Source: Spirosoma fluviale (GTDB lineage Bacteria > Bacteroidota > Bacteroidia > Cytophagales > Spirosomataceae). From it: a DNA stretch of 64,000 bases. The translations under genes were made by a program, and so were the position numbers. Shown here piece after piece: positions 1 to 64,000 of the stretch (the first letter of the stretch is position 1; the number at the start of each line of letters is the position of its first letter). Where the stretch lies: the NCBI RefSeq assembly GCF_900230225.1, contig NZ_OCNH01000010.1, positions 62,001 through 126,000 on the forward strand, read 5' to 3'. A model generated the notes under the pieces. It searched no databases and was not told where the DNA came from. It worked only from the letters and a program-made list of their open reading frames with translations.

Positions 1-221
1 TCCCGAAAATCGCCGTGCCCACCCTAACCATCGGTGCTCAGTACGACACCATGGACCCGGAGCACATGAAATGGATGGCCACCCAACTGCCCAACGGAAG
101 CTACCTCTATTGCCCCAACGGCAGCCACATGTCCATGTACGACGACCAGAAGACGTATATGAACGGCTTGATCAAATTCATAAAAGGAGTTGATAAAGGG
201 GAGAAGAAGGTGGCGTTGTGA
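1..221 (+). CDS. alpha/beta hydrolase (proline iminopeptidase-like), C-terminal end only
   Basis: The reading frame is open from the window edge (residues [11 protein letters not shown] onward), so only the last 72 or so residues are present. Two landmarks of the alpha/beta hydrolase fold are visible: GAQYDTMDP, which would carry the acidic member of the catalytic triad, and [11 protein letters not shown], which would carry the catalytic histidine. The spacing and wording resemble the C-terminus of proline iminopeptidase-family hydrolases, which remove N-terminal proline from peptides. The nucleophile is outside the window, so the exact family is an inference. The next gene begins 34 bases downstream on the same strand and also encodes an esterase-fold enzyme, which suggests co-transcription. 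Confidence 0.7.
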
Positions 222-255
222 AAGTAAAAACAGCCTTTCCCGTTCTTCTACCGCC

Positions 256-1365
256 ATGAACGTTAAGTCTATGAATCGCCAATCGACACAGTTAACTCGT
301 GTAATCCTTTCCCTGCTTGTGCTGGGTATCTTTTTCGCCACACCCGGCTATAGCCAGGACAGCCCACTCAAAGCCGGGAAGGTGGAACGCATAAAAGTAC
401 ACGGCAAAGGGCTGGAGGGGAATCTGGCGGGCGATTCACCTGACCGGGATGTGTCGGTGTATTTGCCGCCCAGTTATCAAACGGACAAAAAACGCCGGTA
501 TCCCGTTATCTATTTCCTGCACGGCTTTACCGACAGCGACGATAAATGGTACGGCTTCACAAAACACTGGATCAACCTGCCCGCCGTGGTCGATAAAACG
601 CTGGCCGACGGTAAGTCGGGGGAGTTTATCCTGGTGACACCCAATGCCTACAACCGGTATTTCGGTAGCATGTACTCCAACTCGGTAACGATTGGCAACT
701 GGGAGGATTTTGTGGCCGATGAACTGGTGGCCTACGTTGACAAGCAGTACCGCACCCTTCCGCAAGCGGCCAGTCGTGGTCTGGCGGGCCATTCGATGGG
801 CGGCTACGGCACCATTCGCATTGGGCAGAAGCACCCCGAAATCTTCTCCAGTTTGTACCTGCTGAGTCCCTGCTGCATGGTGCCGAACATGGGTGGCTCG
901 GCTAATCCGCAGATGGCGACTCGCATGGAAAGCGTTAAAACGCAGGCCGACCTGGAAAAAGCTGATTTTGGCACGAAAGCCATGTTTGCGTCGGCGGCTT
1001 CGTGGTCGCCCAACCCCACGAACGCACCTTTCTTCCTTGACTTGCCGGTAAAAGGAGGGGAGCCCCAACCGATGGTCACCGCGAAATGGGCGGCCAACGC
1101 ACCCCTCGCCACCCTCGATCAGTACATCAATAACATCAAACAACTGCACGCGCTGGCTTTCGATGCTGGCTCAAAAGATGCCAGCATAGCCGCCAACAAC
1201 AAGATACTGGACGCCATGCTCACCAATTACAGCATCCCGCACACCTACGAAGAGTACGACGGCGACCACATCAACCGAATCGGTGAGCGCATCGAACAGA
1301 AAATGCTGCCCTTCTTTACCAAGAATTTGTCCACGGAGATGGCAAAAGGGGGGAAGAAGAAATAA
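256..1365 (+). CDS. exported esterase of the putative-esterase (esterase D-like) family
   Basis: A 369-residue protein from the ATG at 256 (271 is an alternative). The frame is open further upstream, but these starts place a typical signal peptide ([22 protein letters not shown]) at the N-terminus, so periplasmic or secreted location is likely. Alpha/beta hydrolase marks are clear: YFLHGF near the oxyanion region, GHSMGGYGT as nucleophile elbow with the catalytic serine, and EYDGDHINR near the C-terminus with the likely catalytic histidine. This matches the PF00756-type esterases, which include acetyl-xylan, feruloyl and S-formylglutathione esterases; the substrate cannot be read from sequence. 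It ends with a lysine-rich GGKKK tail. The gene lies 34 bases after another hydrolase gene and is followed by a hairpin-rich gap. Confidence 0.82.
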
Positions 1366-1410
1366 GGGAGTACCTTGTCAGGTGTTCGGCATAGTCTGTG
1401 ACTATGTCGT

Positions 1411-1478
1411 GGCGTTATCCGGTCTCTGACCGGTGTAAATGAATTGCTCAGTACACCGGTCAGAGACCGGATAACGCC
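1411..1478. repeat. 27-bp perfect inverted repeat in intergenic gap
   Basis: The arm 1411-1437 is perfectly complementary to 1452-1478 (27 bp, 14-base loop). It stands alone in the gap after the esterase gene and has no T-run immediately after either arm. A further 10-bp stem with a 3-base loop follows at 1480-1502. Function unknown; a transcript-end or RNA-stabilising structure is possible. Confidence 0.75.
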
Positions 1479-1504
1479 CGAGCGTAGTTATAAACTACGC
1501 TCAA

Positions 1505-1619
1505 CGAGTTTGTAGTACCGACCGTCGATGCCTCGAACCGTCCCCGTCGGGTAAGAAGCGATTAGATACACGTCCGACCGGGACGGTTCGACGCATCGAC
1601 GGTCGGTACTACAAACTCG
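1505..1619. repeat. REPIN-like inverted repeat, copy 1 (diverged)
   Basis: Arms 1505-1550 and 1574-1619 pair over 46 positions with two mismatches, around a 23-base loop. The inner part of each arm carries the motif CCGTCCC(G/C)GTCGG and the outer part ends in GTAGTACCGACCGTC. The same core, as an inverted pair, occurs at 16415-16486 and 19627-19703, so this is a dispersed family rather than a gene-specific terminator. This copy is longer and more diverged than the other two. The whole 1366-1790 gap (425 bases) holds this element, the 27-bp and 10-bp hairpins, and otherwise nothing I recognise. Confidence 0.75.
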
Positions 1620-1790
1620 AAGTCACTTTTCATTCAACATATTTTAGGGAAGTTTAAACTGGTCACCAGTACAAATCGCCGGTTTTGCGGTACAATGCGT
1701 GGTTTTTTGCCTGACAGCTACTTGAAAACTTACGGAAAAGCGGAGATTTACCTACCTGTACAGCCAATCGCCGGTTAAAGAACTCACGTT

Positions 1791-2357
1791 ATGTCAGCCA
1801 GTATTCCCATTGAAGTCGAAAGTGCCGTTACGACAATCATTGTGCAGCGGCCGTATAAAAACCAGGTTGAGGCCTATGAGAATTGGTTACGAGAAATGGT
1901 GCCGTTAGCGCAGGGAGCTGCCGGGCATCGGGGCGTAAACGTGATTAAGCCACACGGACAGAACGACGAATACACCATTGTCCTTCATTTTGCGTCGGAA
2001 ACCACATTGCGCCATTGGCTGGAGTCCGATACACGCCGGCAGATGGTTGAGAAGGTGCGTCCGTTTCTGAACACGGACGAAAAGATAGAAATAAAGACCG
2101 GGCTCGAATTTTGGTTTACTCCACCGGAGTCCAGAAAAATGGCACCTCCTTACAAACAGTTTCTGCTAACGTGGTCAGCTATTTTTCCGTTATCCGTGCT
2201 TGTCCCGTTGTTGCTTTCGCCCCTGTTTTCGGCGCTTCCTTTCCTATCTGTTTCACTGGGTAAGCCGTTGCTGATAAGTATGCTCATTGTGGGGCTCATG
2301 ACGTTTGTGGTCATGCCTCGCTATACCCGGCTCGTTGCCAGATGGCTTTATAAGTAA
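1791..2357 (+). CDS. antibiotic biosynthesis monooxygenase (ABM) domain membrane protein
   Basis: A 188-residue protein. Residues 10-105 resemble the dimeric alpha/beta ABM fold (TTIIVQRPYKNQVEAYENW, then HRGVNVIKP and an FASETTLRHWLESD helix). ABM proteins act on small aromatic or quinone substrates or bind haem, but here the domain is tethered: the last 70 residues contain two predicted membrane helices (about 125-147 and 158-175). The architecture matches the Bacteroidota and proteobacterial family annotated as an ABM-domain protein with a C-terminal membrane hairpin, whose reaction is not established. Its stop codon is followed one base later by a 13-bp hairpin shared with the convergent gene. 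Monocistronic by context. Confidence 0.75.
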   Translation: MSASIPIEVESAVTTIIVQRPYKNQVEAYENWLREMVPLAQGAAGHRGVNVIKPHGQNDEYTIVLHFASETTLRHWLESDTRRQMVEKVRPFLNTDEKIEIKTGLEFWFTPPESRKMAPPYKQFLLTWSAIFPLSVLVPLLLSPLFSALPFLSVSLGKPLLISMLIVGLMTFVVMPRYTRLVARWLYK

Positions 2358-2386
2358 GTACCCGACAGCCAGAGGCTGTCGGGTAC
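2358..2386. terminator. bidirectional terminator hairpin
   Basis: The arms GTACCCGACAGCC and GGCTGTCGGGTAC pair perfectly (13 bp) around a 3-base loop, directly between two converging genes ending at 2357 and 2394. AATTTA follows on the + strand. Well placed to end transcription from both sides. Confidence 0.8.
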
Positions 2387-2393
2387 AATTTAG

Positions 2394-2984
2394 TTATCCA
2401 ACACGATGCTCGGGCTCGTTGGCTTTTTGGGCGCGCATTAACTGGATCAGCACAAAAAGAAGGGCACCCAGCCCAATGGTGAACAGGCCTGACAGGTGCA
2501 TGGATTCATTAAAGCCCGTGGCGAAGGTTAACAGTACATACGACATACCGCCCGAAACCAGCACTGTGATGCCGTGCGTTAACATACTCTTGAGCGGTGC
2601 GCTCGTTCCGCCCCGTGCGGCAATAAACGAATACATAGCCTGCACAGATTGTAAAATGGCATACAGCAACGCCCAGAAGGCAAGCGTTTGTACAATGCTG
2701 TCTGAATCGCCCAGCGAATAAATGAGGATGGCGATACCGAAACCGATGTCGCTGAAGCCATACATCAAGCCCCAGATGTTAGAGGTGTCAGTACTCTTGT
2801 TTCGTCTCGAAAACAGGAGCTGAAAAATACCGGCCAGCATAAATAACCCCGCCAGAATACTGCCCGAAACAGCCGTAAATGACCCGGAAAATGCGAAAAT
2901 AAATACCCCAATGGCTACGTATATAATTGCCTTTGCTGATAAAAGTCCCCAGGGGGTTGACTGATTGTGCTCTTGATTTGTCAT
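2394..2984 (-). CDS. HdeD/DUF308-like integral membrane protein
   Basis: A 196-residue protein that is almost entirely hydrophobic, with about six predicted membrane helices, for example AKAIIYVAIGVFIFAFSG, GLFMLAGIFQLLF and the C-terminal FTIGLGALLFVLIQL. Size and helix pattern fit the HdeD family (DUF308), small inner-membrane proteins linked to acid and general stress in enterobacteria; a role here is only inferred. It begins with a short polar N-terminus (MTNQEHNQSTPWG) and has no catalytic motif. It converges on the ABM-domain gene with a shared hairpin between them, and its upstream gap of 158 bases includes a separate hairpin at 3072-3099. Confidence 0.65.
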   Translation of the reverse strand: MTNQEHNQSTPWGLLSAKAIIYVAIGVFIFAFSGSFTAVSGSILAGLFMLAGIFQLLFSRRNKSTDTSNIWGLMYGFSDIGFGIAILIYSLGDSDSIVQTLAFWALLYAILQSVQAMYSFIAARGGTSAPLKSMLTHGITVLVSGGMSYVLLTFATGFNESMHLSGLFTIGLGALLFVLIQLMRAQKANEPEHRVG

Positions 2985-3071
2985 GACGTTGAGTTCAGTT
3001 AGGTTTTGCTGCTATTTTGAGGCTCAACAGACTGATATATTGCTTTGTTTGCGAAAGCATTGAAATAGTAA

Positions 3072-3099
3072 GGGTCTGTCATTCACACATGACAGACCC
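3072..3099. terminator. terminator hairpin after the SDR gene
   Basis: An 11-bp perfect stem (GGGTCTGTCAT / ATGACAGACCC) with a 6-base loop, followed by CTTTT on the + strand. The only gene ending nearby is the minus-strand SDR gene (stop at 3143), for which the downstream side is AT-rich rather than a clean T-run. Confidence 0.6.
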
Positions 3100-3142
3100 C
3101 TTTTACTACTCCTTTTTTTCGTCAGAACGGCTTCTCTCGTCC

Positions 3143-3883
3143 TTAAAACCGGCTGTTCATTTGCTGGAATATTTCGTCGATCTGCTCCCGGGACGCCTTT
3201 CGATTGGTTTCCGATGTGCCGTAGCCAACTTCCAACGCGCCGGCTTCCAGACCCGCCATCATCGCATCGGCAAAGTCGCCCACCGGTACGCCGAAGTTAT
3301 GCAAGCCGGTTCCGCCTAAATCCGTGTTGACGGCCGGGGGCACCAGTTCAATAACCTCAATCGACGTTTTGGAAAGTTGATGGCGCAGCGACATGGTAAA
3401 CGAGTGCAGAGCCGCTTTCGTGGCGCTGTAAACGGGCGCAAACGCACCCGGTACAAAGGCGAGTCCGGAGGTTACGTTGACGATGGCCGCTTTGGGCTGC
3501 TCACGCAAATGCGGAATGAACAGCGTTGATAAATGAATGGGCGCTTCCAGGTTAATGGCTATCTCCGACTGGGTTTCGGTCCAGTCCTCCTGGCTGTTGG
3601 CCAGTTGCATCCGTCGCTGGATGCCCGCGTTGTTGATGAGTACATTGACCTGCGGGAAATCGCTGCGTACCCAGTCGAGCAGGGCAACCCGTTCGGAAGC
3701 CTGTCCCACGTCGCACTGCCGAACATGGAGTTGTGGGTATTTCTGTTGGGCTTCCTGAAGTTTATCGGCTCGTCGCCCGCACACGATCACCTGACTACCT
3801 GCCTGAAGAAAGCGTTCGGCCAGTGCCCAGCCAATGCCGGAGGCCCCGCCCGTAATGAGGACGGTATTTGTGGATATATCCAT
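3143..3883 (-). CDS. short-chain dehydrogenase/reductase (DltE-like)
   Basis: A 246-residue classical SDR. Visible motifs: the nucleotide-binding TGGASGIG (residues 11-18), LINNAGIQ (NNAG at 84-87), the catalytic serine in NVTSG (about 138-139) and YSATK (Tyr152, Lys156). CGRR after the second strand suggests an NADP preference. These enzymes oxidise or reduce alcohol and carbonyl groups; the overall look, including the unusual QRRMQL after NNAG, resembles the DltE-type oxidoreductases, but the substrate is unknown. The same reading suggests a complete single-domain protein in the cytoplasm. It lies between two minus-strand genes with gaps large enough for its own promoter. Confidence 0.85.
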   Translation of the reverse strand: MDISTNTVLITGGASGIGWALAERFLQAGSQVIVCGRRADKLQEAQQKYPQLHVRQCDVGQASERVALLDWVRSDFPQVNVLINNAGIQRRMQLANSQEDWTETQSEIAINLEAPIHLSTLFIPHLREQPKAAIVNVTSGLAFVPGAFAPVYSATKAALHSFTMSLRHQLSKTSIEVIELVPPAVNTDLGGTGLHNFGVPVGDFADAMMAGLEAGALEVGYGTSETNRKASREQIDEIFQQMNSRF

Positions 3884-3943
3884 GGAATAAATTGATGGTC
3901 AATAAAAGATCAATAATTGGTTGTCTTGTTTTTAATGAAACTT

Positions 3944-3969
3944 GTAACGCGGGTTCCCACCCGCGTTAC
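3944..3969. terminator. hairpin overlapping the chitinase stop codon
   Basis: The arms GTAACGCGGGT and ACCCGCGTTAC pair perfectly (11 bp, 4-base loop). The right arm reaches the first base of the chitinase gene's stop codon on the minus strand, and AT-rich sequence with a T-run on the complementary side follows. Probable terminator of that gene. Confidence 0.65.
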
Positions 3970-5087
3970 TATAACTCCCGGTTGATTTCATCCAGCAGAT
4001 ACATCTTTGGGTCGCTGAAGTATTCCCAGAACATCACCCCCGCCAGGCCGTTTTTCTTCACGTAATCACATTTAGCCTTCACCGATTTTTCGTCATCGTA
4101 GGAGACAAACCGTTTCAGGTCGGCATTGTAGAGGTAGGGAGCTTTGGCCCGTCGGTCCCAGTGGCGTTTGTAGGCCGGGTTGGTGAGGAGGCTATCTTTG
4201 ATAAAGGTGTAACCCCCGCCCCGTTCCACTTGGGTGATGGTTCTGGGATGCGCTTTGGGATTGCCATCCTTCAACTGCCACGCCCGACCGTAAAACGCAA
4301 TGCCCAGCAGGAGTTTATTGGCCGGAACACCCGCCTGCTCATACCGCTTCACCGACAGGTCGCCGGAGCTTTCATTGTCGACTTTACCCGATGCATACAG
4401 GTTTGTATGATGCCCGGCCAGCGGCCCGCCCGTAAAGAAATCGTACGACATCACATTGATGTAATCGAGGTATTGGTGCGCCTGGGCCATATCGGTATGC
4501 GTAAAAATGGCCTCAAAGCCGGGCAAAGCGGTCGTAACCAGGTAGTCTTTGCCCGTTTGCTTTTTCAGGCCGTTCAACTGTTCGCGCAGGGATTTGAACA
4601 GCAGGGTGAAGTTCTCTTTGTCTTCCGGCCGAAAAACGTTGTCTTCGCCTTTCATGCCGGGGTATTCCCAGTCGATATCGATACCATCCAGCTGGTATTC
4701 CCGGACAATGTCGACGGCCGAAGCAGCAAACGCCACCCGACCTGTATCGCTCACGACGGCATCGGAGAAGTTCTCACTCCAGGCCCAGCCGCCAATGGAA
4801 ATCAGAATTTTAAGGTCGGGGTTGCGTCGTTTGAGCTGGTTCAGTTTCCTGAAATTGGTGGAGTCGGTAGCGAGATTATGCAGCCACGCCCGGTTCCTGC
4901 GCACATCGACGAAGGCGTAGTTAATGTGCGTGATTTTTTCGGCGGCAATTTTCTCCGCATCGACCAGCCCGCGATAGCCGCCCACGTAAGCCAGTACGAT
5001 GGGTTTGGTAGTTGATTTGGGTTTGAACGCCACCGTTAGCAGTAGGATGAAGGAGAAAAGCAGGCAAGCATATACCGGTCGGATCAT
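3969..5087 (-). CDS. exported family 18 glycoside hydrolase (chitinase-like)
   Basis: From the ATG at 5087 this is a 372-residue protein with an N-terminal hydrophobic signal (MIRPVYACLLFSFILLLTVAF). The frame is open upstream to 5300, but that would overlap the divergent gene and bury the signal peptide; ATG at 5165 is a second alternative. The GH18 signature LDGIDIDWEYPG is intact, giving the DxxDxDxE motif whose last Glu is the acid for substrate-assisted cleavage. Other GH18 landmarks are ILISIGGWAWS, YINVMSYDFFTG and GIAFYGRAW, and the C-terminal GVMFWEYFSDP. Chitin or related beta-1,4-N-acetylglucosamine polymers are the expected substrate. No carbohydrate-binding module is visible. It lies divergently to a VOC-family gene. 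Confidence 0.87.
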   Translation of the reverse strand: MIRPVYACLLFSFILLLTVAFKPKSTTKPIVLAYVGGYRGLVDAEKIAAEKITHINYAFVDVRRNRAWLHNLATDSTNFRKLNQLKRRNPDLKILISIGGWAWSENFSDAVVSDTGRVAFAASAVDIVREYQLDGIDIDWEYPGMKGEDNVFRPEDKENFTLLFKSLREQLNGLKKQTGKDYLVTTALPGFEAIFTHTDMAQAHQYLDYINVMSYDFFTGGPLAGHHTNLYASGKVDNESSGDLSVKRYEQAGVPANKLLLGIAFYGRAWQLKDGNPKAHPRTITQVERGGGYTFIKDSLLTNPAYKRHWDRRAKAPYLYNADLKRFVSYDDEKSVKAKCDYVKKNGLAGVMFWEYFSDPKMYLLDEINREL

Positions 5088-5196
5088 GAGTAAAGCAGGT
5101 TTATGAAGGTAACGAAAGGCCATAGGTTGGCACACGGGAGTTTCTACAGGAAAGTCTGGGTTCATGGTTTTACGGCCCTGTGTAAGAAAGCGGATA

Positions 5197-5231
5197 ATTG
5201 CCGCAATTACCCCTTTTATTGCCGCATTTAC
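5197..5231. promoter_or_regulatory. two 14-base direct repeats spaced 21 bp, likely regulator site
   Basis: ATTGCCGCAATTAC (5197-5210) and ATTGCCGCATTTAC (5218-5231) differ at one base and start exactly 21 bp apart, two helical turns. They lie between the divergent chitinase and VOC genes, ending 26 bases before the VOC gene's -7 box. This spacing is typical of tandem sites for AraC-type or response-regulator dimers. The cognate protein is not identified. Confidence 0.5.
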
Positions 5232-5257
5232 ACACCTTCCATTCGCGCCAGGGCTGG

Positions 5258-5265
5258 TATTTTTG
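5258..5265 (+). promoter_or_regulatory. -7 promoter box of the VOC gene
   Basis: TATTTTTG fits the Bacteroidota sigma-factor -7 consensus TAnnTTTG exactly and lies 28 bases before the start codon at 5294. No clear -33 TTG was found at the expected distance, consistent with an activator-dependent promoter using the direct repeats upstream. Confidence 0.5.
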
Positions 5266-5293
5266 TCTGGTAAACAACTAAACACAACTACGT

Positions 5294-5725
5294 ATGGCAA
5301 CCCAAATCTTTGTAAACCTGCCCGTTAAAGACCTAAACAGATCCATTGAGTTCTTTACCCGCCTGGGGTACAGTTTCAACCCACAGTTTACGGACGAAAA
5401 AGCCACCTGCATGATTATCAGCGAGGATATTTACGTCATGCTGCTGGTCGAGGAGTTTTTTAAAAGCTTCACGAAGAAAGAAATTTCGGATACCACCAAA
5501 AGTGCCGAAGCGATTATCTGTCTTTCATCGGAGAGTCGGGAAGCGGTGGATGAGTGGGTAAGCAAAGCTGTAGCCGCCGGGGCCATCACGCCCAACGAGC
5601 CGCAGGATCACAGCTTCATGTACGGCCACGGCTTTCAGGATCTGGACGGCCACCTCTGGGAAACCATGTACATGGACCCCAGCTACATCCAGCAGGAGCA
5701 ACCCGCTTCGGAAGTTAGTGCGTAG
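5294..5725 (+). CDS. VOC-superfamily (glyoxalase/bleomycin resistance-like) protein
   Basis: A 143-residue single-domain protein beginning QIFVNLPVKDLNRSIEFFTRLGYSF, the standard opening of the first beta-alpha-beta-beta-beta unit of the vicinal oxygen chelate fold, and ending with FQDLDGHLWETMYMD, the standard second unit with the metal-type Glu. Members bind a divalent metal or ligand and range from glyoxalases to antibiotic-binding proteins; in Bacteroidota this subtype is usually annotated simply as a glyoxalase or extradiol dioxygenase and no reaction is proven. The N-terminal HxxD ligand pair is absent (NLPVKD instead), so the first metal site may be incomplete. It has its own promoter region with tandem direct repeats. 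Confidence 0.82.
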   Translation: MATQIFVNLPVKDLNRSIEFFTRLGYSFNPQFTDEKATCMIISEDIYVMLLVEEFFKSFTKKEISDTTKSAEAIICLSSESREAVDEWVSKAVAAGAITPNEPQDHSFMYGHGFQDLDGHLWETMYMDPSYIQQEQPASEVSA

Positions 5726-5737
5726 GGAAGAATGATA

Positions 5738-5788
5738 TAACGAGGAGCCGTAGAAGCAGACATTGCCTGCTTCTACGGCTCCTCGTTA
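5738..5788. terminator. 22-bp bidirectional terminator hairpin
   Basis: The arms 5738-5759 and 5767-5788 pair perfectly over 22 bp with a 7-base loop, midway between the converging VOC gene (stop at 5725) and PIN toxin gene (stop at 5811). Location and AT-rich flanks suggest a terminator serving both strands. Confidence 0.75.
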
Positions 5789-5810
5789 ATTGTTGGGCAA
5801 CGAAAACGAG

Positions 5811-6197
5811 TTACCAAACAACCTGAATCGGGTAGGAACTGAAGTGCCCGTCCCGACTTAAAACAGTCATGTCGTCACTCATTGCCTGAGCAATAATTAT
5901 CCTGTCAAATGGGTCTTTATGATAAAACGGCAGCGAGCGAACTATGACAGTATGTGCAACCAGAACAGGTAAAACGCTGATATTATTTCTGCGAACCAAC
6001 TCATTCAATTGATCCAGTGAAACAGATAGCTCTATTTTCCCGCCAATGCTAAGCTTAATAGCGAGTTCCCAAAAGGAGGCAACGCTAACAAAGATCTTAT
6101 TTGTCGGGTTTTCAATGGCGATTCGACAATTTACGCTCAATTCCTGACTGCCCTCCAGATACCAGATAAGCGTGTGTGTATCTAATAACAGATTCAC
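5811..6197 (-). CDS. PIN-domain toxin (VapC-like ribonuclease)
   Basis: A 128-residue protein with the acidic residues of PIN-domain nucleases: Asp6 in LLLDTHTLIW, Glu44 in SFWELAIK, Asp95/Asp98 in HKDPFDRII, and Asp116 in LSRDGHF. These coordinate Mg2+ for RNA cleavage; VapC relatives cut tRNA or rRNA and are held inactive by a partner antitoxin. The wording SVASFWELAIK and DPFDRIIIAQA matches the common chromosomal type II subgroup. It overlaps the upstream antitoxin gene by four bases, the usual tight coupling of such pairs. The target RNA is not inferable. Confidence 0.88.
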   Translation of the reverse strand: MNLLLDTHTLIWYLEGSQELSVNCRIAIENPTNKIFVSVASFWELAIKLSIGGKIELSVSLDQLNELVRRNNISVLPVLVAHTVIVRSLPFYHKDPFDRIIIAQAMSDDMTVLSRDGHFSSYPIQVVW

Positions 6198-6400
6198 GGC
6201 ATGTAGTCGTTAAAGTCATTCAGTGGCGCGTCGAAATCGTCAGCCATAAATGTGACAAGCCCTTTCGCACTGCCAAAGGATGGTTTATTGTCGGAGGCAT
6301 GCAAAAGACGCATCAGGTCGTCATACACTTGCATAAATTGTTCATCGGATAACTCCGCAATTTCTTTGACGACACTTATTTTAAGTTCGGCTGTCTTCAT
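6194..6400 (-). CDS. antitoxin of the PIN-domain pair (DUF2281-like)
   Basis: A 68-residue acidic protein immediately upstream of, and overlapping by four bases, the PIN toxin gene. The N-terminal part (ELKISVVKEIAELSDEQFMQVYDDLMRLLH) is helical, as in DUF2281-like antitoxins in which a short segment guides dimerisation; the C-terminal part (FMADDFDAPLNDFNDYMP) is acidic and probably disordered until bound to the toxin. There is no clear DNA-binding motif, so whether it autoregulates is open. Role assigned from gene order, size and composition rather than strong sequence signature. An exact -7 box lies 16 bases upstream of the start. Confidence 0.75.
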   Translation of the reverse strand: MKTAELKISVVKEIAELSDEQFMQVYDDLMRLLHASDNKPSFGSAKGLVTFMADDFDAPLNDFNDYMP

Positions 6401-6416
6401 GAAGAAAGGCTTTTGA

Positions 6417-6424
6417 CAAATATA
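6417..6424 (-). promoter_or_regulatory. -7 promoter box of the toxin-antitoxin operon
   Basis: On the minus strand the sequence reads TATATTTG, an exact match to TAnnTTTG, 16 bases before the antitoxin start at 6400. It implies a short leader. The rest of the 6401-6598 gap shows no other clear signal. Confidence 0.5.
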
Positions 6425-6598
6425 CTAATTTTAAAGGCAGGTTAGGAAGATACCGAAAGCCAACCAGACCGACATTTTACGCCTACCTGCCAGACGCACC
6501 AGCGCCATTTATCCCGTAATACTTCCGTAAAAACTATCTGTCTTTAGCCGTTTTGTGGGTTCGGTTAACTTGCCGCTTTACGTTGATACAGACCATTT

Positions 6599-8395
6599 AT
6601 GAAGATCTTACGCTTGCTGTTTCTGGCATCCAGCACACTCCTTTTTCAATTCACAACGGCCAAACCCACTACGCCACTGGTGTACGAAGTAAACCTCAAC
6701 GACCGCGCCGATGATCAGTTTAAGGTGACGCTGCGGGTGAGCGGCCTGACGGCAGCCAATGCCGTTTACCAGTTCGCGTCCACTGCTCCCGGTACCTATC
6801 AGATCATGGACATTGGCCGGTATGTGCGGTCGTTCAAAGCATTCGATGCCAAAGGCCGCGAACTGAAAACGCAGCAGGTGTCGACCAACCAATGGCAGTT
6901 CGATAAACCCGAAAACGTGCGGACGGTGCAGTACAGCATCGCCGAAACCTGGGATACACCCGTCAACGAGCATAAGCCGTACAACATGTGTGGCACGTCC
7001 ATCGAAAAAGACCACGTGCTCATTAACGGGCAGGGTGTTTTTGGCTTTCCCACCGGTATGCAGGATGCACCCATCGACGTAAAACTCAACTACCCGGCCG
7101 AATGGTCGGTGGGGACGGCGCTGGAGAAAAACGCAAAAGGGTATTTTACGGCGGCTAATTACGACCGCATTGTCGACTCGCCCATTCTGTTGGGCCGCCT
7201 GACAAAAGCAACCACTACGGTAGCGGGGGCGCAGATCGACGTGTACACCTACTCGAAAAGCGACAAGATCAAATCCGATCAACTGCTCACCAACATGCAG
7301 TCGATGCTCAATGCCGCCGGTCAGTTTTTAAAGCAGTTGCCTGTAAAACGGTACACGTTTCTGTACCACTTCGAAGATCAGGATTGGGGCGCGTGGGAGC
7401 ATTCCTACAGTTCGGAATACGTGATCAAAGAAGAGGAATTCTCTCAGAAGCTGGCCGATAACATGACATCGATTGCCGCGCATGAGTTCTTTCACGTTGT
7501 AACGCCCCTCAACATTCACAGCGAAATCATCCAGCAGTTCAACTTCGTAACGCCCACGCCCTCCGAACACCTCTGGCTCTACGAAGGCGTGACCGAGTGG
7601 GCCAGCGATGCCATGCAACTGCGAGGCAAGATTATGGACCTGCCAACGTATTTTGACGAGCTGAGCCAGAAAATAGCGTACGACAAAAGCCTGGATACAA
7701 CCTACAGCCTGAGTAAACTGGGCCTGACCTGCTATACCGACGAAGGCCAGCGGCAATACGGTAACATTTACGCTCGCGGGGCGCTGGTGGCCGGTCTGCT
7801 GGATATTCGTTTGCTGGAACTATCGAACGGAAAGCGCGGCCTGCGCGAAGTGATCAACGAACTGGCCACAACCTACGGACCCAATCAGGCATTTCCTGAA
7901 AAAGAATTCTTTACCATTTTCACGCAAAAGACGTATCCCGAAATCGCCGATTTCTTTAATCGGTACATAAAAGCGACCGAATCGCTGCCCTTTAGTGACT
8001 ATTACGGGAAGCTGGGGATTACCTACATGCCCAGTGTGAACACGGGTCAGAAAGCACCTTACATGGGCATGGGGGCCGGTTTTGCCGATAATAAGTTTTT
8101 GCTGACAAGTCTGAGCGACTCGTTGCGCAAAGCAGGTTTGCAGGAAAAAGACGAGTGGGTTGCTTACAATGGCCAACCCGTAACGCTGGAAACGTTCAGC
8201 GACATTCAAAATGAGTTGAAAAAGCAGAAAGTGGGCGATGTGTATGAGCTGACCGTCAGACGAAATGGGCAGGAACTGAAGGCTAAGGGTACGGTTCAGG
8301 AAAAGGAAGTGGTGCAGAAGTACAAATTTCAACTCGACCCGCAGGCGACACCCCAGCAGATCAAACTGCGGGAGACTTGGCAGCAGAATCTTTAA
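6599..8395 (+). CDS. M61 (glycyl aminopeptidase) family metallopeptidase with PDZ domain
   Basis: A 598-residue exported peptidase. A signal peptide covers about residues 1-21. The zinc-binding HEFFH is at 295-299 and the third ligand lies in WLYEGVTEW (Glu329). The region before it is the beta-rich N-terminal domain typical of M61 enzymes, and the last 110 residues look like a degenerate PDZ domain (GMGAGFADNKFLLTSLSDS, GLQEKDEWVAYNGQPV). M61 enzymes remove N-terminal glycine or alanine, or act more broadly; here the domain order metallopeptidase-PDZ is standard. Location is periplasm or surface. A hairpin at 8405-8432 ends the transcript. The gene is isolated between two unrelated units. 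Confidence 0.88.
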   Translation: MKILRLLFLASSTLLFQFTTAKPTTPLVYEVNLNDRADDQFKVTLRVSGLTAANAVYQFASTAPGTYQIMDIGRYVRSFKAFDAKGRELKTQQVSTNQWQFDKPENVRTVQYSIAETWDTPVNEHKPYNMCGTSIEKDHVLINGQGVFGFPTGMQDAPIDVKLNYPAEWSVGTALEKNAKGYFTAANYDRIVDSPILLGRLTKATTTVAGAQIDVYTYSKSDKIKSDQLLTNMQSMLNAAGQFLKQLPVKRYTFLYHFEDQDWGAWEHSYSSEYVIKEEEFSQKLADNMTSIAAHEFFHVVTPLNIHSEIIQQFNFVTPTPSEHLWLYEGVTEWASDAMQLRGKIMDLPTYFDELSQKIAYDKSLDTTYSLSKLGLTCYTDEGQRQYGNIYARGALVAGLLDIRLLELSNGKRGLREVINELATTYGPNQAFPEKEFFTIFTQKTYPEIADFFNRYIKATESLPFSDYYGKLGITYMPSVNTGQKAPYMGMGAGFADNKFLLTSLSDSLRKAGLQEKDEWVAYNGQPVTLETFSDIQNELKKQKVGDVYELTVRRNGQELKAKGTVQEKEVVQKYKFQLDPQATPQQIKLRETWQQNL

Positions 8396-8404
8396 AAAAC
8401 AAGT

Positions 8405-8432
8405 AAGGCGAGCTACATCCGTAGCTCGCCTT
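8405..8432. terminator. terminator hairpin after the M61 peptidase gene
   Basis: A 12-bp perfect stem (AAGGCGAGCTAC / GTAGCTCGCCTT) with a 4-base loop, nine bases after the stop codon. Only a short T-rich tail follows, so termination strength is uncertain. Confidence 0.65.
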
Positions 8433-8543
8433 GCCTGTCAACAGTATAAATTTTTACTAGGAGCTCTATACAGGCATGACTAAATGACGTACCTGTCAAC
8501 TTACTTTTAGTGTTTTATGGTAGTAGTTTTTTAAGTAGATTTT

Positions 8544-8846
8544 CTAGTTTAGACATAAAGGCGCGAAGGGTGCTAACGTAGTCCGCGTTGATTTGGCCAA
8601 AAGCCGTTCGGCCGTTCGTAAGGTGTTTGATAAAAACGAAACGACTTCCCGTTCGTACGCTTCCAGTACGGCCTCAACCGTAAAGCTGTCCGCATTGAAC
8701 GTCAACGTGGATTTGGTCAACGGAAGCCCATCGCGTAGTGTAGGCTTAAGTATGACAATAATAGTATCTGGATTTTTGTAAGGATAAGCGTCCGCTACGA
8801 AGGCTAATTCGGTTACGGCGGCAATAGTATGTACTAATGTAGGCAT
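8544..8846 (-). CDS. hypothetical protein, 100 residues
   Basis: I do not recognise this protein. It is a 100-residue acidic to neutral polypeptide (MPTLVHTIAAVTELAFVAD onward) with alternating strand-like and helical segments and no signal peptide, membrane helix or metal motif. A long central helix is likely (VEAVLEAYEREVVSFLSNT). The open frame has balanced composition and a plausible upstream -7-like box (TATCTTTA on the minus strand, about 24 bases before the start), which argues that it is a real gene and not a shadow. It sits between the M61 gene terminator and the SNF2 helicase gene, flanked by AT-rich gaps on both sides. Function unknown. Confidence 0.5.
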   Translation of the reverse strand: MPTLVHTIAAVTELAFVADAYPYKNPDTIIVILKPTLRDGLPLTKSTLTFNADSFTVEAVLEAYEREVVSFLSNTLRTAERLLAKSTRTTLAPFAPLCLN

Positions 8847-8980
8847 AAGTAAAAGTTACGGTGAGTATTACGCTGTAAAGATAAATAAGAATTCTATTGT
8901 AAATCTATAGTTTATGATAAATTATTTTTGTTAACATAGGTAATAGCTCCATTTTTGAATTGAAAAGAGAAAAATCTGTA

Positions 8981-11900
8981 TTAATTGAGTAGTTCTAACA
9001 GGTCTTTTTTCGATAATGATTTGAGTACGGCTGTATCAGTTCTAACCAGCTTATCGGCCAGTTCCTGCTTGGTCTCCTGAAGGAGCAGAATCTTTTCTTC
9101 GATGGTATTGGGACAGATCAGCCGAACGGCTACCACATTCTTTTTTTGCCCAATCCGGTAACTCCGGTCGATGGCCTGGTTCTCGACCGCCGGGTTCCAC
9201 CACGGGTCGACCAGGTACACGTAATCGGCCTGGGTCAGGTTGAGCCCCGTCCCGCCCGCTTTGAGGCTGATGAGGAATACGCGAACGCTGTCGTCGGTCT
9301 GGAACCGGTTGACGATAGCCTGCCGGTCGTTGGTTTGGCCGGTCAGGTACTCAAACCCGATCTGCCGGGTTTCCAGCTCTTTTTTGATCAGGTCGAGCAT
9401 GGTCACGAACTGCGAGAAGACCAGGATCTTATGATTTGGCGATTTGTTTTCGATCTGCTCCATCAGCACGTCGATCTTCGCCGACGAGTTACCGTAAAAT
9501 TCTTCGTCGTTGAGTAGCACCGGGGCATTACAGATCTGGCGCAGCTTCGTGAGCCCCTGCAACACATGTAGCTTCGCACGGGGGATATCGCCTTCCTTGG
9601 TCGATAGCAGGTAATTCCGGAACTCCAGTTCGTAGGCGTCATACACCCGGCGCTGCTCCAGACCCATGTCGCAGTGAAGGACCATTTCTGTTTTTTCGGG
9701 CAGTTCGGTTGCCACCTGGGCTTTGGTTCGGCGGAGGATGAACGGGTTGATTTTCTTCTGTAGGTCGCGGGCACGCTGGTAATCGCCAAATTTGTCGATG
9801 GGCGTGGAGTAATGCGCTTTGAAGTGGTTGTAACTGCCCAGCAGACCCGGACAGGCAAACGACAATTGCCCGTATAGGTCAAAGGTGTGGTTTTCGATGG
9901 GCGTACCCGTCAGCACAATCTTGTTGCGGGACTGTAATAAACGCGCGGCCTGGTACCGCTGCGACTCGGGATTTTTAATAGCCTGCGATTCGTCCAGAAA
10001 TACGTAATTAAACGGGTATTCCTTCAGAAAACGAATGTCGGACAGGAGCGTACCGTACGAGGTCAGGATAATTTCGTATTGATCGAACTCTTTTTTGGTC
10101 AGGCCACGATTAGCCCCGTAAAAGGTGTGTATGCGGAGGTTGGGGGCAAATTTGGCCACTTCGGCCTGCCAGTTGAAGAGCAGCGATTTAGGTACAACGA
10201 CCAGATTGGTATTAGGCCGGTTTTTCGTGCGCTGCAACAGAATAAACGCGATGATTTGAACGGTTTTCCCAAGGCCCATATCGTCGGCCAGGCAACCGCC
10301 GAAGCCGAGTTCATCGAGGAAGTTCAGCCAGTTTAATCCTTCTTTCTGATAATCCCGGAGGGTAGCCTGTAGCTCGCCCGGCACCGCAACGGGACGGATG
10401 GACGTAAAATCCCGGAACCCTTTCGCAAACAGCGCCAACTGATCCTTTACGTCATTCAGCAGTTCTTCTTCGGCATATAGTTCACGGATGCTCTGAAAGT
10501 TGACTTTGGGGGTTCGGATACGATCGTCGACAACTTCGCCCGCCTGGAAATAGGCCGAAAACCGGTCGAGCCATTCGCTAGGAAGCAGGCCCTGCGTTCC
10601 ATCGTCGAGCGTAACGAACCGGCTGCGGTTTTTGATGGCCTTATGCAGGTGTTTGAGCGATACTGTTTGCTTACCGTACGACAGTCCCAGCGCCGTTTCG
10701 AACCAGTTGAGGCCACTGCTCACCGTCACCGAAACTTTGGCTTTATTGGAATTCAGTTTGTTGTTTTTCAGCGTGTTGAAACCCAACACCTTAATGCCCT
10801 GGCTGGTCCAGGCCTCAAAAGCGTCCAGAAACCAGCCTTCATCGAGTACATGCTTTTTGTACAGGTAGAAATAGCTCTGGTTCAGCTGATCGTAAAAATC
10901 GGGATGCTCCGCCAGTACAGCCATCGTGAACGCTACTTCGGCGGCTTCGTCCCGCGCCACAGAAAACGGTTTCCCTTTGCGGTCGACGGCCTGAATCTGC
11001 CGCTTGGACAGCACCGGAACTTCGGCGTTTCCGTACTTCATCACCGGCGTCAGGAACACATAATTCTCCGTACCCGACAGATAAATAAGTCGCTCCCGTT
11101 CTTCCGCGAAACCCTGCTGCGCCAGTTGGTTGGGGGTGGCCGGTTTCAGGTACGCGTACTGAATTAAAACCTGATCTTCCAGTTCCGACAATACCGTCTG
11201 CTGAAAGAGGTCGTACTTCGACTGGTGAATGGCTAGTCTGGTCTTCTTTTTGTTGAAAAACTGTATAACGCGCAGGTGAGCCGGGTTGTCGATCAGGTAC
11301 AGCGTATCGTCGAGCAAAATAAAATAATCGTACCGGAGCGTGAGGGTGTGCAGGCCATGCGTTGCCCCATTGATCGTGACGCTTCCCGAAACCTCGTAAA
11401 AACTGTCGACGTACTGAACGGTTAACCGAAGGTCGGTTTTCAGGCTGGCCAGTTTGATCGGAACAAGCGAGTGGGCGGTTATATTCTCCGAAACGCGGCT
11501 GGAATGGTAGTAAACCGCCAGTTTCGACGGATTACCCGCCACCAGCCGTAACCCTTCCAGATCAATCTCTTCGTTTTTCGTTCGGTGATGGTTCTGAAAT
11601 TTAGCCACTGCCGAAAAGAATCTGACTTCATTCAGATTGTCGACTTTAGGTAGCAGGTCAAGTGGCTGAAGGTCCGTTAAGGGGTTCTTGGGCTTACCGT
11701 CTTTGGTTGTTGCCACATCGAAAAGCTCCAGACAGAAGTTGTCGTAATACCGATGCTTCGTAAACACCAGTATCCGTTTTTGACCGGGCGAAAGCTCCTC
11801 CATCATCGGCCCCTGTCGCGTGGTTTTCGGGAGCAAACTCGCGGTCAGGCGTTCGCGGTCGGCCGGGGTAAATGGAATGAGTTCGTCCCTTTTGGGGCGA

Positions 11901-12364
11901 ATGGTAATGGTTTTGTTGTCGTAATCCAGTCGGAAAAAATCGTCCGGTCGGGCTTCGTTTTCCAGTCCGTAATCACTGGCTACCTGCCGGATCGCTTCGT
12001 GCCGAATGGCCGGGTCGAAAAAGATACGCAGCTCCCGCCGACCAATCAGGCTGGATAGTACCTGCGTTTGATGGGTGCAGAGTTTGGTTTTGGTAGCCTC
12101 GCAGGTGCAGGACACCAGCAGGGCATCGGCCGTCTGCCGAACGACAACGACCGGAAAATAAGCCACCCGCGATGCCGTCGTAAACGTTCCCTGATCGACG
12201 CTGATACTGGTCGGGATAATGTCGGCGTAGGAGTCTGCCGACGTCAGGAAGCCCCCGCTATGCATGGCCAGCAGACTATCCGTCAAGGTCGGCACCGTGA
12301 CAGCGTCCAGCCGGTAATCGTAGGTAAAGTTAGTGTTGTCGCTATTTTCAGAAGATTGTCGCAT
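8981..12364 (-). CDS. SWIM-domain SNF2-family DEAD/DEAH helicase-like ATPase
   Basis: A 1127-residue protein from the ATG at 12364; the frame opens 39 bases further upstream but this start has a purine-rich GGAAAG before it. The N-terminus carries a SWIM zinc-binding motif (CTCEATKTKLCTH, CxC...CxH) near residue 105. The C-terminal half is a full SNF2 ATPase: DDMGLGKTVQ (Walker A), FLDESQAIKN (DExx box), LTGTPIEN, RQICNAP, and QAIDRSYRIGQKK (motif VI). SNF2 proteins move along duplex DNA and displace or remodel bound proteins; bacterial SWIM/SNF2 members resemble RapA-like and phage-defence helicases but most are uncharacterised. It is followed upstream by an unrelated small pair, so it is probably monocistronic. 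Confidence 0.9.
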   Translation of the reverse strand: MRQSSENSDNTNFTYDYRLDAVTVPTLTDSLLAMHSGGFLTSADSYADIIPTSISVDQGTFTTASRVAYFPVVVVRQTADALLVSCTCEATKTKLCTHQTQVLSSLIGRRELRIFFDPAIRHEAIRQVASDYGLENEARPDDFFRLDYDNKTITIRPKRDELIPFTPADRERLTASLLPKTTRQGPMMEELSPGQKRILVFTKHRYYDNFCLELFDVATTKDGKPKNPLTDLQPLDLLPKVDNLNEVRFFSAVAKFQNHHRTKNEEIDLEGLRLVAGNPSKLAVYYHSSRVSENITAHSLVPIKLASLKTDLRLTVQYVDSFYEVSGSVTINGATHGLHTLTLRYDYFILLDDTLYLIDNPAHLRVIQFFNKKKTRLAIHQSKYDLFQQTVLSELEDQVLIQYAYLKPATPNQLAQQGFAEERERLIYLSGTENYVFLTPVMKYGNAEVPVLSKRQIQAVDRKGKPFSVARDEAAEVAFTMAVLAEHPDFYDQLNQSYFYLYKKHVLDEGWFLDAFEAWTSQGIKVLGFNTLKNNKLNSNKAKVSVTVSSGLNWFETALGLSYGKQTVSLKHLHKAIKNRSRFVTLDDGTQGLLPSEWLDRFSAYFQAGEVVDDRIRTPKVNFQSIRELYAEEELLNDVKDQLALFAKGFRDFTSIRPVAVPGELQATLRDYQKEGLNWLNFLDELGFGGCLADDMGLGKTVQIIAFILLQRTKNRPNTNLVVVPKSLLFNWQAEVAKFAPNLRIHTFYGANRGLTKKEFDQYEIILTSYGTLLSDIRFLKEYPFNYVFLDESQAIKNPESQRYQAARLLQSRNKIVLTGTPIENHTFDLYGQLSFACPGLLGSYNHFKAHYSTPIDKFGDYQRARDLQKKINPFILRRTKAQVATELPEKTEMVLHCDMGLEQRRVYDAYELEFRNYLLSTKEGDIPRAKLHVLQGLTKLRQICNAPVLLNDEEFYGNSSAKIDVLMEQIENKSPNHKILVFSQFVTMLDLIKKELETRQIGFEYLTGQTNDRQAIVNRFQTDDSVRVFLISLKAGGTGLNLTQADYVYLVDPWWNPAVENQAIDRSYRIGQKKNVVAVRLICPNTIEEKILLLQETKQELADKLVRTDTAVLKSLSKKDLLELLN

Positions 12365-12419
12365 TGGTGATACTTTCCTGTACTTTTCAACGGTAAATAC
12401 CAATATTGGCTATCTATCC

Positions 12420-12920
12420 CTACTTATGAAAAAGCGTAAAAAACAGGTTTTTTATTTCATCTCTTGCCGGATGATCACTGCGGAAAATAACGGACGAATA
12501 AATTCGATCATCAATAATTGTGTGGTCAAGCTTTACAAAATAGTCTTTGCCGGTCTTTAAGTACCAACTGTGAAATAGTCTGTTTCTGGCTATTTCCTGA
12601 TTATTATCCAGGCTACACACATAGCTAACGACCGCCGTTGGTAGGGATTCAAACGTTTGATAAAGGGCGCTTATTATCGTTTGCTCGATACGCGGATCTT
12701 TAGGTTGAATTTGTCCGGACAGGTGAGTTATGGTAAATGAAAAAACTGGGTTTATAGACGAAAAAGACGACTCAGTTAAATAGCCTGAGTCGTCTGTAAA
12801 GCTTATTTCATAGAGTAGACCAAGGTCTGTCTCAAAGATGAAACCGGTATCACTGTCCTTCAGCAGGTACGGTAAAGGGCTTGACAAATTTAACTCCGGC
12901 CGGTTTTTTTGTTTCATCAC
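12420..12920 (-). CDS. hypothetical protein, DUF6169-like
   Basis: A 166-residue protein (start at 12920, or the second Met at 12917). I only tentatively recall it as a member of the Bacteroidota family DUF6169. The N-terminal portion (GFIFETDLGLLYEISFTDDSGYL) and the motif RNRLFHSWYLKTG near 115-127 are the most protein-like features. There is no signal peptide or membrane segment, so it is cytoplasmic. Its gene overlaps the upstream small gene by 71 bases. This tight overlap of a tiny gene with a larger one is reminiscent of toxin-antitoxin pairs but is not proof. A perfect 10-bp inverted repeat (12766-12775 with 12785-12794) lies inside the coding region. Confidence 0.6.
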   Translation of the reverse strand: MMKQKNRPELNLSSPLPYLLKDSDTGFIFETDLGLLYEISFTDDSGYLTESSFSSINPVFSFTITHLSGQIQPKDPRIEQTIISALYQTFESLPTAVVSYVCSLDNNQEIARNRLFHSWYLKTGKDYFVKLDHTIIDDRIYSSVIFRSDHPARDEIKNLFFTLFHK

Positions 12921-13005
12921 CGCTCTTTAAGTACTCTTGAATGCGTCGTTTTTTGTCTAACATCTGCTGGGCGATCTCTTTCGGACGCTCTACTGTTGTT
13001 GCCAT
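12850..13005 (-). CDS. small protein overlapping the DUF6169-like gene, possible antitoxin
   Basis: From ATG at 13005 the product is 51 residues: MATTVERPKEIAQQMLDKK, then a short basic helix, then the tail VKFVKPFTVPAEGQ. The frame extends upstream to 13077 but the upstream part is unlike a protein start, so 13005 is preferred. The sequence is charged and helical in the first 30 residues, with a loose hydrophobic tail, a style seen in small antitoxins and adaptor proteins. It overlaps the downstream gene by 71 bases, implying translational coupling. I do not recognise a family. What it does is unknown; partnership with the following gene is inferred from the overlap. Confidence 0.5.
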   Translation of the reverse strand: MATTVERPKEIAQQMLDKKRRIQEYLKSGDETKKPAGVKFVKPFTVPAEGQ

Positions 13006-13130
13006 AAGCGGTAGATGTTTACGTGAACAAAATCGTTGTATCCTATGCAATATAGAACGAATAGCTGTCAGTACCAACTACTCGTTGTTGTTGCGTTTTA
13101 GCCAAAACGCTTGTGTTAAGCATTGGCCAA

Positions 13131-14366
13131 TCATAACAAAACTTCGGACATGGGCTCGTCCAGATCATTGGCTTTGGCCTGTTGGCGAATGACCCGCTCG
13201 CCGATCAGCAGAATGACCACTCCTAGGGTGATGCAGCCCGTCATGACGCCCACCATTGGGATGGCCGTGTTGTTGTGCAACAGGCTGACAGAGGCCGATA
13301 CCAGCGAACCAAAGCCCATTCGGAAACTTCCCATGAGGGCAGCTGCACTGCCCGCGTGCCGGGAAAACGGTGCCAGCGACAGTGCCGACGCATTGGGGTT
13401 GGTGATTCCCTGACCGCCCAGAAACAGGAATAACATGCCAATCAGGCCATATTGCCCATACCAGCCCGCCCAGGTACCCAGCACCAACAGCACCCCAACT
13501 ACGGTTTGGTAAATCAGCGTGACGAAAATGATCTGTTCGTTACTGAACCGCCGAAGCAGGAAGCGATTCAACTGCGTTGGTCCGATCATGGCGATGGCCA
13601 GGAAGGCGAAAATCCAGCCGTATTCCTGAGCGCTGACGTGGTAGATATTCATGAACACATCGGAAGAACCCGCCAGATACGCGAACGGGGCTGAGGTGGC
13701 AATACCGCCAACCAGCGTATAGGTCAGGAACTGGGGCTGTTTCAGCACGGTGAAAAAACTGCCCATAACGGCCTTCGGGCGGAGGGACAACGACGCATCG
13801 GGCGCTTTACCGTTGGGTAAAACGAAATAGACCCCAGCTAACATCAAGACCGTGATGATAGCCAGGATAACAAAGATGGAGTGCCAGCCAAAGGCAACAG
13901 TGGCGTACCCGCCAACGGTTGGCGCAATCATGGGCGAAACGGCTACCACCAGGGTAAGCAGCGAAAAGACCTGCGCAATCTCGCCCACCGGAAATAGATC
14001 GCGCACCAGCGCCTGCGCGGCTACCAGACCCACACAACCGCCAAGTGCCTGCAGCAGACGCATGGCGATCAGCATCTCGATCGACGAACTGAACGCACAG
14101 CCAATCGAGGCAATGCCGTACACGATCAAGCCCGCAAACAGGGGCCGCTTCCTGCCAAAGCGGTCGAGCAGGGGGCCATACAAAAGCTGCCCTACCGAAA
14201 TACCGACCAGATAAGCCGTGAGGGAAAGCTGAACCTGCGAAATGGACGTACGAAGGTCTCTGGCAATAGCCGGAAAGCCCGGCAAATACATGTCGATGGA
14301 AAACGGACTGATCGTTGAGAGTGCCCCTAAAATCAGGATAATAACAAAATGCTGTCGGCGAGTCAT
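13131..14366 (-). CDS. Bcr/CflA-type multidrug efflux MFS transporter
   Basis: A 411-residue, 12-helix major facilitator. The opening GALSTISPFSIDMYLPGFPAIA is the signature of Bcr/CflA drug:proton antiporters, and the loop 2/3 motif GPLLDRFGRKRPL contains the conserved D-R-x-G-R/K-K/R of the superfamily. Bcr-type members export bicyclomycin, sulphonamides, chloramphenicol, or in some bacteria amino acids such as cysteine. The charged C-terminal tail (LIGERVIRQQAKANDLDEP) is cytoplasmic. No regulator gene lies next to it. The gap before it (14367-14497) contains no clear promoter box that I could mark. Confidence 0.88.
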   Translation of the reverse strand: MTRRQHFVIILILGALSTISPFSIDMYLPGFPAIARDLRTSISQVQLSLTAYLVGISVGQLLYGPLLDRFGRKRPLFAGLIVYGIASIGCAFSSSIEMLIAMRLLQALGGCVGLVAAQALVRDLFPVGEIAQVFSLLTLVVAVSPMIAPTVGGYATVAFGWHSIFVILAIITVLMLAGVYFVLPNGKAPDASLSLRPKAVMGSFFTVLKQPQFLTYTLVGGIATSAPFAYLAGSSDVFMNIYHVSAQEYGWIFAFLAIAMIGPTQLNRFLLRRFSNEQIIFVTLIYQTVVGVLLVLGTWAGWYGQYGLIGMLFLFLGGQGITNPNASALSLAPFSRHAGSAAALMGSFRMGFGSLVSASVSLLHNNTAIPMVGVMTGCITLGVVILLIGERVIRQQAKANDLDEPMSEVLL

Positions 14367-14497
14367 AAACTCAACTGGGAGGTACTTATGTAGATACGCG
14401 TTCCAGTAAACGATTGTTCCCGTCGGGCGGCCGGTTGTTAGGGGTTTGGCTTTGGCTTTGGTGTTCGGTACTAACTACTGTAAGAGGGTTTGCTTTG

Positions 14498-16393
14498 TCA
14501 CGGCCGGGCGGGACGCCCGGTGTTACCTTTCCAGACGTTGTTCTGCTCGTCGGCGTCCATGAAGATGCCGCCTTCCAGACGAACCGACGCAACCTTCTTT
14601 TTGACCGGAATCTTTACGATGGCAAGGCGCTGGTTCGCCTGCCAGATAGCCGGTGTTTGGTGAACTGTCTGTGACGTGCCATCGGTAAAGGTCACAATAA
14701 CATCCGTTGGGGCCACGTAGCCGCCAATGTTCTGAATCGTGACGCTACAAAGTGTGGGCGTCATGGCAACGTTCTGAATGGCGAGGTCAATGTAGTTGTT
14801 GCTGAAAAACCAGTTGCTCCAGAACCAGTTCAGGTCTTTGCCCGATGCGTTGTTAAAACTGTAGAACATATCCCAGGGCGTGGGGTGTTTGCCGTGCCAG
14901 CGAGCCATGAATTCGAGCAGGCTCTTTTTAAAATCGGCATCGCCCAGCAGCTCTTTCAGCGCCAGATAGCCCAGCGCGGCTTTCCCGTACTCGTTGTTGC
15001 CCATGGCTGCCCCGCTCAGCACGTTGGCAGGGGTAATGATCGGCAAATCCTGCTCCGCCGACGGGTCTTTTATCCAGCCTTTTACCCGGAATAGCTGGAA
15101 GTTTTGTCGGGCCTGATCGTTGCCCAAATCAGCCTGGCTGATCAGGTATTCGAAAGCCGTCACCCAGCCTTCGTCCATAAATCCGTAGCGCGTTTCGTTG
15201 ATGCCCATGTAGAACGGGAACCAGGTGTGGGCAATCTCGTGCTCGGCCACGAACCGCGAGAAGTTCAGGTCGTTCGTACTTCCGTCATTCACCATCATAG
15301 GGTATTCCATGTCCGCAAACCCTTGAACGATGGTCGTTTTGGAGTAGGGGTAAGGCACGCCCGGCGTGTTGTTGGAAAACCAGTCGAGCGCGTGCCGACC
15401 AAAACCTACCATCTCGTGAAAATCGGTTGCATTGTCCAGAAAAGCCGCCTGCACACTGGATCGGCGGTTTGTTTTTTTATCGACCACCACGCTCGATGCA
15501 TCCCAGACATACTGGTTGCTGATGCACAGTGCCATATCGGGTACATAGCTGGCTTTCCATTTCCATGAATTGACCGGTTGCTGGGTCGTTACATTTTTGG
15601 TGGCCAGATCGGCGAGGGTGGCTACGTGGATGATGGAGTCCGTTTGCAGGGATTCGCTCAGGCGTTTGGCGTAGGTGGGTTGCAGTACTTCGGCAGCATT
15701 CTGCAAATCGCCGGTAGCCCAGACGAGGTAATCTTTCGGTACATTGACCGTGAGGGTATAGTCATTGAAGTCGTTGTAAAACTCCTGTGCTTCAGTAAAC
15801 GTGGTACGGTCCCAGCCGTAGTAATCGTCCATGACGGCCACTCGTGGGTAGAAGTAAGCCAGGAAAAACGTCGTTGAATCCAGTACACCTTCGCGCCCGC
15901 TTTCCTTAGAAACATCGTAATGCCATTCGAAGGCCAGCTTTATCGAGTCATGGGGCATGAGGGGCTGCGTCAGCGCCACCTGCCGTTGGGTGGCGTTACC
16001 GGCATCGCGCCAGATTTTATCGTTTTTGCCTTCGGTATACTTGTCAATGTGAATCCCGGAGGTCATATACTCGGCCGAAGCGGGCGACTGACGTACCGCA
16101 CCGGGTTTGTGGCTATTCAGGATCAACTTGAAGACGAGCGATCTCAGCGTATCTGGACTGTTGTTGATGTACGTAATCTCTTCTGTCCCGCGAATGGTTC
16201 GGTTGGGGGGCGTGGCCGTAATGGTGATGTTGTACCGGGCGAAATTCTGCCAGTAGTTTTTGCCGGGTCGGCCATCCAGTGAGCGGGTTCCTTTCTGGTA
16301 CGCCTGCTTCACGTTGCGCGGCATGTATAAACCCTGAGCCGTTACGGTTCCGCCAAGAATGGCAAGGCAAAAAGCGAGAATGAGTGGTTTCAT
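14498..16393 (-). CDS. M1-family (aminopeptidase N-like) exported metallopeptidase
   Basis: A 631-residue protein starting at ATG 16393 (signal peptide MKPLILAFCLAILGGTVTA). The frame is open 30 codons further, but that extension (MPTVPVGRVVAKG) is translated from the REPIN-like repeat at 16415-16486 and should be ignored. The zinc site is HEIAH (385-389) plus the downstream Glu408 in FMDEGW; the substrate-binding motif in place of GAMEN reads GFADMEYPM. M1 enzymes remove N-terminal amino acids from peptides in a zinc-dependent manner. The last residues (NTGRPARP) are encoded by a GC-rich hairpin (14504-14520), so the C-terminus may be recently altered. Confidence 0.9.
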   Translation of the reverse strand: MKPLILAFCLAILGGTVTAQGLYMPRNVKQAYQKGTRSLDGRPGKNYWQNFARYNITITATPPNRTIRGTEEITYINNSPDTLRSLVFKLILNSHKPGAVRQSPASAEYMTSGIHIDKYTEGKNDKIWRDAGNATQRQVALTQPLMPHDSIKLAFEWHYDVSKESGREGVLDSTTFFLAYFYPRVAVMDDYYGWDRTTFTEAQEFYNDFNDYTLTVNVPKDYLVWATGDLQNAAEVLQPTYAKRLSESLQTDSIIHVATLADLATKNVTTQQPVNSWKWKASYVPDMALCISNQYVWDASSVVVDKKTNRRSSVQAAFLDNATDFHEMVGFGRHALDWFSNNTPGVPYPYSKTTIVQGFADMEYPMMVNDGSTNDLNFSRFVAEHEIAHTWFPFYMGINETRYGFMDEGWVTAFEYLISQADLGNDQARQNFQLFRVKGWIKDPSAEQDLPIITPANVLSGAAMGNNEYGKAALGYLALKELLGDADFKKSLLEFMARWHGKHPTPWDMFYSFNNASGKDLNWFWSNWFFSNNYIDLAIQNVAMTPTLCSVTIQNIGGYVAPTDVIVTFTDGTSQTVHQTPAIWQANQRLAIVKIPVKKKVASVRLEGGIFMDADEQNNVWKGNTGRPARP

Positions 16394-16414
16394 GGAAATA
16401 GGTTGGTAGTTAGT

Positions 16415-16486
16415 GTAGTGCCGACCGTCCCGGTCGGGCGGCTGGCCTTTAGCAACTACTCGCCCGACCGGGACGGTCGGCACTAC
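16415..16486. repeat. REPIN-like inverted repeat, copy 2
   Basis: Arms 16415-16440 and 16461-16486 are perfect complements (26 bp, extending one more pair at each outer end) around a 20-base loop. Each arm contains the core CCGACCGTCCCGGTCGGG, shared with 19627-19703 and with the diverged copy at 1505-1619. It sits in the gap between the M1 and M20 peptidase genes, both on the minus strand, so it is not at a convergent gene end. A dispersed repeat family mobilised by a transposase elsewhere in the genome is the leading explanation. Confidence 0.85.
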
Positions 16487-16536
16487 AGCCCTGCAAGCTA
16501 CTAAAAAGATGTTATTGGTAGGAACGGCTAAGCCGT

Positions 16537-17898
16537 TTACCGCCGTTTCCCCGCTTTCGCTTTCGGGGCTGTCGTTCCCTTATCCAGCCCGGCTTCGGCC
16601 AGCAGGACCAGCAGAATGCGTTGCATGCCGAGGTAACCTTTGTCGTTCAGCCACCACTCGTTCAGGGAGTGTTCGCCCCCGCCGATCCCGCCACTTCCGA
16701 TGGTGACCGCCGGAATCCCCAGCGCAATGGGCGTATTGGCGTTTGTTGAGGCCACATCCAGTTGAGGAGCTACGTTCATGTAACTGGTAGCGGCCATAGC
16801 CCGCTGAACGATAGCCGCCGATGCATCGGTTTTGCCCGATGGCCGATCGCCGATTTTTTTCACTTCTACGGTCAGGTCCGGGCCTTGCCGTTTGATTCCG
16901 TTCTCTTCTTTCAAGGCCCGCTGAACAGCCGCCTGCAACAACTGGTCGACTTCGTTGAGTTTCTCCGGACTTTCAGAACGCATGTCGATCTCCATCCACG
17001 ACTCGTACGGAATGGCATTGACGGAGGTGCCGCCGTTAATTACGCTGACGCTGTAGGTTGTTTTAACGCCCTGCCGCGTCACCTTATCGGCTTCGGCCGT
17101 AAAGTAATAAATCGCTTTCCCAAGGGCACTGTGCGGGTTGACAATGCCGAAGGAGCCATACGAGTGCCCACCCGGTCCTTTGAACGTAATCCGGTACCGG
17201 TGCGAACCCAGCCCCCGGTGAACGATGCTGCTGATGCCGTCGCCATCCACGGCAATGTAAGAATCGACTTTAGGACCGCCTTTCCGGAGGAGGTGCTTCA
17301 CCCCACGGAGGTCGCCCAGGCCTTCTTCACCCACCGCGCCAACAAACAGTACGTCGGCATCGGTCTCGATCGAGGCAGCTTCCATGCCCTTTAGAACGGC
17401 CAGAATGGCGGTTAATCCACGTGTGTCATCCCCCACGCCGGGTGCGTAAAGAGTGTCGCCTTTATGTTTTACGTTCACGTCGGTGCCTTCGGGGAAGACG
17501 GTGTCCAGGTGCGATTCGACAACCACCGTCTTGGTACCCGTACGGCCTTTTCGTTTGGCGATTACGTTGCTCACCTCGTCGATCCAGACCGAATCGGCCC
17601 CGGCTTCTTTGAGCATGGCCGCGTATTTTTTAGCCCGCACCGTTTCCTTGAAGGGCGGAGAAGGTGTCTCGGTCAGGTTGATCAGATCTTTCATCGTCTG
17701 AGGTTCCAGATCAACGAAAAACTGAAAGGCTTTTTTTACTGAAGGCTGAGCGGCCAGGGCATTCACTTCATCAACGTAACGCTTCTCAACGCCCGAAGGA
17801 GCTTGTGTTTTTGAGGGGGTCTGTTGCGCCTGGAGCGGTTGCGAAATTGAAAAAAGAGAAATGAATGCCAGAGAAGGGAGAGCAAGTACTCGATTCAT
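16537..17898 (-). CDS. M20-family metallopeptidase (dipeptidase-like)
   Basis: A 453-residue exported enzyme with a signal peptide ending near ISQPLQAQ. M20 landmarks: VVESHLDTVFPEG (first metal ligand and the general HxD motif), PGVGDDTRGLTAIL (bridging Asp), GAVGEEGLGDLRG (catalytic Glu pair), GHSYGSFG at the dimerisation/lid start, and a C-terminal GSGGIGGGEHSLNEW carrying the last metal-binding His. Such enzymes cleave small peptides, N-acyl amino acids or related amide bonds with two zinc or cobalt ions. The substrate is not determined. It lies upstream of, and on the same strand as, the M1 peptidase gene; both are presumably periplasmic and might work on the same peptides. Confidence 0.86.
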   Translation of the reverse strand: MNRVLALPSLAFISLFSISQPLQAQQTPSKTQAPSGVEKRYVDEVNALAAQPSVKKAFQFFVDLEPQTMKDLINLTETPSPPFKETVRAKKYAAMLKEAGADSVWIDEVSNVIAKRKGRTGTKTVVVESHLDTVFPEGTDVNVKHKGDTLYAPGVGDDTRGLTAILAVLKGMEAASIETDADVLFVGAVGEEGLGDLRGVKHLLRKGGPKVDSYIAVDGDGISSIVHRGLGSHRYRITFKGPGGHSYGSFGIVNPHSALGKAIYYFTAEADKVTRQGVKTTYSVSVINGGTSVNAIPYESWMEIDMRSESPEKLNEVDQLLQAAVQRALKEENGIKRQGPDLTVEVKKIGDRPSGKTDASAAIVQRAMAATSYMNVAPQLDVASTNANTPIALGIPAVTIGSGGIGGGEHSLNEWWLNDKGYLGMQRILLVLLAEAGLDKGTTAPKAKAGKRR

Positions 17899-18041
17899 AG
17901 GAAGTGTAAAAGCACCAAAACGTGCTGAAAGAAATATGAAATTAAACTATTTGAGGTTCTGAGTTTTTATTCGGCTTAAAAGCGTATCATTATGCTGAAA
18001 ACTCACTGTACTAGCGCCAAAGTTATTGTTTATTCTGCTAA

Positions 18042-19622
18042 ATGAAGAAATACATAATTTCTCTTTCTCTTCTTTATATTGTTATGATTGCGTCCGTTTG
18101 CGGCCAGTCTTTCAATGCTAAAACCATTCCCGAAGCCACCGTCACCAGTTTGCACACTGCTATGCAGGCGGGTAAACTAACCGCCGTTCAACTGGTACAA
18201 CTGTATCTGGACCGGATCGAGGCCTACGATAAACAGGGGCCTTACCTGAACGCCATCATTATGGTCAATCCCAAAGCCCTGTCCGAAGCCCGGAGGCTCG
18301 ATTCACTCTACAAGGTAACCGGCAAACTGGTTGGGCCGCTGCATGGCATTCCGGTAATCGTGAAAGATAATTACGATACCTACGACATGCCCACCACCAA
18401 CGGCACATTGGCCATGAAGAAGTCGATCCCACCTGACGATGCCTTTGTTGTGCGAAAAATCCGGGAGGCCGGGGCCATTATCATTGCCAAGTCAAATCTG
18501 GCGGAGTTTGCCTATTCGGGGCAGTTTTCGGTAAGCTCTATTTTGCCGGGCTACTCCCGAAATCCCTATGACACCAAGCGAACAACGGCGGGGTCAAGTG
18601 GGGGGACGGCGGCTGCTGTTACCGCTAATTTCGGGGTTATTGGCCTCGGAACGGATACCGGAAGCTCCATTCGCGGCCCGGCGTCGCACCAGAGTCTGGT
18701 GGGTTTTCGGCCAACGCTGGGTCTCGTTAGCCGCGATGGCATTGCACCCCTGGCGATGACCAACGATACCGGCGGACCCATCTGCCGGACGGTGGAAGAT
18801 GCCGTTCGGGTACTCGATGTGATTGCTGGCTACGACAAAGCCGATACGGTAACGAAACGCAGCGAGGGGAAAATTCCACAAACGTATCGGCAGTTTCTGG
18901 ACAAAGACGGGCTCAAGGGAGCGAGGATCGGTGTTTTTCGCCAGATGGTCATGCCGAAGAATTCAGACCCGCAGGTGTACGCGCTCTTCAACAAAGCTCT
19001 CGATGAACTTCGGGCTGCAGGAGCCATTGTGATCGACTCCGTTCGGGTGCCCCAACTCGACACGATCAATAAGTCCTTCGACACCATTCCGCAGCTTCGG
19101 CGCGATTTCAATTTGTACCTGGCCAGTCTGGGACCCAATGCACCGCATAAAACGCTGGAATCCATTGTTAAATCACGCCAGTTTCATCCTTATCTGGAAA
19201 AAGGGTTGCTGGATGCCATAGCGGACACGCTGGCACCGGAAGCGCACAAAGGCTGGGGTAAGAACCTGGCACTGCGGGAGCGGCTTCGGCAATTGTTGCT
19301 GCGGGCGATGGATTCCACGCAGGTCGATGCGCTCGTATATCCGTCGTTCAGTTACCCGCCCCGGCTCATCGGCGATCTGAATACGCCTTCCGGAACGAAT
19401 AATAATGCCTTGTCGCCCCCAACGGGATTCCCGGCCTTCTCGGTGCCGATGGGCTTTACCTACGGCGTGTTGCCCGCCGGATTGCAGTTTTTCGGCAGGC
19501 CGTTCAGTGAACCAACACTGATAAAACTGGCGTATGCCTACGAACAGGCCACCCACCACCGCCGACCGCCGGAAAGTACACCCCCGCTGTCGAAGAAAAA
19601 GCACAAAGCAGTGGTGCAGTAG
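18042..19622 (+). CDS. amidase-signature-family enzyme, exported
   Basis: A 526-residue protein with an N-terminal signal peptide (about 1-22). The amidase signature is complete: the catalytic lysine in VIVKDNYDT (Lys108), the cis-serine pair in TTAGSSGGTA (Ser185/186) and the nucleophile in GTDTGSSIRGPA (Ser209). The Ser-cisSer-Lys triad hydrolyses amide bonds in peptides, fatty acid amides or aromatic amides; typical length is 450-550, so this is full length. Substrate unknown. It is divergent from the M20 peptidase gene, with 143 bases between them, and is followed by REPIN-like repeat copy 3. Context with several peptidases suggests peptide or amide scavenging. Confidence 0.88.
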   Translation: MKKYIISLSLLYIVMIASVCGQSFNAKTIPEATVTSLHTAMQAGKLTAVQLVQLYLDRIEAYDKQGPYLNAIIMVNPKALSEARRLDSLYKVTGKLVGPLHGIPVIVKDNYDTYDMPTTNGTLAMKKSIPPDDAFVVRKIREAGAIIIAKSNLAEFAYSGQFSVSSILPGYSRNPYDTKRTTAGSSGGTAAAVTANFGVIGLGTDTGSSIRGPASHQSLVGFRPTLGLVSRDGIAPLAMTNDTGGPICRTVEDAVRVLDVIAGYDKADTVTKRSEGKIPQTYRQFLDKDGLKGARIGVFRQMVMPKNSDPQVYALFNKALDELRAAGAIVIDSVRVPQLDTINKSFDTIPQLRRDFNLYLASLGPNAPHKTLESIVKSRQFHPYLEKGLLDAIADTLAPEAHKGWGKNLALRERLRQLLLRAMDSTQVDALVYPSFSYPPRLIGDLNTPSGTNNNALSPPTGFPAFSVPMGFTYGVLPAGLQFFGRPFSEPTLIKLAYAYEQATHHRRPPESTPPLSKKKHKAVVQ

Positions 19623-19626
19623 TAAC

Positions 19627-19703
19627 GTAATGCCGACCGTCCCGGTCGGGTGTGAATCTAATATTTTGTCTTCTTCACACCCGACCGGGACGGTCGGCAC
19701 TAC
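19627..19703. repeat. REPIN-like inverted repeat, copy 3
   Basis: Arms pair over 30 positions (19627-19656 with 19674-19703) with one mismatch. The core CCGACCGTCCCGGTCGGG is identical to that of copy 2. It fills the short gap between the amidase gene and the converging DUF892 gene, so here it could also act as a transcript end. The loop sequence differs completely from the other copies. Confidence 0.85.
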
Positions 19704-19707
19704 AACA

Positions 19708-20346
19708 CTAAATCCCTAACGGACCGCCCAGCGTAATGTCTGAGTCGGAACCGTGCGGGACAGGACGGCTGGCGTGGTGGCTGCCGGGATGTTTTTCCTC
19801 TTCCTCTTTGGAGCGCTTGTTGACGAAGGTTTGAGCCAGGATAGTCAGTTTTCGATCTTCTTCCTTTTCCTCTTCCAGCGTCTTTTCAATTAATTCGGCC
19901 GACTGGCTGAAATCAAGCGTGCGGGCTAATGTAAGGAGTGAACCATAGGCTGCAATTTCATAGTGCTCAATCTTTTGGGCTGCAATAATGAGTCCGGCGT
20001 CGCGTGTCAGCGAACCCGATTCTGTTTCCGAAACAACTCGTTTTGAATCGCTGATCAGTCCGTCGATGCCATCTGACAGGTGTATATCGATTTTTATACC
20101 GATAATCCTGAATATTTCTTCCAGTCGCTCAACCTGAATATGGCTCTGCTCCTGATGCGCCAGAAAAGCACTGCGGACTTCATTCGTTGTGCTTGCTTCG
20201 GCCTGGTCGCCCAGGGCATCGACGGCTCGCTTCTCTGCATAGTAAACGCTTTTTAGCTCACTAATAAAGAGGTCGCGTAATCCTTCGTCGGTGTTGGAAT
20301 CGTTACCACTAAAAAAACTTGCTATCCGGTCTGCCAGGTTTGCCAT
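19708..20346 (-). CDS. DUF892/YciF-like ferritin-fold stress protein
   Basis: A 212-residue helical protein. The sequence DLFISELKSVYYAEKRAVDAL at the N-terminus, QSHIQVERLEEIF in the middle and QKIEHYEIAAYG further on are the four-helix bundle landmarks of the DUF892 family, whose E. coli member YciF is a stress-induced ferritin-like dimer that can bind iron. Glu and His residues that would bind metal are present. The C-terminus after about residue 175 is a low-complexity tail (KRSKEEEEKHPGSHHASRP). The start has a short 5' leader and a 7-bp inverted repeat in its upstream region (20407-20424). Cytoplasmic. Confidence 0.82.
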   Translation of the reverse strand: MANLADRIASFFSGNDSNTDEGLRDLFISELKSVYYAEKRAVDALGDQAEASTTNEVRSAFLAHQEQSHIQVERLEEIFRIIGIKIDIHLSDGIDGLISDSKRVVSETESGSLTRDAGLIIAAQKIEHYEIAAYGSLLTLARTLDFSQSAELIEKTLEEEKEEDRKLTILAQTFVNKRSKEEEEKHPGSHHASRPVPHGSDSDITLGGPLGI

Positions 20347-20406
20347 GCTGATTAACTAATTAAATGTAAGCTACTTATTTTAAGGTGTATTATCCAAATT
20401 TGTGCC

Positions 20407-20424
20407 AACTGATGATTATCAGTT
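20407..20424. promoter_or_regulatory. 7-bp inverted repeat, candidate operator upstream of the DUF892 gene
   Basis: AACTGAT, four bases, ATCAGTT. It lies 61 bases upstream of the DUF892 start in a 222-base gap with no other gene-like content (20347-20568). Size suits a dimeric repressor, but chance occurrence is possible. I saw no confident -7 box in this gap. Confidence 0.3.
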
Positions 20425-20568
20425 AGTTGCTTGGCGATGTAGTGTATTTTGATTCTGTTTTTCCACAGCGTTTACCGTAGATTTTTAACCCCGTCTTTAC
20501 CGGATGTATTATTGCATTAACGGCTGGCCCACTATCAATCGCTATACAGTAAGGCTAAATTATTTAGG

Positions 20569-22311
20569 TCAATAACCGGCAGCCTGCCCATCTTTACGCA
20601 TCTCCGTTGCTCCCCGGTAAATTCGATTGACAGGGTCCCATTGAATAGCCTGATAGCCCCCGAAAAAATCGGTTGTTGCGAGGTGGTGTCCGCGCTTTTC
20701 CAGTTCAGTTCTGACGTCGGCGGAGATGCCGCTTTCCAGGGCCAGTTTCCCACCATCGGTCATGACGGTGCCGATGGGTTCACTACTGCCCGAGTGGCTG
20801 AACCGGGCGGCATCACCAGCTTCCTGTACATTCATGCCAAAGTCGATGATGTTGCACAATACCTGAACGTGACCCTGCGGTTGCATAGCGCCCCCCATGA
20901 CCCCAAAGCTTAGAAACGGTTCACCATTTTTGGTAACGAAACCCGGAATGATCGTATTGAATGGCCGTTTGGCCGGGGCATAAACGTTAGCATGACCGGC
21001 TTCCAGATTAAAGCTCGTGCCCCGGTTATGAAGAACAAAACCGAGGCCATCCGGCACCATGCCGCTGCCAAATTCCAGCATATTGCTCTGGATGAGCGAT
21101 ACCATATTGCCCTGCTCATCGGCTACAGTCAGGTAAACGGTGTCGCCCGTGCGGAGGGCCGGGTCACCCGCATCCAGTCGCTCGGCCGCTTTCTTGGGGT
21201 CGATGAGTTTGCGCCGGTTGGCCGCGTAGTCCCTGGAAAGCAACCCGCTAACGGGTAGGTTGGAAAACTCGGGATCGGCGTAGTACCTGGCCCGGTCTTC
21301 AAAGGCTAGTTTTTTGGCTTCGACCAATAGATGCAGATAGTCGGCGCTGTTATGTCCTAAGCTTTTGAGATCATAACCTTCCAGTAGGTTGAGCATCTGC
21401 AAAACGGCTATTCCTTGTCCATTGGGCGGTAGTTCAAAGACGTCATAGCCTCGGTAGTTTACCGAAACCGGCTCGACCCAGGTGCTTTTACAAGCGGCCA
21501 GATCGGCTTTGCGGAGATACAAGCCTGCCCGACGGGCGTACCGGTCCATAGCCTCGGCCAGATTGCCTTTGTAGAACGCATCCCGACCACCGGCAGCTAT
21601 TTTTTCGTACGTAACTGCCAGGTCCGGGTTACTAAATACTTGTCCTTCAACGGGTGCTTTGCCGTTGATCAGAAACGTACGGCGGAAGTTGTCGAACTCT
21701 TGAACAATGTCCTCGCTGGCGGCCAACCGGGCTGCGGCCACCTGCCAGGAATAGGCAATTACCTGCGGTACCGGAACGCCTTCGCGTGCGTAGCGAATAC
21801 TGGGTGCCAGCAGCGTACGAACGGGCAACTTACCAAACCGCTGGTGCAACGTAAACCAGCCATCTACCGCGCCCGGAACCGATACGGACAACGGGCCATA
21901 TAAGGGGATTTGCGTTCGGTTTCCTAATGCAGTACGTAACGCGCTGTATGTCAGACTTCCGGGTGATCTGCCGCTTGCGTTCAACCCATATAATTTATGA
22001 TCCTTCGCCGACCAGACAAGTGCAAAGAGGTCGCCCCCGATACCACCGTTATTCGGCTCAACCACGCCGAGGGCAGCATTGGCCGCAATGGCAGCATCGA
22101 CTGCCGTACCACCCTGTCTGAGAATGTCCAGCGCAATTTGTGTGGCCAGTGGGTGACTGGTAGCTACCATCCCGTGCCGCCCCAGAACTGGACTTCGCGT
22201 CGCAAAGTTAGGACCTGTAATCCGGTCGCCTTTACCGGTTGGCTGGCCGCACAAAGGGAATGTGACGAACAGTAGCAAACTCATAAAACGGGCAATGATC
22301 AGGGTATTCAT
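20569..22311 (-). CDS. ggt: gamma-glutamyltransferase
   Basis: A 580-residue precursor with a signal peptide. The N-terminal-nucleophile fold marks are clear: HGMVATSHPLATQIALDIL, GGIGGDLFALVW, and the processing site with the new N-terminal nucleophile Thr391 in GDTVYLTVADEQGN. C-terminal G-type loop residues follow in SFGVMGGAMQPQGHVQ. After autocleavage the enzyme transfers or hydrolyses gamma-glutamyl groups of glutathione and related peptides, usually in the periplasm. The subgroup, with Val after the catalytic Thr where classical enzymes have His, resembles YwrD-type proteins. The gene is in a minus-strand run with the GH5 gene; spacing of 51 bases suggests possible co-transcription. 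Confidence 0.88.
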   Translation of the reverse strand: MNTLIIARFMSLLLFVTFPLCGQPTGKGDRITGPNFATRSPVLGRHGMVATSHPLATQIALDILRQGGTAVDAAIAANAALGVVEPNNGGIGGDLFALVWSAKDHKLYGLNASGRSPGSLTYSALRTALGNRTQIPLYGPLSVSVPGAVDGWFTLHQRFGKLPVRTLLAPSIRYAREGVPVPQVIAYSWQVAAARLAASEDIVQEFDNFRRTFLINGKAPVEGQVFSNPDLAVTYEKIAAGGRDAFYKGNLAEAMDRYARRAGLYLRKADLAACKSTWVEPVSVNYRGYDVFELPPNGQGIAVLQMLNLLEGYDLKSLGHNSADYLHLLVEAKKLAFEDRARYYADPEFSNLPVSGLLSRDYAANRRKLIDPKKAAERLDAGDPALRTGDTVYLTVADEQGNMVSLIQSNMLEFGSGMVPDGLGFVLHNRGTSFNLEAGHANVYAPAKRPFNTIIPGFVTKNGEPFLSFGVMGGAMQPQGHVQVLCNIIDFGMNVQEAGDAARFSHSGSSEPIGTVMTDGGKLALESGISADVRTELEKRGHHLATTDFFGGYQAIQWDPVNRIYRGATEMRKDGQAAGY

Positions 22312-22362
22312 ACCGGAACAGATTGGTTAAAAAAAGAGATGTTCAACGGGCACTCGCTGAAT

Positions 22363-23511
22363 TTATACCTTTCTGATCAACTCCAGTAGTTTTCGGTCGA
22401 GCTTATAGCCGTGCCAGTCTTCATAAGCCACATCGGCCCGACCCGAATTCAGGATGCCGAAATCGCCGATGAACTCCCAAAGCGCAAAGCCAATGCCGTT
22501 TTTTGACAGGATGTCGAGTACATCCCCAAACCAGGCCAGGAACACATCGTGTGGCGTTTTATTCCAGCAACCGCACTCGCCACAATGCACACCAACGCCT
22601 TTATTGACCAACTCGATCCAGGGCTGGTAGAAGGTCTCCAGCATGGCCCGGCTCAGGTATTTGTCGCCCACCTGCCCCGGCCACTTGGGTTCGGGCAGAT
22701 GTTCCGGGTCTTTGTTGGCCCAGGGCGCTTTGTAATGTGAAATAGTGCCCGGATTATACCCCCGGCAGCTTTGGGCGATGTTGAGATCGGCGATGGATGG
22801 AATCACCGACGAGCCCGTATCGTTGCCATCGGCAATTATAAGGTGGTTCTTATTTTCTTTCCAGATGGCTTCAGAAGCGGCCAGCGCCACTTTTCGATAC
22901 ACCTCGCCCGGAACCGAACCCCGTTTGGAATGCTGGTCGTTCATGTCGGCCCGCATACCGGGTTCGTTCAGCAAATCGAAGCTGATTTTTTTGGCGGATA
23001 CATTTTTGTACCGTTTCGCCCACATATTCCAGTGGAAGCAGAAGGCATCCAGTGCCGCCTGATCGGTCCAGAGGTTATACGGTTCGTGGAAGCCCGCATT
23101 GACGCAATAGCCGGGTGCGCGGTGCAGGTTAAGGCTCACGTGCAGATTATGCTTGTGCGCCATAGTGACCAGCTCGTCAATCCGGTCGACGGCCCGTGGG
23201 TCGATCTGGTAAACTTCGTCGGGGGTGATGTTGCGGCTCCGGTCGAACTTCAGATAATACGGGTACGCCATTGGCAACCGGACGAAATCGAAACCCCAAT
23301 CCTGCATCCATTTGAGGTGGTCCTCGGTCGTGCCTTTCCGGCTTTTGGCGGGGTCGGGCGAAAAGAAGTCCAGCAGGTTAAACCCCTTCCACTTGGGCAG
23401 TTTGTTTCTGGCTGCGGTGACCGGGGCCGAACGGGCTAAAAGTTCGGTTCCGGTGGTGCTGAGGGCTGCCGTAAGCAAACCCGTGTTCTGAATAAACGTC
23501 CTTCGTTGCAT
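22363..23511 (-). CDS. GH5-family glycoside hydrolase (cellulase-like), exported
   Basis: A 382-residue enzyme with an N-terminal RRTFIQNTG motif followed by a hydrophobic stretch, consistent with a Tat-type signal. Cellulase (GH5) landmarks: DFVRLPMAYPYYL, the acid/base Glu183 in DLLNEPG, and the likely nucleophile Glu312 in VHCGECGCWN. The substrate could be cellulose, mannan or a beta-glucan. No carbohydrate-binding module is present. The gene is divergent from the sugar isomerase gene, and both are in a stretch of periplasmic carbohydrate and peptide enzymes. The start was taken at the first ATG because it includes the twin-arginine motif. Confidence 0.85.
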   Translation of the reverse strand: MQRRTFIQNTGLLTAALSTTGTELLARSAPVTAARNKLPKWKGFNLLDFFSPDPAKSRKGTTEDHLKWMQDWGFDFVRLPMAYPYYLKFDRSRNITPDEVYQIDPRAVDRIDELVTMAHKHNLHVSLNLHRAPGYCVNAGFHEPYNLWTDQAALDAFCFHWNMWAKRYKNVSAKKISFDLLNEPGMRADMNDQHSKRGSVPGEVYRKVALAASEAIWKENKNHLIIADGNDTGSSVIPSIADLNIAQSCRGYNPGTISHYKAPWANKDPEHLPEPKWPGQVGDKYLSRAMLETFYQPWIELVNKGVGVHCGECGCWNKTPHDVFLAWFGDVLDILSKNGIGFALWEFIGDFGILNSGRADVAYEDWHGYKLDRKLLELIRKV

Positions 23512-23645
23512 GGGAAAAAGAGGCTGTAAACCCGGTAATCTACTTGTCGATAGTCTGGCACATACAGTAAAAATAGTGCGTATAGCGCCTTATTGAGCGA
23601 AGCCTTGCTATTGAATGACAGGCATGAAAAGAAAAACCGTTAACC

Positions 23646-24509
23646 ATGAAAAAACTCGTTTTCTCGTTGTATCTGGCAACGACAATTGCCCTGGGTATAA
23701 CCGATAGCGTTGCCCAGAAAGGCAAACCGCTGTATACTTTTCCGGTGGGTGTTCAGGCTTATACCTACCGCGCCAGTTTCCCTAAAGATGTTATCGCTAC
23801 GTTGGATACGATCAAGGCGCTGGGTATCACCGAAATGGAAGGCGGGGCACCCAAAGGGTTTACCGAAGCAGAGTTCAAGAAGCTGTGCGACGAACGGGGG
23901 ATCAAAATTCCGGCAACGGGCATGGGCTATGAGCAGATCGTAAAAGAGCCTATGGAAGCGGTGCAGAAAGCCAAAGCCCTGGGAGCCTCCTTTGTGATGG
24001 TCGCCTGGATTCCGCATCAGAAGGGTAATTTCTCGCTCGAAAACGCGAAGAAAGCCGTCGAGGATTTTAACCGGGTGGGCAAGACGCTGAAAGAAAACGG
24101 CATCACGTTCTGCTACCACAATCACGGCTACGAATTTCAGCCGTATCAGGATGGAACCCTGTACGACTACATCGTAAAAAATACGAATCCGGAGTACGTT
24201 TCGTTCGAAATGGATATTTTGTGGACCCAGCACGGGGGCGGTGATCCGGTTGCCTTACTGAAAAAATACGGTAGCCGATATAAGCTAATGCACCTGAAAG
24301 ACCTCAAAAAAGGTATCAAAGGTGATCTGACGGGTGGTACTCCGCCCGAAAATGACGTGACCCTCGGCGATGGACAGGTGAACATTCCCGAAATCTTACG
24401 TCTGGCCAAAAAGGCGGGTGTTAAGCATTATTTCATCGAAGACGAAAGCAACAAGGAGTACGAACAAATGCCCAAAAGCATTGCGTATCTGAAAAGCTTG
24501 AAGCAGTAA
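23646..24509 (+). CDS. exported sugar phosphate isomerase/epimerase (xylose-isomerase-like TIM barrel)
   Basis: A 287-residue protein with a signal peptide (LVFSLYLATTIALGITDSVAQ). The rest is a single TIM-barrel domain of the AP-endonuclease 2 / xylose isomerase-like fold: GVQAYTYR, LGITEMEGG, CYHNHGYEF, FEMDILWTQHGG, KYGSRYKLMHLKDLKKG and KHYFIEDES. Conserved His and Glu would bind a divalent metal. In Bacteroidota, exported members of this group are annotated as sugar phosphate isomerases but the true reaction is mostly unknown. A terminator hairpin follows (24530-24566). A second, longer member with a Tat-like signal occurs at 39120-40160, so the window holds two paralogues. Confidence 0.86.
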   Translation: MKKLVFSLYLATTIALGITDSVAQKGKPLYTFPVGVQAYTYRASFPKDVIATLDTIKALGITEMEGGAPKGFTEAEFKKLCDERGIKIPATGMGYEQIVKEPMEAVQKAKALGASFVMVAWIPHQKGNFSLENAKKAVEDFNRVGKTLKENGITFCYHNHGYEFQPYQDGTLYDYIVKNTNPEYVSFEMDILWTQHGGGDPVALLKKYGSRYKLMHLKDLKKGIKGDLTGGTPPENDVTLGDGQVNIPEILRLAKKAGVKHYFIEDESNKEYEQMPKSIAYLKSLKQ

Positions 24510-24529
24510 GTCAATAATCTATCAAGGTT

Positions 24530-24566
24530 AAAAGGGCAGTTGATCAGGATGGTCAGCTGCCCTTTT
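24530..24566. terminator. terminator hairpin between convergent genes
   Basis: AAAAGGGCAG pairs with CTGCCCTTTT (10 bp), with a 17-base loop and a T5 run, 20 bases after the sugar isomerase stop and three before the end of the convergent outer-membrane deacylase gene. Canonical bidirectional arrangement. Confidence 0.75.
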
Positions 24567-24568
24567 TG

Positions 24569-25651
24569 TTAGAATCGTACCCCCATCCGCAAATCGAATC
24601 CCTCGGCTACGTTGAGTCTGGCCCGGAGGCCAACACCTACCAGATAGTGATTCCGCACCGTATACAATAGCTGGTATCGTTGAAAAAGACGGCCGTCGGG
24701 CAGGGCCGCTGGTTGTACGAGGTTCCAGCCCAGATGCGTTGTGAACGTGTACCGGCCAAGCCACAACTCGTAGCCACCCAGCAAACCCAGTTGACGATGA
24801 TTGGTCAGCTTGTTCTCCCGGCGGAGCTGTTCCCGAATATAGCCATCGTCCACAAACTCCAGTCCACCCGTGAAGGCATGAAACCGGCTGATGCGGTACC
24901 CGGCCGTAGCCGAAAAGCCCCATAGCCACCCGACCGTTTCCGGCAGAATATCCGTTTGGGGTAGCGTTCGTACCGAGCCAAACGCCATCACCCGCTTCGT
25001 AAATCGGTTGTTAACCGTTGGTTTTGGCCAGTAAGCCGGATTGGGTAAAGGCGCTGGATTGGTTATATACACTAGTCCCAGCCCCAGCGTAGGAAAATTC
25101 ATACCCCGGTTGGGCTGCCGGATACCGCCATTGGAAATATGGTTATAACTGGCCGTTAGCGATGCGTGTATATGCTGCGTCAGTCGGTGATGGGCGTTGA
25201 CAGAGAGGGCCAGCATGCCACTCAGTGGTGAGCCAAAAAATGTATTCCCGGGGTTCGATTCGGCATCATATACCCGCGTGATGTAGGCCAGACCCGCCGT
25301 TGCCCTCAGTGAAAAATAGAGTGGTTTCCGGTGCCGGATCAGCGGCTCGAAATACCCGCCCAGCCCCACTGTCCGGCCCAATTCGGCAGGATTATTAAAT
25401 GCCACATAATTAACGTAAGCACCTGTACGGGCAAAGCAGTTACAGCGCTCATAAGCCGCCCGGTTGAAGGTTGTTCGGCTATAGGTTAATTCTGCTCCAA
25501 CGGGTCGGGTTTGCGAAATGGCTTTCAAATCGGGAGCATGCGGAATGATAAAGCCGGTATACGCCTGTACACCGATTTGCTGTCGTACCGAATCACCTAT
25601 CGGTGGCTGTATTACCGGCCAAAGCCCACTTAGTAGTATCAATAGATTCAT
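24569..25651 (-). CDS. acyloxyacyl hydrolase / PagL-like lipid A deacylase
   Basis: A 360-residue outer-membrane protein with a signal peptide. The PagL-type active-site region is visible: SLTASYNHISNGGIRQPNRG, where the His-Ser of NHISNGG and a following N/G-rich turn align with the His-Ser motif of PagL, and the C-terminus ends in a phenylalanine (DLRMGVRF), the usual outer-membrane barrel signature. PagL removes a 3-hydroxyacyl chain from lipid A, altering immune and antibiotic properties of the outer membrane. It is about twice the length of Pseudomonas PagL, so the Bacteroidota members carry extra barrel strands or loops. The gene is divergent from isocitrate dehydrogenase. Confidence 0.78.
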   Translation of the reverse strand: MNLLILLSGLWPVIQPPIGDSVRQQIGVQAYTGFIIPHAPDLKAISQTRPVGAELTYSRTTFNRAAYERCNCFARTGAYVNYVAFNNPAELGRTVGLGGYFEPLIRHRKPLYFSLRATAGLAYITRVYDAESNPGNTFFGSPLSGMLALSVNAHHRLTQHIHASLTASYNHISNGGIRQPNRGMNFPTLGLGLVYITNPAPLPNPAYWPKPTVNNRFTKRVMAFGSVRTLPQTDILPETVGWLWGFSATAGYRISRFHAFTGGLEFVDDGYIREQLRRENKLTNHRQLGLLGGYELWLGRYTFTTHLGWNLVQPAALPDGRLFQRYQLLYTVRNHYLVGVGLRARLNVAEGFDLRMGVRF

Positions 25652-25752
25652 ACCAACACCTGTTTAGTCTGTTATCTAACACGTCAAACCGGACGAATGA
25701 ATGATCAATTATTAGCTATGCTAGTAAATTTATTAGTAAAACATTTATTTTT

Positions 25753-25767
25753 GATAGTAATACTATC
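25753..25767. promoter_or_regulatory. 15-base palindrome, likely operator upstream of icd
   Basis: GATAGTAATACTATC is a perfect 7-bp inverted repeat with a one-base centre, 18 bases upstream of the icd -7 box and in the divergent interval shared with the PagL-like gene. The position overlaps the expected -33 region, so a bound dimer would block polymerase. No regulator is identified. Confidence 0.5.
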
Positions 25768-25785
25768 ATTTGTGAAGATTAGTCT

Positions 25786-25793
25786 TACATTTG
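25786..25793 (+). promoter_or_regulatory. -7 promoter box of icd
   Basis: TACATTTG matches TAnnTTTG exactly, 22 bases before the icd start codon at 25816. A TTG occurs at 25770-25772, rather closer than the usual 17-19 bases; the palindrome lies between the two expected elements. Confidence 0.6.
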
Positions 25794-25815
25794 CCAAAAA
25801 AACACCGCATTCACT

Positions 25816-27264
25816 ATGTCTTATTCGATTCCCGTAACCGTAGCCTACGGCGATGGTATTGGTCCTGAAATTATGGAGGCAACCCTTCGCATTCTCGAAG
25901 CTGCGCAGGCCCCTCTGGCGTATGAAACGATACAAATTGGCGAAAAGGTCTATCAAAGTGGCCACTCGGCGGGTATACGGCCCGAAGCCTGGGAGTCGCT
26001 GCGTCGGACAAAGGTTTTCCTGAAAGCACCCATCACAACCCCACAGGGCGGTGGCTTCAAAAGCCTGAACGTGACAACCCGAAAAATGCTGGGTCTGTAC
26101 GCCAATGTTCGTCCGTGTATTTCCTACGCGCCTTTCGTAGCGACCAAACACCCAACTATGGATGTGGTGATTATCCGGGAAAATGAAGAAGACCTGTATG
26201 CCGGTATTGAACACCAGCAAACACCGGAAGTTGTCCAGTGCCTCAAACTCATCTCGCGGCCCGGCTGCGAAAAGATTGTGCGGTACGCGTTCAATTACGC
26301 CCGCCAATACGGTCGCTCAAAAGTGACATGCTTCACCAAAGACAACATCATGAAGCAAACGGATGGCTTGTTTCACCAGGTGTTCGATGAAATAGCCAAG
26401 GAGTATCCGGAAATTGAAGCGGAACACTGGATTGTCGACATTGGAGCCGCTAAACTGGCCGACACACCCGAAGCGTTCGATGTTATTGTGATGCCGAACC
26501 TTTACGGAGATATTCTTTCCGACGTGGCGGCTCAGATTGCCGGGTCGGTTGGGCTGGCCGGTAGCAGCAACATCGGCGAAGAAGTAGCCATGTTTGAAGC
26601 CATTCACGGATCGGCTCCCCGGCGGGCGGGTCAGAATCTGGCCAATCCATCGGGCTTATTGCTGGGGGCAATCATGATGCTGGTTCATCTGGGCGAGGGC
26701 GAGGTGGCTTCTAAAGTACACAACGCCTGGCTCAAAACGCTGGAAGACGGTATCCATACGTATGACATTTATAAAGAGTCGGTCAGTACGGAGCGCGTTG
26801 GGACAAAAGAATTTGCCGACGCGGTCATTGCCCGCATGGGGCAGTTACCCACCCAACTCAAACCCGTTCATTATGCCAGCGTGAAAGCTGAGCCAATAAA
26901 AGACAAGTTGAGCGTCCGGAAACCCGTGACGACGGAAACCGTTGGCGTCGATATTTTTCTCTACCACGAAAACCGCAATGCGGCTCTGCTGGGAGAAGAT
27001 TTGAAACAGTACATCGCCGGGCCACTGAGTTTATCCATGATTACCAACCGGGGGGTAAAAGTGTGGCCGGACGGTTTCTCCGAAACGTTCTGTACCGATC
27101 ACTGGCGTTGCCGATTCAAGGCCGGGGATGTGAAAAACGTTCGGTACGAAGAAATTCTTGCGTTGCAGAGCAAGCTCACCGAAGCCGGTTACCGCATCAT
27201 CAAGACGGAGAATCTGTGCACGTTCGATGGGCAACCAGCCTTCTCGGCGGGTCAGGGCGCTTAA
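25816..27264 (+). CDS. icd: NADP-type isocitrate dehydrogenase (Thermus-type)
   Basis: A 482-residue member of the isocitrate/isopropylmalate dehydrogenase family: VAYGDGIGPEIMEATL at the start, IIRENEEDLYAGIEH for the substrate loop, and DVIVMPNLYGDILSDVAAQ with the metal-binding Asp. The enzyme oxidises and decarboxylates isocitrate to 2-oxoglutarate in the citric acid cycle. It is longer than the common 345-residue dehydrogenases because of a C-terminal extension of about 130 residues (from KDKLSVRKPVTTETV), which is characteristic of the Thermus-type isocitrate dehydrogenases also found in Cytophagales. The NADP preference is inferred from that relation. A small gene follows 26 bases later in the same direction. 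Confidence 0.88.
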   Translation: MSYSIPVTVAYGDGIGPEIMEATLRILEAAQAPLAYETIQIGEKVYQSGHSAGIRPEAWESLRRTKVFLKAPITTPQGGGFKSLNVTTRKMLGLYANVRPCISYAPFVATKHPTMDVVIIRENEEDLYAGIEHQQTPEVVQCLKLISRPGCEKIVRYAFNYARQYGRSKVTCFTKDNIMKQTDGLFHQVFDEIAKEYPEIEAEHWIVDIGAAKLADTPEAFDVIVMPNLYGDILSDVAAQIAGSVGLAGSSNIGEEVAMFEAIHGSAPRRAGQNLANPSGLLLGAIMMLVHLGEGEVASKVHNAWLKTLEDGIHTYDIYKESVSTERVGTKEFADAVIARMGQLPTQLKPVHYASVKAEPIKDKLSVRKPVTTETVGVDIFLYHENRNAALLGEDLKQYIAGPLSLSMITNRGVKVWPDGFSETFCTDHWRCRFKAGDVKNVRYEEILALQSKLTEAGYRIIKTENLCTFDGQPAFSAGQGA

Positions 27265-27290
27265 GTAATCACTCTTTTTAGCAGAAAAAT

Positions 27291-27569
27291 ATGTCTGAGT
27301 CAATACAATTGAAGGTCATGAACGGCCGCTTTAACCCCGAGGAGGCCACGCCTATCCTTACGGGAATCATCAATGCTAAGTTACAGCATCATGCCCGTAA
27401 AATTTCCCTGCACGACCAGACGGAAGAGGGCATAAAAGCGTCGGAAAACCGAATTAAGCAGCTTGAAGAGGACTTGCGGCAGTCTCTTCGTTTCCTGCGG
27501 GAAGCGGCACAGCGAGGCAGCCGGGTGGATATTGATGGCGTCCTGACCATCAGGGAAGTTCCACAATAG
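27291..27569 (+). CDS. small hypothetical coiled-coil protein
   Basis: I do not recognise this 92-residue protein. It begins SESIQLKVMNGRFNPEEATPI, and residues 45-70 (SENRIKQLEEDLRQSLRFLREA) form a likely coiled coil. No signal peptide or membrane helix. It starts 26 bases after icd, so it is probably translated from the same transcript and could be an accessory or unrelated passenger. Composition is normal for the genome and the frame is uninterrupted, so it is a credible gene. No function is proposed. Confidence 0.6.
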   Translation: MSESIQLKVMNGRFNPEEATPILTGIINAKLQHHARKISLHDQTEEGIKASENRIKQLEEDLRQSLRFLREAAQRGSRVDIDGVLTIREVPQ

Positions 27570-27741
27570 GAAAACCCTGTTATGGGGGTCAGGCGACCTG
27601 CTTTACCAACGGATCACTATACCTATATTTTATATGATCGCCTGCTATAGGTCCGAATGACGTAATGACTGCCTTTCGGATAAGTACCATACTGACTGTT
27701 TGCACGTTAGTCGGGCCTGTAGCTATTTTAACATTGAGTTA

Positions 27742-27786
27742 ACAGCACGGTTGGTAGCGTTGTATGACGATGCCGTACCGTGCTGT
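27742..27786. terminator. hairpin downstream of the beta-lactamase-fold gene
   Basis: ACAGCACGGT pairs with ACCGTGCTGT (10 bp) around a 25-base loop, 21 bases beyond the stop codon of the minus-strand gene at 27808. Likely its terminator. The rest of 27570-27807 shows no gene or recognised signal. Confidence 0.5.
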
Positions 27787-27807
27787 AATTTTGTATGACC
27801 GAAAACA

Positions 27808-28911
27808 TTACCGGCCCGTGTTCGACATAATGGCTGGCTGGTATAAAAAATAGTCATAAATAGAGCGGGCAGCATGGGCAATGGTCTGTTCCCGCTCGGC
27901 GAGGGGCATGGGCGAATCGCCGACGAAAACGGCAATGGCAATATGACCCGCATCGCCCGGCAGGGTGATGATGCCCACGTCGTCGGTTGCGCTGCCATCC
28001 AGCGAGCCCGTTTTATGGGCGATGATGGTGTTGGGTGGCAGGTACCCTTTGAGTCGGGCGGCACCACCCCGGCAGCGTTCCATCACGCCCAGCAACAACG
28101 CCCGGCTTTCGGGTTTGAGAGCCGTTCCGCGGTAAATCTGTGTCAGCAAGTTGACCATCGCATCGGGCGTTGAGGTATCGCGTGGGTCCGTTTTGAGTCG
28201 GGCTGCTGCGGCTCGTCTTGTTTCCGGCGTCGTGGTGCTGTCCAGTTTTGCGTAAAATCCGACCGTCCATTTATCGGAAGGGGGCAACGTAATGCCTTCC
28301 AGATCAGCGATCAGCTGGATAATCGTCCGGTCGACGGACATGCCCTGAATACCCAGTGTCCTGACCCGATTCTGAACGGCTTCGGTGCCGCCCACCAGCC
28401 GAAGGAGAATATCGGTGGCCGAGTTGTCACTGATCACCATCATCAATTCCAGCAGATTTTGAACGGACAACTGAACGCCGGGTTTGGCAAACAGAACGTC
28501 AAGCGTACCACTGCCCGGATGCAGGTCGGACGGTTGCAGGTCCACCATCGTCATCAGCGACAACTTACCCTGCTCGATCAGCGTGAACAACTGCACCGCA
28601 ATGGCAATCTTCACGGTACTCGCCATCGGGAACCGCTCCTGTAGATTCAAACTTACTTGCTTTCCTGATTCGAGGTGCAACGCGCAAATGCCCACTTTGG
28701 CTTTGGCAATTGCTGCAATACGATTCAGTTCCTGCTCCAGCCGTTGCGCGGCTACATCTTTTTTGCCGGGCTGTGCCATGCCCGACAGATTGACTAACAG
28801 CAGTAAACTAGCGAGCCAGAAAGCAGATTTTAGAAACAATAGATTTATGAAGAGTGGGCGATATGACTTGTCGTGTTTATATTGCTTCATATACATTTTT
28901 GTTAAAAACAC
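27808..28911 (-). CDS. class A beta-lactamase-fold serine hydrolase with atypical omega loop
   Basis: A 367-residue exported protein (alternative start at 28890). The three core beta-lactamase motifs are present: STVK (Ser98-Lys101), SDN (161-163) and HKTG (299-302). However, VDRTI (193-197) occupies the position where class A enzymes have xDRxE-x-x-LN, so the deacylating glutamate is replaced by isoleucine, and about 35 extra residues separate this from DPRDTSTPDAM (the end of the usual omega loop). Such a protein may hydrolyse penicillins poorly, use another base, or be a penicillin-binding or esterase-like relative. The signal region is preceded by a cytoplasmic N-terminal stretch of about 25 residues, so it could be membrane-anchored. 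Confidence 0.7.
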   Translation of the reverse strand: MFLTKMYMKQYKHDKSYRPLFINLLFLKSAFWLASLLLLVNLSGMAQPGKKDVAAQRLEQELNRIAAIAKAKVGICALHLESGKQVSLNLQERFPMASTVKIAIAVQLFTLIEQGKLSLMTMVDLQPSDLHPGSGTLDVLFAKPGVQLSVQNLLELMMVISDNSATDILLRLVGGTEAVQNRVRTLGIQGMSVDRTIIQLIADLEGITLPPSDKWTVGFYAKLDSTTTPETRRAAAARLKTDPRDTSTPDAMVNLLTQIYRGTALKPESRALLLGVMERCRGGAARLKGYLPPNTIIAHKTGSLDGSATDDVGIITLPGDAGHIAIAVFVGDSPMPLAEREQTIAHAARSIYDYFLYQPAIMSNTGR

Positions 28912-28996
28912 ATTGTAGGCCGGATGCTACGGGTTGGGGGTCATTTCATCAATTGGGGGTGTTGCCCCTTGTCGAACTACTAAACAGAATCTGTCC

Positions 28997-29956
28997 ATGT
29001 CTCGTATAGTACTCATTGTTCTTGTTTGTTATACTTCTCTGGCTTTTGCCCAAACGAAACCTGTCATCTCAACAATCGATATCACCAATTTCTGGCTTGC
29101 GTTTGATCAGGTTCAAAACGAATCCGATTCGGCTAAAGCCGTAGCGATTATCAAGTCGAGCTATGTTGACCAGGCAACGAAAGGTTTACACTACTTTATC
29201 CAAAGCAGGCATTTTAAGCCTGTCGAATGGTATCAAATGATTAAGTCTTATCCCAAGTATCTGACCTCTATTCGACCAAATACATTGCGGTTAGCAACGC
29301 AGGAGGTACAGTTCAACGAAGTGCTGAATCACTTTGCCCAACTTTATCCAGCCTTCAAACAACCATCCATTTACTTTTGCATAGGCACCTTGTCGACGGG
29401 TGGGACAACCAAAAATGGACAAATTCTTATTGGAACAGAAATCTTAATTGGCGACAGCACCTCCAATGCTTCGGAGTTACCCGCTTTCTTTAAAAGTCTT
29501 TTGTATAGCTCGCCCACCAAAATGCTTTATCTGGTCGCTCATGAAGCCGTACATACGCAGCAAAAAACTCATGGCTACGGCATGAAAACCCCTTTGCTGG
29601 GTCATGCGCTTCTGGAGGGATCATGCGATTTTATGGCGGAACTGTTGCTGGAGCGTCCAGTCGATTTTCTGCCTTATATAAACTACGGCAAAACGAAACG
29701 ACAGGCGCTGTGGCAGCAGTTTAGCAAAGACCTTTATTCGACGTCATCGGATACCCGCGACCAGTGGTTTTACAATTCCCTGGATTACCCGGTTGGCCAA
29801 GGCGACCTGGGCTACTTCATCGGGTACGAAATAGCTAAACGCTATTACCTGAATGCAAGAGACAAAAAAAAAGCGATCAAAGACATTCTCTCGATTGATT
29901 GTAACAGCCCAAAAAAAGTAAAGAAGTTTCTGGCTAAATCCGGTTTCAACGGTTGA
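28997..29956 (+). CDS. exported zincin-like protease (DUF2268 / GldB-like)
   Basis: The start at ATG 28997 gives a 319-residue protein with a clean signal peptide (SRIVLIVLVCYTSLAFA); the frame is open 21 codons upstream but those lack a signal. A zincin motif HEAVHTQQ occurs at about residues 182-189, followed by GHALLEGSCDFMAELLLE, whose Glu is a likely third metal ligand. The pattern resembles DUF2268-type predicted zinc proteases and the Bacteroidota gliding-related GldB family, both of which have this HExxH...EGxxDF arrangement. Function is not established. It is divergent from the beta-lactamase-fold gene, with 85 bases between starts. Confidence 0.65.
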   Translation: MSRIVLIVLVCYTSLAFAQTKPVISTIDITNFWLAFDQVQNESDSAKAVAIIKSSYVDQATKGLHYFIQSRHFKPVEWYQMIKSYPKYLTSIRPNTLRLATQEVQFNEVLNHFAQLYPAFKQPSIYFCIGTLSTGGTTKNGQILIGTEILIGDSTSNASELPAFFKSLLYSSPTKMLYLVAHEAVHTQQKTHGYGMKTPLLGHALLEGSCDFMAELLLERPVDFLPYINYGKTKRQALWQQFSKDLYSTSSDTRDQWFYNSLDYPVGQGDLGYFIGYEIAKRYYLNARDKKKAIKDILSIDCNSPKKVKKFLAKSGFNG

Positions 29957-29975
29957 CCAAAACCAGAGTAAATGC

Positions 29976-31157
29976 TTATAAAATTGCCAGCGCCTGCTCT
30001 AAATCCGTTAGCAGATCGTTTACGTTCTCAATGCCAACGGAATAACGAATCAGGCTTTCGGGAATGCCTAACTGTCGACGCTGTTCTTCGGTCAACTCTA
30101 CATGGCTGGTAGTTCGGGGTGGCCCGGCCAATGTGCTCACCGAGCCGAGGCTGGCGGCTAGATGCACAAACTGGAGTTTCGGCAAAAACTTTTTGACCTG
30201 ATCGTAGTCGCCATCCAGCGAGAAACTCATGATTCCCCCAAAACCGGACATCTGTGCTTTGGCAATATCATGACCGGGGTGCGTTTCCAGTCCCGGATAA
30301 AAAACATCCCTGACCTTTGGGTGCGCCTTCAGATACCGTGCGATGGTCAGGGCTGACGCGTTCTGCCGCTCAATGCGCAGTTCCAGCGTTTTCATGCCCC
30401 GCGCGATCATGTACGCGGCATCGGCCTGAATGCTGGCTCCGTTGATTTCGCGAAACTGGAATACTTTACTCACCAGCTCTTTACTGCCGCACAGGACCCC
30501 GCCCATGGCATCGGAGTGGCCGCCGAGGAACTTGGTCGCGCTATGTAATACCAGGTCGGCACCCAGGGCTAGCGGGTTTTGGTTGATGGGCGTGGCGAAG
30601 GTGTTATCGACAACCGTTACGGCCCCCACTTTTTTAGCGGCAGCGGCCAGTCGCGCTATATCGACAACTTTCAGGGTGGGGTTAGTGGGCGTTTCGAGGT
30701 AGAGCACATCGCATCCTTTGGCAACTTCGGCTTCGATCTGGTCGAAATTCGTGGTATCGCACAGGGTAACGTTGACCCCATAGCGAGGAAGAAAGTCAAG
30801 GAAAAGTCGGCTGGTACCGCCGTAGGTATCGTTGAGGGATACCACCCGTTTCCCCGGACCCAGCAGCGCAAACAGGGTGTTGCTGATGGCCCCCATACCG
30901 GTGGCAAAGGCCGTGGCGGCTTCGGCCCCTTCCAGAATCCGGATTTTTTCTTCGAGTACGTGAACGGTCGGGTTGGTGTTGCGGCTGTAGATGAAGCCAT
31001 CGGCTTTGCCCAGGGCTACTTCATGCCATTCATCCAGATCATGGTAGGCGAAGGCAACGCTTTTGACGATGGGTGTGGTAACGGCCCCGTTGGGTAAGGG
31101 GTCGGTTTCGCCCGCCCAGACGGAGGCTGTACTTTTCTCGTATTTCGAAAAATCCAT
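29976..31157 (-). CDS. trans-sulfuration PLP enzyme (cystathionine gamma-synthase family)
   Basis: A 393-residue cytoplasmic enzyme of the Cys/Met metabolism PLP family. The PLP lysine is in LHSATKFLGGHSD (Lys209), and SRNTNPTVHVLEEKI and ETPTNPTLKVVDI are family landmarks, with VDNTFATP near 183-190. Members make cystathionine, sulfhydrylate homoserine esters, or cleave cystathionine or methionine. Which reaction applies here cannot be read from sequence; Bacteroidota proteins of this length are usually annotated as cystathionine gamma-synthase. It converges, 19 bases away, with the GldB-like protease gene. The gap upstream (31158-31372) shows AT-rich sequence without a convincing gene. Confidence 0.82.
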   Translation of the reverse strand: MDFSKYEKSTASVWAGETDPLPNGAVTTPIVKSVAFAYHDLDEWHEVALGKADGFIYSRNTNPTVHVLEEKIRILEGAEAATAFATGMGAISNTLFALLGPGKRVVSLNDTYGGTSRLFLDFLPRYGVNVTLCDTTNFDQIEAEVAKGCDVLYLETPTNPTLKVVDIARLAAAAKKVGAVTVVDNTFATPINQNPLALGADLVLHSATKFLGGHSDAMGGVLCGSKELVSKVFQFREINGASIQADAAYMIARGMKTLELRIERQNASALTIARYLKAHPKVRDVFYPGLETHPGHDIAKAQMSGFGGIMSFSLDGDYDQVKKFLPKLQFVHLAASLGSVSTLAGPPRTTSHVELTEEQRRQLGIPESLIRYSVGIENVNDLLTDLEQALAIL

Positions 31158-31372
31158 TAGTGTAAGGTTATGTCACAGAGATTCGCAGAGAAAAAAAGAG
31201 ATGCACAGAGGTATTTTTCGCTTCACGGTTTGGTGGTTCGTGGGAGGAGTTTTTATCACTGTTGCACTATGCTTTTTTTTTATTGCCGGAAATCAATAAC
31301 TGAAGGGTTGGAAAAACCAATTCTTGGAAATGAGTTGATCAGGAAGTAATAATACAGAAAAAAACGAAGGGC

Positions 31373-32488
31373 TTAGTCCGTTATGTGCTCCTTCAGGCAT
31401 TGGTCTATGTTTTGCAAGCCGGTTCGTAGCTCGTCGGCGGTGGGGTAGCCGAAGCCAATGCGCATGTAGATTTTGTCCTGCTCGAACCAGTGTCCCGGCC
31501 CTACGATGGTTTCGTAAGTCGTATAAAGAGATTCATAAAAACCTTTGATGTTGAGGGAGTAGTTGGCTTTCAGGCGCGGAAAGCAGACGACTCCGGCCGT
31601 TGGCTCCACCCATTCCAGATAGGGCGTTTGGGCGAAGAATTGCTGAGTAATCGCAAAGTTTGCGCGGATATGCCGGTGAGCTTCGGTAAGTCGGGTGGTC
31701 TGATGCTGTAACATGTGCAGGGCAATCTGTTCATCCACCACCGAGTTGGTAATCATAATCTGCTCCTTTGCCGCCAGAAACCGATGCATGAGCGACGCAT
31801 CCCGGCAGATGATCCACCCGATGCGAATACCCGGCACGCCGAATGCTTTCGACAGCGAACTCACCGAAATCACATGCTTACTTTTCTCGGCCAGATAGGG
31901 GAGACGTGTTGTCTGGAAATTCAGGTAACGGTAGGTTTCGTCAACCAGCAGGTAGCAATTGTACTCTTCTGCCAGAGCGATCAGTTCGTTCAGAGTAGTC
32001 TCAGGAATGACCGTGCCCGTGGGATTGTGCGGGTTGGTAATGCTGATGAGCCGGGTGTTGTGCTGAATAGCCTGCCGGATTTGATCGACGTTGAGGGCAA
32101 ACTGCTCGTCAAACGTGAGGTCGATCAGGCTCATGTCGCAGTTGATGGCCCGTGGAGTTTCGAGGTTGGTAGCGTAGTTGGGACGCACCACAATGAGGTG
32201 GTCGTGTTCGCTGAGCAGGGTGGTGGCAATGATGAACAACGCCGTAGCGGCACCGCTGCATACCAGCACATCGTCGGGTTTCAGCAGGGCACTCTCGCTG
32301 GCCAGGCAGTCGAGCAGATCCGGGTGGCCCCGGTGGTGGCCGTAACTCAGGACAAGCTGGCCCAGATCGAGGTTCAGTTCACGCAGTTGAATGTCGCGTA
32401 CCGAACTTTCGGCCAGATTATACTTGATCGTCGAATAGCCGACCTCTTCCGGCGATTCAATTTCGATAGGCATTCGGGTGTAGCGCAT
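31373..32488 (-). CDS. class I/II pyridoxal-phosphate aminotransferase
   Basis: From ATG 32488 this is a 371-residue fold-type I aminotransferase; the open frame extends 47 codons upstream but those residues lack family features. Landmarks: SITNPHNPTGTVIP (Asn155, substrate loop), LVDETYRYL (Asp183 binding the pyridine nitrogen), SVSSLSKAFGVPGIRIGW (PLP lysine 214). The domain order is complete. The donor and acceptor are unknown; the NxxNPTG motif and a short N-terminus are typical of aspartate- and branched-chain-like subgroups. A 321-base gap (32489-32809) separates it from the divergent outer-membrane protein; it holds both promoters, with TATACTTA near 32670 a possible -7 box. Confidence 0.83.
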   Translation of the reverse strand: MRYTRMPIEIESPEEVGYSTIKYNLAESSVRDIQLRELNLDLGQLVLSYGHHRGHPDLLDCLASESALLKPDDVLVCSGAATALFIIATTLLSEHDHLIVVRPNYATNLETPRAINCDMSLIDLTFDEQFALNVDQIRQAIQHNTRLISITNPHNPTGTVIPETTLNELIALAEEYNCYLLVDETYRYLNFQTTRLPYLAEKSKHVISVSSLSKAFGVPGIRIGWIICRDASLMHRFLAAKEQIMITNSVVDEQIALHMLQHQTTRLTEAHRHIRANFAITQQFFAQTPYLEWVEPTAGVVCFPRLKANYSLNIKGFYESLYTTYETIVGPGHWFEQDKIYMRIGFGYPTADELRTGLQNIDQCLKEHITD

Positions 32489-32809
32489 ATGGGAAGTCTC
32501 AGAGCAGGAGGAGATTAGTTGGCTCAGGTACGAAAGTAAAGGTCTGAACAACGTTCTCCTAATGCTATTCAATCTGTAGTATGGTGTACGCGGGTGGAAG
32601 AAACTTGCCAAATACACATCTGATTTCAATTACTAACCTACTATTTTTTTATAATGAATTGTTGAATAAAGTATACTTAGCGTAAGCGTTTCCTGATGGA
32701 TTTACGTAAGTTGCCGAGCGCTTCCGGTCACTTCCAGTAGAAGGACAAACGCGGGAGTGAGCCTCACGAGCGACTTGTTAAGGTTAGCTTTTTCAGCCCA
32801 ATTCCGTAT

Positions 32810-34768
32810 ATGAAGTTTTTACTTTTGGTTTGCTTACTCTCGGCTTCGGTTCATGCACAGACTATTACGGGACGCGTTATTGACGGGCAGACGCAGGCCC
32901 GGCTGCCCTTTGCGTCCATCAGTATAGCCGGTACTAAGTTTGGTACAACGGCTAATGGCGACGGGCTTTTTTCGATCAATATTTCCAAATCATCAGGGCC
33001 GGTAACGTTGCTGGTTTCGTACCTGGGTTACCGTACTAAATCAGAAGTTATAGCCTCTTCGGCAAGTAAAGAAACCATAATGGTGCGTCTGGCGCCGATA
33101 GACAAGACGCTGAAGGAAGTTACTGTCATGCCCGATTCCTCCTTGCGGGTGTTATTGAAACGAGCTTATGATCGTATTGAACAAAACTATCCGACGCATC
33201 CAATTGCTTATCAGCTATTTTACCGGGAATCTCTAAAAACGCCGGATAATCGCTATGTGTTTGCTGGCGAAGCGTTAATGAAGGGCTACATCACCGGCTA
33301 TCAGAATACGGTGGAGGATGGACAGGTCGAATTACAGAAGGTTAGAATCAGCCGATTTGCCGGTGGCGATTCATTGACTAATGTTGTATTTTATGGTGGC
33401 CCCTTTTGCTTCGCAGCGGACGATATTGTAAAAAGAAGATTCCGATTCTTAAAGGGCGATATGTCCCGCTATCGGTATCAGCTTGTTGAGGAAACGCTGT
33501 TCGATGGACGGCCGACCTATGTTGTATCCTTTGAACGAAAACAGGCTGACCCAAAAAATAAACCGCGGGGTGTCCTGCATATAGACAAAGAAACACTGGC
33601 TTACCGGTTTATTGAACGGATGGGCCGGGAGGATTCAACTTCGCTGAATTCGAGAATGGAAGCCGAAAACCAGTCGAGAGCTGTTTATCGGCTGCTGAAC
33701 GGGAAATGGTATATGCAATACATTACGGTTCAGGCAACCAGTCGACGAACAACGAAAAAGGTACTGGCTTCGGTTGATTTGGTCGTCACCGATCTGGATA
33801 CGGCGAACGCACAACCCATACCGTACGCTAAGCGTCTGGCCTATGGCGACTTTTTCTACAACTTGCCAAACAATTATTCTACCTCTTTCTGGGACGAATT
33901 TACCACGCTGGTCCCCGAAACAACCCTGGGTGTTAGCGTTGCGCAGGCGCAGGCATTGGCAACCAATGTTGTTGTCGCACCGGCTGCTAATGTCCCGGTA
34001 TCCACCACGAGTGCCCTTGCTGGAGGGGCTATTTCAAAAAAGGGAATGGGCAGAAGGTTACTCATTCACATATTGACTCATCTGGAAACGTTGAGTGGAT
34101 TACGATATGTACCATTTGCGCTCGGTAATTTGCCGGAAAGCTTTGGATTAACGTATGTACCAGCTAAGTATCGGTTGCGACAGCAAGAAAATGCCCGTTT
34201 GTCAATACCCATTTATGCCACAAGTGGATTAGGTTATACAATCAACAAGTGGTGGAGCGTGGGTTATAGATCAAGCGCTGTAAGGGATGATGAGGTATTT
34301 TCCAAATCAAAACAGCTAACAACCAGTTCCCATTTGCTCCTGAAACGGCGGGGCAATCCGGTATTTCTGAAACCAACCATCGGGTATTACTGGCAAACGG
34401 ATCTGCGAAGTGCGGGTCAGATTGGTAACACAACCCGTGACGTGACGGTGGGCAACCGGAGCTTCCGTACAGACCAGATAGACCTGTCGCTGGGCAGTCG
34501 TAGTTGGGGTATTCTGGCTTCACTCAAGCTTGAAAAAAAGCTTAAAGGGCAGACGTGGCTTTATCTAGACACCGGCATCAAGTTTGAACAAAACCGCAAG
34601 CTGGTTATTTATGGCCGGGAAGCCAGCGGTTTTCCCCTGTTTCGCCGGAGCAACACCAATTTACTCTCACAACAGGCGACGTTCGAATTAACCGAGTTGG
34701 TACAGCCGGATCAGGCACTGAAAAATAGTCTTTATACGGAGTTGGGCCTTCGTTTTTCGTTGTTTTAA
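32810..34768 (+). CDS. outer-membrane protein with CarboxypepD_reg-like domain
   Basis: A 652-residue protein. A short signal peptide (MKFLLLVCLLSASVHAQ) precedes a carboxypeptidase-regulatory-like beta-sandwich at about 18-95 (TITGRVIDGQTQARLPFASIS...LLVSYLGYRTKS). The rest contains alternating strands with YRESLKTPDNRYVFAG and DRIEQNY early on and a long region of beta-rich sequence; the final residues (ELGLRFSLF) end in phenylalanine, as in outer-membrane barrels. Bacteroidota use this front domain in TonB-dependent receptors and DUF5686-like transport proteins; no plug or TonB box was seen, so it is not a classical receptor. Function unknown. Divergent from the aminotransferase gene. Confidence 0.6.
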   Translation: MKFLLLVCLLSASVHAQTITGRVIDGQTQARLPFASISIAGTKFGTTANGDGLFSINISKSSGPVTLLVSYLGYRTKSEVIASSASKETIMVRLAPIDKTLKEVTVMPDSSLRVLLKRAYDRIEQNYPTHPIAYQLFYRESLKTPDNRYVFAGEALMKGYITGYQNTVEDGQVELQKVRISRFAGGDSLTNVVFYGGPFCFAADDIVKRRFRFLKGDMSRYRYQLVEETLFDGRPTYVVSFERKQADPKNKPRGVLHIDKETLAYRFIERMGREDSTSLNSRMEAENQSRAVYRLLNGKWYMQYITVQATSRRTTKKVLASVDLVVTDLDTANAQPIPYAKRLAYGDFFYNLPNNYSTSFWDEFTTLVPETTLGVSVAQAQALATNVVVAPAANVPVSTTSALAGGAISKKGMGRRLLIHILTHLETLSGLRYVPFALGNLPESFGLTYVPAKYRLRQQENARLSIPIYATSGLGYTINKWWSVGYRSSAVRDDEVFSKSKQLTTSSHLLLKRRGNPVFLKPTIGYYWQTDLRSAGQIGNTTRDVTVGNRSFRTDQIDLSLGSRSWGILASLKLEKKLKGQTWLYLDTGIKFEQNRKLVIYGREASGFPLFRRSNTNLLSQQATFELTELVQPDQALKNSLYTELGLRFSLF

Positions 34769-34774
34769 ACAGCA

Positions 34775-34822
34775 GCGCGGTAGCTTGTGCGGTGAAATAA
34801 AGCTGCGCACAAGCTACCGCGC
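34775..34822. terminator. hairpin overlapping the stop codon of the first DEAD-box gene
   Basis: GCGCGGTAGCTTGTGC and GCACAAGCTACCGCGC pair perfectly (16 bp) around a 16-base loop; the right arm includes the helicase stop codon at 34814-34816. It lies between two converging genes, six bases after the other stop. Probable bidirectional terminator. Confidence 0.7.
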
Positions 34823-36139
34823 CACCTCAATTTTATACTTCTTCCCTTTCATTTTCTCCTGACTGATTTTGGCCAGAAGCGCGTTGACTTTCTCCTGCTT
34901 CACGGCGGCAAACGAGATGAAATCCTGCACGTCGATGCGGCCCAGATCGCCCTTTTCCAGACCGCCTTTCTGGGAGAAGAAACCAACGATGTCCACTTTA
35001 TTTAGCTTGTTTTTCTTGCCACCACTCACGTACAGTGTCACAAAATCGGGAGGCTGGGGCAGCGTGTGCTTCGGAGAAACATGAAACTCTTCGAGCGATG
35101 GGTCGAGATAAGTCGGCGGGGTTTCATCGCTGGATAGAATCACGTAGGCCGTACCCGACGCGTGCATCCGGGCGGTGCGGCCGTTGCGGTGCGTGAACTC
35201 GTGGGCCTGCAAGGGTAGGTGGTAGTGAATCACGTATTTCATCTCGGGAATGTCGAGGCCACGGGCGGCTAAGTCGGTGGTGACGAGGTAGCGGGTGCTG
35301 CCATTCCGGAACTGGATCAGCGCCCGTTCGCGGTCGGGTTGCTCCATGCCGCCATGATACACGAGCGAATGAATACCCCGTTCGGCCAGTAGTTCGCGGG
35401 TGCGTTCGGCGGCTTCCCGGTGATTCAGGAAGATCAGGGCAGGCTCTGAGTCCAGGGAGCATAACAGGTCAAATAAGGTGTCGATTTTATCCTTCGACTG
35501 GGAGTAAACTACCTTCGTCGTCAGACCGGTTTCGTCCTCGTTCTCCGCCTTGAATGTCAGTTTGGTAGGTGACTTGAGCCGGATAAAGTCGGGAATGCTG
35601 ATGCCCGATGTGGCCGATACCAGCACGCGTCTCCGGAGATTGCGTAGTCCTCGAACAATGAACTCCATCTCATCATGAAAGCCCAGCGCCAGTGACTTGT
35701 CGAACTCGTCCAGCACCAGCGTATGAATACCATCCAGCGAGAACGTTCGGCGGGTGATATGGTCGGCAATGCGGCCGGGGGTGCCAATCAGCAGCGCGGG
35801 CGGGTTGCTCAGGTTCTTGATTTCGGTTTCGACCGGGTGCCCGCCATAGCAAACGTTGACTTTAAAACCCGTCGCCATTTTCTTCCAGACCTGTTCGATT
35901 TGTATCGCCAGTTCGCGGGAAGGGGCCAGAACCAGACACTGAACGCTCGTTTTCTGGTCGGATTTGAGCAGGTTTAGGATGGGCAACAGAAAGCCCACCG
36001 TTTTGCCGGAGCCGGTGGGGGCGATCAAAAACGTATCGTTATCCTGTGTGATGGCGTTCAGGGCGGCTTCCTGCATTGGATTCAACGCCGAAATGCCCAG
36101 GTTCGTCAGGATTTGTGTTTGCTGCTGAGGGGTTATCAT
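34814..36139 (-). CDS. DEAD/DEAH-box RNA helicase with DbpA-type RNA-binding tail
   Basis: A 441-residue ATP-dependent RNA helicase from ATG 36139 (the frame extends six codons further). Q-motif region NPMQEAALNA, Walker A APTGSGKT, IGTPGRIADH, DEFD in VLDEFDKSLALGF in place of DEAD, SAT in VSATSGIS, and the C-terminal HRNGRTARMH (motif VI) are all present. The last 80 residues (KNKLNKVDIVGFFSQKGG...IDVQDFISFAAV) resemble the DbpA RNA-binding domain that recognises 23S rRNA hairpin 92. A role in ribosome assembly is inferred by analogy. It lies divergently from a second DEAD-box gene across a long inverted repeat. Confidence 0.88.
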   Translation of the reverse strand: MITPQQQTQILTNLGISALNPMQEAALNAITQDNDTFLIAPTGSGKTVGFLLPILNLLKSDQKTSVQCLVLAPSRELAIQIEQVWKKMATGFKVNVCYGGHPVETEIKNLSNPPALLIGTPGRIADHITRRTFSLDGIHTLVLDEFDKSLALGFHDEMEFIVRGLRNLRRRVLVSATSGISIPDFIRLKSPTKLTFKAENEDETGLTTKVVYSQSKDKIDTLFDLLCSLDSEPALIFLNHREAAERTRELLAERGIHSLVYHGGMEQPDRERALIQFRNGSTRYLVTTDLAARGLDIPEMKYVIHYHLPLQAHEFTHRNGRTARMHASGTAYVILSSDETPPTYLDPSLEEFHVSPKHTLPQPPDFVTLYVSGGKKNKLNKVDIVGFFSQKGGLEKGDLGRIDVQDFISFAAVKQEKVNALLAKISQEKMKGKKYKIEVAR

Positions 36140-36174
36140 CCCGTAAAAGTAACGCAAAATATGCCGGGTATATA

Positions 36175-36263
36175 ATAGGAACGCGGATGAAACGGATTGG
36201 GCGGATTAGGACAGATAAAAAATCCGTTTTAATCCGTTCAATCCGTTTCATCCGTGTTCCTAT
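36175..36263. repeat. long imperfect inverted repeat between divergent helicase genes
   Basis: Arms of about 43 bases (36175-36217 and 36221-36263) pair with only G.U-type or single mismatches. Each arm contains short repeats of CGGATTA / AATCCG. Because it lies between two divergent start codons, it cannot be an ordinary terminator; it occupies the promoter interval of both helicase genes. Sequences of this kind (CGGATT/AATCCG runs) recur in Bacteroidota intergenic space, so it is probably a dispersed repeat. Confidence 0.65.
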
Positions 36264-36307
36264 AGGGGATAAGCCGTACCTTCGTACTCTATTTGACTGG
36301 TACCGCT

Positions 36308-37651
36308 ATGACATTCGACGAACTGAATCTAAATAAACCCCTTCTGAACGCACTCAGCGATTTGGGCTATACAACACCCACAACCATTCAGCAAAAGGTA
36401 TTTTCGGTTGTCATGTCGGGTCAGGACGTGTGCGGCATTGCCCAGACGGGAACCGGAAAGACGTTTGCTTATCTGTTGCCAACGCTTCGTCAGTTTCAGT
36501 TTTCCAAAGAACGGATTCCCCAAATGCTGATCATCGTCCCCACCCGCGAACTCGTGGTGCAGGTGGTCGAAGCGGTCAAAAAACTGACGACTTACATGAA
36601 CCTGACGGTGGTTGGGGTATACGGGGGCGTGAACATGAAGGCGCAGACGGTCGAGATTCTACAGGGGATGGATATTCTCGTGGCAACACCTGGTCGGCTG
36701 GCCGATTTTATGTTGGGTGGTACCTTAAAAACGAAGGCGATTAAGAAACTCGTCATTGATGAATTCGACGAAATGCTGAACCTGGGCTTTCGTACCCAGC
36801 TCAAAATAATTCTGGACCTGTTGCCCCCCAAACGGCAAAATTTACTCTTCTCGGCCACGCTCACGGACGATGTCGACCAACTGGTCAATGATTATTTCAA
36901 CAAACCCGTTCGGGTGGAAGCGGCCCCGATGGGTACTCCGCTGGAAAAAATAGACCAGTCGGGCTACCGGGTGCCTAATTTCTACACCAAGATCAACCTG
37001 CTGACACTACTGCTGAACCGAAACGCGGCCATGACCAAAGTGCTGGTCTTTGTAGCCACCAAGCAACTGGCCGACCAGTTATTCGAGCACATGGAATCGG
37101 GCTTCCCGGATCAGATTGGGGTTATTCACTCCAACAAAGCACAGAATAAGCGTTTTGAGGCCGTCAATAATTTTAAGGCGGGAATCTGCCGGATTCTGAT
37201 TGCCACGGATATTATTGCCAGAGGTATCGACGTGACCGACGTATCGCACGTGGTCAATTTCGACCTGCCCGAAGTACCTGAAAACTACATCCACCGCATT
37301 GGCCGAACCGGTCGGGCCGATCGGGAAGGTATCGCCATCTCGTTCATCACGGAGAATGCACATGAGGAACAGGAAGCCATCGAGCAACTAATGAATCAGC
37401 CGATCCCGATGCTGCCTCTGCCCGAAAATCTGGTCATTTCGGACGAACTGACCGACGACGAGAAGCCGAAGGTGAACATGAAGTCCATAGAGGTCAAAAC
37501 TGTCAGACGCGAAGATGTTGGCCCGGCTTTTCATGAAAAAAGTGCCAAGAACCAGAAAGTGAACGTCCGGCGGAATATTGCCGAGGAAAAAATGCTCAAA
37601 TACGGCCGACCCATCAAGCGGGTGGGTGGGAAGAAAAAGCGGGATAAGTAA
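36308..37651 (+). CDS. DEAD-box RNA helicase (DEFD variant)
   Basis: A 447-residue helicase starting at ATG 36308. Motifs: Q motif in TTPTTIQQKVF, Walker A AQTGTGKTFA, PTREL, ATPGRLADF, DEFD in VIDEFDEMLNLGF, SAT in LLFSATLTDD, DIIARGIDV and HRIGRTGRA. The C-terminus is short and basic (GGKKKRDK). This is the RhlE/DeaD-like core without an added RNA-binding domain, and would unwind RNA during cold growth, decay or ribosome assembly. It is the second of three such genes; the third follows on the same strand 149 bases later, separated by an inverted repeat. Confidence 0.88.
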   Translation: MTFDELNLNKPLLNALSDLGYTTPTTIQQKVFSVVMSGQDVCGIAQTGTGKTFAYLLPTLRQFQFSKERIPQMLIIVPTRELVVQVVEAVKKLTTYMNLTVVGVYGGVNMKAQTVEILQGMDILVATPGRLADFMLGGTLKTKAIKKLVIDEFDEMLNLGFRTQLKIILDLLPPKRQNLLFSATLTDDVDQLVNDYFNKPVRVEAAPMGTPLEKIDQSGYRVPNFYTKINLLTLLLNRNAAMTKVLVFVATKQLADQLFEHMESGFPDQIGVIHSNKAQNKRFEAVNNFKAGICRILIATDIIARGIDVTDVSHVVNFDLPEVPENYIHRIGRTGRADREGIAISFITENAHEEQEAIEQLMNQPIPMLPLPENLVISDELTDDEKPKVNMKSIEVKTVRREDVGPAFHEKSAKNQKVNVRRNIAEEKMLKYGRPIKRVGGKKKRDK

Positions 37652-37671
37652 GGCCACCCCCCAACCGGAGA

Positions 37672-37768
37672 GACCACCCCCAACCCCCTTCTAAAACAGG
37701 AGGGGGCTAAAAAAAGCGTAGTCCGTTATTAAGCCCCCTCCTGTTTTAGGAGGGGGTTGGGGGTGGTC
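37672..37768. repeat. 37-bp inverted repeat between two DEAD-box genes
   Basis: Arms 37672-37708 and 37732-37768 pair over 37 positions with one mismatch, containing CCACCCCCAACCCCC and CTAAAACAGGAGGGGG. A partial third copy of the motif (CCACCCCCCAACC) is visible just upstream. It lies between two co-directional genes, so it is not at a convergent end. It might reduce or end transcription between the helicases, or be a dispersed Bacteroidota repeat. Confidence 0.75.
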
Positions 37769-37799
37769 CCCATCAATTACAATCTATTTCATTCATAGT

Positions 37800-38942
37800 A
37801 TGCCCTTTTCAGAACTCGGTTTATCCAAACCTCTCCTCAAAGCGATAGCCTCCCAACATTATCCGAAGCCGTATCCCATTCAGCAGGAGGCTATTCCGGC
37901 TATCTTGCAGGGGAAGGATATTCTGGGTATTGCCCAGACGGGTTCGGGGAAAACGGCCAGTTTTGTGTTGCCTATTCTGGAACTGTTTCAGCGGAAATCT
38001 CCGACCCGCAACCGCTACGTAAAGTCGTTGGTACTTGTGCCAACGCGCGAGTTGGCCGTTCAGGTGGCCGAAGTTTTCCAAACGTTCGGCGCAAACCTTC
38101 CCCGAAAGGTGAAAACGGTAGCGGTATTTGGGGGCGTATCCATCAATCCACAGATGATGGCCCTGCGCGATGCCGAAATTGTGGTGGCAACACCCGGCCG
38201 GTTGCTGGACCTGATGGCGTCCAACGCACTTCAACTGACAGAGGTCGACATCCTGGTACTGGACGAAGCCGATAAAATGCTCGATCTTGGCTTTGAGGAG
38301 GAAATGGAGCGGATCTTCGACCGACTGCCCCGCCACCGGCAAACGATTTTATTCTCCGCCACGCTGGGCGATGCCATCAAGGACATTAACAAAAACTTAC
38401 TGCGGAATCCGGTCAAAATTGAAGTCGTTGAGGAAGAGCAGAACCTCGATTTGATTAAGCAGATTGCTTACCGCGTCGATCTTGAGCGGAAAGGACCGCT
38501 GCTGCGTTACCTGATCAAAGAGGGGAAGATGAAGCAGGTGCTGGTATTCGTTTCCTCCACCCGAACGGCCGACAATGTGGTTGTAAAGCTCAACAAGAAC
38601 GGCATTCATGCGGCCGCTATCCACAGTGGGAAAACGCAGGGTGCCCGTACCGATGCGCTCACGAAGTTTAAGGGAGGGCACCTGACCGTACTCGTAGCTA
38701 CCGATCTGATCTCCAGGGGCATCGATATTCAACTGTTACCGCATGTGATCAATTTTGAACTACCCCGTTCGCCTAAAGATTACATCCACCGCATTGGCCG
38801 GACGGGCCGCGCCGAAGCCGAGGGCGAAGCCATTTCATTGATCTCCCCGGAGGAGGAACACCACTTCAAGATCATTCAGAAAAAGATGGGCAAACGGGTT
38901 GAGATGCTGGAAACCGCAGACTTGAATCTCATGGGGTACTGA
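37800..38942 (+). CDS. DEAD-box RNA helicase (canonical DEAD)
   Basis: A 380-residue minimal helicase core: Q motif in YPIQQEAIPAIL, Walker A AQTGSGKTAS, PTRELAVQVAE, ATPGRLLDLM, DEAD in VLDEADKMLDLGF, SAT in LFSATLGDAI, DLISRGIDI and HRIGRTGRAEAEG. No C-terminal extension, like RhlE-type helicases. It is co-directional with the preceding helicase but has a 149-base gap containing a 37-bp inverted repeat, so co-transcription is unclear. Together with the two preceding genes this gives three DEAD-box proteins within 4.2 kb, and only this one keeps the DEAD tetrapeptide. Confidence 0.9.
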   Translation: MPFSELGLSKPLLKAIASQHYPKPYPIQQEAIPAILQGKDILGIAQTGSGKTASFVLPILELFQRKSPTRNRYVKSLVLVPTRELAVQVAEVFQTFGANLPRKVKTVAVFGGVSINPQMMALRDAEIVVATPGRLLDLMASNALQLTEVDILVLDEADKMLDLGFEEEMERIFDRLPRHRQTILFSATLGDAIKDINKNLLRNPVKIEVVEEEQNLDLIKQIAYRVDLERKGPLLRYLIKEGKMKQVLVFVSSTRTADNVVVKLNKNGIHAAAIHSGKTQGARTDALTKFKGGHLTVLVATDLISRGIDIQLLPHVINFELPRSPKDYIHRIGRTGRAEAEGEAISLISPEEEHHFKIIQKKMGKRVEMLETADLNLMGY

Positions 38943-39119
38943 CCGGCTACATACGTATAAATAAGTTGATTTCAGCGTCGGAGCGGGTAAAGGAGTGAAG
39001 GATTTTACGGGCGAAATACGGGCGAAAATCACGTTCTTAAACATAGTTTCGCAATAATTTCTATATTTATAGTCACATCTCTATTCCTTTACCCGAATTA
39101 AATTAACTGACTGTAAACC

Positions 39120-40160
39120 ATGAACAACCATCCATCGCGCCGTAAGTTTTTGGGTGCTACGGCCGCACTTGTAGCCGGAACCGTAGCGGGTACCAACAAA
39201 CTCTTTGGCGCTCCCGCCCTGATTCGCTCATTAGGTGACAAGCCGAATTCCTTGATCGACGGTGTACAGATTGGGGTCATCACTTACTCATTTCGGGAGA
39301 TGCCCGACCAGAGTGCCGAAGCTACCTTGCAGTATGTACTGGATTCGGGTGTGAGTGCCATTGAACTGATGGGTGGCCCCGCCGAAACATTCGCCGGTGC
39401 TCCAAAAAACACGGTCGATATGCGGTCGGTGTTCCCGCTGATGCGGAAAAAGCGCGAAAATCAGCCGCTAACGGAGGATGAGCAGAAACTGGTTACCGAA
39501 GCCGAAGCCCAGATGAAAGCTTACCGGGCCGAGATGACCAAGTGGCGGCTTTCGGTGCCGATGTCGAAGTTTGAGCAGGTTCGCAAACTATATAACCAGG
39601 CGGGAGTACGCATCTACGGCTTCAAACCCGATACTTTCGGGATGCAGAGTTCAGACGCGGAAATCGAATACGGGCTACGGGCCGCCAAAATGCTGGGAGC
39701 CAATCAGGTTACGTTGGAGCACCCGGCCAATGACGCTCATACGTTGAAACTAGGCACTATGGCCCAAAAGCAGGGTATGAAAGTGGGCTATCACGGACAT
39801 GAGCAGCAAACGCCTACTTTCTGGGATACCGCACTGGCGCAATCACCGGCCAATGCGATGAATTTTGACCTGGGGCATTACGTGGCCGCCGGTAATCCCG
39901 ATCCGCTGGCGTTGATCAAACAGAAGCACGACCGTATTGCCAGTATGCACATCAAAGACCGCCAAACGGCCGATCACGGCAAAGGTAATCTGGTGTGGGG
40001 TCAGGGTGATACGCCTTTGCTTCAGGTACTAAAACTGATGCGTGAGCAGAAATATAACTTCCCGGCTACCGTTGAGCTGGAGTATAAGATTCCGGAAGGG
40101 TCGAATTCCGTAGCGGAAGTTAAAAAGTGCGTTAACTTTTGCCGGAATGCCCTAAGCTAA
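39120..40160 (+). CDS. Tat-exported sugar phosphate isomerase/epimerase family protein
   Basis: A 346-residue protein with a clear twin-arginine signal (SRRKFLGATAALVAGTVAG). The mature part is a TIM barrel of the xylose isomerase-like family: IQIGVITYS-like opening (DGVQIGVITYSFREM), GVSAIELMGG, GVRIYGFKPDTF, GMKVGYHGHEQQTP, AMNFDLGHYVAAG, ASMHIKDRQ and FPATVELEYK. It carries metal-binding Glu, His and Asp residues expected for the family. Such periplasmic proteins may act on oligosaccharide-derived sugars; the reaction is unknown. A separate insertion of about 50 residues, rich in charged residues (RKKRENQPLTEDEQKLVTE), follows the second strand. A terminator hairpin follows the stop. Confidence 0.87.
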   Translation: MNNHPSRRKFLGATAALVAGTVAGTNKLFGAPALIRSLGDKPNSLIDGVQIGVITYSFREMPDQSAEATLQYVLDSGVSAIELMGGPAETFAGAPKNTVDMRSVFPLMRKKRENQPLTEDEQKLVTEAEAQMKAYRAEMTKWRLSVPMSKFEQVRKLYNQAGVRIYGFKPDTFGMQSSDAEIEYGLRAAKMLGANQVTLEHPANDAHTLKLGTMAQKQGMKVGYHGHEQQTPTFWDTALAQSPANAMNFDLGHYVAAGNPDPLALIKQKHDRIASMHIKDRQTADHGKGNLVWGQGDTPLLQVLKLMREQKYNFPATVELEYKIPEGSNSVAEVKKCVNFCRNALS

Positions 40161-40176
40161 GAACAGCAGAGAGTTA

Positions 40177-40228
40177 AAACGGGGTGGCTTTGTACTCATT
40201 CACAATTGAGTACAAAGCCACCCCGTTT
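40177..40228. terminator. 22-bp terminator hairpin after the sugar isomerase gene
   Basis: Arms 40177-40198 and 40207-40228 pair perfectly (22 bp) with an 8-base loop, 16 bases after the stop codon. TTTGT follows on the + strand. The 40229-40388 region after it holds the promoter of the next gene and a minus-strand open frame (40196-40390) that I do not count as a gene. Confidence 0.7.
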
Positions 40229-40388
40229 GTCGTACAGCTTGTCTGGAGCTTGATCGAAATGACCCGTGATGATCTGTCCAAAGATCTGCTCCGAATGATC
40301 TATGTAAACTTTTTGTGATTTAATCGTTACTTTCTGGATATTCTGCGTACTACTATAATAAGTCCCCGCACTTTTATAAGTACACTCC

Positions 40389-41564
40389 ATGAAAGTCTAT
40401 CCAATCTTCTCTGCTTCGTTACGCCAATGGTTATTGATAGGTTCAATTTGCGTGTTTCTACCAACGGTCCACTACGGACAGGTAATTTATAGCAATACAT
40501 TTACGGGTACCGGAACCTGTCCTACACAGGGCAATACACCTACCGTATCAGCTAACGCAACAGGTACACCCTTCACCCGAAGTACAGTAACATGCACAGC
40601 TTCTGCCGGTGTGTTTAACTCTGCAACACTCAATAATACCAGTGCTGTTAATAACTCCTCATACATTGAGTTTTCTGTAACGGCCAATGCTAACGCGCAG
40701 TTAAATGTGGCTTCTCTGAGCTTTAAGCGTGACGCCAGCAATAGTGCACCTAATCAGTTGGAAGTCCGTTATAGTACGGACGGTTTTGCCACATCGACCA
40801 GTTGGGGCGCTGCGCCAATTACGCCAACGACTGGAGCTTCTACTACATGGAATTTTGCTGACTTCACCGTTCCGTCGGGAACAACGCTAACCTTTCGTTT
40901 TTATCCATATGGGACTCAGCGTGCCGATTTGACTGTAGGGCCATCGTCGGGTACTACAGGAACATTCAGTGTCGACGATGTTACGCTCAACGGAACGTCT
41001 CCACTGCCCGTCAATCTTGTTTCATTTACGGGCAAACCCAGTAAAAATGAGATTACGCTAAACTGGGTAACTGCCTGGGAGGAGAACAATCAGGGCTTTG
41101 ATATTCAGAAAAGTACCAACGCAAAAAACTTCGAAAGCGTTGGCACCGTAGATGGTAAGTACGATACGCAAGTACAATCGGTTTATGCCTTTACTGACCA
41201 AAATGTGACGCCGGGACAGATTTATTACTACCGACTCAAGCAAAAAGATGTTGGTGGTGGAAGTGCCTTGTCACAGATTATTGCTGTACTGGCAGATGCA
41301 ACAGCGCAGTCAGACAAATCGGTTATATCGCCCAATCCCAACAAGGGTAGTTTTACCCTTTTGGGACAGGAACAGATACCTGTCAATGTTACATTATATA
41401 ACCCTTCTGGTGTGGAGGTTCCCATTGATACGGAAGCGAATGAAGTAGATAAAGCACTTGACATCCAGTCCCGTACCTCTCTGTCACCGGGTGTTTATTA
41501 CCTTCATGTAAAGCCAGCCGATGGAACGAAGATGAAAGCCCTGAAAGTGCTGATCGAACCTTAG
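40389..41564 (+). CDS. T9SS type A sorting-domain protein, secreted
   Basis: A 391-residue secreted protein with a signal peptide (about 1-33). The middle is beta-rich with many Thr, Ser and Asn residues and resembles a carbohydrate-binding or adhesin-like beta-sandwich; SFTGKPSKNEITLNWVTAWEENN is the standard FN3-like linker seen in Bacteroidota proteins. The end, starting at SVISPNPNKGSFTLLG and closing with YYLHVKPADGTKMKALKVLIE, is a type A C-terminal sorting domain recognised by the type IX secretion system, which exports cargo to the surface or medium. Its substrate is unknown. It is the only clear T9SS cargo in the window. Confidence 0.85.
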   Translation: MKVYPIFSASLRQWLLIGSICVFLPTVHYGQVIYSNTFTGTGTCPTQGNTPTVSANATGTPFTRSTVTCTASAGVFNSATLNNTSAVNNSSYIEFSVTANANAQLNVASLSFKRDASNSAPNQLEVRYSTDGFATSTSWGAAPITPTTGASTTWNFADFTVPSGTTLTFRFYPYGTQRADLTVGPSSGTTGTFSVDDVTLNGTSPLPVNLVSFTGKPSKNEITLNWVTAWEENNQGFDIQKSTNAKNFESVGTVDGKYDTQVQSVYAFTDQNVTPGQIYYYRLKQKDVGGGSALSQIIAVLADATAQSDKSVISPNPNKGSFTLLGQEQIPVNVTLYNPSGVEVPIDTEANEVDKALDIQSRTSLSPGVYYLHVKPADGTKMKALKVLIEP

Positions 41565-41594
41565 TCAATAACAAATCCGTTCGAATGAAGTATG

Positions 41595-41631
41595 AAAAGC
41601 GTGTTGCCGGATGGTTCGGCAACACGCTTTT
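41595..41631. terminator. bidirectional terminator hairpin
   Basis: AAAAGCGTGTTGCCG pairs with CGGCAACACGCTTTT (15 bp, 7-base loop), flanked by T-runs on both strands, between the convergent T9SS and DinB genes. Canonical. Confidence 0.88.
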
Positions 41632-41652
41632 TTATGATGCGTCAGTGCAAAT

Positions 41653-42150
41653 TTAGAAACCAGAATCATCGGCGCTGGGGCCGTAACTGCCGGGAATGGG
41701 TATATCGAGCAATCGAAGAAATACGCCTAACTGCGCCCGGTGGTGGACAATCTGCGAAAAAGACATGCGAATCATTTCGCCCCTAGTCGTTTTACTTAAA
41801 ATTGTATCGCCGTGTCGCAGCGTCCACATCGGTTCCAGTTGCTCATCCGTAGCCTGACTAAGGGCTGTTTCACCTTCTGCCAGCGACCGCTCAAAGAGGT
41901 CCATCAGTTCAGTTGTGTTGTTGATGGTAACGGGCGAATACGGGTTAGTGGCAAAATCCAAACCATCCGTTGCCAGAGCCAACGAAACCCAGGTGGGCAA
42001 CTCCGCAATATGAGTCGTCAACTGGCGAATGGTCATACTTTTGGGATGCGGCTGCCAGTCGTATTTGTCATTCGGAACTCGTTCGAGCATTTTTCGCGTC
42101 GTCTGCGCTTCCTGCTTCATTTCCTTTACCAGCATTTGAATTAGTGACAT
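41653..42150 (-). CDS. DinB-family protein
   Basis: A 165-residue four-helix-bundle protein. The expected histidines are present: LTTHIAELPTW (near residue 45) and MSFSQIVHHRAQLGVFLRLL (near 130), which in the DinB/YfiT fold bind a divalent metal. DinB-type proteins include bacillithiol and mycothiol S-transferases and other thiol-dependent enzymes; the specific reaction cannot be assigned. It has an exact -7 box (TACCTTTG) 26 bases upstream of the start and a palindrome just upstream of that. Convergent with the T9SS gene across a strong terminator. Cytoplasmic. Confidence 0.85.
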   Translation of the reverse strand: MSLIQMLVKEMKQEAQTTRKMLERVPNDKYDWQPHPKSMTIRQLTTHIAELPTWVSLALATDGLDFATNPYSPVTINNTTELMDLFERSLAEGETALSQATDEQLEPMWTLRHGDTILSKTTRGEMIRMSFSQIVHHRAQLGVFLRLLDIPIPGSYGPSADDSGF

Positions 42151-42175
42151 TGGGCTATTGATTTGGTTGATGGAT

Positions 42176-42183
42176 CAAAGGTA
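42176..42183 (-). promoter_or_regulatory. -7 promoter box of the DinB gene
   Basis: The minus strand reads TACCTTTG, an exact TAnnTTTG box 26 bases before the start at 42150. A 7-bp inverted repeat (42193-42212) lies just upstream, in the expected -33 region. Confidence 0.6.
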
Positions 42184-42192
42184 TCGGCAACC

Positions 42193-42212
42193 ACTGACAG
42201 CCCTATGTCAGT
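42193..42212. promoter_or_regulatory. 7-bp inverted repeat, candidate operator of the DinB gene
   Basis: ACTGACA, six bases, TGTCAGT, centred about 23 bases upstream of the -7 box. Size and position suit a dimeric regulator. The rest of the gap to 42423 contains no gene and only the promoter of the next operon. Confidence 0.45.
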
Positions 42213-42423
42213 AGTGTTTGGTAAAAATTTACAAACTCACCGGTTAGTTGCAACCAGCCGAATCCAGACGGTATTTGTCCATCGTACGTAAGTCGGGATT
42301 ACCTCAATTATTAAACCTTACGGCTTTGGAATAGTCTGAGAATAAAACAATCGCTTAACAAGACAAGTTGATTGGGTGCTATGTAACGTAGTAAGTATAT
42401 ATCACGCACTAAAAAATGACGCT

Positions 42424-43116
42424 ATGAGAACGATTCAAAATATGGCCATTGCACTGATCCTAACGGGTATCCTTGGCCAATCGGTAGAAATAAAAGCGCA
42501 GGGCCTGGCCCCACAAACCAAAGGTGCCGCTATCGGTGCCGGGGTGGGGGCAGCTGCGGGTGCTATTATAAACAAACGGAACCGGGCCGTTGGCGGTGTC
42601 ATTGGCGGACTTGCCGGTGGGGCCGGTGGGTATGTTATTGGCAAGAACGGCAAAAAACGGTGGAGCCCGCAGGCAAAAGGTACGGCGATCGGTGCCGGAG
42701 TAGGTGGCGCGGCCGGTGCTATCATCAACAAACGAAACCGTGTTGTGGGTGGTGTTGTTGGTGGCGTAGCGGGTGGAGCCGCCGGGTATGCCATCGGTAA
42801 AATCAAAGACAACAAGAATAAAGAAGCGGCTCGTGTTGCTGCCGCTAACCGGGCCGCTGCCGAAGAGCGTGCAGCTGCCGAACAACGGGCGGCTGAACGG
42901 GCAGCCGGACATACCGGAGTTGCCAACACTAAACCCATGGTGGCTTCTGCCTCGACCAAAGGTACCGCTACGAAAGCCGTTCAGCCGGTAGCCATGCTGG
43001 CCGCTCACCCAACTACGCCAGCGTATATGATGAATGCCGGTTTCCTCGAAAACGAAACCTACGGCGATCCTTCCGCTCCCTACGGTACCTCGGAGTACAG
43101 ACGTAAGAGCTGGTAA
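42424..43116 (+). CDS. exported glycine-zipper protein with duplicated zipper
   Basis: From ATG 42424 (the frame is open 16 codons earlier) this is a 230-residue protein with a signal peptide (MRTIQNMAIALILTGILGQS). Two near-identical glycine-zipper units follow: GAAIGAGVGAAAGAI...VGGVIGGLAGGAGGYVIGK and GTAIGAGVGGAAGAI...VGGVVGGVAGGAAGYAIGK, each about 50 residues. Glycine zippers form close-packed helices in membranes; YMGG-like members are outer-membrane or periplasmic. The C-terminal third is Ala/Arg-rich (AAEERAAAEQRAAERAA) then Thr/Pro-rich. Function unknown. The unit is duplicated inside one gene, presumably by a recent internal duplication. Confidence 0.78.
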   Translation: MRTIQNMAIALILTGILGQSVEIKAQGLAPQTKGAAIGAGVGAAAGAIINKRNRAVGGVIGGLAGGAGGYVIGKNGKKRWSPQAKGTAIGAGVGGAAGAIINKRNRVVGGVVGGVAGGAAGYAIGKIKDNKNKEAARVAAANRAAAEERAAAEQRAAERAAGHTGVANTKPMVASASTKGTATKAVQPVAMLAAHPTTPAYMMNAGFLENETYGDPSAPYGTSEYRRKSW

Positions 43117-43138
43117 TCAATTTCCATAAGACTTGTAT

Positions 43139-43178
43139 TCATTCCAGTGAGACAGTATCAAACGTCTCACTGGAATGA
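43139..43178. terminator. terminator hairpin after the glycine-zipper gene
   Basis: A 15-bp stem centred on ATTCCAGTGAGAC / GTCTCACTGGAAT with a 10-base loop, 22 bases after the stop. No T-run follows, so it may act as an RNA stabiliser rather than an efficient terminator. Confidence 0.55.
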
Positions 43179-43216
43179 CAGTACCCTATTTTCTCACCAT
43201 GTTAAATCATACACTT

Positions 43217-43672
43217 ATGAAATCTTTTTTTGGTATACTAATCGCTTCCGTGCTGTTGACGGCTTGTTCACAGTCGGGCGATGCCGTTAATGTGCAGGAC
43301 CTCAACCGGCAGTTTATTGATGCCTGGAATAACAAGAATGCGGATAAAATAACGTCGCTCATGGCCGATGACGTGGACTTCCTTCAGGGAAATGTGCATT
43401 ACAAAGGCAAATCGGAGGTGAGCCAGAAATGGGTTCAGGCAACTTTACCCACGCTGGCAAATCTGAAAACGAACGTAATCAGTTCAGCTTCCGATACCCG
43501 CACCGCTTATGAGGCAGGTACCTTCGCCGTCGACGTGTTGACCAACCTGCCTGACCAGCCCCGTGCCTTTGGCGAAGGTAACTTCATGCTACTCTGGAAA
43601 AAAGGAGATGATGGTACCTGGAAACTCAGCTACGCGCAACTGGAAGATTTGCCCGTTCAGGCTAAAAATTAG
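43217..43672 (+). CDS. SnoaL/NTF2-like lipoprotein
   Basis: Starting at ATG 43217 (14 codons into the open frame) gives a 151-residue protein with a lipoprotein signal: FGILIASVLLTACSQS, lipobox LLTAC. The mature domain begins NRQFIDAWNNKNADKITSLMADDVDFLQG and ends with EGNFMLLWKKGDDGTWKLSY, the standard ends of the NTF2/SnoaL (DUF4440-like) cone fold. These bind or turn over small ligands, and the exported lipoprotein form is of unknown function. It is presumably anchored in the outer or inner membrane facing the periplasm. A terminator hairpin at 43678-43707 follows the stop. Confidence 0.8.
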   Translation: MKSFFGILIASVLLTACSQSGDAVNVQDLNRQFIDAWNNKNADKITSLMADDVDFLQGNVHYKGKSEVSQKWVQATLPTLANLKTNVISSASDTRTAYEAGTFAVDVLTNLPDQPRAFGEGNFMLLWKKGDDGTWKLSYAQLEDLPVQAKN

Positions 43673-43677
43673 AAAAA

Positions 43678-43707
43678 AGCTGGCGCGGGTATTTACCTGC
43701 GCCAGCT
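43678..43707. terminator. terminator hairpin after the lipoprotein gene
   Basis: A 14-bp stem with one G.U-type pair (AGCTGGCGCGGGTA / TACCTGCGCCAGCT) and a 2-base loop, six bases after the stop codon and preceded by an A-run, so it may also work in the other direction. Confidence 0.65.
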
Positions 43708-43762
43708 ATAAGACCCAAGTGCGTAGGTATGAGAACTTTGCGCCTTTTGTGATTTCATTAGA

Positions 43763-44671
43763 ATGAGAGTTTTCAACATGATTATTCTTCGCTTGCTCTG
43801 GCAGATTCCGGCAGGGCTTTTTTTTGTACTAATCTTAGTACTGTTTCTCAATGAATATGCCACTGCCCGGCCCAGTCGGCGCGTAAAAGACATAGCGTAC
43901 GCAGCAACGAATACTCCCGGCGTAGATGCGGAACGGCATCTGCTGGATGTGTACGCACCCCGAAAAGCTCCGGCAACGGCTCGAATGCCGGTAGTCGTTT
44001 TCATTCATGGCGGGAGTTGGAACAGCGGCAGTAAAAACCTGTACTCGTTCATCGGCCGTCGGCTGGCAAAACAGGGTATTGTGGCAGTGATTATCAACTA
44101 CCAGCTTTCGCCTGCCGTCCGGGTACCTGCCATGGCCGACGACTGTGCGGAGGCTGTTCGCTGGACTACGCAGCACATTGCCGACTATGGCGGAGATCCG
44201 AACCGTATTTTCGTGATGGGCCACTCGGCGGGTGCCGGGCTGGCTGCTCTTCTGGCTACCGACAGTCGGTTATTTGCTAAACTGGGTATGGCCAAAAACC
44301 CTGTGAAAGGGGCCATTCTCGACGACCCCGCCGGGTTGGATATGTTCGATTACCTCACTAAACTGGAGTATCCGAATGATCAGCAATACCTGATTCCGTA
44401 CGGAAAAGACCCGGCTGTGTGGCGGGCGGTGTCGCCTATGTATTTTGTTAGTGACACCACAAAACCTATGCTGATGTATAGTGGCGGTCGCACCTATCCA
44501 AGCATTACGAGCAGCTCTCAGCGCTTTCATGAACGGCTTAAGGCGCACAACGTGAACCATGACTATAAGGTGCTGCCGGGAAAGAAACACGTTGCCATGG
44601 TAACGCAGTTATTCTGGCAGCATAACCTCGTCTATCGGGAGCTGCTGGCGTTTGTAGGCGCTGGTAAGTGA
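43763..44671 (+). CDS. membrane-anchored alpha/beta hydrolase
   Basis: A 302-residue protein with an N-terminal membrane helix (residues about 5-28, LWQIPAGLFFVLILVLFL), so it is anchored and presumably faces the periplasm. Esterase marks: FIHGGSWNSG (oxyanion HGG), GHSAGAGLAALLA (nucleophile serine), DDPAGLDMFD (possible acidic residue) and a late GKKHVAMV (histidine). This is the carboxylesterase/hormone-sensitive-lipase-like style acting on short acyl esters. The start could also be the second Met at 43778. A box GAACTTTG (43733-43740, one mismatch to TAnnTTTG) precedes it. The gene is followed by a converging cupin gene. Confidence 0.8.
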   Translation: MRVFNMIILRLLWQIPAGLFFVLILVLFLNEYATARPSRRVKDIAYAATNTPGVDAERHLLDVYAPRKAPATARMPVVVFIHGGSWNSGSKNLYSFIGRRLAKQGIVAVIINYQLSPAVRVPAMADDCAEAVRWTTQHIADYGGDPNRIFVMGHSAGAGLAALLATDSRLFAKLGMAKNPVKGAILDDPAGLDMFDYLTKLEYPNDQQYLIPYGKDPAVWRAVSPMYFVSDTTKPMLMYSGGRTYPSITSSSQRFHERLKAHNVNHDYKVLPGKKHVAMVTQLFWQHNLVYRELLAFVGAGK

Positions 44672-44717
44672 AATGAGGTGTTGGTGTCTCAAAACCGACA
44701 CCACAACACCAACGACA

Positions 44718-45485
44718 TTACTCAAACTGAAAAGCAAAATAAGTACAGGGTTTGTTTCCCGTATTCTGGATTGCGTGGGGCACGTTGGACTCCAGGAAAA
44801 TAAGATCGCCGGTGGTGGCCGGATGAAGCTTTCCGTCAATGCTTTCCTGCGCCGAATTATCGACCATCAGCAGGATTTCGGCTGCCCGATGGGTGTGGGG
44901 TGGGTGGCTCCACAAGCCCTGGTTCAGCGTCGTGACGTGCATCTCGAATCGTTTCGACATGGCCGTTGCCCGGTCGAACATGCGCCGGATACCGCCTTTG
45001 TCGTGGGGCTGAAAGGCAACGTCCTTCCAGTCGATCCAGAACGAGCCCCCCGCTTTTTTGCCACGCTCCGCATCTGCCGGTTCTTTGGCCGTATAGCGCA
45101 TAACGTAATACGTAGCGGGCGAGTTGCTCCGGTTGTCGAAACCATGCTCGTCGCCGGGCATCATCAGCGCTACACTTCCAGCGCCAAGGGTCTTCGTTTT
45201 ACCGGCAATGGTAACGGTTAGTTCTCCTTCTTTGATGATAATCAATTCTTCGTCGTCGTGTTTGTGCGCCGGGTGCGGAGCCTGACGGGGTGGGAGGGTA
45301 GTCGCGTGAATTTCGATGTGGTTAAAATCCGTTGAGGTGCCGTCCAGAATAGCCCGTTGTTCGGATGCCGTTTTCCGGGTTACGGGTGCCTGAGCCCACA
45401 CGTAGGTTTTAGAAACGATGGGCTGCACAGGGTCCGGTTTGATGGATAAACCTAAGGCGAGAAGCAGGAGCGTAAGTAGTTTCAT
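44718..45485 (-). CDS. exported bicupin protein
   Basis: A 255-residue protein with a signal peptide (LLTLLLLALGLSI). Two cupin domains are visible in tandem: the first with HPAHKHDDEELIIIKEGELTV and PGDEHGFDN (about 75-135), the second with SHPPHTHRAAEILLMVDNSAQ and LESNVPHAIQNTG (about 190-250). Each carries His and Glu of the cupin metal site. Bicupins include dioxygenases, oxalate decarboxylases and sugar-binding proteins; the periplasmic location here and lack of other marks leave the reaction open. It converges with the hydrolase gene and is divergent from the SDR gene. Confidence 0.78.
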   Translation of the reverse strand: MKLLTLLLLALGLSIKPDPVQPIVSKTYVWAQAPVTRKTASEQRAILDGTSTDFNHIEIHATTLPPRQAPHPAHKHDDEELIIIKEGELTVTIAGKTKTLGAGSVALMMPGDEHGFDNRSNSPATYYVMRYTAKEPADAERGKKAGGSFWIDWKDVAFQPHDKGGIRRMFDRATAMSKRFEMHVTTLNQGLWSHPPHTHRAAEILLMVDNSAQESIDGKLHPATTGDLIFLESNVPHAIQNTGNKPCTYFAFQFE

Positions 45486-45613
45486 GAGGTAGACAGGGTT
45501 CTGTTTGATAAAGTAGACAACGACTGTGGATTACTCTTGACCTCCGTCAGCACGTTGCCGGATAACCTTCCGGCTGTAGGGTAGTTATGGTAGTTCAACG
45601 AGATGAACAAATC

Positions 45614-46666
45614 ATGAATGTATCCCTTCCAACGAAAGCCCTGCTCTGGGGAATTGCCGGTATCAGTGCCTGGGCGGCCGTTAAAGCGGCACTGGCCCAA
45701 AAACGTAAGATTGATTTTCGCGACAAAACCGTATTAATTACCGGTGGCTCGCGGGGGCTTGGCCTTGAACTGGCCCGGTTGCTGGCGAAGGAGGGGGCTA
45801 ATCTGGCGCTTTGTGCCCGCGACGCCGACGAACTCGACCGCGCTGAAGCTGAATTGGAAGCCCTTGGCGCATCGGTATACACGGAGGTTTGCGATGTGAC
45901 AAACAAGGTCCATATCGATCAGTTTGCGGAAAATGTTCGGCAGGCACTTGGCCCGGTTGACGTGCTCATCAATAATGCTGGTACCATTATCGTAACTCCT
46001 TATGAACACGCTACGGAAGATGATTTCCGGCAGGCTATGGATACTCACTTCTGGGCGTCGTTCTACATGATCAATGCGGTATTACCCCAGATGCTGGCGC
46101 GTGACACCCGTGAAACGATTCACCGGCGGGGTAGCATTATCAATATTACGTCCATTGGCGGCAAATTGGCCGTACCTCATTTACTGCCCTACGCAACCAG
46201 TAAGTTTGCAATGGTGGGGTACTCGGAAGGCTTACGGGCCGAGTTGCTCACGAAAGGAATTTATGTAACAACTATCGTTCCCGGCCTCATGCGTACCGGT
46301 AGTCCCCGAAACGCTATTTTTAAGGGACAGAACGAAAAAGAATACGCTGCTTTCAAGATCAGTGATTCAATCCCTTTCTTTACCATCGACTCTACCGATG
46401 CAGCCCGCGACGTTATTGATGCCTGTCGTTATGGCGAAGCGGAACGAACAATAACCTTATCGGCCAAAGTAGGGGCCGCACTTCAGGGAGTAGCCCCTAA
46501 TCTGATGGCTGAAGCGATGGGCATCGTGAACGACTGGCTACCGGCTCCGGGTGGTATTAGTGAAAAGCGTGCTTTTGGCAAGGATAGCGAAAGCAAGCTG
46601 TCAGAATCAGTATTGACAACGCTTACTGATCAGGCCGCCGAACGGAATAATGAATTTAATCAATGA
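45614..46666 (+). CDS. SDR-family oxidoreductase with N-terminal membrane segment
   Basis: Start at ATG 45614 (nine codons into the open frame); 350 residues. The first 25 residues (NVSLPTKALLWGIAGISAWAAVKAAL) look like a membrane helix, followed by the SDR core: TGGSRGLGLELARLL, LINNAGTI, INITSIGGK and YATSKFAM (Tyr and Lys of the catalytic pair). A C-terminal extension of about 80 residues (AALQGVAPNLMAEAMGIVNDWL) follows, longer than a classical 250-residue SDR. Such membrane-linked SDRs in Bacteroidota and proteobacteria often have unknown lipid or steroid-like substrates. Divergent from the cupin gene. Confidence 0.84.
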   Translation: MNVSLPTKALLWGIAGISAWAAVKAALAQKRKIDFRDKTVLITGGSRGLGLELARLLAKEGANLALCARDADELDRAEAELEALGASVYTEVCDVTNKVHIDQFAENVRQALGPVDVLINNAGTIIVTPYEHATEDDFRQAMDTHFWASFYMINAVLPQMLARDTRETIHRRGSIINITSIGGKLAVPHLLPYATSKFAMVGYSEGLRAELLTKGIYVTTIVPGLMRTGSPRNAIFKGQNEKEYAAFKISDSIPFFTIDSTDAARDVIDACRYGEAERTITLSAKVGAALQGVAPNLMAEAMGIVNDWLPAPGGISEKRAFGKDSESKLSESVLTTLTDQAAERNNEFNQ

Positions 46667-46790
46667 TTAATCCGGTTGGCCTAAACAACATGGCATTGCA
46701 CGTGTTTAGTATTTGTAAACTTGTTAGGTAACGGCCTGACAGCGTTTGCGCAACTAATCACTCACTTAAGGACGAATGTCCACGAACGTT

Positions 46791-47075
46791 ATGAAAAAAG
46801 TACTCGTTGCTTTTGCCGCCCTTGTGTTAACCCTGACGGCCGCTCAGGCACAGGATAGTAAAATGAAGAAAAAAGCAGATGTTGTGGAAGCCAAAGCGGA
46901 AGTAGCAGGCGACAAAGCAGCTCTGGAAATGAATAAGGCTGAGCGTAAAGCCGCCAAGATGACCGGCGATAAAGAAGCCCTCAAAGCTGCCCGGAAGGAT
47001 CGGGTAAAAAAGGAAGGCGAACTGATTAAAGACCGCGCTAAGAAAGATGTAAAAGTTGTGAAAGAGAAAATCTAG
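46791..47075 (+). CDS. small exported Lys/Ala/Glu-rich protein
   Basis: From ATG 46791 (five codons into the frame) this is a 94-residue protein: signal peptide MKKVLVAFAALVLTLTAAQAQ then a highly charged helical body (AEVAGDKAALEMNKAERKAA, KDRVKKEGELIKDRAKKDVK). No family recognised; the mature part is basic and would be helical and possibly membrane- or nucleic-acid-associated in the periplasm. Similar short charged exported proteins are common in Bacteroidota and often uncharacterised. It is followed by two hairpins (47093-47203) before the converging DUF6582-like gene. Confidence 0.65.
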   Translation: MKKVLVAFAALVLTLTAAQAQDSKMKKKADVVEAKAEVAGDKAALEMNKAERKAAKMTGDKEALKAARKDRVKKEGELIKDRAKKDVKVVKEKI

Positions 47076-47092
47076 TTTCTCTCTTACCGCCA

Positions 47093-47134
47093 CCAACAAA
47101 AGGCCCGACTCGCAAAAGCCGGGCCTTTTGTTGG
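47093..47134. terminator. 15-bp terminator hairpin
   Basis: CCAACAAAAGGCCCG pairs with CGGGCCTTTTGTTGG (15 bp, 12-base loop), 18 bases after the stop of the small exported protein. It is one of two tandem hairpins between converging genes. Confidence 0.75.
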
Positions 47135-47139
47135 TTAAT

Positions 47140-47203
47140 GGTTATGAGTTATTGGTCAATAGTTATTAAGCACTCCATAACTATTAACCAATAACTCATA
47201 ACC
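47140..47203. repeat. 27-bp AT-rich inverted repeat
   Basis: Arms 47140-47166 and 47177-47203 pair over 27 positions with one G.U-type pair, around a 10-base loop. AT-rich stems made of GGTTATGAGTTATTGG-like units recur between Bacteroidota genes. It lies downstream of the converging DUF6582-like gene, so it may be its transcript end. Confidence 0.7.
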
Positions 47204-47239
47204 AACTCAGGTTGCAACCTATGACGAAAGCAAGCACGT

Positions 47240-47497
47240 TTACGACTCGTCAATCGTCACCTCGAACTTTTTTGCGGCTTTCCTGATCCGTTCTTTTATG
47301 GTGGCTACTTCGTCGGCTTCGTACTTGGCGGCATTGTCTTTGTGGTTTATATAACTCCAGGCCGCTCGAACGTGTTCGGGCGTATCTATCGGGTATTTGT
47401 TATTTGTTCGGTCGGCAAAGTCAATATCACCGTATTTACGCTCGCCCTCGCTGGGGTTAACATCATCCCGTCGGTCAATTTTCGAATCGCTTGCCAT
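47240..47497 (-). CDS. DUF6582-like small protein
   Basis: An 85-residue hydrophilic protein: KYGDIDFADRTNNKYPIDTP, EHVRAAWSYINHKDNAAKY, then IKERIRKAAKKFEVTIDES. I recognise the middle part (KYPIDT...HVRAAWSYINHKDNAAKY...IKxRI..AAK) from a small domain seen in prophage and mobile regions and annotated DUF6582; recall is from memory only. The domain is usually found in or near phage head genes, but here it stands alone with no phage neighbours. Cytoplasmic, function unknown. Divergent from the NADH:flavin oxidoreductase gene. Confidence 0.6.
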   Translation of the reverse strand: MASDSKIDRRDDVNPSEGERKYGDIDFADRTNNKYPIDTPEHVRAAWSYINHKDNAAKYEADEVATIKERIRKAAKKFEVTIDES

Positions 47498-47528
47498 AGC
47501 TATTGAGGTTTTTGTTGGATTAGATTAA

Positions 47529-48647
<1,119 letters not shown>

Positions 48648-48743
48648 ATACGTGGGGTGGTAAAACATTTTAGGGCTGGAAACAGTAATCTTGCCAGCAG
48701 AAGTTAAACTATACATTCACCAGTTAATTAACTAGAAGAAATT

Positions 48744-49598
48744 ATGCGTTGGTTAGGAGGACGTGAAAGCGATAACGTCGACGATCGCCGGGGAAGCGGT
48801 GGTGGTGGATTACTCGTTGGGGGGGGCATTGGCTCCGTTGTCATTGCCGTCATTGTCATGTTGCTGGGTGGCGACCCATCAGAAATTCTGAATCAACGCT
48901 CCTCAGAGCCTGCCGCATCGTCGGCACCCGCGGGCCCCCAGGCCGACGATGCGGCCGCTTCGTTTACCCGGAAAACACTGGCCAGTACAGAAGATGTCTG
49001 GACGAAGATTTTTGCCGACCAGGGGGAGCGGTACCCGGCCCCAACGCTGGTTATGTTCCGGGAAGTTACCCAGTCGGGATGTGGAACAGCATCGCAGGCA
49101 TCGGGTCCCTTCTATTGCCCCGCCGACCAGAAGTTATACATCGACCTGTCTTTCTACGACGAACTCAGAGATCGCTTCAATGCGCCGGGTGAGTTTGCTA
49201 TGGCGTACGTTATTGCGCACGAGGTGGGTCACCACATCCAGAAGCAGATGGGTGTTATGGATAAAGTAGATGCCCTGCGGAGCCAGTTAAGCGAAAAGGA
49301 ATACAATAAAGTATTGGTCCGGCTTGAGCTACAGGCCGATTTCTTCGCCGGTGTCTGGGCCAATCACGCGCAGGGGCAAAGCATTTCTATCGATAAGAAC
49401 GACGTAGAAAGTGCGCTTACAGCCGCCAACGCCATTGGTGATGACCGTATCCAGCAGCAAACCCGTGGCCGGGTCGTGCCCGATGCCTTCACGCATGGTA
49501 CCTCGGCACAGCGGGTGTACTGGTTTTCAAAAGGGCTGAAAACCGGCGATCTTAAGCAGGGGGACACATTCAATAGCCAGGAAGATTCGAACCTGTAG
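48744..49598 (+). CDS. neutral zinc metallopeptidase (YpfJ family)
   Basis: A 284-residue membrane-anchored zincin. After the N-terminal MRWLGGRESDNVDDRRG tag typical of the YpfJ family there is one membrane helix (LLVGGGIGSVVIAVIVMLLGG), then the catalytic domain with VIAHEVGHHIQKQMG (HExxH zinc motif) and LELQADFFAGVWANHA, which holds the third zinc ligand. These proteins are predicted periplasmic-side metallopeptidases of unknown substrate. The tail ends in a polar sequence. A terminator hairpin at 49626-49649 follows. Confidence 0.88.
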   Translation: MRWLGGRESDNVDDRRGSGGGGLLVGGGIGSVVIAVIVMLLGGDPSEILNQRSSEPAASSAPAGPQADDAAASFTRKTLASTEDVWTKIFADQGERYPAPTLVMFREVTQSGCGTASQASGPFYCPADQKLYIDLSFYDELRDRFNAPGEFAMAYVIAHEVGHHIQKQMGVMDKVDALRSQLSEKEYNKVLVRLELQADFFAGVWANHAQGQSISIDKNDVESALTAANAIGDDRIQQQTRGRVVPDAFTHGTSAQRVYWFSKGLKTGDLKQGDTFNSQEDSNL

Positions 49599-49625
49599 GC
49601 ACAGTAAGTTTTTTATTTTTGGGAT

Positions 49626-49649
49626 AGCCGGATTTGTAAGAGTCCGGCT
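49626..49649. terminator. terminator hairpin after the YpfJ-type gene
   Basis: A 7-bp stem (AGCCGGA / TCCGGCT) with a 10-base loop and a TTT tail, 27 bases after the stop codon. The preceding TTTTTTATTTTT run is unusual and may add a pause. Confidence 0.6.
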
Positions 49650-49786
49650 TTTAATAGCGAAATGTACATTGAACTAAAGTCCTATCTGCTTACTGCCCAT
49701 CAGTTCAGGTATAGTATCATTCCTGGCGCGGTGAGCGTTAGCGGAGAATATGCCAAGTTGTTCATACACCGATTTAGTCAATTAGT

Positions 49787-52700
49787 ATGAAAAGTAAAAT
49801 CGCTATCCTCATCCTTCTCTTAAAAATAAGTTTTACCAGTTATGGTCAGCAGATTTATATCAATGAGCTGATGGCCTCCAATAGCCGTACGCTGGCCGAT
49901 GCCACCGGTGCCTACGAAGACTGGTTTGAACTGTATAACCCATCGGATACACCCGTCGATATTGGTGGCTACTACCTGACCGACAACCTTAGCACACCTA
50001 CTAAGTATAAACTGCCTGTTGGATCGCCCCAAACCGTTATTCCGGCCAACGGGTATCTGCTGATCTGGGCTAGTGGAGAGGTTAGTCGCGGTCCGCTGCA
50101 TGTAAGTTTCAAGCTGGCGGCTGAAGGTGAACAAATCGGGTTGTACCGTCCCGATGGTGTTACGCTGGTTGATACGCTGAGCTTTGGGGCGCAGCGTACG
50201 GACATATCGCGGGGACGTCAGCCCGACGGGAGTGCTACCTGGCTCTACTTTCAAGAGAACAACATAAGTCCCGGAGCGACAAACCAGGGAAAAACAGGTT
50301 ATGAAGGTTTTGTGAGTGCCCCTGCCTTTTCAAGAGCAGGCGGCTTCTACAATGCTGATTTTAATTTGTCGATTACATCGGCCGATCCTACCGTTACCAT
50401 CTATTACACGCTGGATGGGTCGGACCCGGACCCGACTAATCCCAACGCCGTTGCGTTCCCTTATAAAAATAGCTATCCAGATCAAGCTGGTCAGCCTTTT
50501 GGAACCATGTTGTTCGGGTCGTTCAGAACTTACCCCTATTCAGGAAGCATTCCCATCAGTGATCGAACCAGCAGCGCAAATAGTCTGTCAACAAAGTCAT
50601 CTACCTTTAATTTTTCTCCTGGTTATTTTCCAACAACGCCTGTTTTTAAGGGTACTGTTGTGCGGGCAGTTGCTTACAAAGCTAATTCGATTGCCAGCGA
50701 CATTGTTACGCAGACCTATTTTGTTACCCCATCGACGAGCCGCTATTCACTTCCGGTGGTGTCCATTACGTTAAACGAGAAGCACCTTTTTGACTATAAC
50801 ACAGGTATATATGCGGCCGGAGCCGTATTTGATAACTGGCGGACAACGTATCCCGGTGGGCCCGCCGAGTTCTGCACGGTTTCTAATTATACCATGGAAG
50901 GCGATGCATGGGAGCGGCCCGGTAACGTTGAGTTTTTTCTGAATAACTCGTCGATCATCAATCAGCCAATCGGGTTGCGCATACATGGCGGTTGTTCGCG
51001 GGCGTTTCCCCGAAAAAGTTTACGACTGTATGGCGATACGGATTTCCAATATCCGTTCTTCGCCAATCGACCATCTTCGCTTTTTTACAATCGACTGATG
51101 CTTCGAAATAGCGGTAATGACTGGGCATATACCTTAATGATCGATTCTTATATGCAAACCATGGTGCGCCATCTAAATGTCGAAACCCAGTCGAGTCGCC
51201 CCAGTGTTTTATTTCTCAATGGTGAATATTGGGGCGTACATATTCTTAACGAGCGGTACGATAGGTATTACGTAAATCGAAACTTCGCCGTTGATCCAGA
51301 CAGTGTGGATATAGTTGATATCCGGAACGGCTACTCTGCCGATGAAGGTGACCTGGTTAAATATAACGAACTGAAATCTTATTTTACGCAAAACAGCCCT
51401 GTCAACTATACATACGCAAAAACACAAATTGATGTTGATAATCTAGCTGATTACCAGATATCGGAAGTCTACTCAGCAAATACTGACTGGCCACATAACA
51501 ACCAGCTCTCCTGGCGGAAACGAACCAGTCAGTATGTTTCCAATGCCCCCCGTGGGCACGATGGACGCTGGCGGTGGATGATAAAAGATATGGACTATGG
51601 CCTTAGCTTAGTTAATGATTTTACTCACACAACGCTTTACCATGCTACTGACAATAATGAGTTTACCCTGTTTTTTCGGCGGCTACTCGACATCCCTGAA
51701 TTTAAAAGCTACTTTATCAATCGATTCGCCGATTTACTCAACACCACTTTTCTCCCTTCTCGCACGGTTAGTTTGCTAACTTCTTTTAAAGATGAATACC
51801 AGCCGCACATGCAGGAGCACTTCAATCGGTGGCCTTCCAGCAATACCTATACCGAGTGGGTATCTAATGTTAATAGAATAAAAACCTTCGTGGAGCAACG
51901 GCCTACTTACGTTCGTGAACATTTGCGCAATAAGTTTGGCTTGACTACCAACCGCAACCTGACGGTTAATGTGTCAAATACGGCACAAGGATACGTCAAG
52001 GTGAATACTATCGACATCGTACCTACGACACTGGGAGTTGCGGCTAACCCATATCCCTGGACAGGTATTTATTTTCAGGGAAACCCTATTCGGGTGGTGG
52101 CTAAAGCGAAAACCGGCTACAAGTTTCAGGCCTGGAAGGAGGGAAGTACCACAGTTTCTACCGATACAGCCTATAGCTATAATCCTACGTCAGATCGTAC
52201 TCTGGTGGCCGTTTTTGAACTGGATGACAGCTTCAACAGTAACCCGCTTTCGTTTGCGTTGCTTAATTGCAATTATAATCTTGACAGTTGGTCGGCTACA
52301 GCACCGGCCGGAACTTACCCGCCTAATATGCACCTGGTTGTGATGAACCAGGCCGATCCGACCCTAACCGCTACCATTGCCGATACGGTCAAAGGAGTTT
52401 ATAACCTTAGCAGTGGTACCCGTATCAATGGGTTGGGAAGTTCTGGAATTGCCTTCATCAATACGGGCGGTGGAAACCCCGGTTTTACTGCCAGTTCTGT
52501 AGGGGGAGCCTTACTCGCTTTACGCACAACAGGGCTTAACCAGGCTTCGGTCCAGTGGACCGGAGGAACGGTGACGCCCAATTCTCGCCAGTACCGAATC
52601 CGATTACGGTACCGGGTTGGCGACAGCGGGGCGTTTACAGACCTCCTCGATGCGTCTAACAACCCCGTAGAATATGTTCGTAACGCCAGTGCTGGCCATA

Positions 52701-53059
52701 GTCAGGTAATTGGTCCGGTAGCCCTGCCAGTAAGCTTGCTCAACAAGCCTTACATTCAGCTACTTTGGCAATATTACTGGACGGGCGTAGGCACTTCCGG
52801 AGCGCGTGACCAACTTCGGCTGGACGATATCGTTATCAGCCGGGGAAGCTGCGCAAGCCTGGCATCCGGCAACTGGAGCACGGCGGCTACCTGGAGCTGT
52901 GGTCGCGTCCCGACGGCTTGTGATGATGTGCTGATCAGTGCGGGGCATGTTGTTACCATAAACATAAGTAATGCCGAAGCCAAACTTGTGCAATTTGGAA
53001 CAAACGCCCGGCTTCAATACGACACCTCAACGTCGGCACTGCTGCTGCAAAGACCTTAG
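49787..53059 (+). CDS. exported lamin-tail/CotH-domain protein
   Basis: A 1090-residue secreted protein. Signal peptide about 1-20; lamin tail domain (INELMASNSRTLADATGAYED, WFELYNPSD, SRGRQPDGSA) at about 25-150; a chitobiase-type FN3_7 segment (PTVTIYYTLDGSDPDPTNP) at about 195-290; then a CotH kinase-like domain (RIHGGCSRAFPRKSLRLYGD, SGNDWAYTLMIDSY, LFLNGEYWGVHILNERYD, WMIKDMDYGL). CotH proteins are atypical protein kinases; in Bacteroidota such multidomain forms are surface or spore-coat-like proteins of unknown function. After residue 780 several Ig-like and beta-helix segments follow. The end, GNWSTAATWSCGRVPTACDD, is a domain often placed before a sorting domain, but no T9SS C-terminal domain is present. 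Confidence 0.84.
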   Translation: MKSKIAILILLLKISFTSYGQQIYINELMASNSRTLADATGAYEDWFELYNPSDTPVDIGGYYLTDNLSTPTKYKLPVGSPQTVIPANGYLLIWASGEVSRGPLHVSFKLAAEGEQIGLYRPDGVTLVDTLSFGAQRTDISRGRQPDGSATWLYFQENNISPGATNQGKTGYEGFVSAPAFSRAGGFYNADFNLSITSADPTVTIYYTLDGSDPDPTNPNAVAFPYKNSYPDQAGQPFGTMLFGSFRTYPYSGSIPISDRTSSANSLSTKSSTFNFSPGYFPTTPVFKGTVVRAVAYKANSIASDIVTQTYFVTPSTSRYSLPVVSITLNEKHLFDYNTGIYAAGAVFDNWRTTYPGGPAEFCTVSNYTMEGDAWERPGNVEFFLNNSSIINQPIGLRIHGGCSRAFPRKSLRLYGDTDFQYPFFANRPSSLFYNRLMLRNSGNDWAYTLMIDSYMQTMVRHLNVETQSSRPSVLFLNGEYWGVHILNERYDRYYVNRNFAVDPDSVDIVDIRNGYSADEGDLVKYNELKSYFTQNSPVNYTYAKTQIDVDNLADYQISEVYSANTDWPHNNQLSWRKRTSQYVSNAPRGHDGRWRWMIKDMDYGLSLVNDFTHTTLYHATDNNEFTLFFRRLLDIPEFKSYFINRFADLLNTTFLPSRTVSLLTSFKDEYQPHMQEHFNRWPSSNTYTEWVSNVNRIKTFVEQRPTYVREHLRNKFGLTTNRNLTVNVSNTAQGYVKVNTIDIVPTTLGVAANPYPWTGIYFQGNPIRVVAKAKTGYKFQAWKEGSTTVSTDTAYSYNPTSDRTLVAVFELDDSFNSNPLSFALLNCNYNLDSWSATAPAGTYPPNMHLVVMNQADPTLTATIADTVKGVYNLSSGTRINGLGSSGIAFINTGGGNPGFTASSVGGALLALRTTGLNQASVQWTGGTVTPNSRQYRIRLRYRVGDSGAFTDLLDASNNPVEYVRNASAGHSQVIGPVALPVSLLNKPYIQLLWQYYWTGVGTSGARDQLRLDDIVISRGSCASLASGNWSTAATWSCGRVPTACDDVLISAGHVVTINISNAEAKLVQFGTNARLQYDTSTSALLLQRP

Positions 53060-53099
53060 CGCCTTTCAGGAATAACCGATATGAGCCGATCACGCAGAC

Positions 53100-53133
53100 T
53101 TAATAGAAGGGATAGAACTATCCCTTCTATTAA
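53100..53133. terminator. 16-bp hairpin with T-run, overlapping the kinase stop codon
   Basis: TTAATAGAAGGGATAG and CTATCCCTTCTATTAA pair perfectly (16 bp) with a 2-base loop, followed by TTTTT on the + strand. The right arm contains the stop codon of the minus-strand hybrid kinase (53130-53132). Convergent with the CotH gene; probable bidirectional terminator. Confidence 0.8.
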
Positions 53134-56100
53134 TTTTTCCAGGTGCTTAGAAACTCTTCGAACGCTAGTTTTAAGGCCTGAAGTGCGTCGGCTAAGCCGC
53201 TGGTGTCATTCACCTTGAGCTTGCCTTCGGCCGCACGGGAAATATCCGCTACGCGGGATACGCCAATCGTTCCGGCACTGCCTTTAAGGGTATGTAAGTG
53301 ACTTTTTACGGTTGGGATATCGCCGAGATCGTAGGCCGAAAGCGCACCTGTAACCAGATCATTAGCTTCCGTTACGAACTCTTCCATGATGCTGTCGACC
53401 AGTTCCTGGCCACCAATGTCCCGCAGTTGCCCAACAATTTCCTCATCGATAATCGGCAGCTTAGGGTCGGTTAGAGAGGGGACTGGTTTGAGTGCTTTAG
53501 GTGATTGGGGTTGTTGTTTGGCCCGGTTGGCATCGGTCAGTTCTTTTACTTTCGCAATCAGGCTCTGGGCCCGGATGGGTTTGGCAATATAATCGTCCAG
53601 ACCCTGGCTGATGAACCGCTCCCGGTCCTCGCGCATCGAGTAGGCCGTCATGGCAACAATGGTTGGTAACTGAGTGCCAAACTGCTTGCGCAGGTTTCGG
53701 GTGGTTTCTACGCCGTCCATGTCGGGCATTTGAATGTCCATAAAAATAACATCGAAGCCTGGTTCGGTACCCGCTGCCCGTTTCTCTACCTCACCGATGG
53801 CCGCCGGTCCGCTGTCGGCCGTGGTAACCACGCAGCCAGCCTTGCGAAGAATTTCGCTCGCAACTTTGCGGTTTACGGCATTGTCATCTACCAGTAACAC
53901 ATTGGGATGATATGTGCTGAAGAAGTTGGCAAGGGCTATTTCGGCAACTTCCGTTGTTTGCTGCGTTGGGCTAATGCTGGTTTCCTTCAGTTCGACGGTA
54001 AACCAGAACGTACTGCCCATGCCTACGGTTGAGTCGACGCCAATTTCGCCTTTCATCAGGCTGGCTAACTCCTTTGAGATCGCCAGACCCAGGCCCGTTC
54101 CACCAAACGATTTCCGCGACGAGGTATCGACCTGACTGAATGAATTGAACAGCAGATTGATGTTTTGCTGCGAGATGCCAATTCCGGAATCTTTAACGGC
54201 TACCCGAATCCGGTTGAATTTCCCCCGTTTGCTAATAAGGGAAGCCTCCACCCGAATGGTGCCGTTCTCCGTAAATTTGATCGCGTTGGAGGTTAAATTC
54301 GACAACACCTGCAGGAGTCGGGTCTGGTCTGCAATAACAAAAGTGGGAAGGTCGGGGCCGATGTGATACGTCAGTTCGTTGTTTTTGGAATTAGCCTGCT
54401 GCCCGAACAACGCAATAAGCTTTTCGAAAATCTCCTTAAAGGCCACAGGTGCTTCGTGGAGTACCATTTTACCGGCTTCGATTTTCGATAAGTCCAGAAT
54501 ATCGTTCAGGATATTCAGCAGGGTTTCCGATGAACGTTTCACCGTTTTGACGTAACTGCGCTGCTCCTCGTCCAGCTTTGTGTCATTGAGCAGGTCGATC
54601 ATACCGATAACTCCGTTCATGGGTGTCCGAATTTCGTGGCTCATGTTAGCCAAAAACTGCTCTTTCACCTTTAATGACCGTTCGGCTTCGTTCTTAGCCT
54701 TCACCAACTCGGCCGACTGCCGTTTCAGTTCGGTGATGTCGCGCGCTAGTACAGCCACTACCGAGTCGCTGCCGGGCCCTTCGTTCAACATCAGCATGTT
54801 GAACATAAACTGCCGTTCGCTGCCATCTTTCCGATGCATGCTGGCCTCGAAATTTCGAAGGCTTCGGTTGCGGCCAAGCTTGAACATGGCGTGCCGGATG
54901 TCGTTCTCGTCAATAAAAAACTTAGTGATTTCCTGACCCAGCACTTCGTCCGGCGTATACCCCATCCGTTTAAATACCGACGGACTGATCATGGTAATGC
55001 GCCCTTTGCGATCTACACGGGCGTAGATGTCCTGCAAATTCTCGAAAATACCCCGGAATTTTTCTTCACTCTGCCGGGTAGCAATTTCCGCTCGTTTGCG
55101 GTTGGTAATGTCGCGGGCAATGCCGGACACTTCGTCGATAACGCCACCCGCCAGTAAAATCGGGTTAAGGTGAAATTCGAGGTAAGTTTCGCCTTTGGGC
55201 GTTTCGAAGAATAGCTCGAAATTCTGCGCAAAGCCCCGGAATGCCTGTCGGTATCGGTCTTCCAGGTTTTTACGGTTGTCTTCGCCAATCATTCGCCAGC
55301 CCAGATCGGGTGCGCTGGCCTGAATGGATGGTGATTCATTTAATTGGTATTCGATCAGCCGGGCATAGTTTTTGTTGAACGACGTCAACTTCAACGCTTT
55401 ATTGACCGACCAGATCAGGTAGGTACTGCTGTCGAAGATGGCATTCAGGCGGGCGTTCTGCTTGTCGAGCCGGGCTTCCGACTGTTTGCGGGCAATGGCC
55501 AGCGCCACCTGACCCGAAATAAATTCCAGTAATTCGAGATCGCGGGGGCCGTAGGTTTGCGCGTCGTTGTACGATTTCACCCCGATGATGCCCGTAATTT
55601 CTTCGCCGATTCGGAGCGGAGCCGTGAGCATGACTTGCGGCTGAAGCTGGCCGTAAAGGTCAACGTGATGCTGGTCGGCCAGTTTACGGATGTCTTTCTC
55701 GTAGAGGAACAGCGGCTTATTGGCCAGAATGGTGTACTCGATCAGGCCATTTCCCAGCTTTCGTTTCGTAAACCGCATATTTCCGCCAAAGTACTCGTCG
55801 ACGTAATAGGGAAACGACAGGTACGATTTGCTGGAGTCGTAGAGGGCAATGAAGAAGTTGCGGGCATCGATGATATTCCCTAACTCTTCGTGAATTTTGT
55901 GATAGAATTCGCCGAGGTTGGGTGTATTGATGGTCCAGTTGGCAATGCTGTAATACAGTTTCTGCGATTTTTCGGCTCGTATTTTGCCTGTTGTATCGTG
56001 CAGTATGCACCGGAAAGCCGTTGGCCGACCGTTGTCGAACCGGCAGTTGACGCTTCCCGACAGAAACAGGGTTTTACCGCTCTTGGTCCGAAAGACCGTT

Positions 56101-56807
56101 TCGACGTAAGGCAGCTTGTCGCCTTCCTGAATTCGCTTAAGCAGCCCGAGGGTGCTGTCGGCGTAGTCGGGGTGGAGAACGTCGCGGAGGTTCAAGGCCG
56201 ATATTTCGTCGGAATTGTAGCCCAGTGCTTCGCGCCAGGCCCGGTTCACGAAGATAAACTTACCATCGAGGGTGAGCAGCTGAATCAGGTCGGACGTGTT
56301 ATCGACCAGGTCTTGCAATTGGGCATTGGTGTTTGACAGGGCCGAGGCAACGCGTCGTTTGTTCGTTACATCTTCACCAATTAAGGTAAATGACGAAACA
56401 TGTCCGTTAGTACCATTGATTATAAATGAGTTGACTTGTACATTGCGCAAGGCACCTGAGCGAGCCAGTAGTGTAATCTCTTTTTGTTCGGGAAAACCGC
56501 CTTTTGTCAGTGCGTCTTCAAATTCGGATTCGAGTTTGGCGCGTTCGGCGGGGGGAATGAAAATGTCGAAAAAGTTCTGGCCAATGATGTGCTCCGGTTG
56601 CCAGGCTGTTACCCGGTAGGTATACGGGTTCGCATAGCTCAGGGTTCCGTCGCGTTCGATGGTCAGGCCAACCAGATTGAGTTGGTCAACCGTTTGGCGA
56701 ACGTCGAAGGCGGGCAGCGCATCGGTTACGACTACGTCGTTTCGTTCGTGCTGTAGCCGTTGGATTTCGGCTACCAGTTCATCTTTGGTTTTGGCAGACC
56801 AGCGCAT
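53130..56807 (-). CDS. orphan hybrid sensor histidine kinase with PAS, GAF, receiver and HPt domains
   Basis: A 1225-residue cytoplasmic-type phosphorelay protein with no predicted membrane helix. Order: PAS (about 40-150, [17 protein letters not shown]), PAS (170-290), GAF (about 295-445), PAS (465-580) and PAS (590-715), HisKA with phospho-histidine in [15 protein letters not shown], HATPase ([18 protein letters not shown]), receiver with Asp in [13 protein letters not shown], and HPt with [12 protein letters not shown]. Signals are probably intracellular (redox, small molecules). No response regulator with a DNA-binding domain lies beside it, so the phosphate must go to a partner elsewhere. 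It is divergent from the 57-kb operon across a 161-base gap. Confidence 0.92.
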
Positions 56808-56968
56808 GGGTACGTTAGTGAGTTGATATGTCGTCAGACTCTTTAAATTTACGAAAAATGTTCAGCTTCCTCATCCACAAAAATGAATCCTGGAAACGTT
56901 TTTCGGCTATATGATTCAGTATTAGTTACGTAACTATTGTTCACTTTGTTACATTTCAGATAGCTTTT

Positions 56969-57304
56969 ATGCTAAAACGTTTGAGTTTATTACTGCTTAT
57001 TGTGGCTTCGGTCGCTTGTGAGCCGTTTGATCTGGCGAAGAAAAACTTCCCGGTCTGTGCCAAGCCCACGGCGGGTATTGGCTTCACCTCCGACCGATTG
57101 GACGTTACCTTTTTTCTCGATAATCCGCAGGGTGATATTGGCATAGTAGGCTGGGACCCCGGCGATGGCAAGGGTAAAAACCGGGTTGGTACGCGTGTTA
57201 CCTACAATTACGAAAAGGCGGGAGCCTATACCGTCACCCTTGTTCTCGTTAATTCGTGCGATGATACGTTTACGACCACCCGTAAAATCACCGTCACTAA
57301 CTAA
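56969..57304 (+). CDS. PKD-domain lipoprotein, 111 residues
   Basis: A small lipoprotein with lipobox ASVAC (LLLLIVASVACEP) and a mature PKD-like domain: VGWDPGDGKGKNRVGTRVTYNYEKAG (the WDPGDG turn) and YTVTLVLVNSCDDTFTTTRKI. PKD domains are beta-sandwich modules used in protein-protein or polysaccharide contacts. The cysteine pair (Cys in NFPVC and SCDD) may form a disulfide. It is the first of three tightly spaced genes (six bases to the next), so it heads an operon of envelope proteins. A TACATTTC box (56950-56957), one mismatch to TAnnTTTG, lies 12 bases before the start. Function unknown. Confidence 0.7.
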   Translation: MLKRLSLLLLIVASVACEPFDLAKKNFPVCAKPTAGIGFTSDRLDVTFFLDNPQGDIGIVGWDPGDGKGKNRVGTRVTYNYEKAGAYTVTLVLVNSCDDTFTTTRKITVTN

Positions 57305-57309
57305 TTATT

Positions 57310-58455
57310 ATGCGCCAACTTTTACTCTTAATAGCCTGTGTATCCTTAGCCGGGTCGGGCCTGGCCCAGGAGCGTGTACGCAATGTTCGGATACGGGTCG
57401 CGGACTCGTCCCGGATTGAGGTGTTTTACGATCTGTTAAATACCCGATCCGGGGATTCTGTTTTTCTTGACGTGCGTAGTCGCCTGCGCGGTACATTACG
57501 AATTTTGCCCCAATATGTCAGTGGCGATGTTGGGACACGGCTTACGGCCGGTTCCGACCATCGTATTGTTTGGGAGGCTCTGGCCAATGGGTATTCACTC
57601 AATGAAGATATTCAGGCGAGGGTCCTGGTGAAAGCGCGGATTAGCGCGTCAGGGAATCCAATAGCCTCGACTCCTCCGCCTGCTACAAAGGAGCCGCCGG
57701 CCGCGCCAAAAGTGGTGGTAACGACTCCCGTACTAACAGAGGCACGCCCCGAAGTGGTACCCGCCAAACCCGTTGCTAAAGCTGAGCCTATTCCGGTTAG
57801 CGAAAAGCCCCCCGTGCGCGTAGCATCCGAACCGCTCTCCCCGCAAAAAAGCGCCGGGCGCGCCAAACCATCCATTTTTTCTGCCGACACCATTGCGCCG
57901 GTAGTCCAATCGGCACCGGCAGTGGTTACTGCACCCGTCGCCCAGGAAGCGGATCCGCCGAAAAAACCAGCCAGTCAGGCCGTAGAAACAGAGACACTTG
58001 TACCCGCCGGTGATGGTAAGCTTCAGAAGATACCTTATAAAGGACCGGCGTGGGCATTGCTTTCGGCGGTTGCGCCGGGTGTTGGTAATATCTTTGTCCA
58101 GACACCTAAGTCCAAAATAGGCCTGCGCCCATTGGTAACAGTTGGTGTTTATGGTTTGCTTATTTACGGGTTTATGGAGCGCACGAAGTCGCAGGATGCC
58201 TATGCTATTTACGAGCAGCAGAAAAACAGGGAAGCGGGCGAGCCGTATTACCAAACGGCCAATGGCCATCATCAGCGGTATTTTCTGGCTACACGGGGTG
58301 CCCTCGTTGTGGCCGCTGCCGATGTCGTGCTAACGTTTATTAAAGGACTGCGTAACAGTCAGATACAGAAAGAAGCAAAACGTTTTAAAAGTCTGATGCT
58401 TCGACCCGGCCTTCAGGCAGGCCAGCCAACGGCGGTAGTGCGGTATTCATTCTAA
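57310..58455 (+). CDS. exported protein with beta-domain, Pro-rich linker and C-terminal membrane segments (DUF5683-like end)
   Basis: A 381-residue protein: signal peptide (about 1-19), a beta-rich domain with VRNVRIRVADSSRIEVFYDL and GDVGTRLTAGSDHRIVWEA (about 20-115), a Pro/Ala/Val-rich linker of about 120 residues (KEPPAAPKVVVTTPVLTEAR), and a C-terminal part with membrane-like stretches: YKGPAWALLSAVAPGVGN and PLVTVGVYGLLIYGFMERTK, RGALVVAAADVVLTFIKGL. The last part resembles the DUF5683 family of Bacteroidota membrane proteins. Function unknown. It overlaps nothing but follows the PKD gene by six bases and is followed by the next gene after 23 bases, so the three genes form an operon. 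Confidence 0.62.
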   Translation: MRQLLLLIACVSLAGSGLAQERVRNVRIRVADSSRIEVFYDLLNTRSGDSVFLDVRSRLRGTLRILPQYVSGDVGTRLTAGSDHRIVWEALANGYSLNEDIQARVLVKARISASGNPIASTPPPATKEPPAAPKVVVTTPVLTEARPEVVPAKPVAKAEPIPVSEKPPVRVASEPLSPQKSAGRAKPSIFSADTIAPVVQSAPAVVTAPVAQEADPPKKPASQAVETETLVPAGDGKLQKIPYKGPAWALLSAVAPGVGNIFVQTPKSKIGLRPLVTVGVYGLLIYGFMERTKSQDAYAIYEQQKNREAGEPYYQTANGHHQRYFLATRGALVVAAADVVLTFIKGLRNSQIQKEAKRFKSLMLRPGLQAGQPTAVVRYSF

Positions 58456-58478
58456 TTAATTTTTGTCCCGTTTTATTT

Positions 58479-59312
58479 ATGCGCTTAGTTCTGATTATTG
58501 GTTTTACGGCCCTGTTTTTCATAGACACGTTTGCCCAGTCGGCGGGTCGACGGCCTAAAACCGCTATTTTCTCGGCTTCCAGCGAGTGGCAGCACGTGAC
58601 ACTCAAACCACTCCCGCCTGTTAAGCCGCCGGAACAGGCTCGAACGGAAGCCGTAACGCCGACTCAGAGTTCTACTACGACAGTTGCCGAGCGAATTCAG
58701 CCAGTAACCGGCAGAAGTCCATTAACAACGGGAACAGCTGAATTCAGGCCCGCCTTTACGGGCGATTTTGCGACTAATCGCAATGGCTGGCGAGCAGGCA
58801 ACCAGGGCGACTATTATTACCAGGTTGGTTTAGGGCAATATAGCATCCGTAAGCGGGTGGCCAATACGCAGCAGCTATCGTTCAGTACAGTTGAGCTACC
58901 CAATGAGATCAACCTGAATGCTGCGGACCAATACACGATTAAAATGGATATGTTAGCCGATTCGGGACAGGTACCGGCGGGTGGCCTGTTGTTTGGTGTT
59001 CGGGATTCACTCAATTACAACGCCTTCATGCTGAATGAAAAAGGCGAAGTAGCCGTAGTTCGGGTAACCAATGGCCGAACATTCAGCGATTACATGCCCG
59101 CCGATTTTATGGCACCAGGGGTATCGGTGGAGAAAAACCGAAATCGACTCACCATTCAGCGACGTGGAAATTCCCTGCATTTTTACATCAATGCGCAGGA
59201 AATCCGCAACAGTCCATATCCGGTCAAGGTTCTTCCAGGAAATGGCATTGGCTTCACGTCCTCGGCTTATTGGACCGCATTTCAGAAGTTGACCGTTACG
59301 CTGGGGTTGTGA
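58479..59312 (+). CDS. exported beta-sandwich protein, unknown function
   Basis: A 277-residue protein with a signal peptide (LVLIIGFTALFFIDTFAQ). After a Thr/Pro-rich linker (about 25-85) comes a beta-sandwich-like domain: FAGDFATNRNGWRAGNQGDY-like segment, then IKMDMLADSGQVPAGGLLFG, RLTIQRRGNSLHFYINAQEI and GIGFTSSAYWTAFQKL. The pattern FATNRNGW...YTIKMDM...GLLFG...NRLTIQRRGNSLHFYIN is typical of LamG- or 3-keto-disaccharide-hydrolase-like lectin folds. Ligand unknown. It is the third gene of the operon starting at 56969; its stop codon (59310-59312) is inside a 35-bp perfect hairpin. Confidence 0.62.
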   Translation: MRLVLIIGFTALFFIDTFAQSAGRRPKTAIFSASSEWQHVTLKPLPPVKPPEQARTEAVTPTQSSTTTVAERIQPVTGRSPLTTGTAEFRPAFTGDFATNRNGWRAGNQGDYYYQVGLGQYSIRKRVANTQQLSFSTVELPNEINLNAADQYTIKMDMLADSGQVPAGGLLFGVRDSLNYNAFMLNEKGEVAVVRVTNGRTFSDYMPADFMAPGVSVEKNRNRLTIQRRGNSLHFYINAQEIRNSPYPVKVLPGNGIGFTSSAYWTAFQKLTVTLGL

Positions 59313-59382
59313 AATGGGGAGGGATGATTAAACGCCATATGTTAGAAATATGGCGTTTAATCATCCCTCCCCATTTCACAAC
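59306..59382. terminator. 35-bp perfect hairpin between two convergent operons
   Basis: The arms 59306-59340 and 59348-59382 pair over all 35 bases with a 7-base loop. The left arm contains the stop codon of the + operon (59310-59312) and the right arm ends one base before the stop codon of the - operon (59383). This is the longest perfect stem in the window. Confidence 0.85.
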
Positions 59383-60957
59383 TTAATTCTTAACCTGCTC
59401 GCCCTGCCGGTTGATCGTCATGAGTTGTCCGTTCTGGAATACGGCAGCGGTGTTGCCCCGAAAGGGTGTAACGGCTTCAAATTCGGGTTTGATCACCCAT
59501 TCGTCCTGTTCGTTTATAAACCCCCAGCGACCCTGGCTCCGGGCACGACGCCAGCCCCGTTCGTCGGTGCCCAGCTCCACTTTGTCGTAGGGTTTATCCC
59601 CAAAAGCTTCCTTGTATTTTCCCTGCCGGGCGTCGGCGGGCGTGGCGGGTTTGGGCTCAGGTTCTGACGAGGCTATCTCTTCCTTTGGTTGTTTCCTGAT
59701 GACAGGCGGGTCTGCTTTTTTAGGCTTCTCCACAATGGCGACGTCAGACTTATCGATCATGTCTGGTGGTATATAGGTCTCTTCATCCGGACTGACTTCT
59801 ATTGGCTTTTGCGCTTGTTCCTGATTTATACTTCGTTTGCGACTTTTGCGTTTGCCCGATGAAGAGTCCGTTTTCTGTTCCATTCTGGCCTTTGGTTCAT
59901 CGTCCGGTGCCTGCGAATTATTTCGTTTAATGTACCAGTAAATGCCAGCCAGTAAGGCCAGCGCAAACAAAACGCCGTAGATGCCGCTTCGGTCCGGCTC
60001 GATAACCACCACCCGAACGGTACTTAAGGGATTGTTATTGGCGTCGAAAAGGGTGTAGTCTGTCGTTTTCGTTGGTTTCACCCAACCCCGGTTAACGGGC
60101 GAAAGTCCTTCTCCCAAATCATCGATCGTAACCGCCAGCAGGTTGTCTACCGACCAGGCCAGCGTAACGGGCTGGCCCTTCCGGACACGGCCTGGTGTGG
60201 CTGTAAACGACCGAACAACCGGAGGGCGCTCCGGGATTTTTTCCGTTGCAGCCGGTTGCGGTGGGGTTACTGACCGCGTTGGCGCAGGCGTTGGTGATGC
60301 AACTACGGGGGCCGGTCTGGTAGTGGTAGATCGATTAACTGGAGAAGGAGCCTGTCTGGTTACAACGGGATCAGGAACTGGAATAGACGGAGTCGGTTTG
60401 GCTATAGCTGGTTGAGGGGCCACCGCCGGAGCCGGTTTCGTAACCGCCGGTCCGGCCTTAACGGGAGGAACGACAGGTGCCGGTTGGGTTACCGCTGGTT
60501 CAGGAATAACGGCCTTGGGTGGCTCGGGTTTTCGATCAATGAGTTCCTCAAACGTGGGTGTTTCAACGGGTTTGGGAGCAGGTACAACAATGGGTTCGGT
60601 GCGTATTGGTTTCGAAGCCACCTCCAGTCGTTGCAATACCGTGGGTATCCATCGATTTTTGACAAAATCGGGCGATAACTTCAACGAAGCGGCTGCGTTG
60701 ATAATCTGATTTATGTCCTGTTCGATGTACTGGCTTCGCGATGGCACGGTTAGCCGGGCAATGCGCGTCTGTATACTCTGAAACAATAGACTATTGTTGG
60801 CAACTTCCTGATTTACATCACTGGCGCGTTTGATGGCCTCATCCTCCGATAAGCCCGCTTTCGGGGCGTCTTTAAGGTAGCCATTAGTACGCCAAACATC
60901 AGGGCCATAAAGCACGATAGCTTCACGAAGTCGATCGGTGAGTTCGGTTTCGGTCAT
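59383..60957 (-). CDS. membrane protein with Ig-like and C-terminal WG-repeat domains
   Basis: A 524-residue protein without a signal peptide. Residues 1-112 form a helical domain (TETELTDRLREAIVLYGPDVW, IARLTVPSRSQYIEQDINQI). A Pro/Thr/Val-rich linker (about 115-240) follows, then an Ig-like domain (RKGQPVTLAWSVDNLLAVTI, KPTKTTDYTLFDANN), one membrane helix (YGVLFALALLAGIYWYI, about 316-334), a charged linker, and a C-terminal WG-like repeat (RSQGRWGFINEQDEWVIKP, AAVFQNGQLMTINRQGE). A signal-anchor with the linker outside or inside is possible; topology is not settled. It ends the minus-strand operon and converges with the + operon at a 35-bp hairpin. Function unknown. Confidence 0.65.
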   Translation of the reverse strand: MTETELTDRLREAIVLYGPDVWRTNGYLKDAPKAGLSEDEAIKRASDVNQEVANNSLLFQSIQTRIARLTVPSRSQYIEQDINQIINAAASLKLSPDFVKNRWIPTVLQRLEVASKPIRTEPIVVPAPKPVETPTFEELIDRKPEPPKAVIPEPAVTQPAPVVPPVKAGPAVTKPAPAVAPQPAIAKPTPSIPVPDPVVTRQAPSPVNRSTTTRPAPVVASPTPAPTRSVTPPQPAATEKIPERPPVVRSFTATPGRVRKGQPVTLAWSVDNLLAVTIDDLGEGLSPVNRGWVKPTKTTDYTLFDANNNPLSTVRVVVIEPDRSGIYGVLFALALLAGIYWYIKRNNSQAPDDEPKARMEQKTDSSSGKRKSRKRSINQEQAQKPIEVSPDEETYIPPDMIDKSDVAIVEKPKKADPPVIRKQPKEEIASSEPEPKPATPADARQGKYKEAFGDKPYDKVELGTDERGWRRARSQGRWGFINEQDEWVIKPEFEAVTPFRGNTAAVFQNGQLMTINRQGEQVKN

Positions 60958-61003
60958 GGAGGAAAGACGGGCTTAATGCTATAATTGTGTAAAACACCGA
61001 ATT

Positions 61004-61582
61004 TCAATCGAACGTCACAACATTACGTCGATAATCTACTGAAATTTTACCGAACTGTGATAACGCCGACTGGCCGAGCAGCAAGGGTGCCTTGGCCGTT
61101 CTCACTACATTGGCGTTGACATTTTCGAGCACCCGGTTGCCAATCTGTACCGATTTGAGCCGAATAATAGCGCCGGGCGATATGTCGCCGTTGGCATTCT
61201 GAAAGCGGGCTTGCCCTACAACGTCATCGTCTGTAATGGTACCCTGCTTCATCATAAATTCGGCTTCGGTGGCCGATATGGAAATCAGGCTGGCGCCGGT
61301 ATCCAGGATAAACTTCATACGTGTTCCATTCACAATAACGGGGACGGTATAAACGCCGTTTTCTTTGCTCATGGTCACCTCAGTAGGGCCGCTGCCCATT
61401 TTTGTAAGTGTGGGTTGCCGGTTGGTGTCGGGGGGTGTTTCTGCCGGTTGTTTCTCCGTTTTGGCGGTGCTGTTGCGTTTGCTTCGGCGTGGCTGATGAC
61501 TACCCGACCGCGAGCATCCCGAACAGCCCGCCAGGTAAAGCAGGTTGCCGAGAAGGAGTAAGAGGATGAGTAGTTTTTTCAT
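61004..61582 (-). CDS. retropepsin-like aspartic protease, lipoprotein
   Basis: From ATG 61582 (the frame is open to 61648) this is a 192-residue lipoprotein: LLILLLLLGNLLYLAGCSGC gives a lipobox with cysteine. The mature part is a single retropepsin-type domain: VPVIVNGTRMKFILDTGASLISIS (catalytic Asp in DTGAS) and a C-terminal LLLGQSALSQFGKISVDYRRN. Such clan AA proteases act as dimers; the family also includes non-proteolytic members. The Asp is intact. It is translated from the same minus-strand transcript as the genes on either side (26 and 46 bases spacing). A periplasmic role in processing or sensing a surface partner is inferred. Confidence 0.8.
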   Translation of the reverse strand: MKKLLILLLLLGNLLYLAGCSGCSRSGSHQPRRSKRNSTAKTEKQPAETPPDTNRQPTLTKMGSGPTEVTMSKENGVYTVPVIVNGTRMKFILDTGASLISISATEAEFMMKQGTITDDDVVGQARFQNANGDISPGAIIRLKSVQIGNRVLENVNANVVRTAKAPLLLGQSALSQFGKISVDYRRNVVTFD

Positions 61583-61608
61583 GCTTGTTGAGATAACACT
61601 ATAAGGCC

Positions 61609-62988
61609 TTATTCGTACCGGATCAGCGCTTTTGTTTTTACGCGCCACGAGCCGTTCTCCAGTACGGCCTCACCGTCCCGACGCATGCTGATGCGGGTGT
61701 GTGAGGTCATATAACTGTTTTCGCTGTCGCAGGCGGGCTCAATCATGTAATTTCGATACGTAAGGAAACGTGCCACCCGACCCGGCTCCGCTTCGAACCG
61801 AAAGGTCGCCAGGGATGGATTTTTGGCGTCGATGCTGAACCGATAAGCGGATTCGGGGGAGAGGGAATCAGCTTTGTGCTGGCTGTCGAACTGCCCGTTT
61901 GGATCGGGTGGGGGAAAGTAAAACACCACTGAGCGAGCGGGTTGTGGAGCAGGTACGGGTGTAGGAACAGCTATTGGCGCAGGAACCGGTGTTGGCGCAG
62001 GTGCCTGTTCATTAACCGCCTGTTTTTGGACAGGTGTAGGCCGGGGTGGGGTCGGCTCAACGACCGACTCACTCTGGCGGGCTCGGGGAACTACTTTAGG
62101 GGCCGGGCTGGTACCGGGCGAGTTTGGCTGTCTGGTTAGTTGCCGAATAGCCGCCAATGGGTTGTCTGTGCCTAACTCAGTCACGATGGCGTCGAAGGCG
62201 CTGGCCTTCTGCACAACATCACTTTGTGGCTTCCTGGGCTCATTGACGGGTTTATTTCGTAGCCCGTCATTCTCCTTACTTAGCTTTTTGTTTTCTCTAA
62301 GTAGCCTGTCTACTTCATTTTGCGCTCCACGGTAGGCCAGTAGATAAACGGCACCGGCTCCTAAAATCAAGCCACCAACGGCCCCCAGAAGCAGCATCCA
62401 GAGTTGCTTTTTCTCCGCTTCTTTTGCCTGACGTTCCAACTGACTCAGCTGGAGCGTAGCGGGTGTTATACTCGTTTCTTCCTCCACGGCAGTTTGCGCA
62501 GCCGTGGAGGGGCTTTTGGCCGGAGCCGTTGCCTGTTGAGGTTCGGCAGGGGGAAGAATAGCGTCAATTTTGGCTAGAATCCGCGCCTGTACGTCCGGGC
62601 TCAAGGGCGTCCCGTAATTCTTATCGCGTTTGTATTTTTCGTAGAATATCGCCAGTTGCCTTCGGATGGCCACATTGGCTTCTTCGGGTGGAAGGCTTAC
62701 AAAACGAGCGGTGTTTTTCAGTTCGCTCAGTTCCTGCATCTTGGCACCTACCTGATCCCAGCTGCCAACTCCCCGGATTACCTGTTGCGGGTCGCAGCCG
62801 TCGTCACAGGCGAGCAACTGAGCGTAAATTTCCTGGGCTTTGGGCTGGCTTATCTTCGCGAAGACCGCAATAGCCACATCTTTCGTCAGAGTATCAACAG
62901 CCGCCTGATTCGCATTCTGGGCGAAGCTGAGCGAAGCCGACGCGAGTAGAACAACTGTCGTTCGAAACGTACATTTTAATAGGTTCAT
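61609..62988 (-). CDS. single-pass membrane protein with coiled coil, unknown function
   Basis: From ATG 62988 (21 codons into the frame) the protein has 459 residues. A signal peptide (about 1-23, LLASASLSFAQ) leads into a helical domain with a Cys pair (LLACDDGCDPQQVI), then a linker, a strong membrane helix (LWMLLLGAVGGLILGAGAVYLL, about 178-199), a coiled coil (NEVDRLLRENKKLSKENDGL), a Pro-rich stretch (PAPTPVPAPIAVPTPVPAPQ, about 310-335) and a C-terminal beta-rich domain ending WRVKTKALIRYE. The N-terminal domain is therefore outside the cytoplasm and the C-terminal domain inside if the signal is cleaved. A hairpin at 62995-63013 lies just before its start. Confidence 0.62.
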   Translation of the reverse strand: MNLLKCTFRTTVVLLASASLSFAQNANQAAVDTLTKDVAIAVFAKISQPKAQEIYAQLLACDDGCDPQQVIRGVGSWDQVGAKMQELSELKNTARFVSLPPEEANVAIRRQLAIFYEKYKRDKNYGTPLSPDVQARILAKIDAILPPAEPQQATAPAKSPSTAAQTAVEEETSITPATLQLSQLERQAKEAEKKQLWMLLLGAVGGLILGAGAVYLLAYRGAQNEVDRLLRENKKLSKENDGLRNKPVNEPRKPQSDVVQKASAFDAIVTELGTDNPLAAIRQLTRQPNSPGTSPAPKVVPRARQSESVVEPTPPRPTPVQKQAVNEQAPAPTPVPAPIAVPTPVPAPQPARSVVFYFPPPDPNGQFDSQHKADSLSPESAYRFSIDAKNPSLATFRFEAEPGRVARFLTYRNYMIEPACDSENSYMTSHTRISMRRDGEAVLENGSWRVKTKALIRYE

Positions 62989-62994
62989 TGTCGT

Positions 62995-63013
62995 ACCGGG
63001 CCACTGGCCCGGT
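62995..63013. promoter_or_regulatory. 8-bp hairpin immediately upstream of the start codon
   Basis: ACCGGGCC, three bases, GGCCCGGT. On the minus strand it ends six bases before the start codon at 62988. A stable stem here could restrict ribosome access. A second stem of 11 bp (63050-63080, one G.U-type pair) follows the end of the upstream gene; both lie in the 99-base gap. Confidence 0.5.
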
Positions 63014-63087
63014 TGTGTAAAATGAATGAGTTGTACAAGACAGAAGGGCACCGCCGGGCTAACGGGAGCAGCCCGACGGTACCAGTA

Positions 63088-64000
63088 TTATGCCAGCGCG
63101 TTTGCCAGTTTATTAATCGCGCCAATGAGCGGGTAGAAAAACAACGTTTCTTCAATAGGTGCCCCCAGTGCATCCGTCATGCCGCTGTATTCTGCCACAA
63201 CATCGCCCTCTTTGCGCTGGATGCCGTCCATGAGCGACGTATCCAGATGCGTCCGTAGTTCCTGCTGGGCAACAACCAGCGACCGCGACGACACGTTGAG
63301 GTTCCTGACGAAGCTGAATTGCTGGTTGATGGCAAAGAAGAAGTCAATAAACTCGTTGGTTTCCTTTAGCAATGACTCGACCACTTCCGGTTTCCGCAGG
63401 TCGGCGTAAGTAAGCGACTCAAACTCGTCGTTGAACGTGGCCGGATACACATAGCTGATCGCTTCCGTATCGACCGGGCGGTTGTTGGCCGGTTGCATCA
63501 GGGCACCTTTGCAGGTAACCTCTTTCGGTCCTTTGCGCTCGTAGAACAACGTTAAGCCACTGGTATCGTAGGTTTTATCGTACACTTTCTCAAAAATTGC
63601 CCGCGCCAGCTTCCCTAGCATCTGGTCGTCGGCGCTGATAATTGTCAGCACTTTCGAGCCCGTACCGCTGAAGGTGATGGCCCCCGGCAAACCAATGCCC
63701 CGGTGTTTCATGAGCCGGGCAACGTGGTACAGTAAGGCCGTGTAGAACAGCACAAACACTATTTTCAGGTCTTCGTCTTTAGCAAGCATACCATTGAACG
63801 ACAGCATGTTTTTGGCTTTTACATCGTTGCTCTTCTCAATGGAGAACCAGAAAGCCATGATGTCTTCCGAGCGGTTTGTATCCAGCATTCGCCGGTTGTT
63901 GTCGCTCAGGTTGCCAAGACTCTGGCTGTCGAGCAGCGTCTGTATTCGATCGGCATATTTGCGGATAAACCCGTTGTGGCTGGCAGCACCGTATTCGCTG
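63088..64000 (-). CDS. probable actin/Hsp70-superfamily ATPase, C-terminal part (N-terminus outside window)
   Basis: The frame is open to the window edge with no stop (residues ...AASHNGFIRKYADRIQT), so only the last 304 or so residues are seen. They contain features of the C-terminal subdomain of actin/Hsp70 ATPases: the helix FVLFYTALLYHVARLMK, the adenosine-type motif LPGAITFSGTGSKVLTII, and the late PKEVTCKGALMQPANN, comparable to the conserved AVAxGAA of Hsp70. No catalytic phosphate loop can be seen because it lies upstream. This family assignment is my inference from motif order. It heads the minus-strand operon that includes a coiled-coil membrane protein, retropepsin lipoprotein and WG-repeat protein. 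Confidence 0.45.
   Translation of the reverse strand, partial: SEYGAASHNGFIRKYADRIQTLLDSQSLGNLSDNNRRMLDTNRSEDIMAFWFSIEKSNDVKAKNMLSFNGMLAKDEDLKIVFVLFYTALLYHVARLMKHRGIGLPGAITFSGTGSKVLTIISADDQMLGKLARAIFEKVYDKTYDTSGLTLFYERKGPKEVTCKGALMQPANNRPVDTEAISYVYPATFNDEFESLTYADLRKPEVVESLLKETNEFIDFFFAINQQFSFVRNLNVSSRSLVVAQQELRTHLDTSLMDGIQRKEGDVVAEYSGMTDALGAPIEETLFFYPLIGAINKLANALA

Follow-up and report, generated by a model that had tools for sequence, protein, structure and literature searches.

GTAG-tagged REPINs in Spirosoma fluviale and a probable cognate RAYT gene flanked by the same repeat

The question raised by this locus is why one short sequence recurs as an inverted pair at three places in a 64,000-nt stretch of the Spirosoma fluviale genome (the window; contig NZ_OCNH01000010.1, positions 62,001 to 126,000). 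A first-pass annotation, made from the sequence alone, had described these as a REPIN-like family and had named RAYT-mobilised repeats as the precedent. The features concerned are as follows, in window positions except for the last.

1505..1619, no strand assigned: REPIN copy 1, with feet at 1512 and 1612, GTAGTACCG / CGGTACTAC, defined by core, arms and fold.
1613..1664, no strand assigned: right half of a larger element, X, around copy 1, terminating in AAGTTTAAACTGGTC.
16415..16486, arms at 16415-16438 (plus) and 16463-16486 (minus): REPIN copy 2, with the foot GTAGTG twice.
19627..19703, arms at 19627-19650 (plus, foot GTAATG) and 19680-19703 (minus, foot GTAGTG): REPIN copy 3.
G000:C8:287178-287819, minus strand, outside the window between gltA and recA: RAYT gene, 214 aa.

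The inverted core was exact on both strands in copies 2 and 3, and copy 1, which had been described as diverged, carries it with three mismatches in each arm. At up to three mismatches the window contains six core sites, arranged as three inverted pairs, compared to a mean of 0.04 and a maximum of 1 in 100 shuffles. A repeat finder reported inverted arms of 46 nt at 96% for copy 1, and of 27 nt at 100% and 37 nt at 89% for the other two. Folded as single-stranded DNA, copies 1, 2 and 3 gave -55.7, -40.9 and -37.5 kcal/mol (z = -13.3, -11.2 and -11.2, respectively), which in each case was matched by none of 200 shuffles. The arms of copy 1 are extended by an extra stem module, also carried by other copies, and 7 nt of palindromic flank lie beyond each foot (1505..1619). 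Copy 1 lies within the surviving half of X, itself palindromic, and its flanks are therefore palindromic too; by eye, the flank at 1613..1664 is that of other S. fluviale copies of X. Copies 1 and 2 are situated between genes of the same direction and copy 3 between convergent genes, so that two of the three are indeed away from convergent gene ends; among the crude open reading frames (ORFs), copy 2 coincides with the falsely assigned start of one. The peptide MPTVPVG, which had been flagged as spurious, opens the ORFs 14498-16483 and 19173-19700, in both cases from a GTG within the repeat. The loops had been called unrelated, and within the window they do differ, but genome-wide the borders of the spacers are alike and some spacers recur.

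The S. fluviale assembly searched comprises 7.8 Mb in 18 contigs. The core was found at 74 + 73 sites with up to three mismatches, compared to 11 + 4 for the reversed pattern, and a pattern including the tag, GTAGTNCCGACCGTCCCGGTCGG, gave 44 + 46 sites with up to two mismatches and 0 + 0 in the control. With 150 of 3869 candidates scored, a profile built from 20 pairs located at least 76 places (E ≤ 0.01), to which three were added from the core-match list, giving a lower bound of 79. Both ends were readable at 54 of the 79 places, where the element is 64-110 nt long with a mode of 69. The arm has the form T-GTAG-T-R-CCGACCG-TCC-CGGTCGG-G, ie a tag, two bases and a 7-bp stem with a 3-base loop. 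Of the 108 feet of the 54 elements, 81 carry the tag GTAG and 27 carry GTAA, with a preceding T in 94. Two inverted arms usually surround a spacer whose borders are often mutually complementary (GTGTGAA...TTCACAC). The variants are single arms, double-foot singles in which GTAG...CTAC flank one hairpin, and arms, often both of a pair, extended by a 16-nt module of the CCGTCGATGCGTCGAA type, as in copy 1, or by one of the TCGGCCCGGCGACCG type. In at least four pairs (C4:1418637, C4:1450315, C7:287223 and C4:749899) the loop of one arm is reversed. GTAG was present within the outer 25 nt in 22 of 108 flanks, where tetramers average 8.75, but it ranked only tenth among them and the enrichment was not used.

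The occurrence of the same tagged sequence at no fewer than 79 unrelated places excludes gene-specific terminators as the sole explanation, as had been argued from the three copies. Gene context was taken from the longest ORFs, which are crude, rather than from gene-finder predictions. On that basis 71 of the 79 copies are outside ORFs (38 tandem, 29 convergent and four divergent), whereas the adjacent gene pairs of these loci number 159 tandem, 57 convergent and 44 divergent. Six of the eight overlaps are at the extreme start of an ORF and may reflect false ORF starts; one is at an ORF end, and one (C8:137464) is deep inside an ORF of 2814 nt. This last copy (L147 2500-2580) is degenerate, and a full REPIN occupies the same place in genome G035.

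Ten matches were obtained when the S. fluviale genome was searched with Pfam Y1_Tnp. The gene listed above has family REPINs 4 nt and 39 nt from its two ends; its neighbours are, as we judge from their sequence, citrate synthase (gltA) and recA. There are thus dozens of mostly extragenic copies, and the paired repeat recurs on both sides of a Y1/RAYT gene, as the first-pass annotation had proposed to look for, and its REP/RAYT interpretation is supported: the family extends well past three copies, and neither the transposase nor the enrichment of the core is missing.

The protein scored 28.7 bits against Y1_Tnp (cut-off 23) and 76 bits, E = 2.7e-21, against NCBIfam REP_Tyr_transpos (NF047646), just below the cut-off of 80. 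Residues H117 and H119 (HUH) and Y184 are invariant across 45 aligned relatives, and a search of PDB sequences with a profile of these relatives had the E. coli TnpA-REP (4er8) as its top match (E = 4e-10). The structure prediction had a pLDDT of 88.9, an earlier model from nine sequences (pLDDT 52.4) being left unused, and its first Foldseek match was again 4er8 (E = 3.3e-8). VIA-align of the predicted fold gave Z = 15.6 for 4er8, at 2.7 A over 143 residues, and Z = 12.8 for the runner-up entry. Thg1-type tRNA-His guanylyltransferases followed the transposases at Z = 7.0-9.7, which is taken as a general fold shared with the predicted model. The gene is single-copy in S. fluviale, with one match at 100% and the next full-length relatives at 55% and 40%, each with a REP family of its own; an ortholog at 72% is present in S. 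arboris.

The best explanation, to which we assign a probability of roughly 85%, is that the window copies belong to a REPIN population of inverted GTAG-tagged REP hairpin pairs which is copied, or was until recently, by one cognate RAYT. Direct observations comprise the family with its size and tag, the gene, the REPINs beside it, the joint occurrence of gene and repeats within Spirosoma, and the inversion in place described below. The biochemistry of other RAYTs suggests how copying would proceed. The protein, a predicted HUH/Y1 single-strand endonuclease, would bind the single-stranded REP hairpin and, guided by GTAG, cut beside the tag, then move or copy the element.

The gene and the tagged sites were compared across 59 genomes, 36 of Spirosoma and 23 of the same family or order. 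This RAYT, at 72% identity or more, is present in five, which have 90 (S. fluviale, G000), 93 (G035), 50 (G024), 44 (G034) and 31 (G014) tagged sites. Among the 54 genomes without it, Spirosoma telluris (G016) has 46 sites and G026 has 15, the other 52 holding 0-5; the control pattern gave 0 sites in each of the 59. The carrier genomes are related, so the co-occurrence may stem from shared descent and is not an independent test. In G014 the RAYT match is in two pieces in different frames, which is read as a frameshift; the gene is intact in the other four species. Because G016 and G026 have sites without this RAYT, and G014 has sites and an apparently frameshifted gene, the sites outlive the gene. 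The four intact genomes, the frameshifted one, G016 with its orphan sites, G026 and the many near-empty genomes form a natural comparison set.

At 12 orthologous sites (S. fluviale compared to G035 or G026) the arms agree at 523 of 576 positions (91%), the spacers at 147 of 265 (56%) and the 40-nt flanks at 751 of 960 (78%), with genes at 85% identity; the low value for the spacers is partly due to inversion. Many sites are common to several species, and many are therefore old. Such persistence is what would be expected if the RAYT were no longer active on the family, the REPINs being vertically inherited relics that selection maintains as terminators or as hairpins at mRNA ends, and the surroundings of the gene a matter of history. 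This is somewhat unlikely, but it does account for sites shared at about 85% gene identity, for arms better kept than flanks, for the 46 sites retained by G016 without a RAYT, and for a placement in which 29 of 79 copies are convergent and only four divergent, against the background of gene pairs given above. It is less easily reconciled with an intact RAYT in four of five species and with the restriction of high copy number to genomes which have the gene or, by the scar in G016, formerly had it. Moreover, identity of tag, stem and loop throughout the family at unrelated sites requires some copying step at one time or another.

The places of the window copies were inspected in relatives. In G026 and G035 the place of copy 2 holds shorter double-foot REPs and the gap of copy 3 a different palindrome, so the place of a REPIN persists while its hairpin gets rebuilt. 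At C10:775899 and at the window copies a search for a cleanly empty site was unsuccessful, the relatives having another REP form, another palindrome, a remnant or other DNA; their regions had been picked for holding REPINs, and sites empty in relatives are under-sampled. No transposition event was seen in the orthologous-site comparison. At about 1500-1790 of the window, G026 and G035 have some 1.8 kb of extra DNA between the same two genes, where S. fluviale has the REPIN in half of X.

Element X has the ends GAACCTGTTTAAACTTTT, which gave 11 + 14 matches at up to two mismatches in the S. fluviale genome and none in the control. Examples are found at window 1613-1664, whose end is too diverged to be counted among those 25 matches, and at C4:1075131, C13:266211, C10:1096244 and C4:44921. 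Its centre is either a family REPIN or, in seven elements, a different palindrome, GTCATCCCGA...GGGATCTTC. About 12 of the 79 REPIN copies, copy 1 included, are in the middle of X, mostly with one common spacer. From these it might be supposed that the repeats are carried by X, and hence by another transposase, with the RAYT link incidental. We regard this as scarcely credible, since about 67 of the 79 copies are not in X on this reading, X also exists with the different palindrome, and the RAYT's own flanking REPINs are without X. Spread through X alone is ruled out for those copies, ie for most of the family.

Palindromic flanks are not confined to X. The flank arms of 16 of 54 elements are complementary (score 6 or more), compared to 2.6% of shuffled pairings. 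After X was dropped by a simple rule the figures were 9 of 46 and 1.3%, two of the nine (C17:124456 and C9:63512) being missed copies of X. Insertion into the loops of pre-existing hairpins was considered as a possible general rule. At C4:1450315, however, the left flank is shared with the sister species, in which the right flank is not its complement. Palindromic flanks can therefore arise after insertion, and at this site one flank apparently turned into the complement of its opposite after the lineages of S. fluviale and G035 had parted.

The orientation of the spacers was examined in 153 REPINs from nine Spirosoma genomes, among which two-sided flank matching gave 32 orthologous pairs. The spacers are recognisably related in 12, of which eight are inverted with respect to both flanks and four are direct; the remaining 20 are neither. 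The cut for relatedness, p < 0.02, was derived from 6000 unrelated pairs, 110 of which pass it, 53 as direct. A smaller run with 17 pairs gave four inverted, three direct and ten neither. The 32 pairs are not independent, as ten come from the RAYT locus and three set one G011 element against several G034 copies. The RAYT-locus pairs comprise eight among G014, G024 and G034 (two inverted) and two between G000 and G035 (one inverted and one direct). One inverted pair is nearly tied (G014/G034, recA side, 41 vs 38); the clearest inversion is that of G024 against G035 (L351:2483, L324:2502).

The RAYT gene itself has been found in both orientations. Of the 36 Spirosoma genomes, recA loci were read in 30, and in five of these the gene lies between gltA and recA, every time with REPINs on both sides. 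It is oriented as recA in G000 and G035 and opposite to it in G024, G034 and G014. All ten outer feet at the five loci are GTAGTR. The inner feet of the flanking REPINs are [GA]TAAAA in nine of ten, the exception being GTAGTA at the gltA-side inner foot of G000. An extra single inner arm is present in G034 and in G014, with feet ATAATA and GTAGTG, which makes the overall figure 9 of 12 inner arms. Among the 108 S. fluviale feet GTAAAA occurs once, at the RAYT locus. The same place in the RAYT-less G016 is occupied by a single REPIN having GTAAAA feet at both ends and a spacer identical to one in G014. Most simply, the RAYT would have been lost here from between its REPINs, leaving the orphan sites behind. 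The gltA-recA gap of G026 (L257), where the RAYT is likewise absent, is free of REPs and contains a perfect palindrome whose arms measure about 39 nt by eye. Another perfect palindrome stands in the same convergent gap of G017 (L275), again a species without the RAYT; the arms in the two are some 30-40 nt long, as if palindromes were perfected in Spirosoma.

Since every REPIN is a long inverted repeat, it is also remodelled where it stands: loops and interiors turn around, as does the RAYT gene, and flanks become palindromic. Such turning is most likely brought about by recombination between the arms or by template switching in replication, rather than by the transposase, because loops are flipped within stems of only 7 bp, perfect palindromes occur without a REP, and one flank at C4:1450315 has changed. 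Template switching linked to quasipalindromes is known in E. coli, according to the part of PMC7202029 available. That the RAYT itself made the inversions of interiors and of its own gene, by cutting and rejoining at the tags, is considered quite unlikely. The eight inverted against four direct among the 12 recognisable pairs, and the gene in both orientations between REPINs, would fit such activity, and TnpA-REP can reportedly cut REP strands and recombine them in vitro (PMC8266576, available sections). However, the flips of single loops in 7-bp stems and the REP-less palindromes of G026 and G017 require a process free of RAYT, and that process could invert as well.

By analogy with the Stenotrophomonas system, in which a change to the third or fourth tag base is reported to have abolished cleavage, cutting of the inner feet at the usual site is improbable; elsewhere it is the tag that directs where cleavage occurs (PMC8266576, in the sections available). 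It is tempting to see in this a code by which the tags guard the REPtron, the RAYT cutting the outer GTAG and not the inner [GA]TAAAA and so rarely excising its own gene, while its in-place flips of REPINs and gene would be at least as frequent as moves. The combination is decidedly doubtful, and it is weakened by an inner-foot rule which, once the two extra inner arms are counted, one of them with GTAGTG, holds in 9 of 12. Reworking in place by recombination or template switching, within a population copied by the RAYT now or until recently, is preferred.

REPINs with RAYTs are already well known, and the Spirosoma system is a new case in the Bacteroidota. As in Pseudomonas fluorescens (PMC3116915, PMC8049555), REP pairs around a spacer form a long hairpin and there is one RAYT gene, described for that species, in the portions available, as single-copy and vertically inherited. 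The sequence and the phylum differ, however, and those portions do not mention inversion in place. With the E. coli REPtron and TnpA-REP (4er8; PMC8266576, sections available) the system shares GTAG at the hairpin foot, the HUH/Y1 fold and a gene among REP pairs. Unlike in E. coli, the stem is a perfect 7 bp, without the bulge which E. coli REPs need, and the inner feet are [GA]TAAAA in most RAYT-proximal arms; the two proteins are 20% identical over the aligned residues.

The available text of PMC6006769 describes a TnpA-REP subclass, 2.7, which is similar in its length near 213, in NHVH, in long REPs with GT[AG]G and in having D and R at the positions of E. coli E100 and H101 (D169 and R170 in the Spirosoma RAYT, on our reading of the alignment). 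The subclass motifs are given there as [ND]HVH, WQ and YI[LR][NQ]NP, and NHVH fits, but the Spirosoma protein has WE and YILSNP. The hosts named are Cyanobacteria and a few other phyla, and the Spirosoma RAYT is not filed as a member. The tag, the hairpin and a nearby RAYT are also common to the GTAG REP superfamily, which the available part of PMC3733652 reports from Proteobacteria, Cyanobacteria, Chloroflexi and the PVC group; Bacteroidetes appear there for CGTC repeats only, which are said to be without a dedicated transposase. Such systems had been called poorly described in Bacteroidota. That holds for GTAG repeats as surveyed in that part, but TnpA-REP subclasses 2.4 and 2.6 are recorded in Bacteroidetes in the text seen of PMC6006769.

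Open-access titles and the starts of abstracts, among the matches listed, told of no REPINs in Spirosoma. The word 'inversion' has no occurrence in PMC8266576, PMC8049555, PMC3116915, PMC3733652 or PMC6006769, and no description of changed inner feet or of frequent in-place inversions was found in the literature searched. The present case adds a well-populated GTAG REPIN system, together with its gene, to the Bacteroidota, and it bears on the open question of how REPINs spread yet persist. From the inner feet and the inversions, outcomes of a cleavage assay and of resequencing can be predicted directly.

Several other repeats were noted in passing. Adjacent to copy 1, at window 1384-1505 (core pair 1413-1476), there is an element of a different REPIN-like family, CGTTATCCGGTCTCTGACCGG, with inverted pairs about 43 nt apart. 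This family has 10 + 11 sites in S. fluviale at up to three mismatches and none in the control; the same element is at the orthologous place in G026 and G035, and no RAYT was found for the family. At window 2358-2386 a third family is represented by a double-foot copy, GTAC-CCGACAGCCTCTGGCTGTCGG-GTAC. This family (GTACCCGACAGCATCTTGCTGTCGG; 13 sites in S. fluviale, present in 7 of the 59 genomes, control 0) flanks a second RAYT-like gene, G000:C8:283586-284212, at a distance of 3.6 kb from the one described above. P0003 (G000:C7:146397-147029; L039 1007-1146, 1197-1857) is a third RAYT-like gene, 40% identical to the first, with a GTACC-tagged pair of hairpins of its own upstream and one related hairpin downstream. 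In G026, at C15:68605-68742 (L065), a RAYT remnant of 46 residues (54% identity) lies beside a GTAC-tagged family pair, which by its sequence is a second apparent case of a lost RAYT with its REPs remaining.

A simple hairpin scan, run without a null model, covered 65 RAYT loci (L042-L062, L072-L112) from Bacteroidota, Ignavibacteria, Chloroflexi and others, some of them the same gene twice. Repeated hairpins were found within 450 nt of the RAYT in 36 of the 65, and on both sides in 26. The tags are often GTAG, and also GTAC, GTAA, GTCC/GTCT and GTAT, which is wider than the GT[AG]G searched in PMC6006769, as far as its available text goes. Finally, the window has a near-perfect inverted repeat at 5738-5788, with 25-nt arms at 96% and a 1-nt loop, which by eye is unrelated to the REPIN family.
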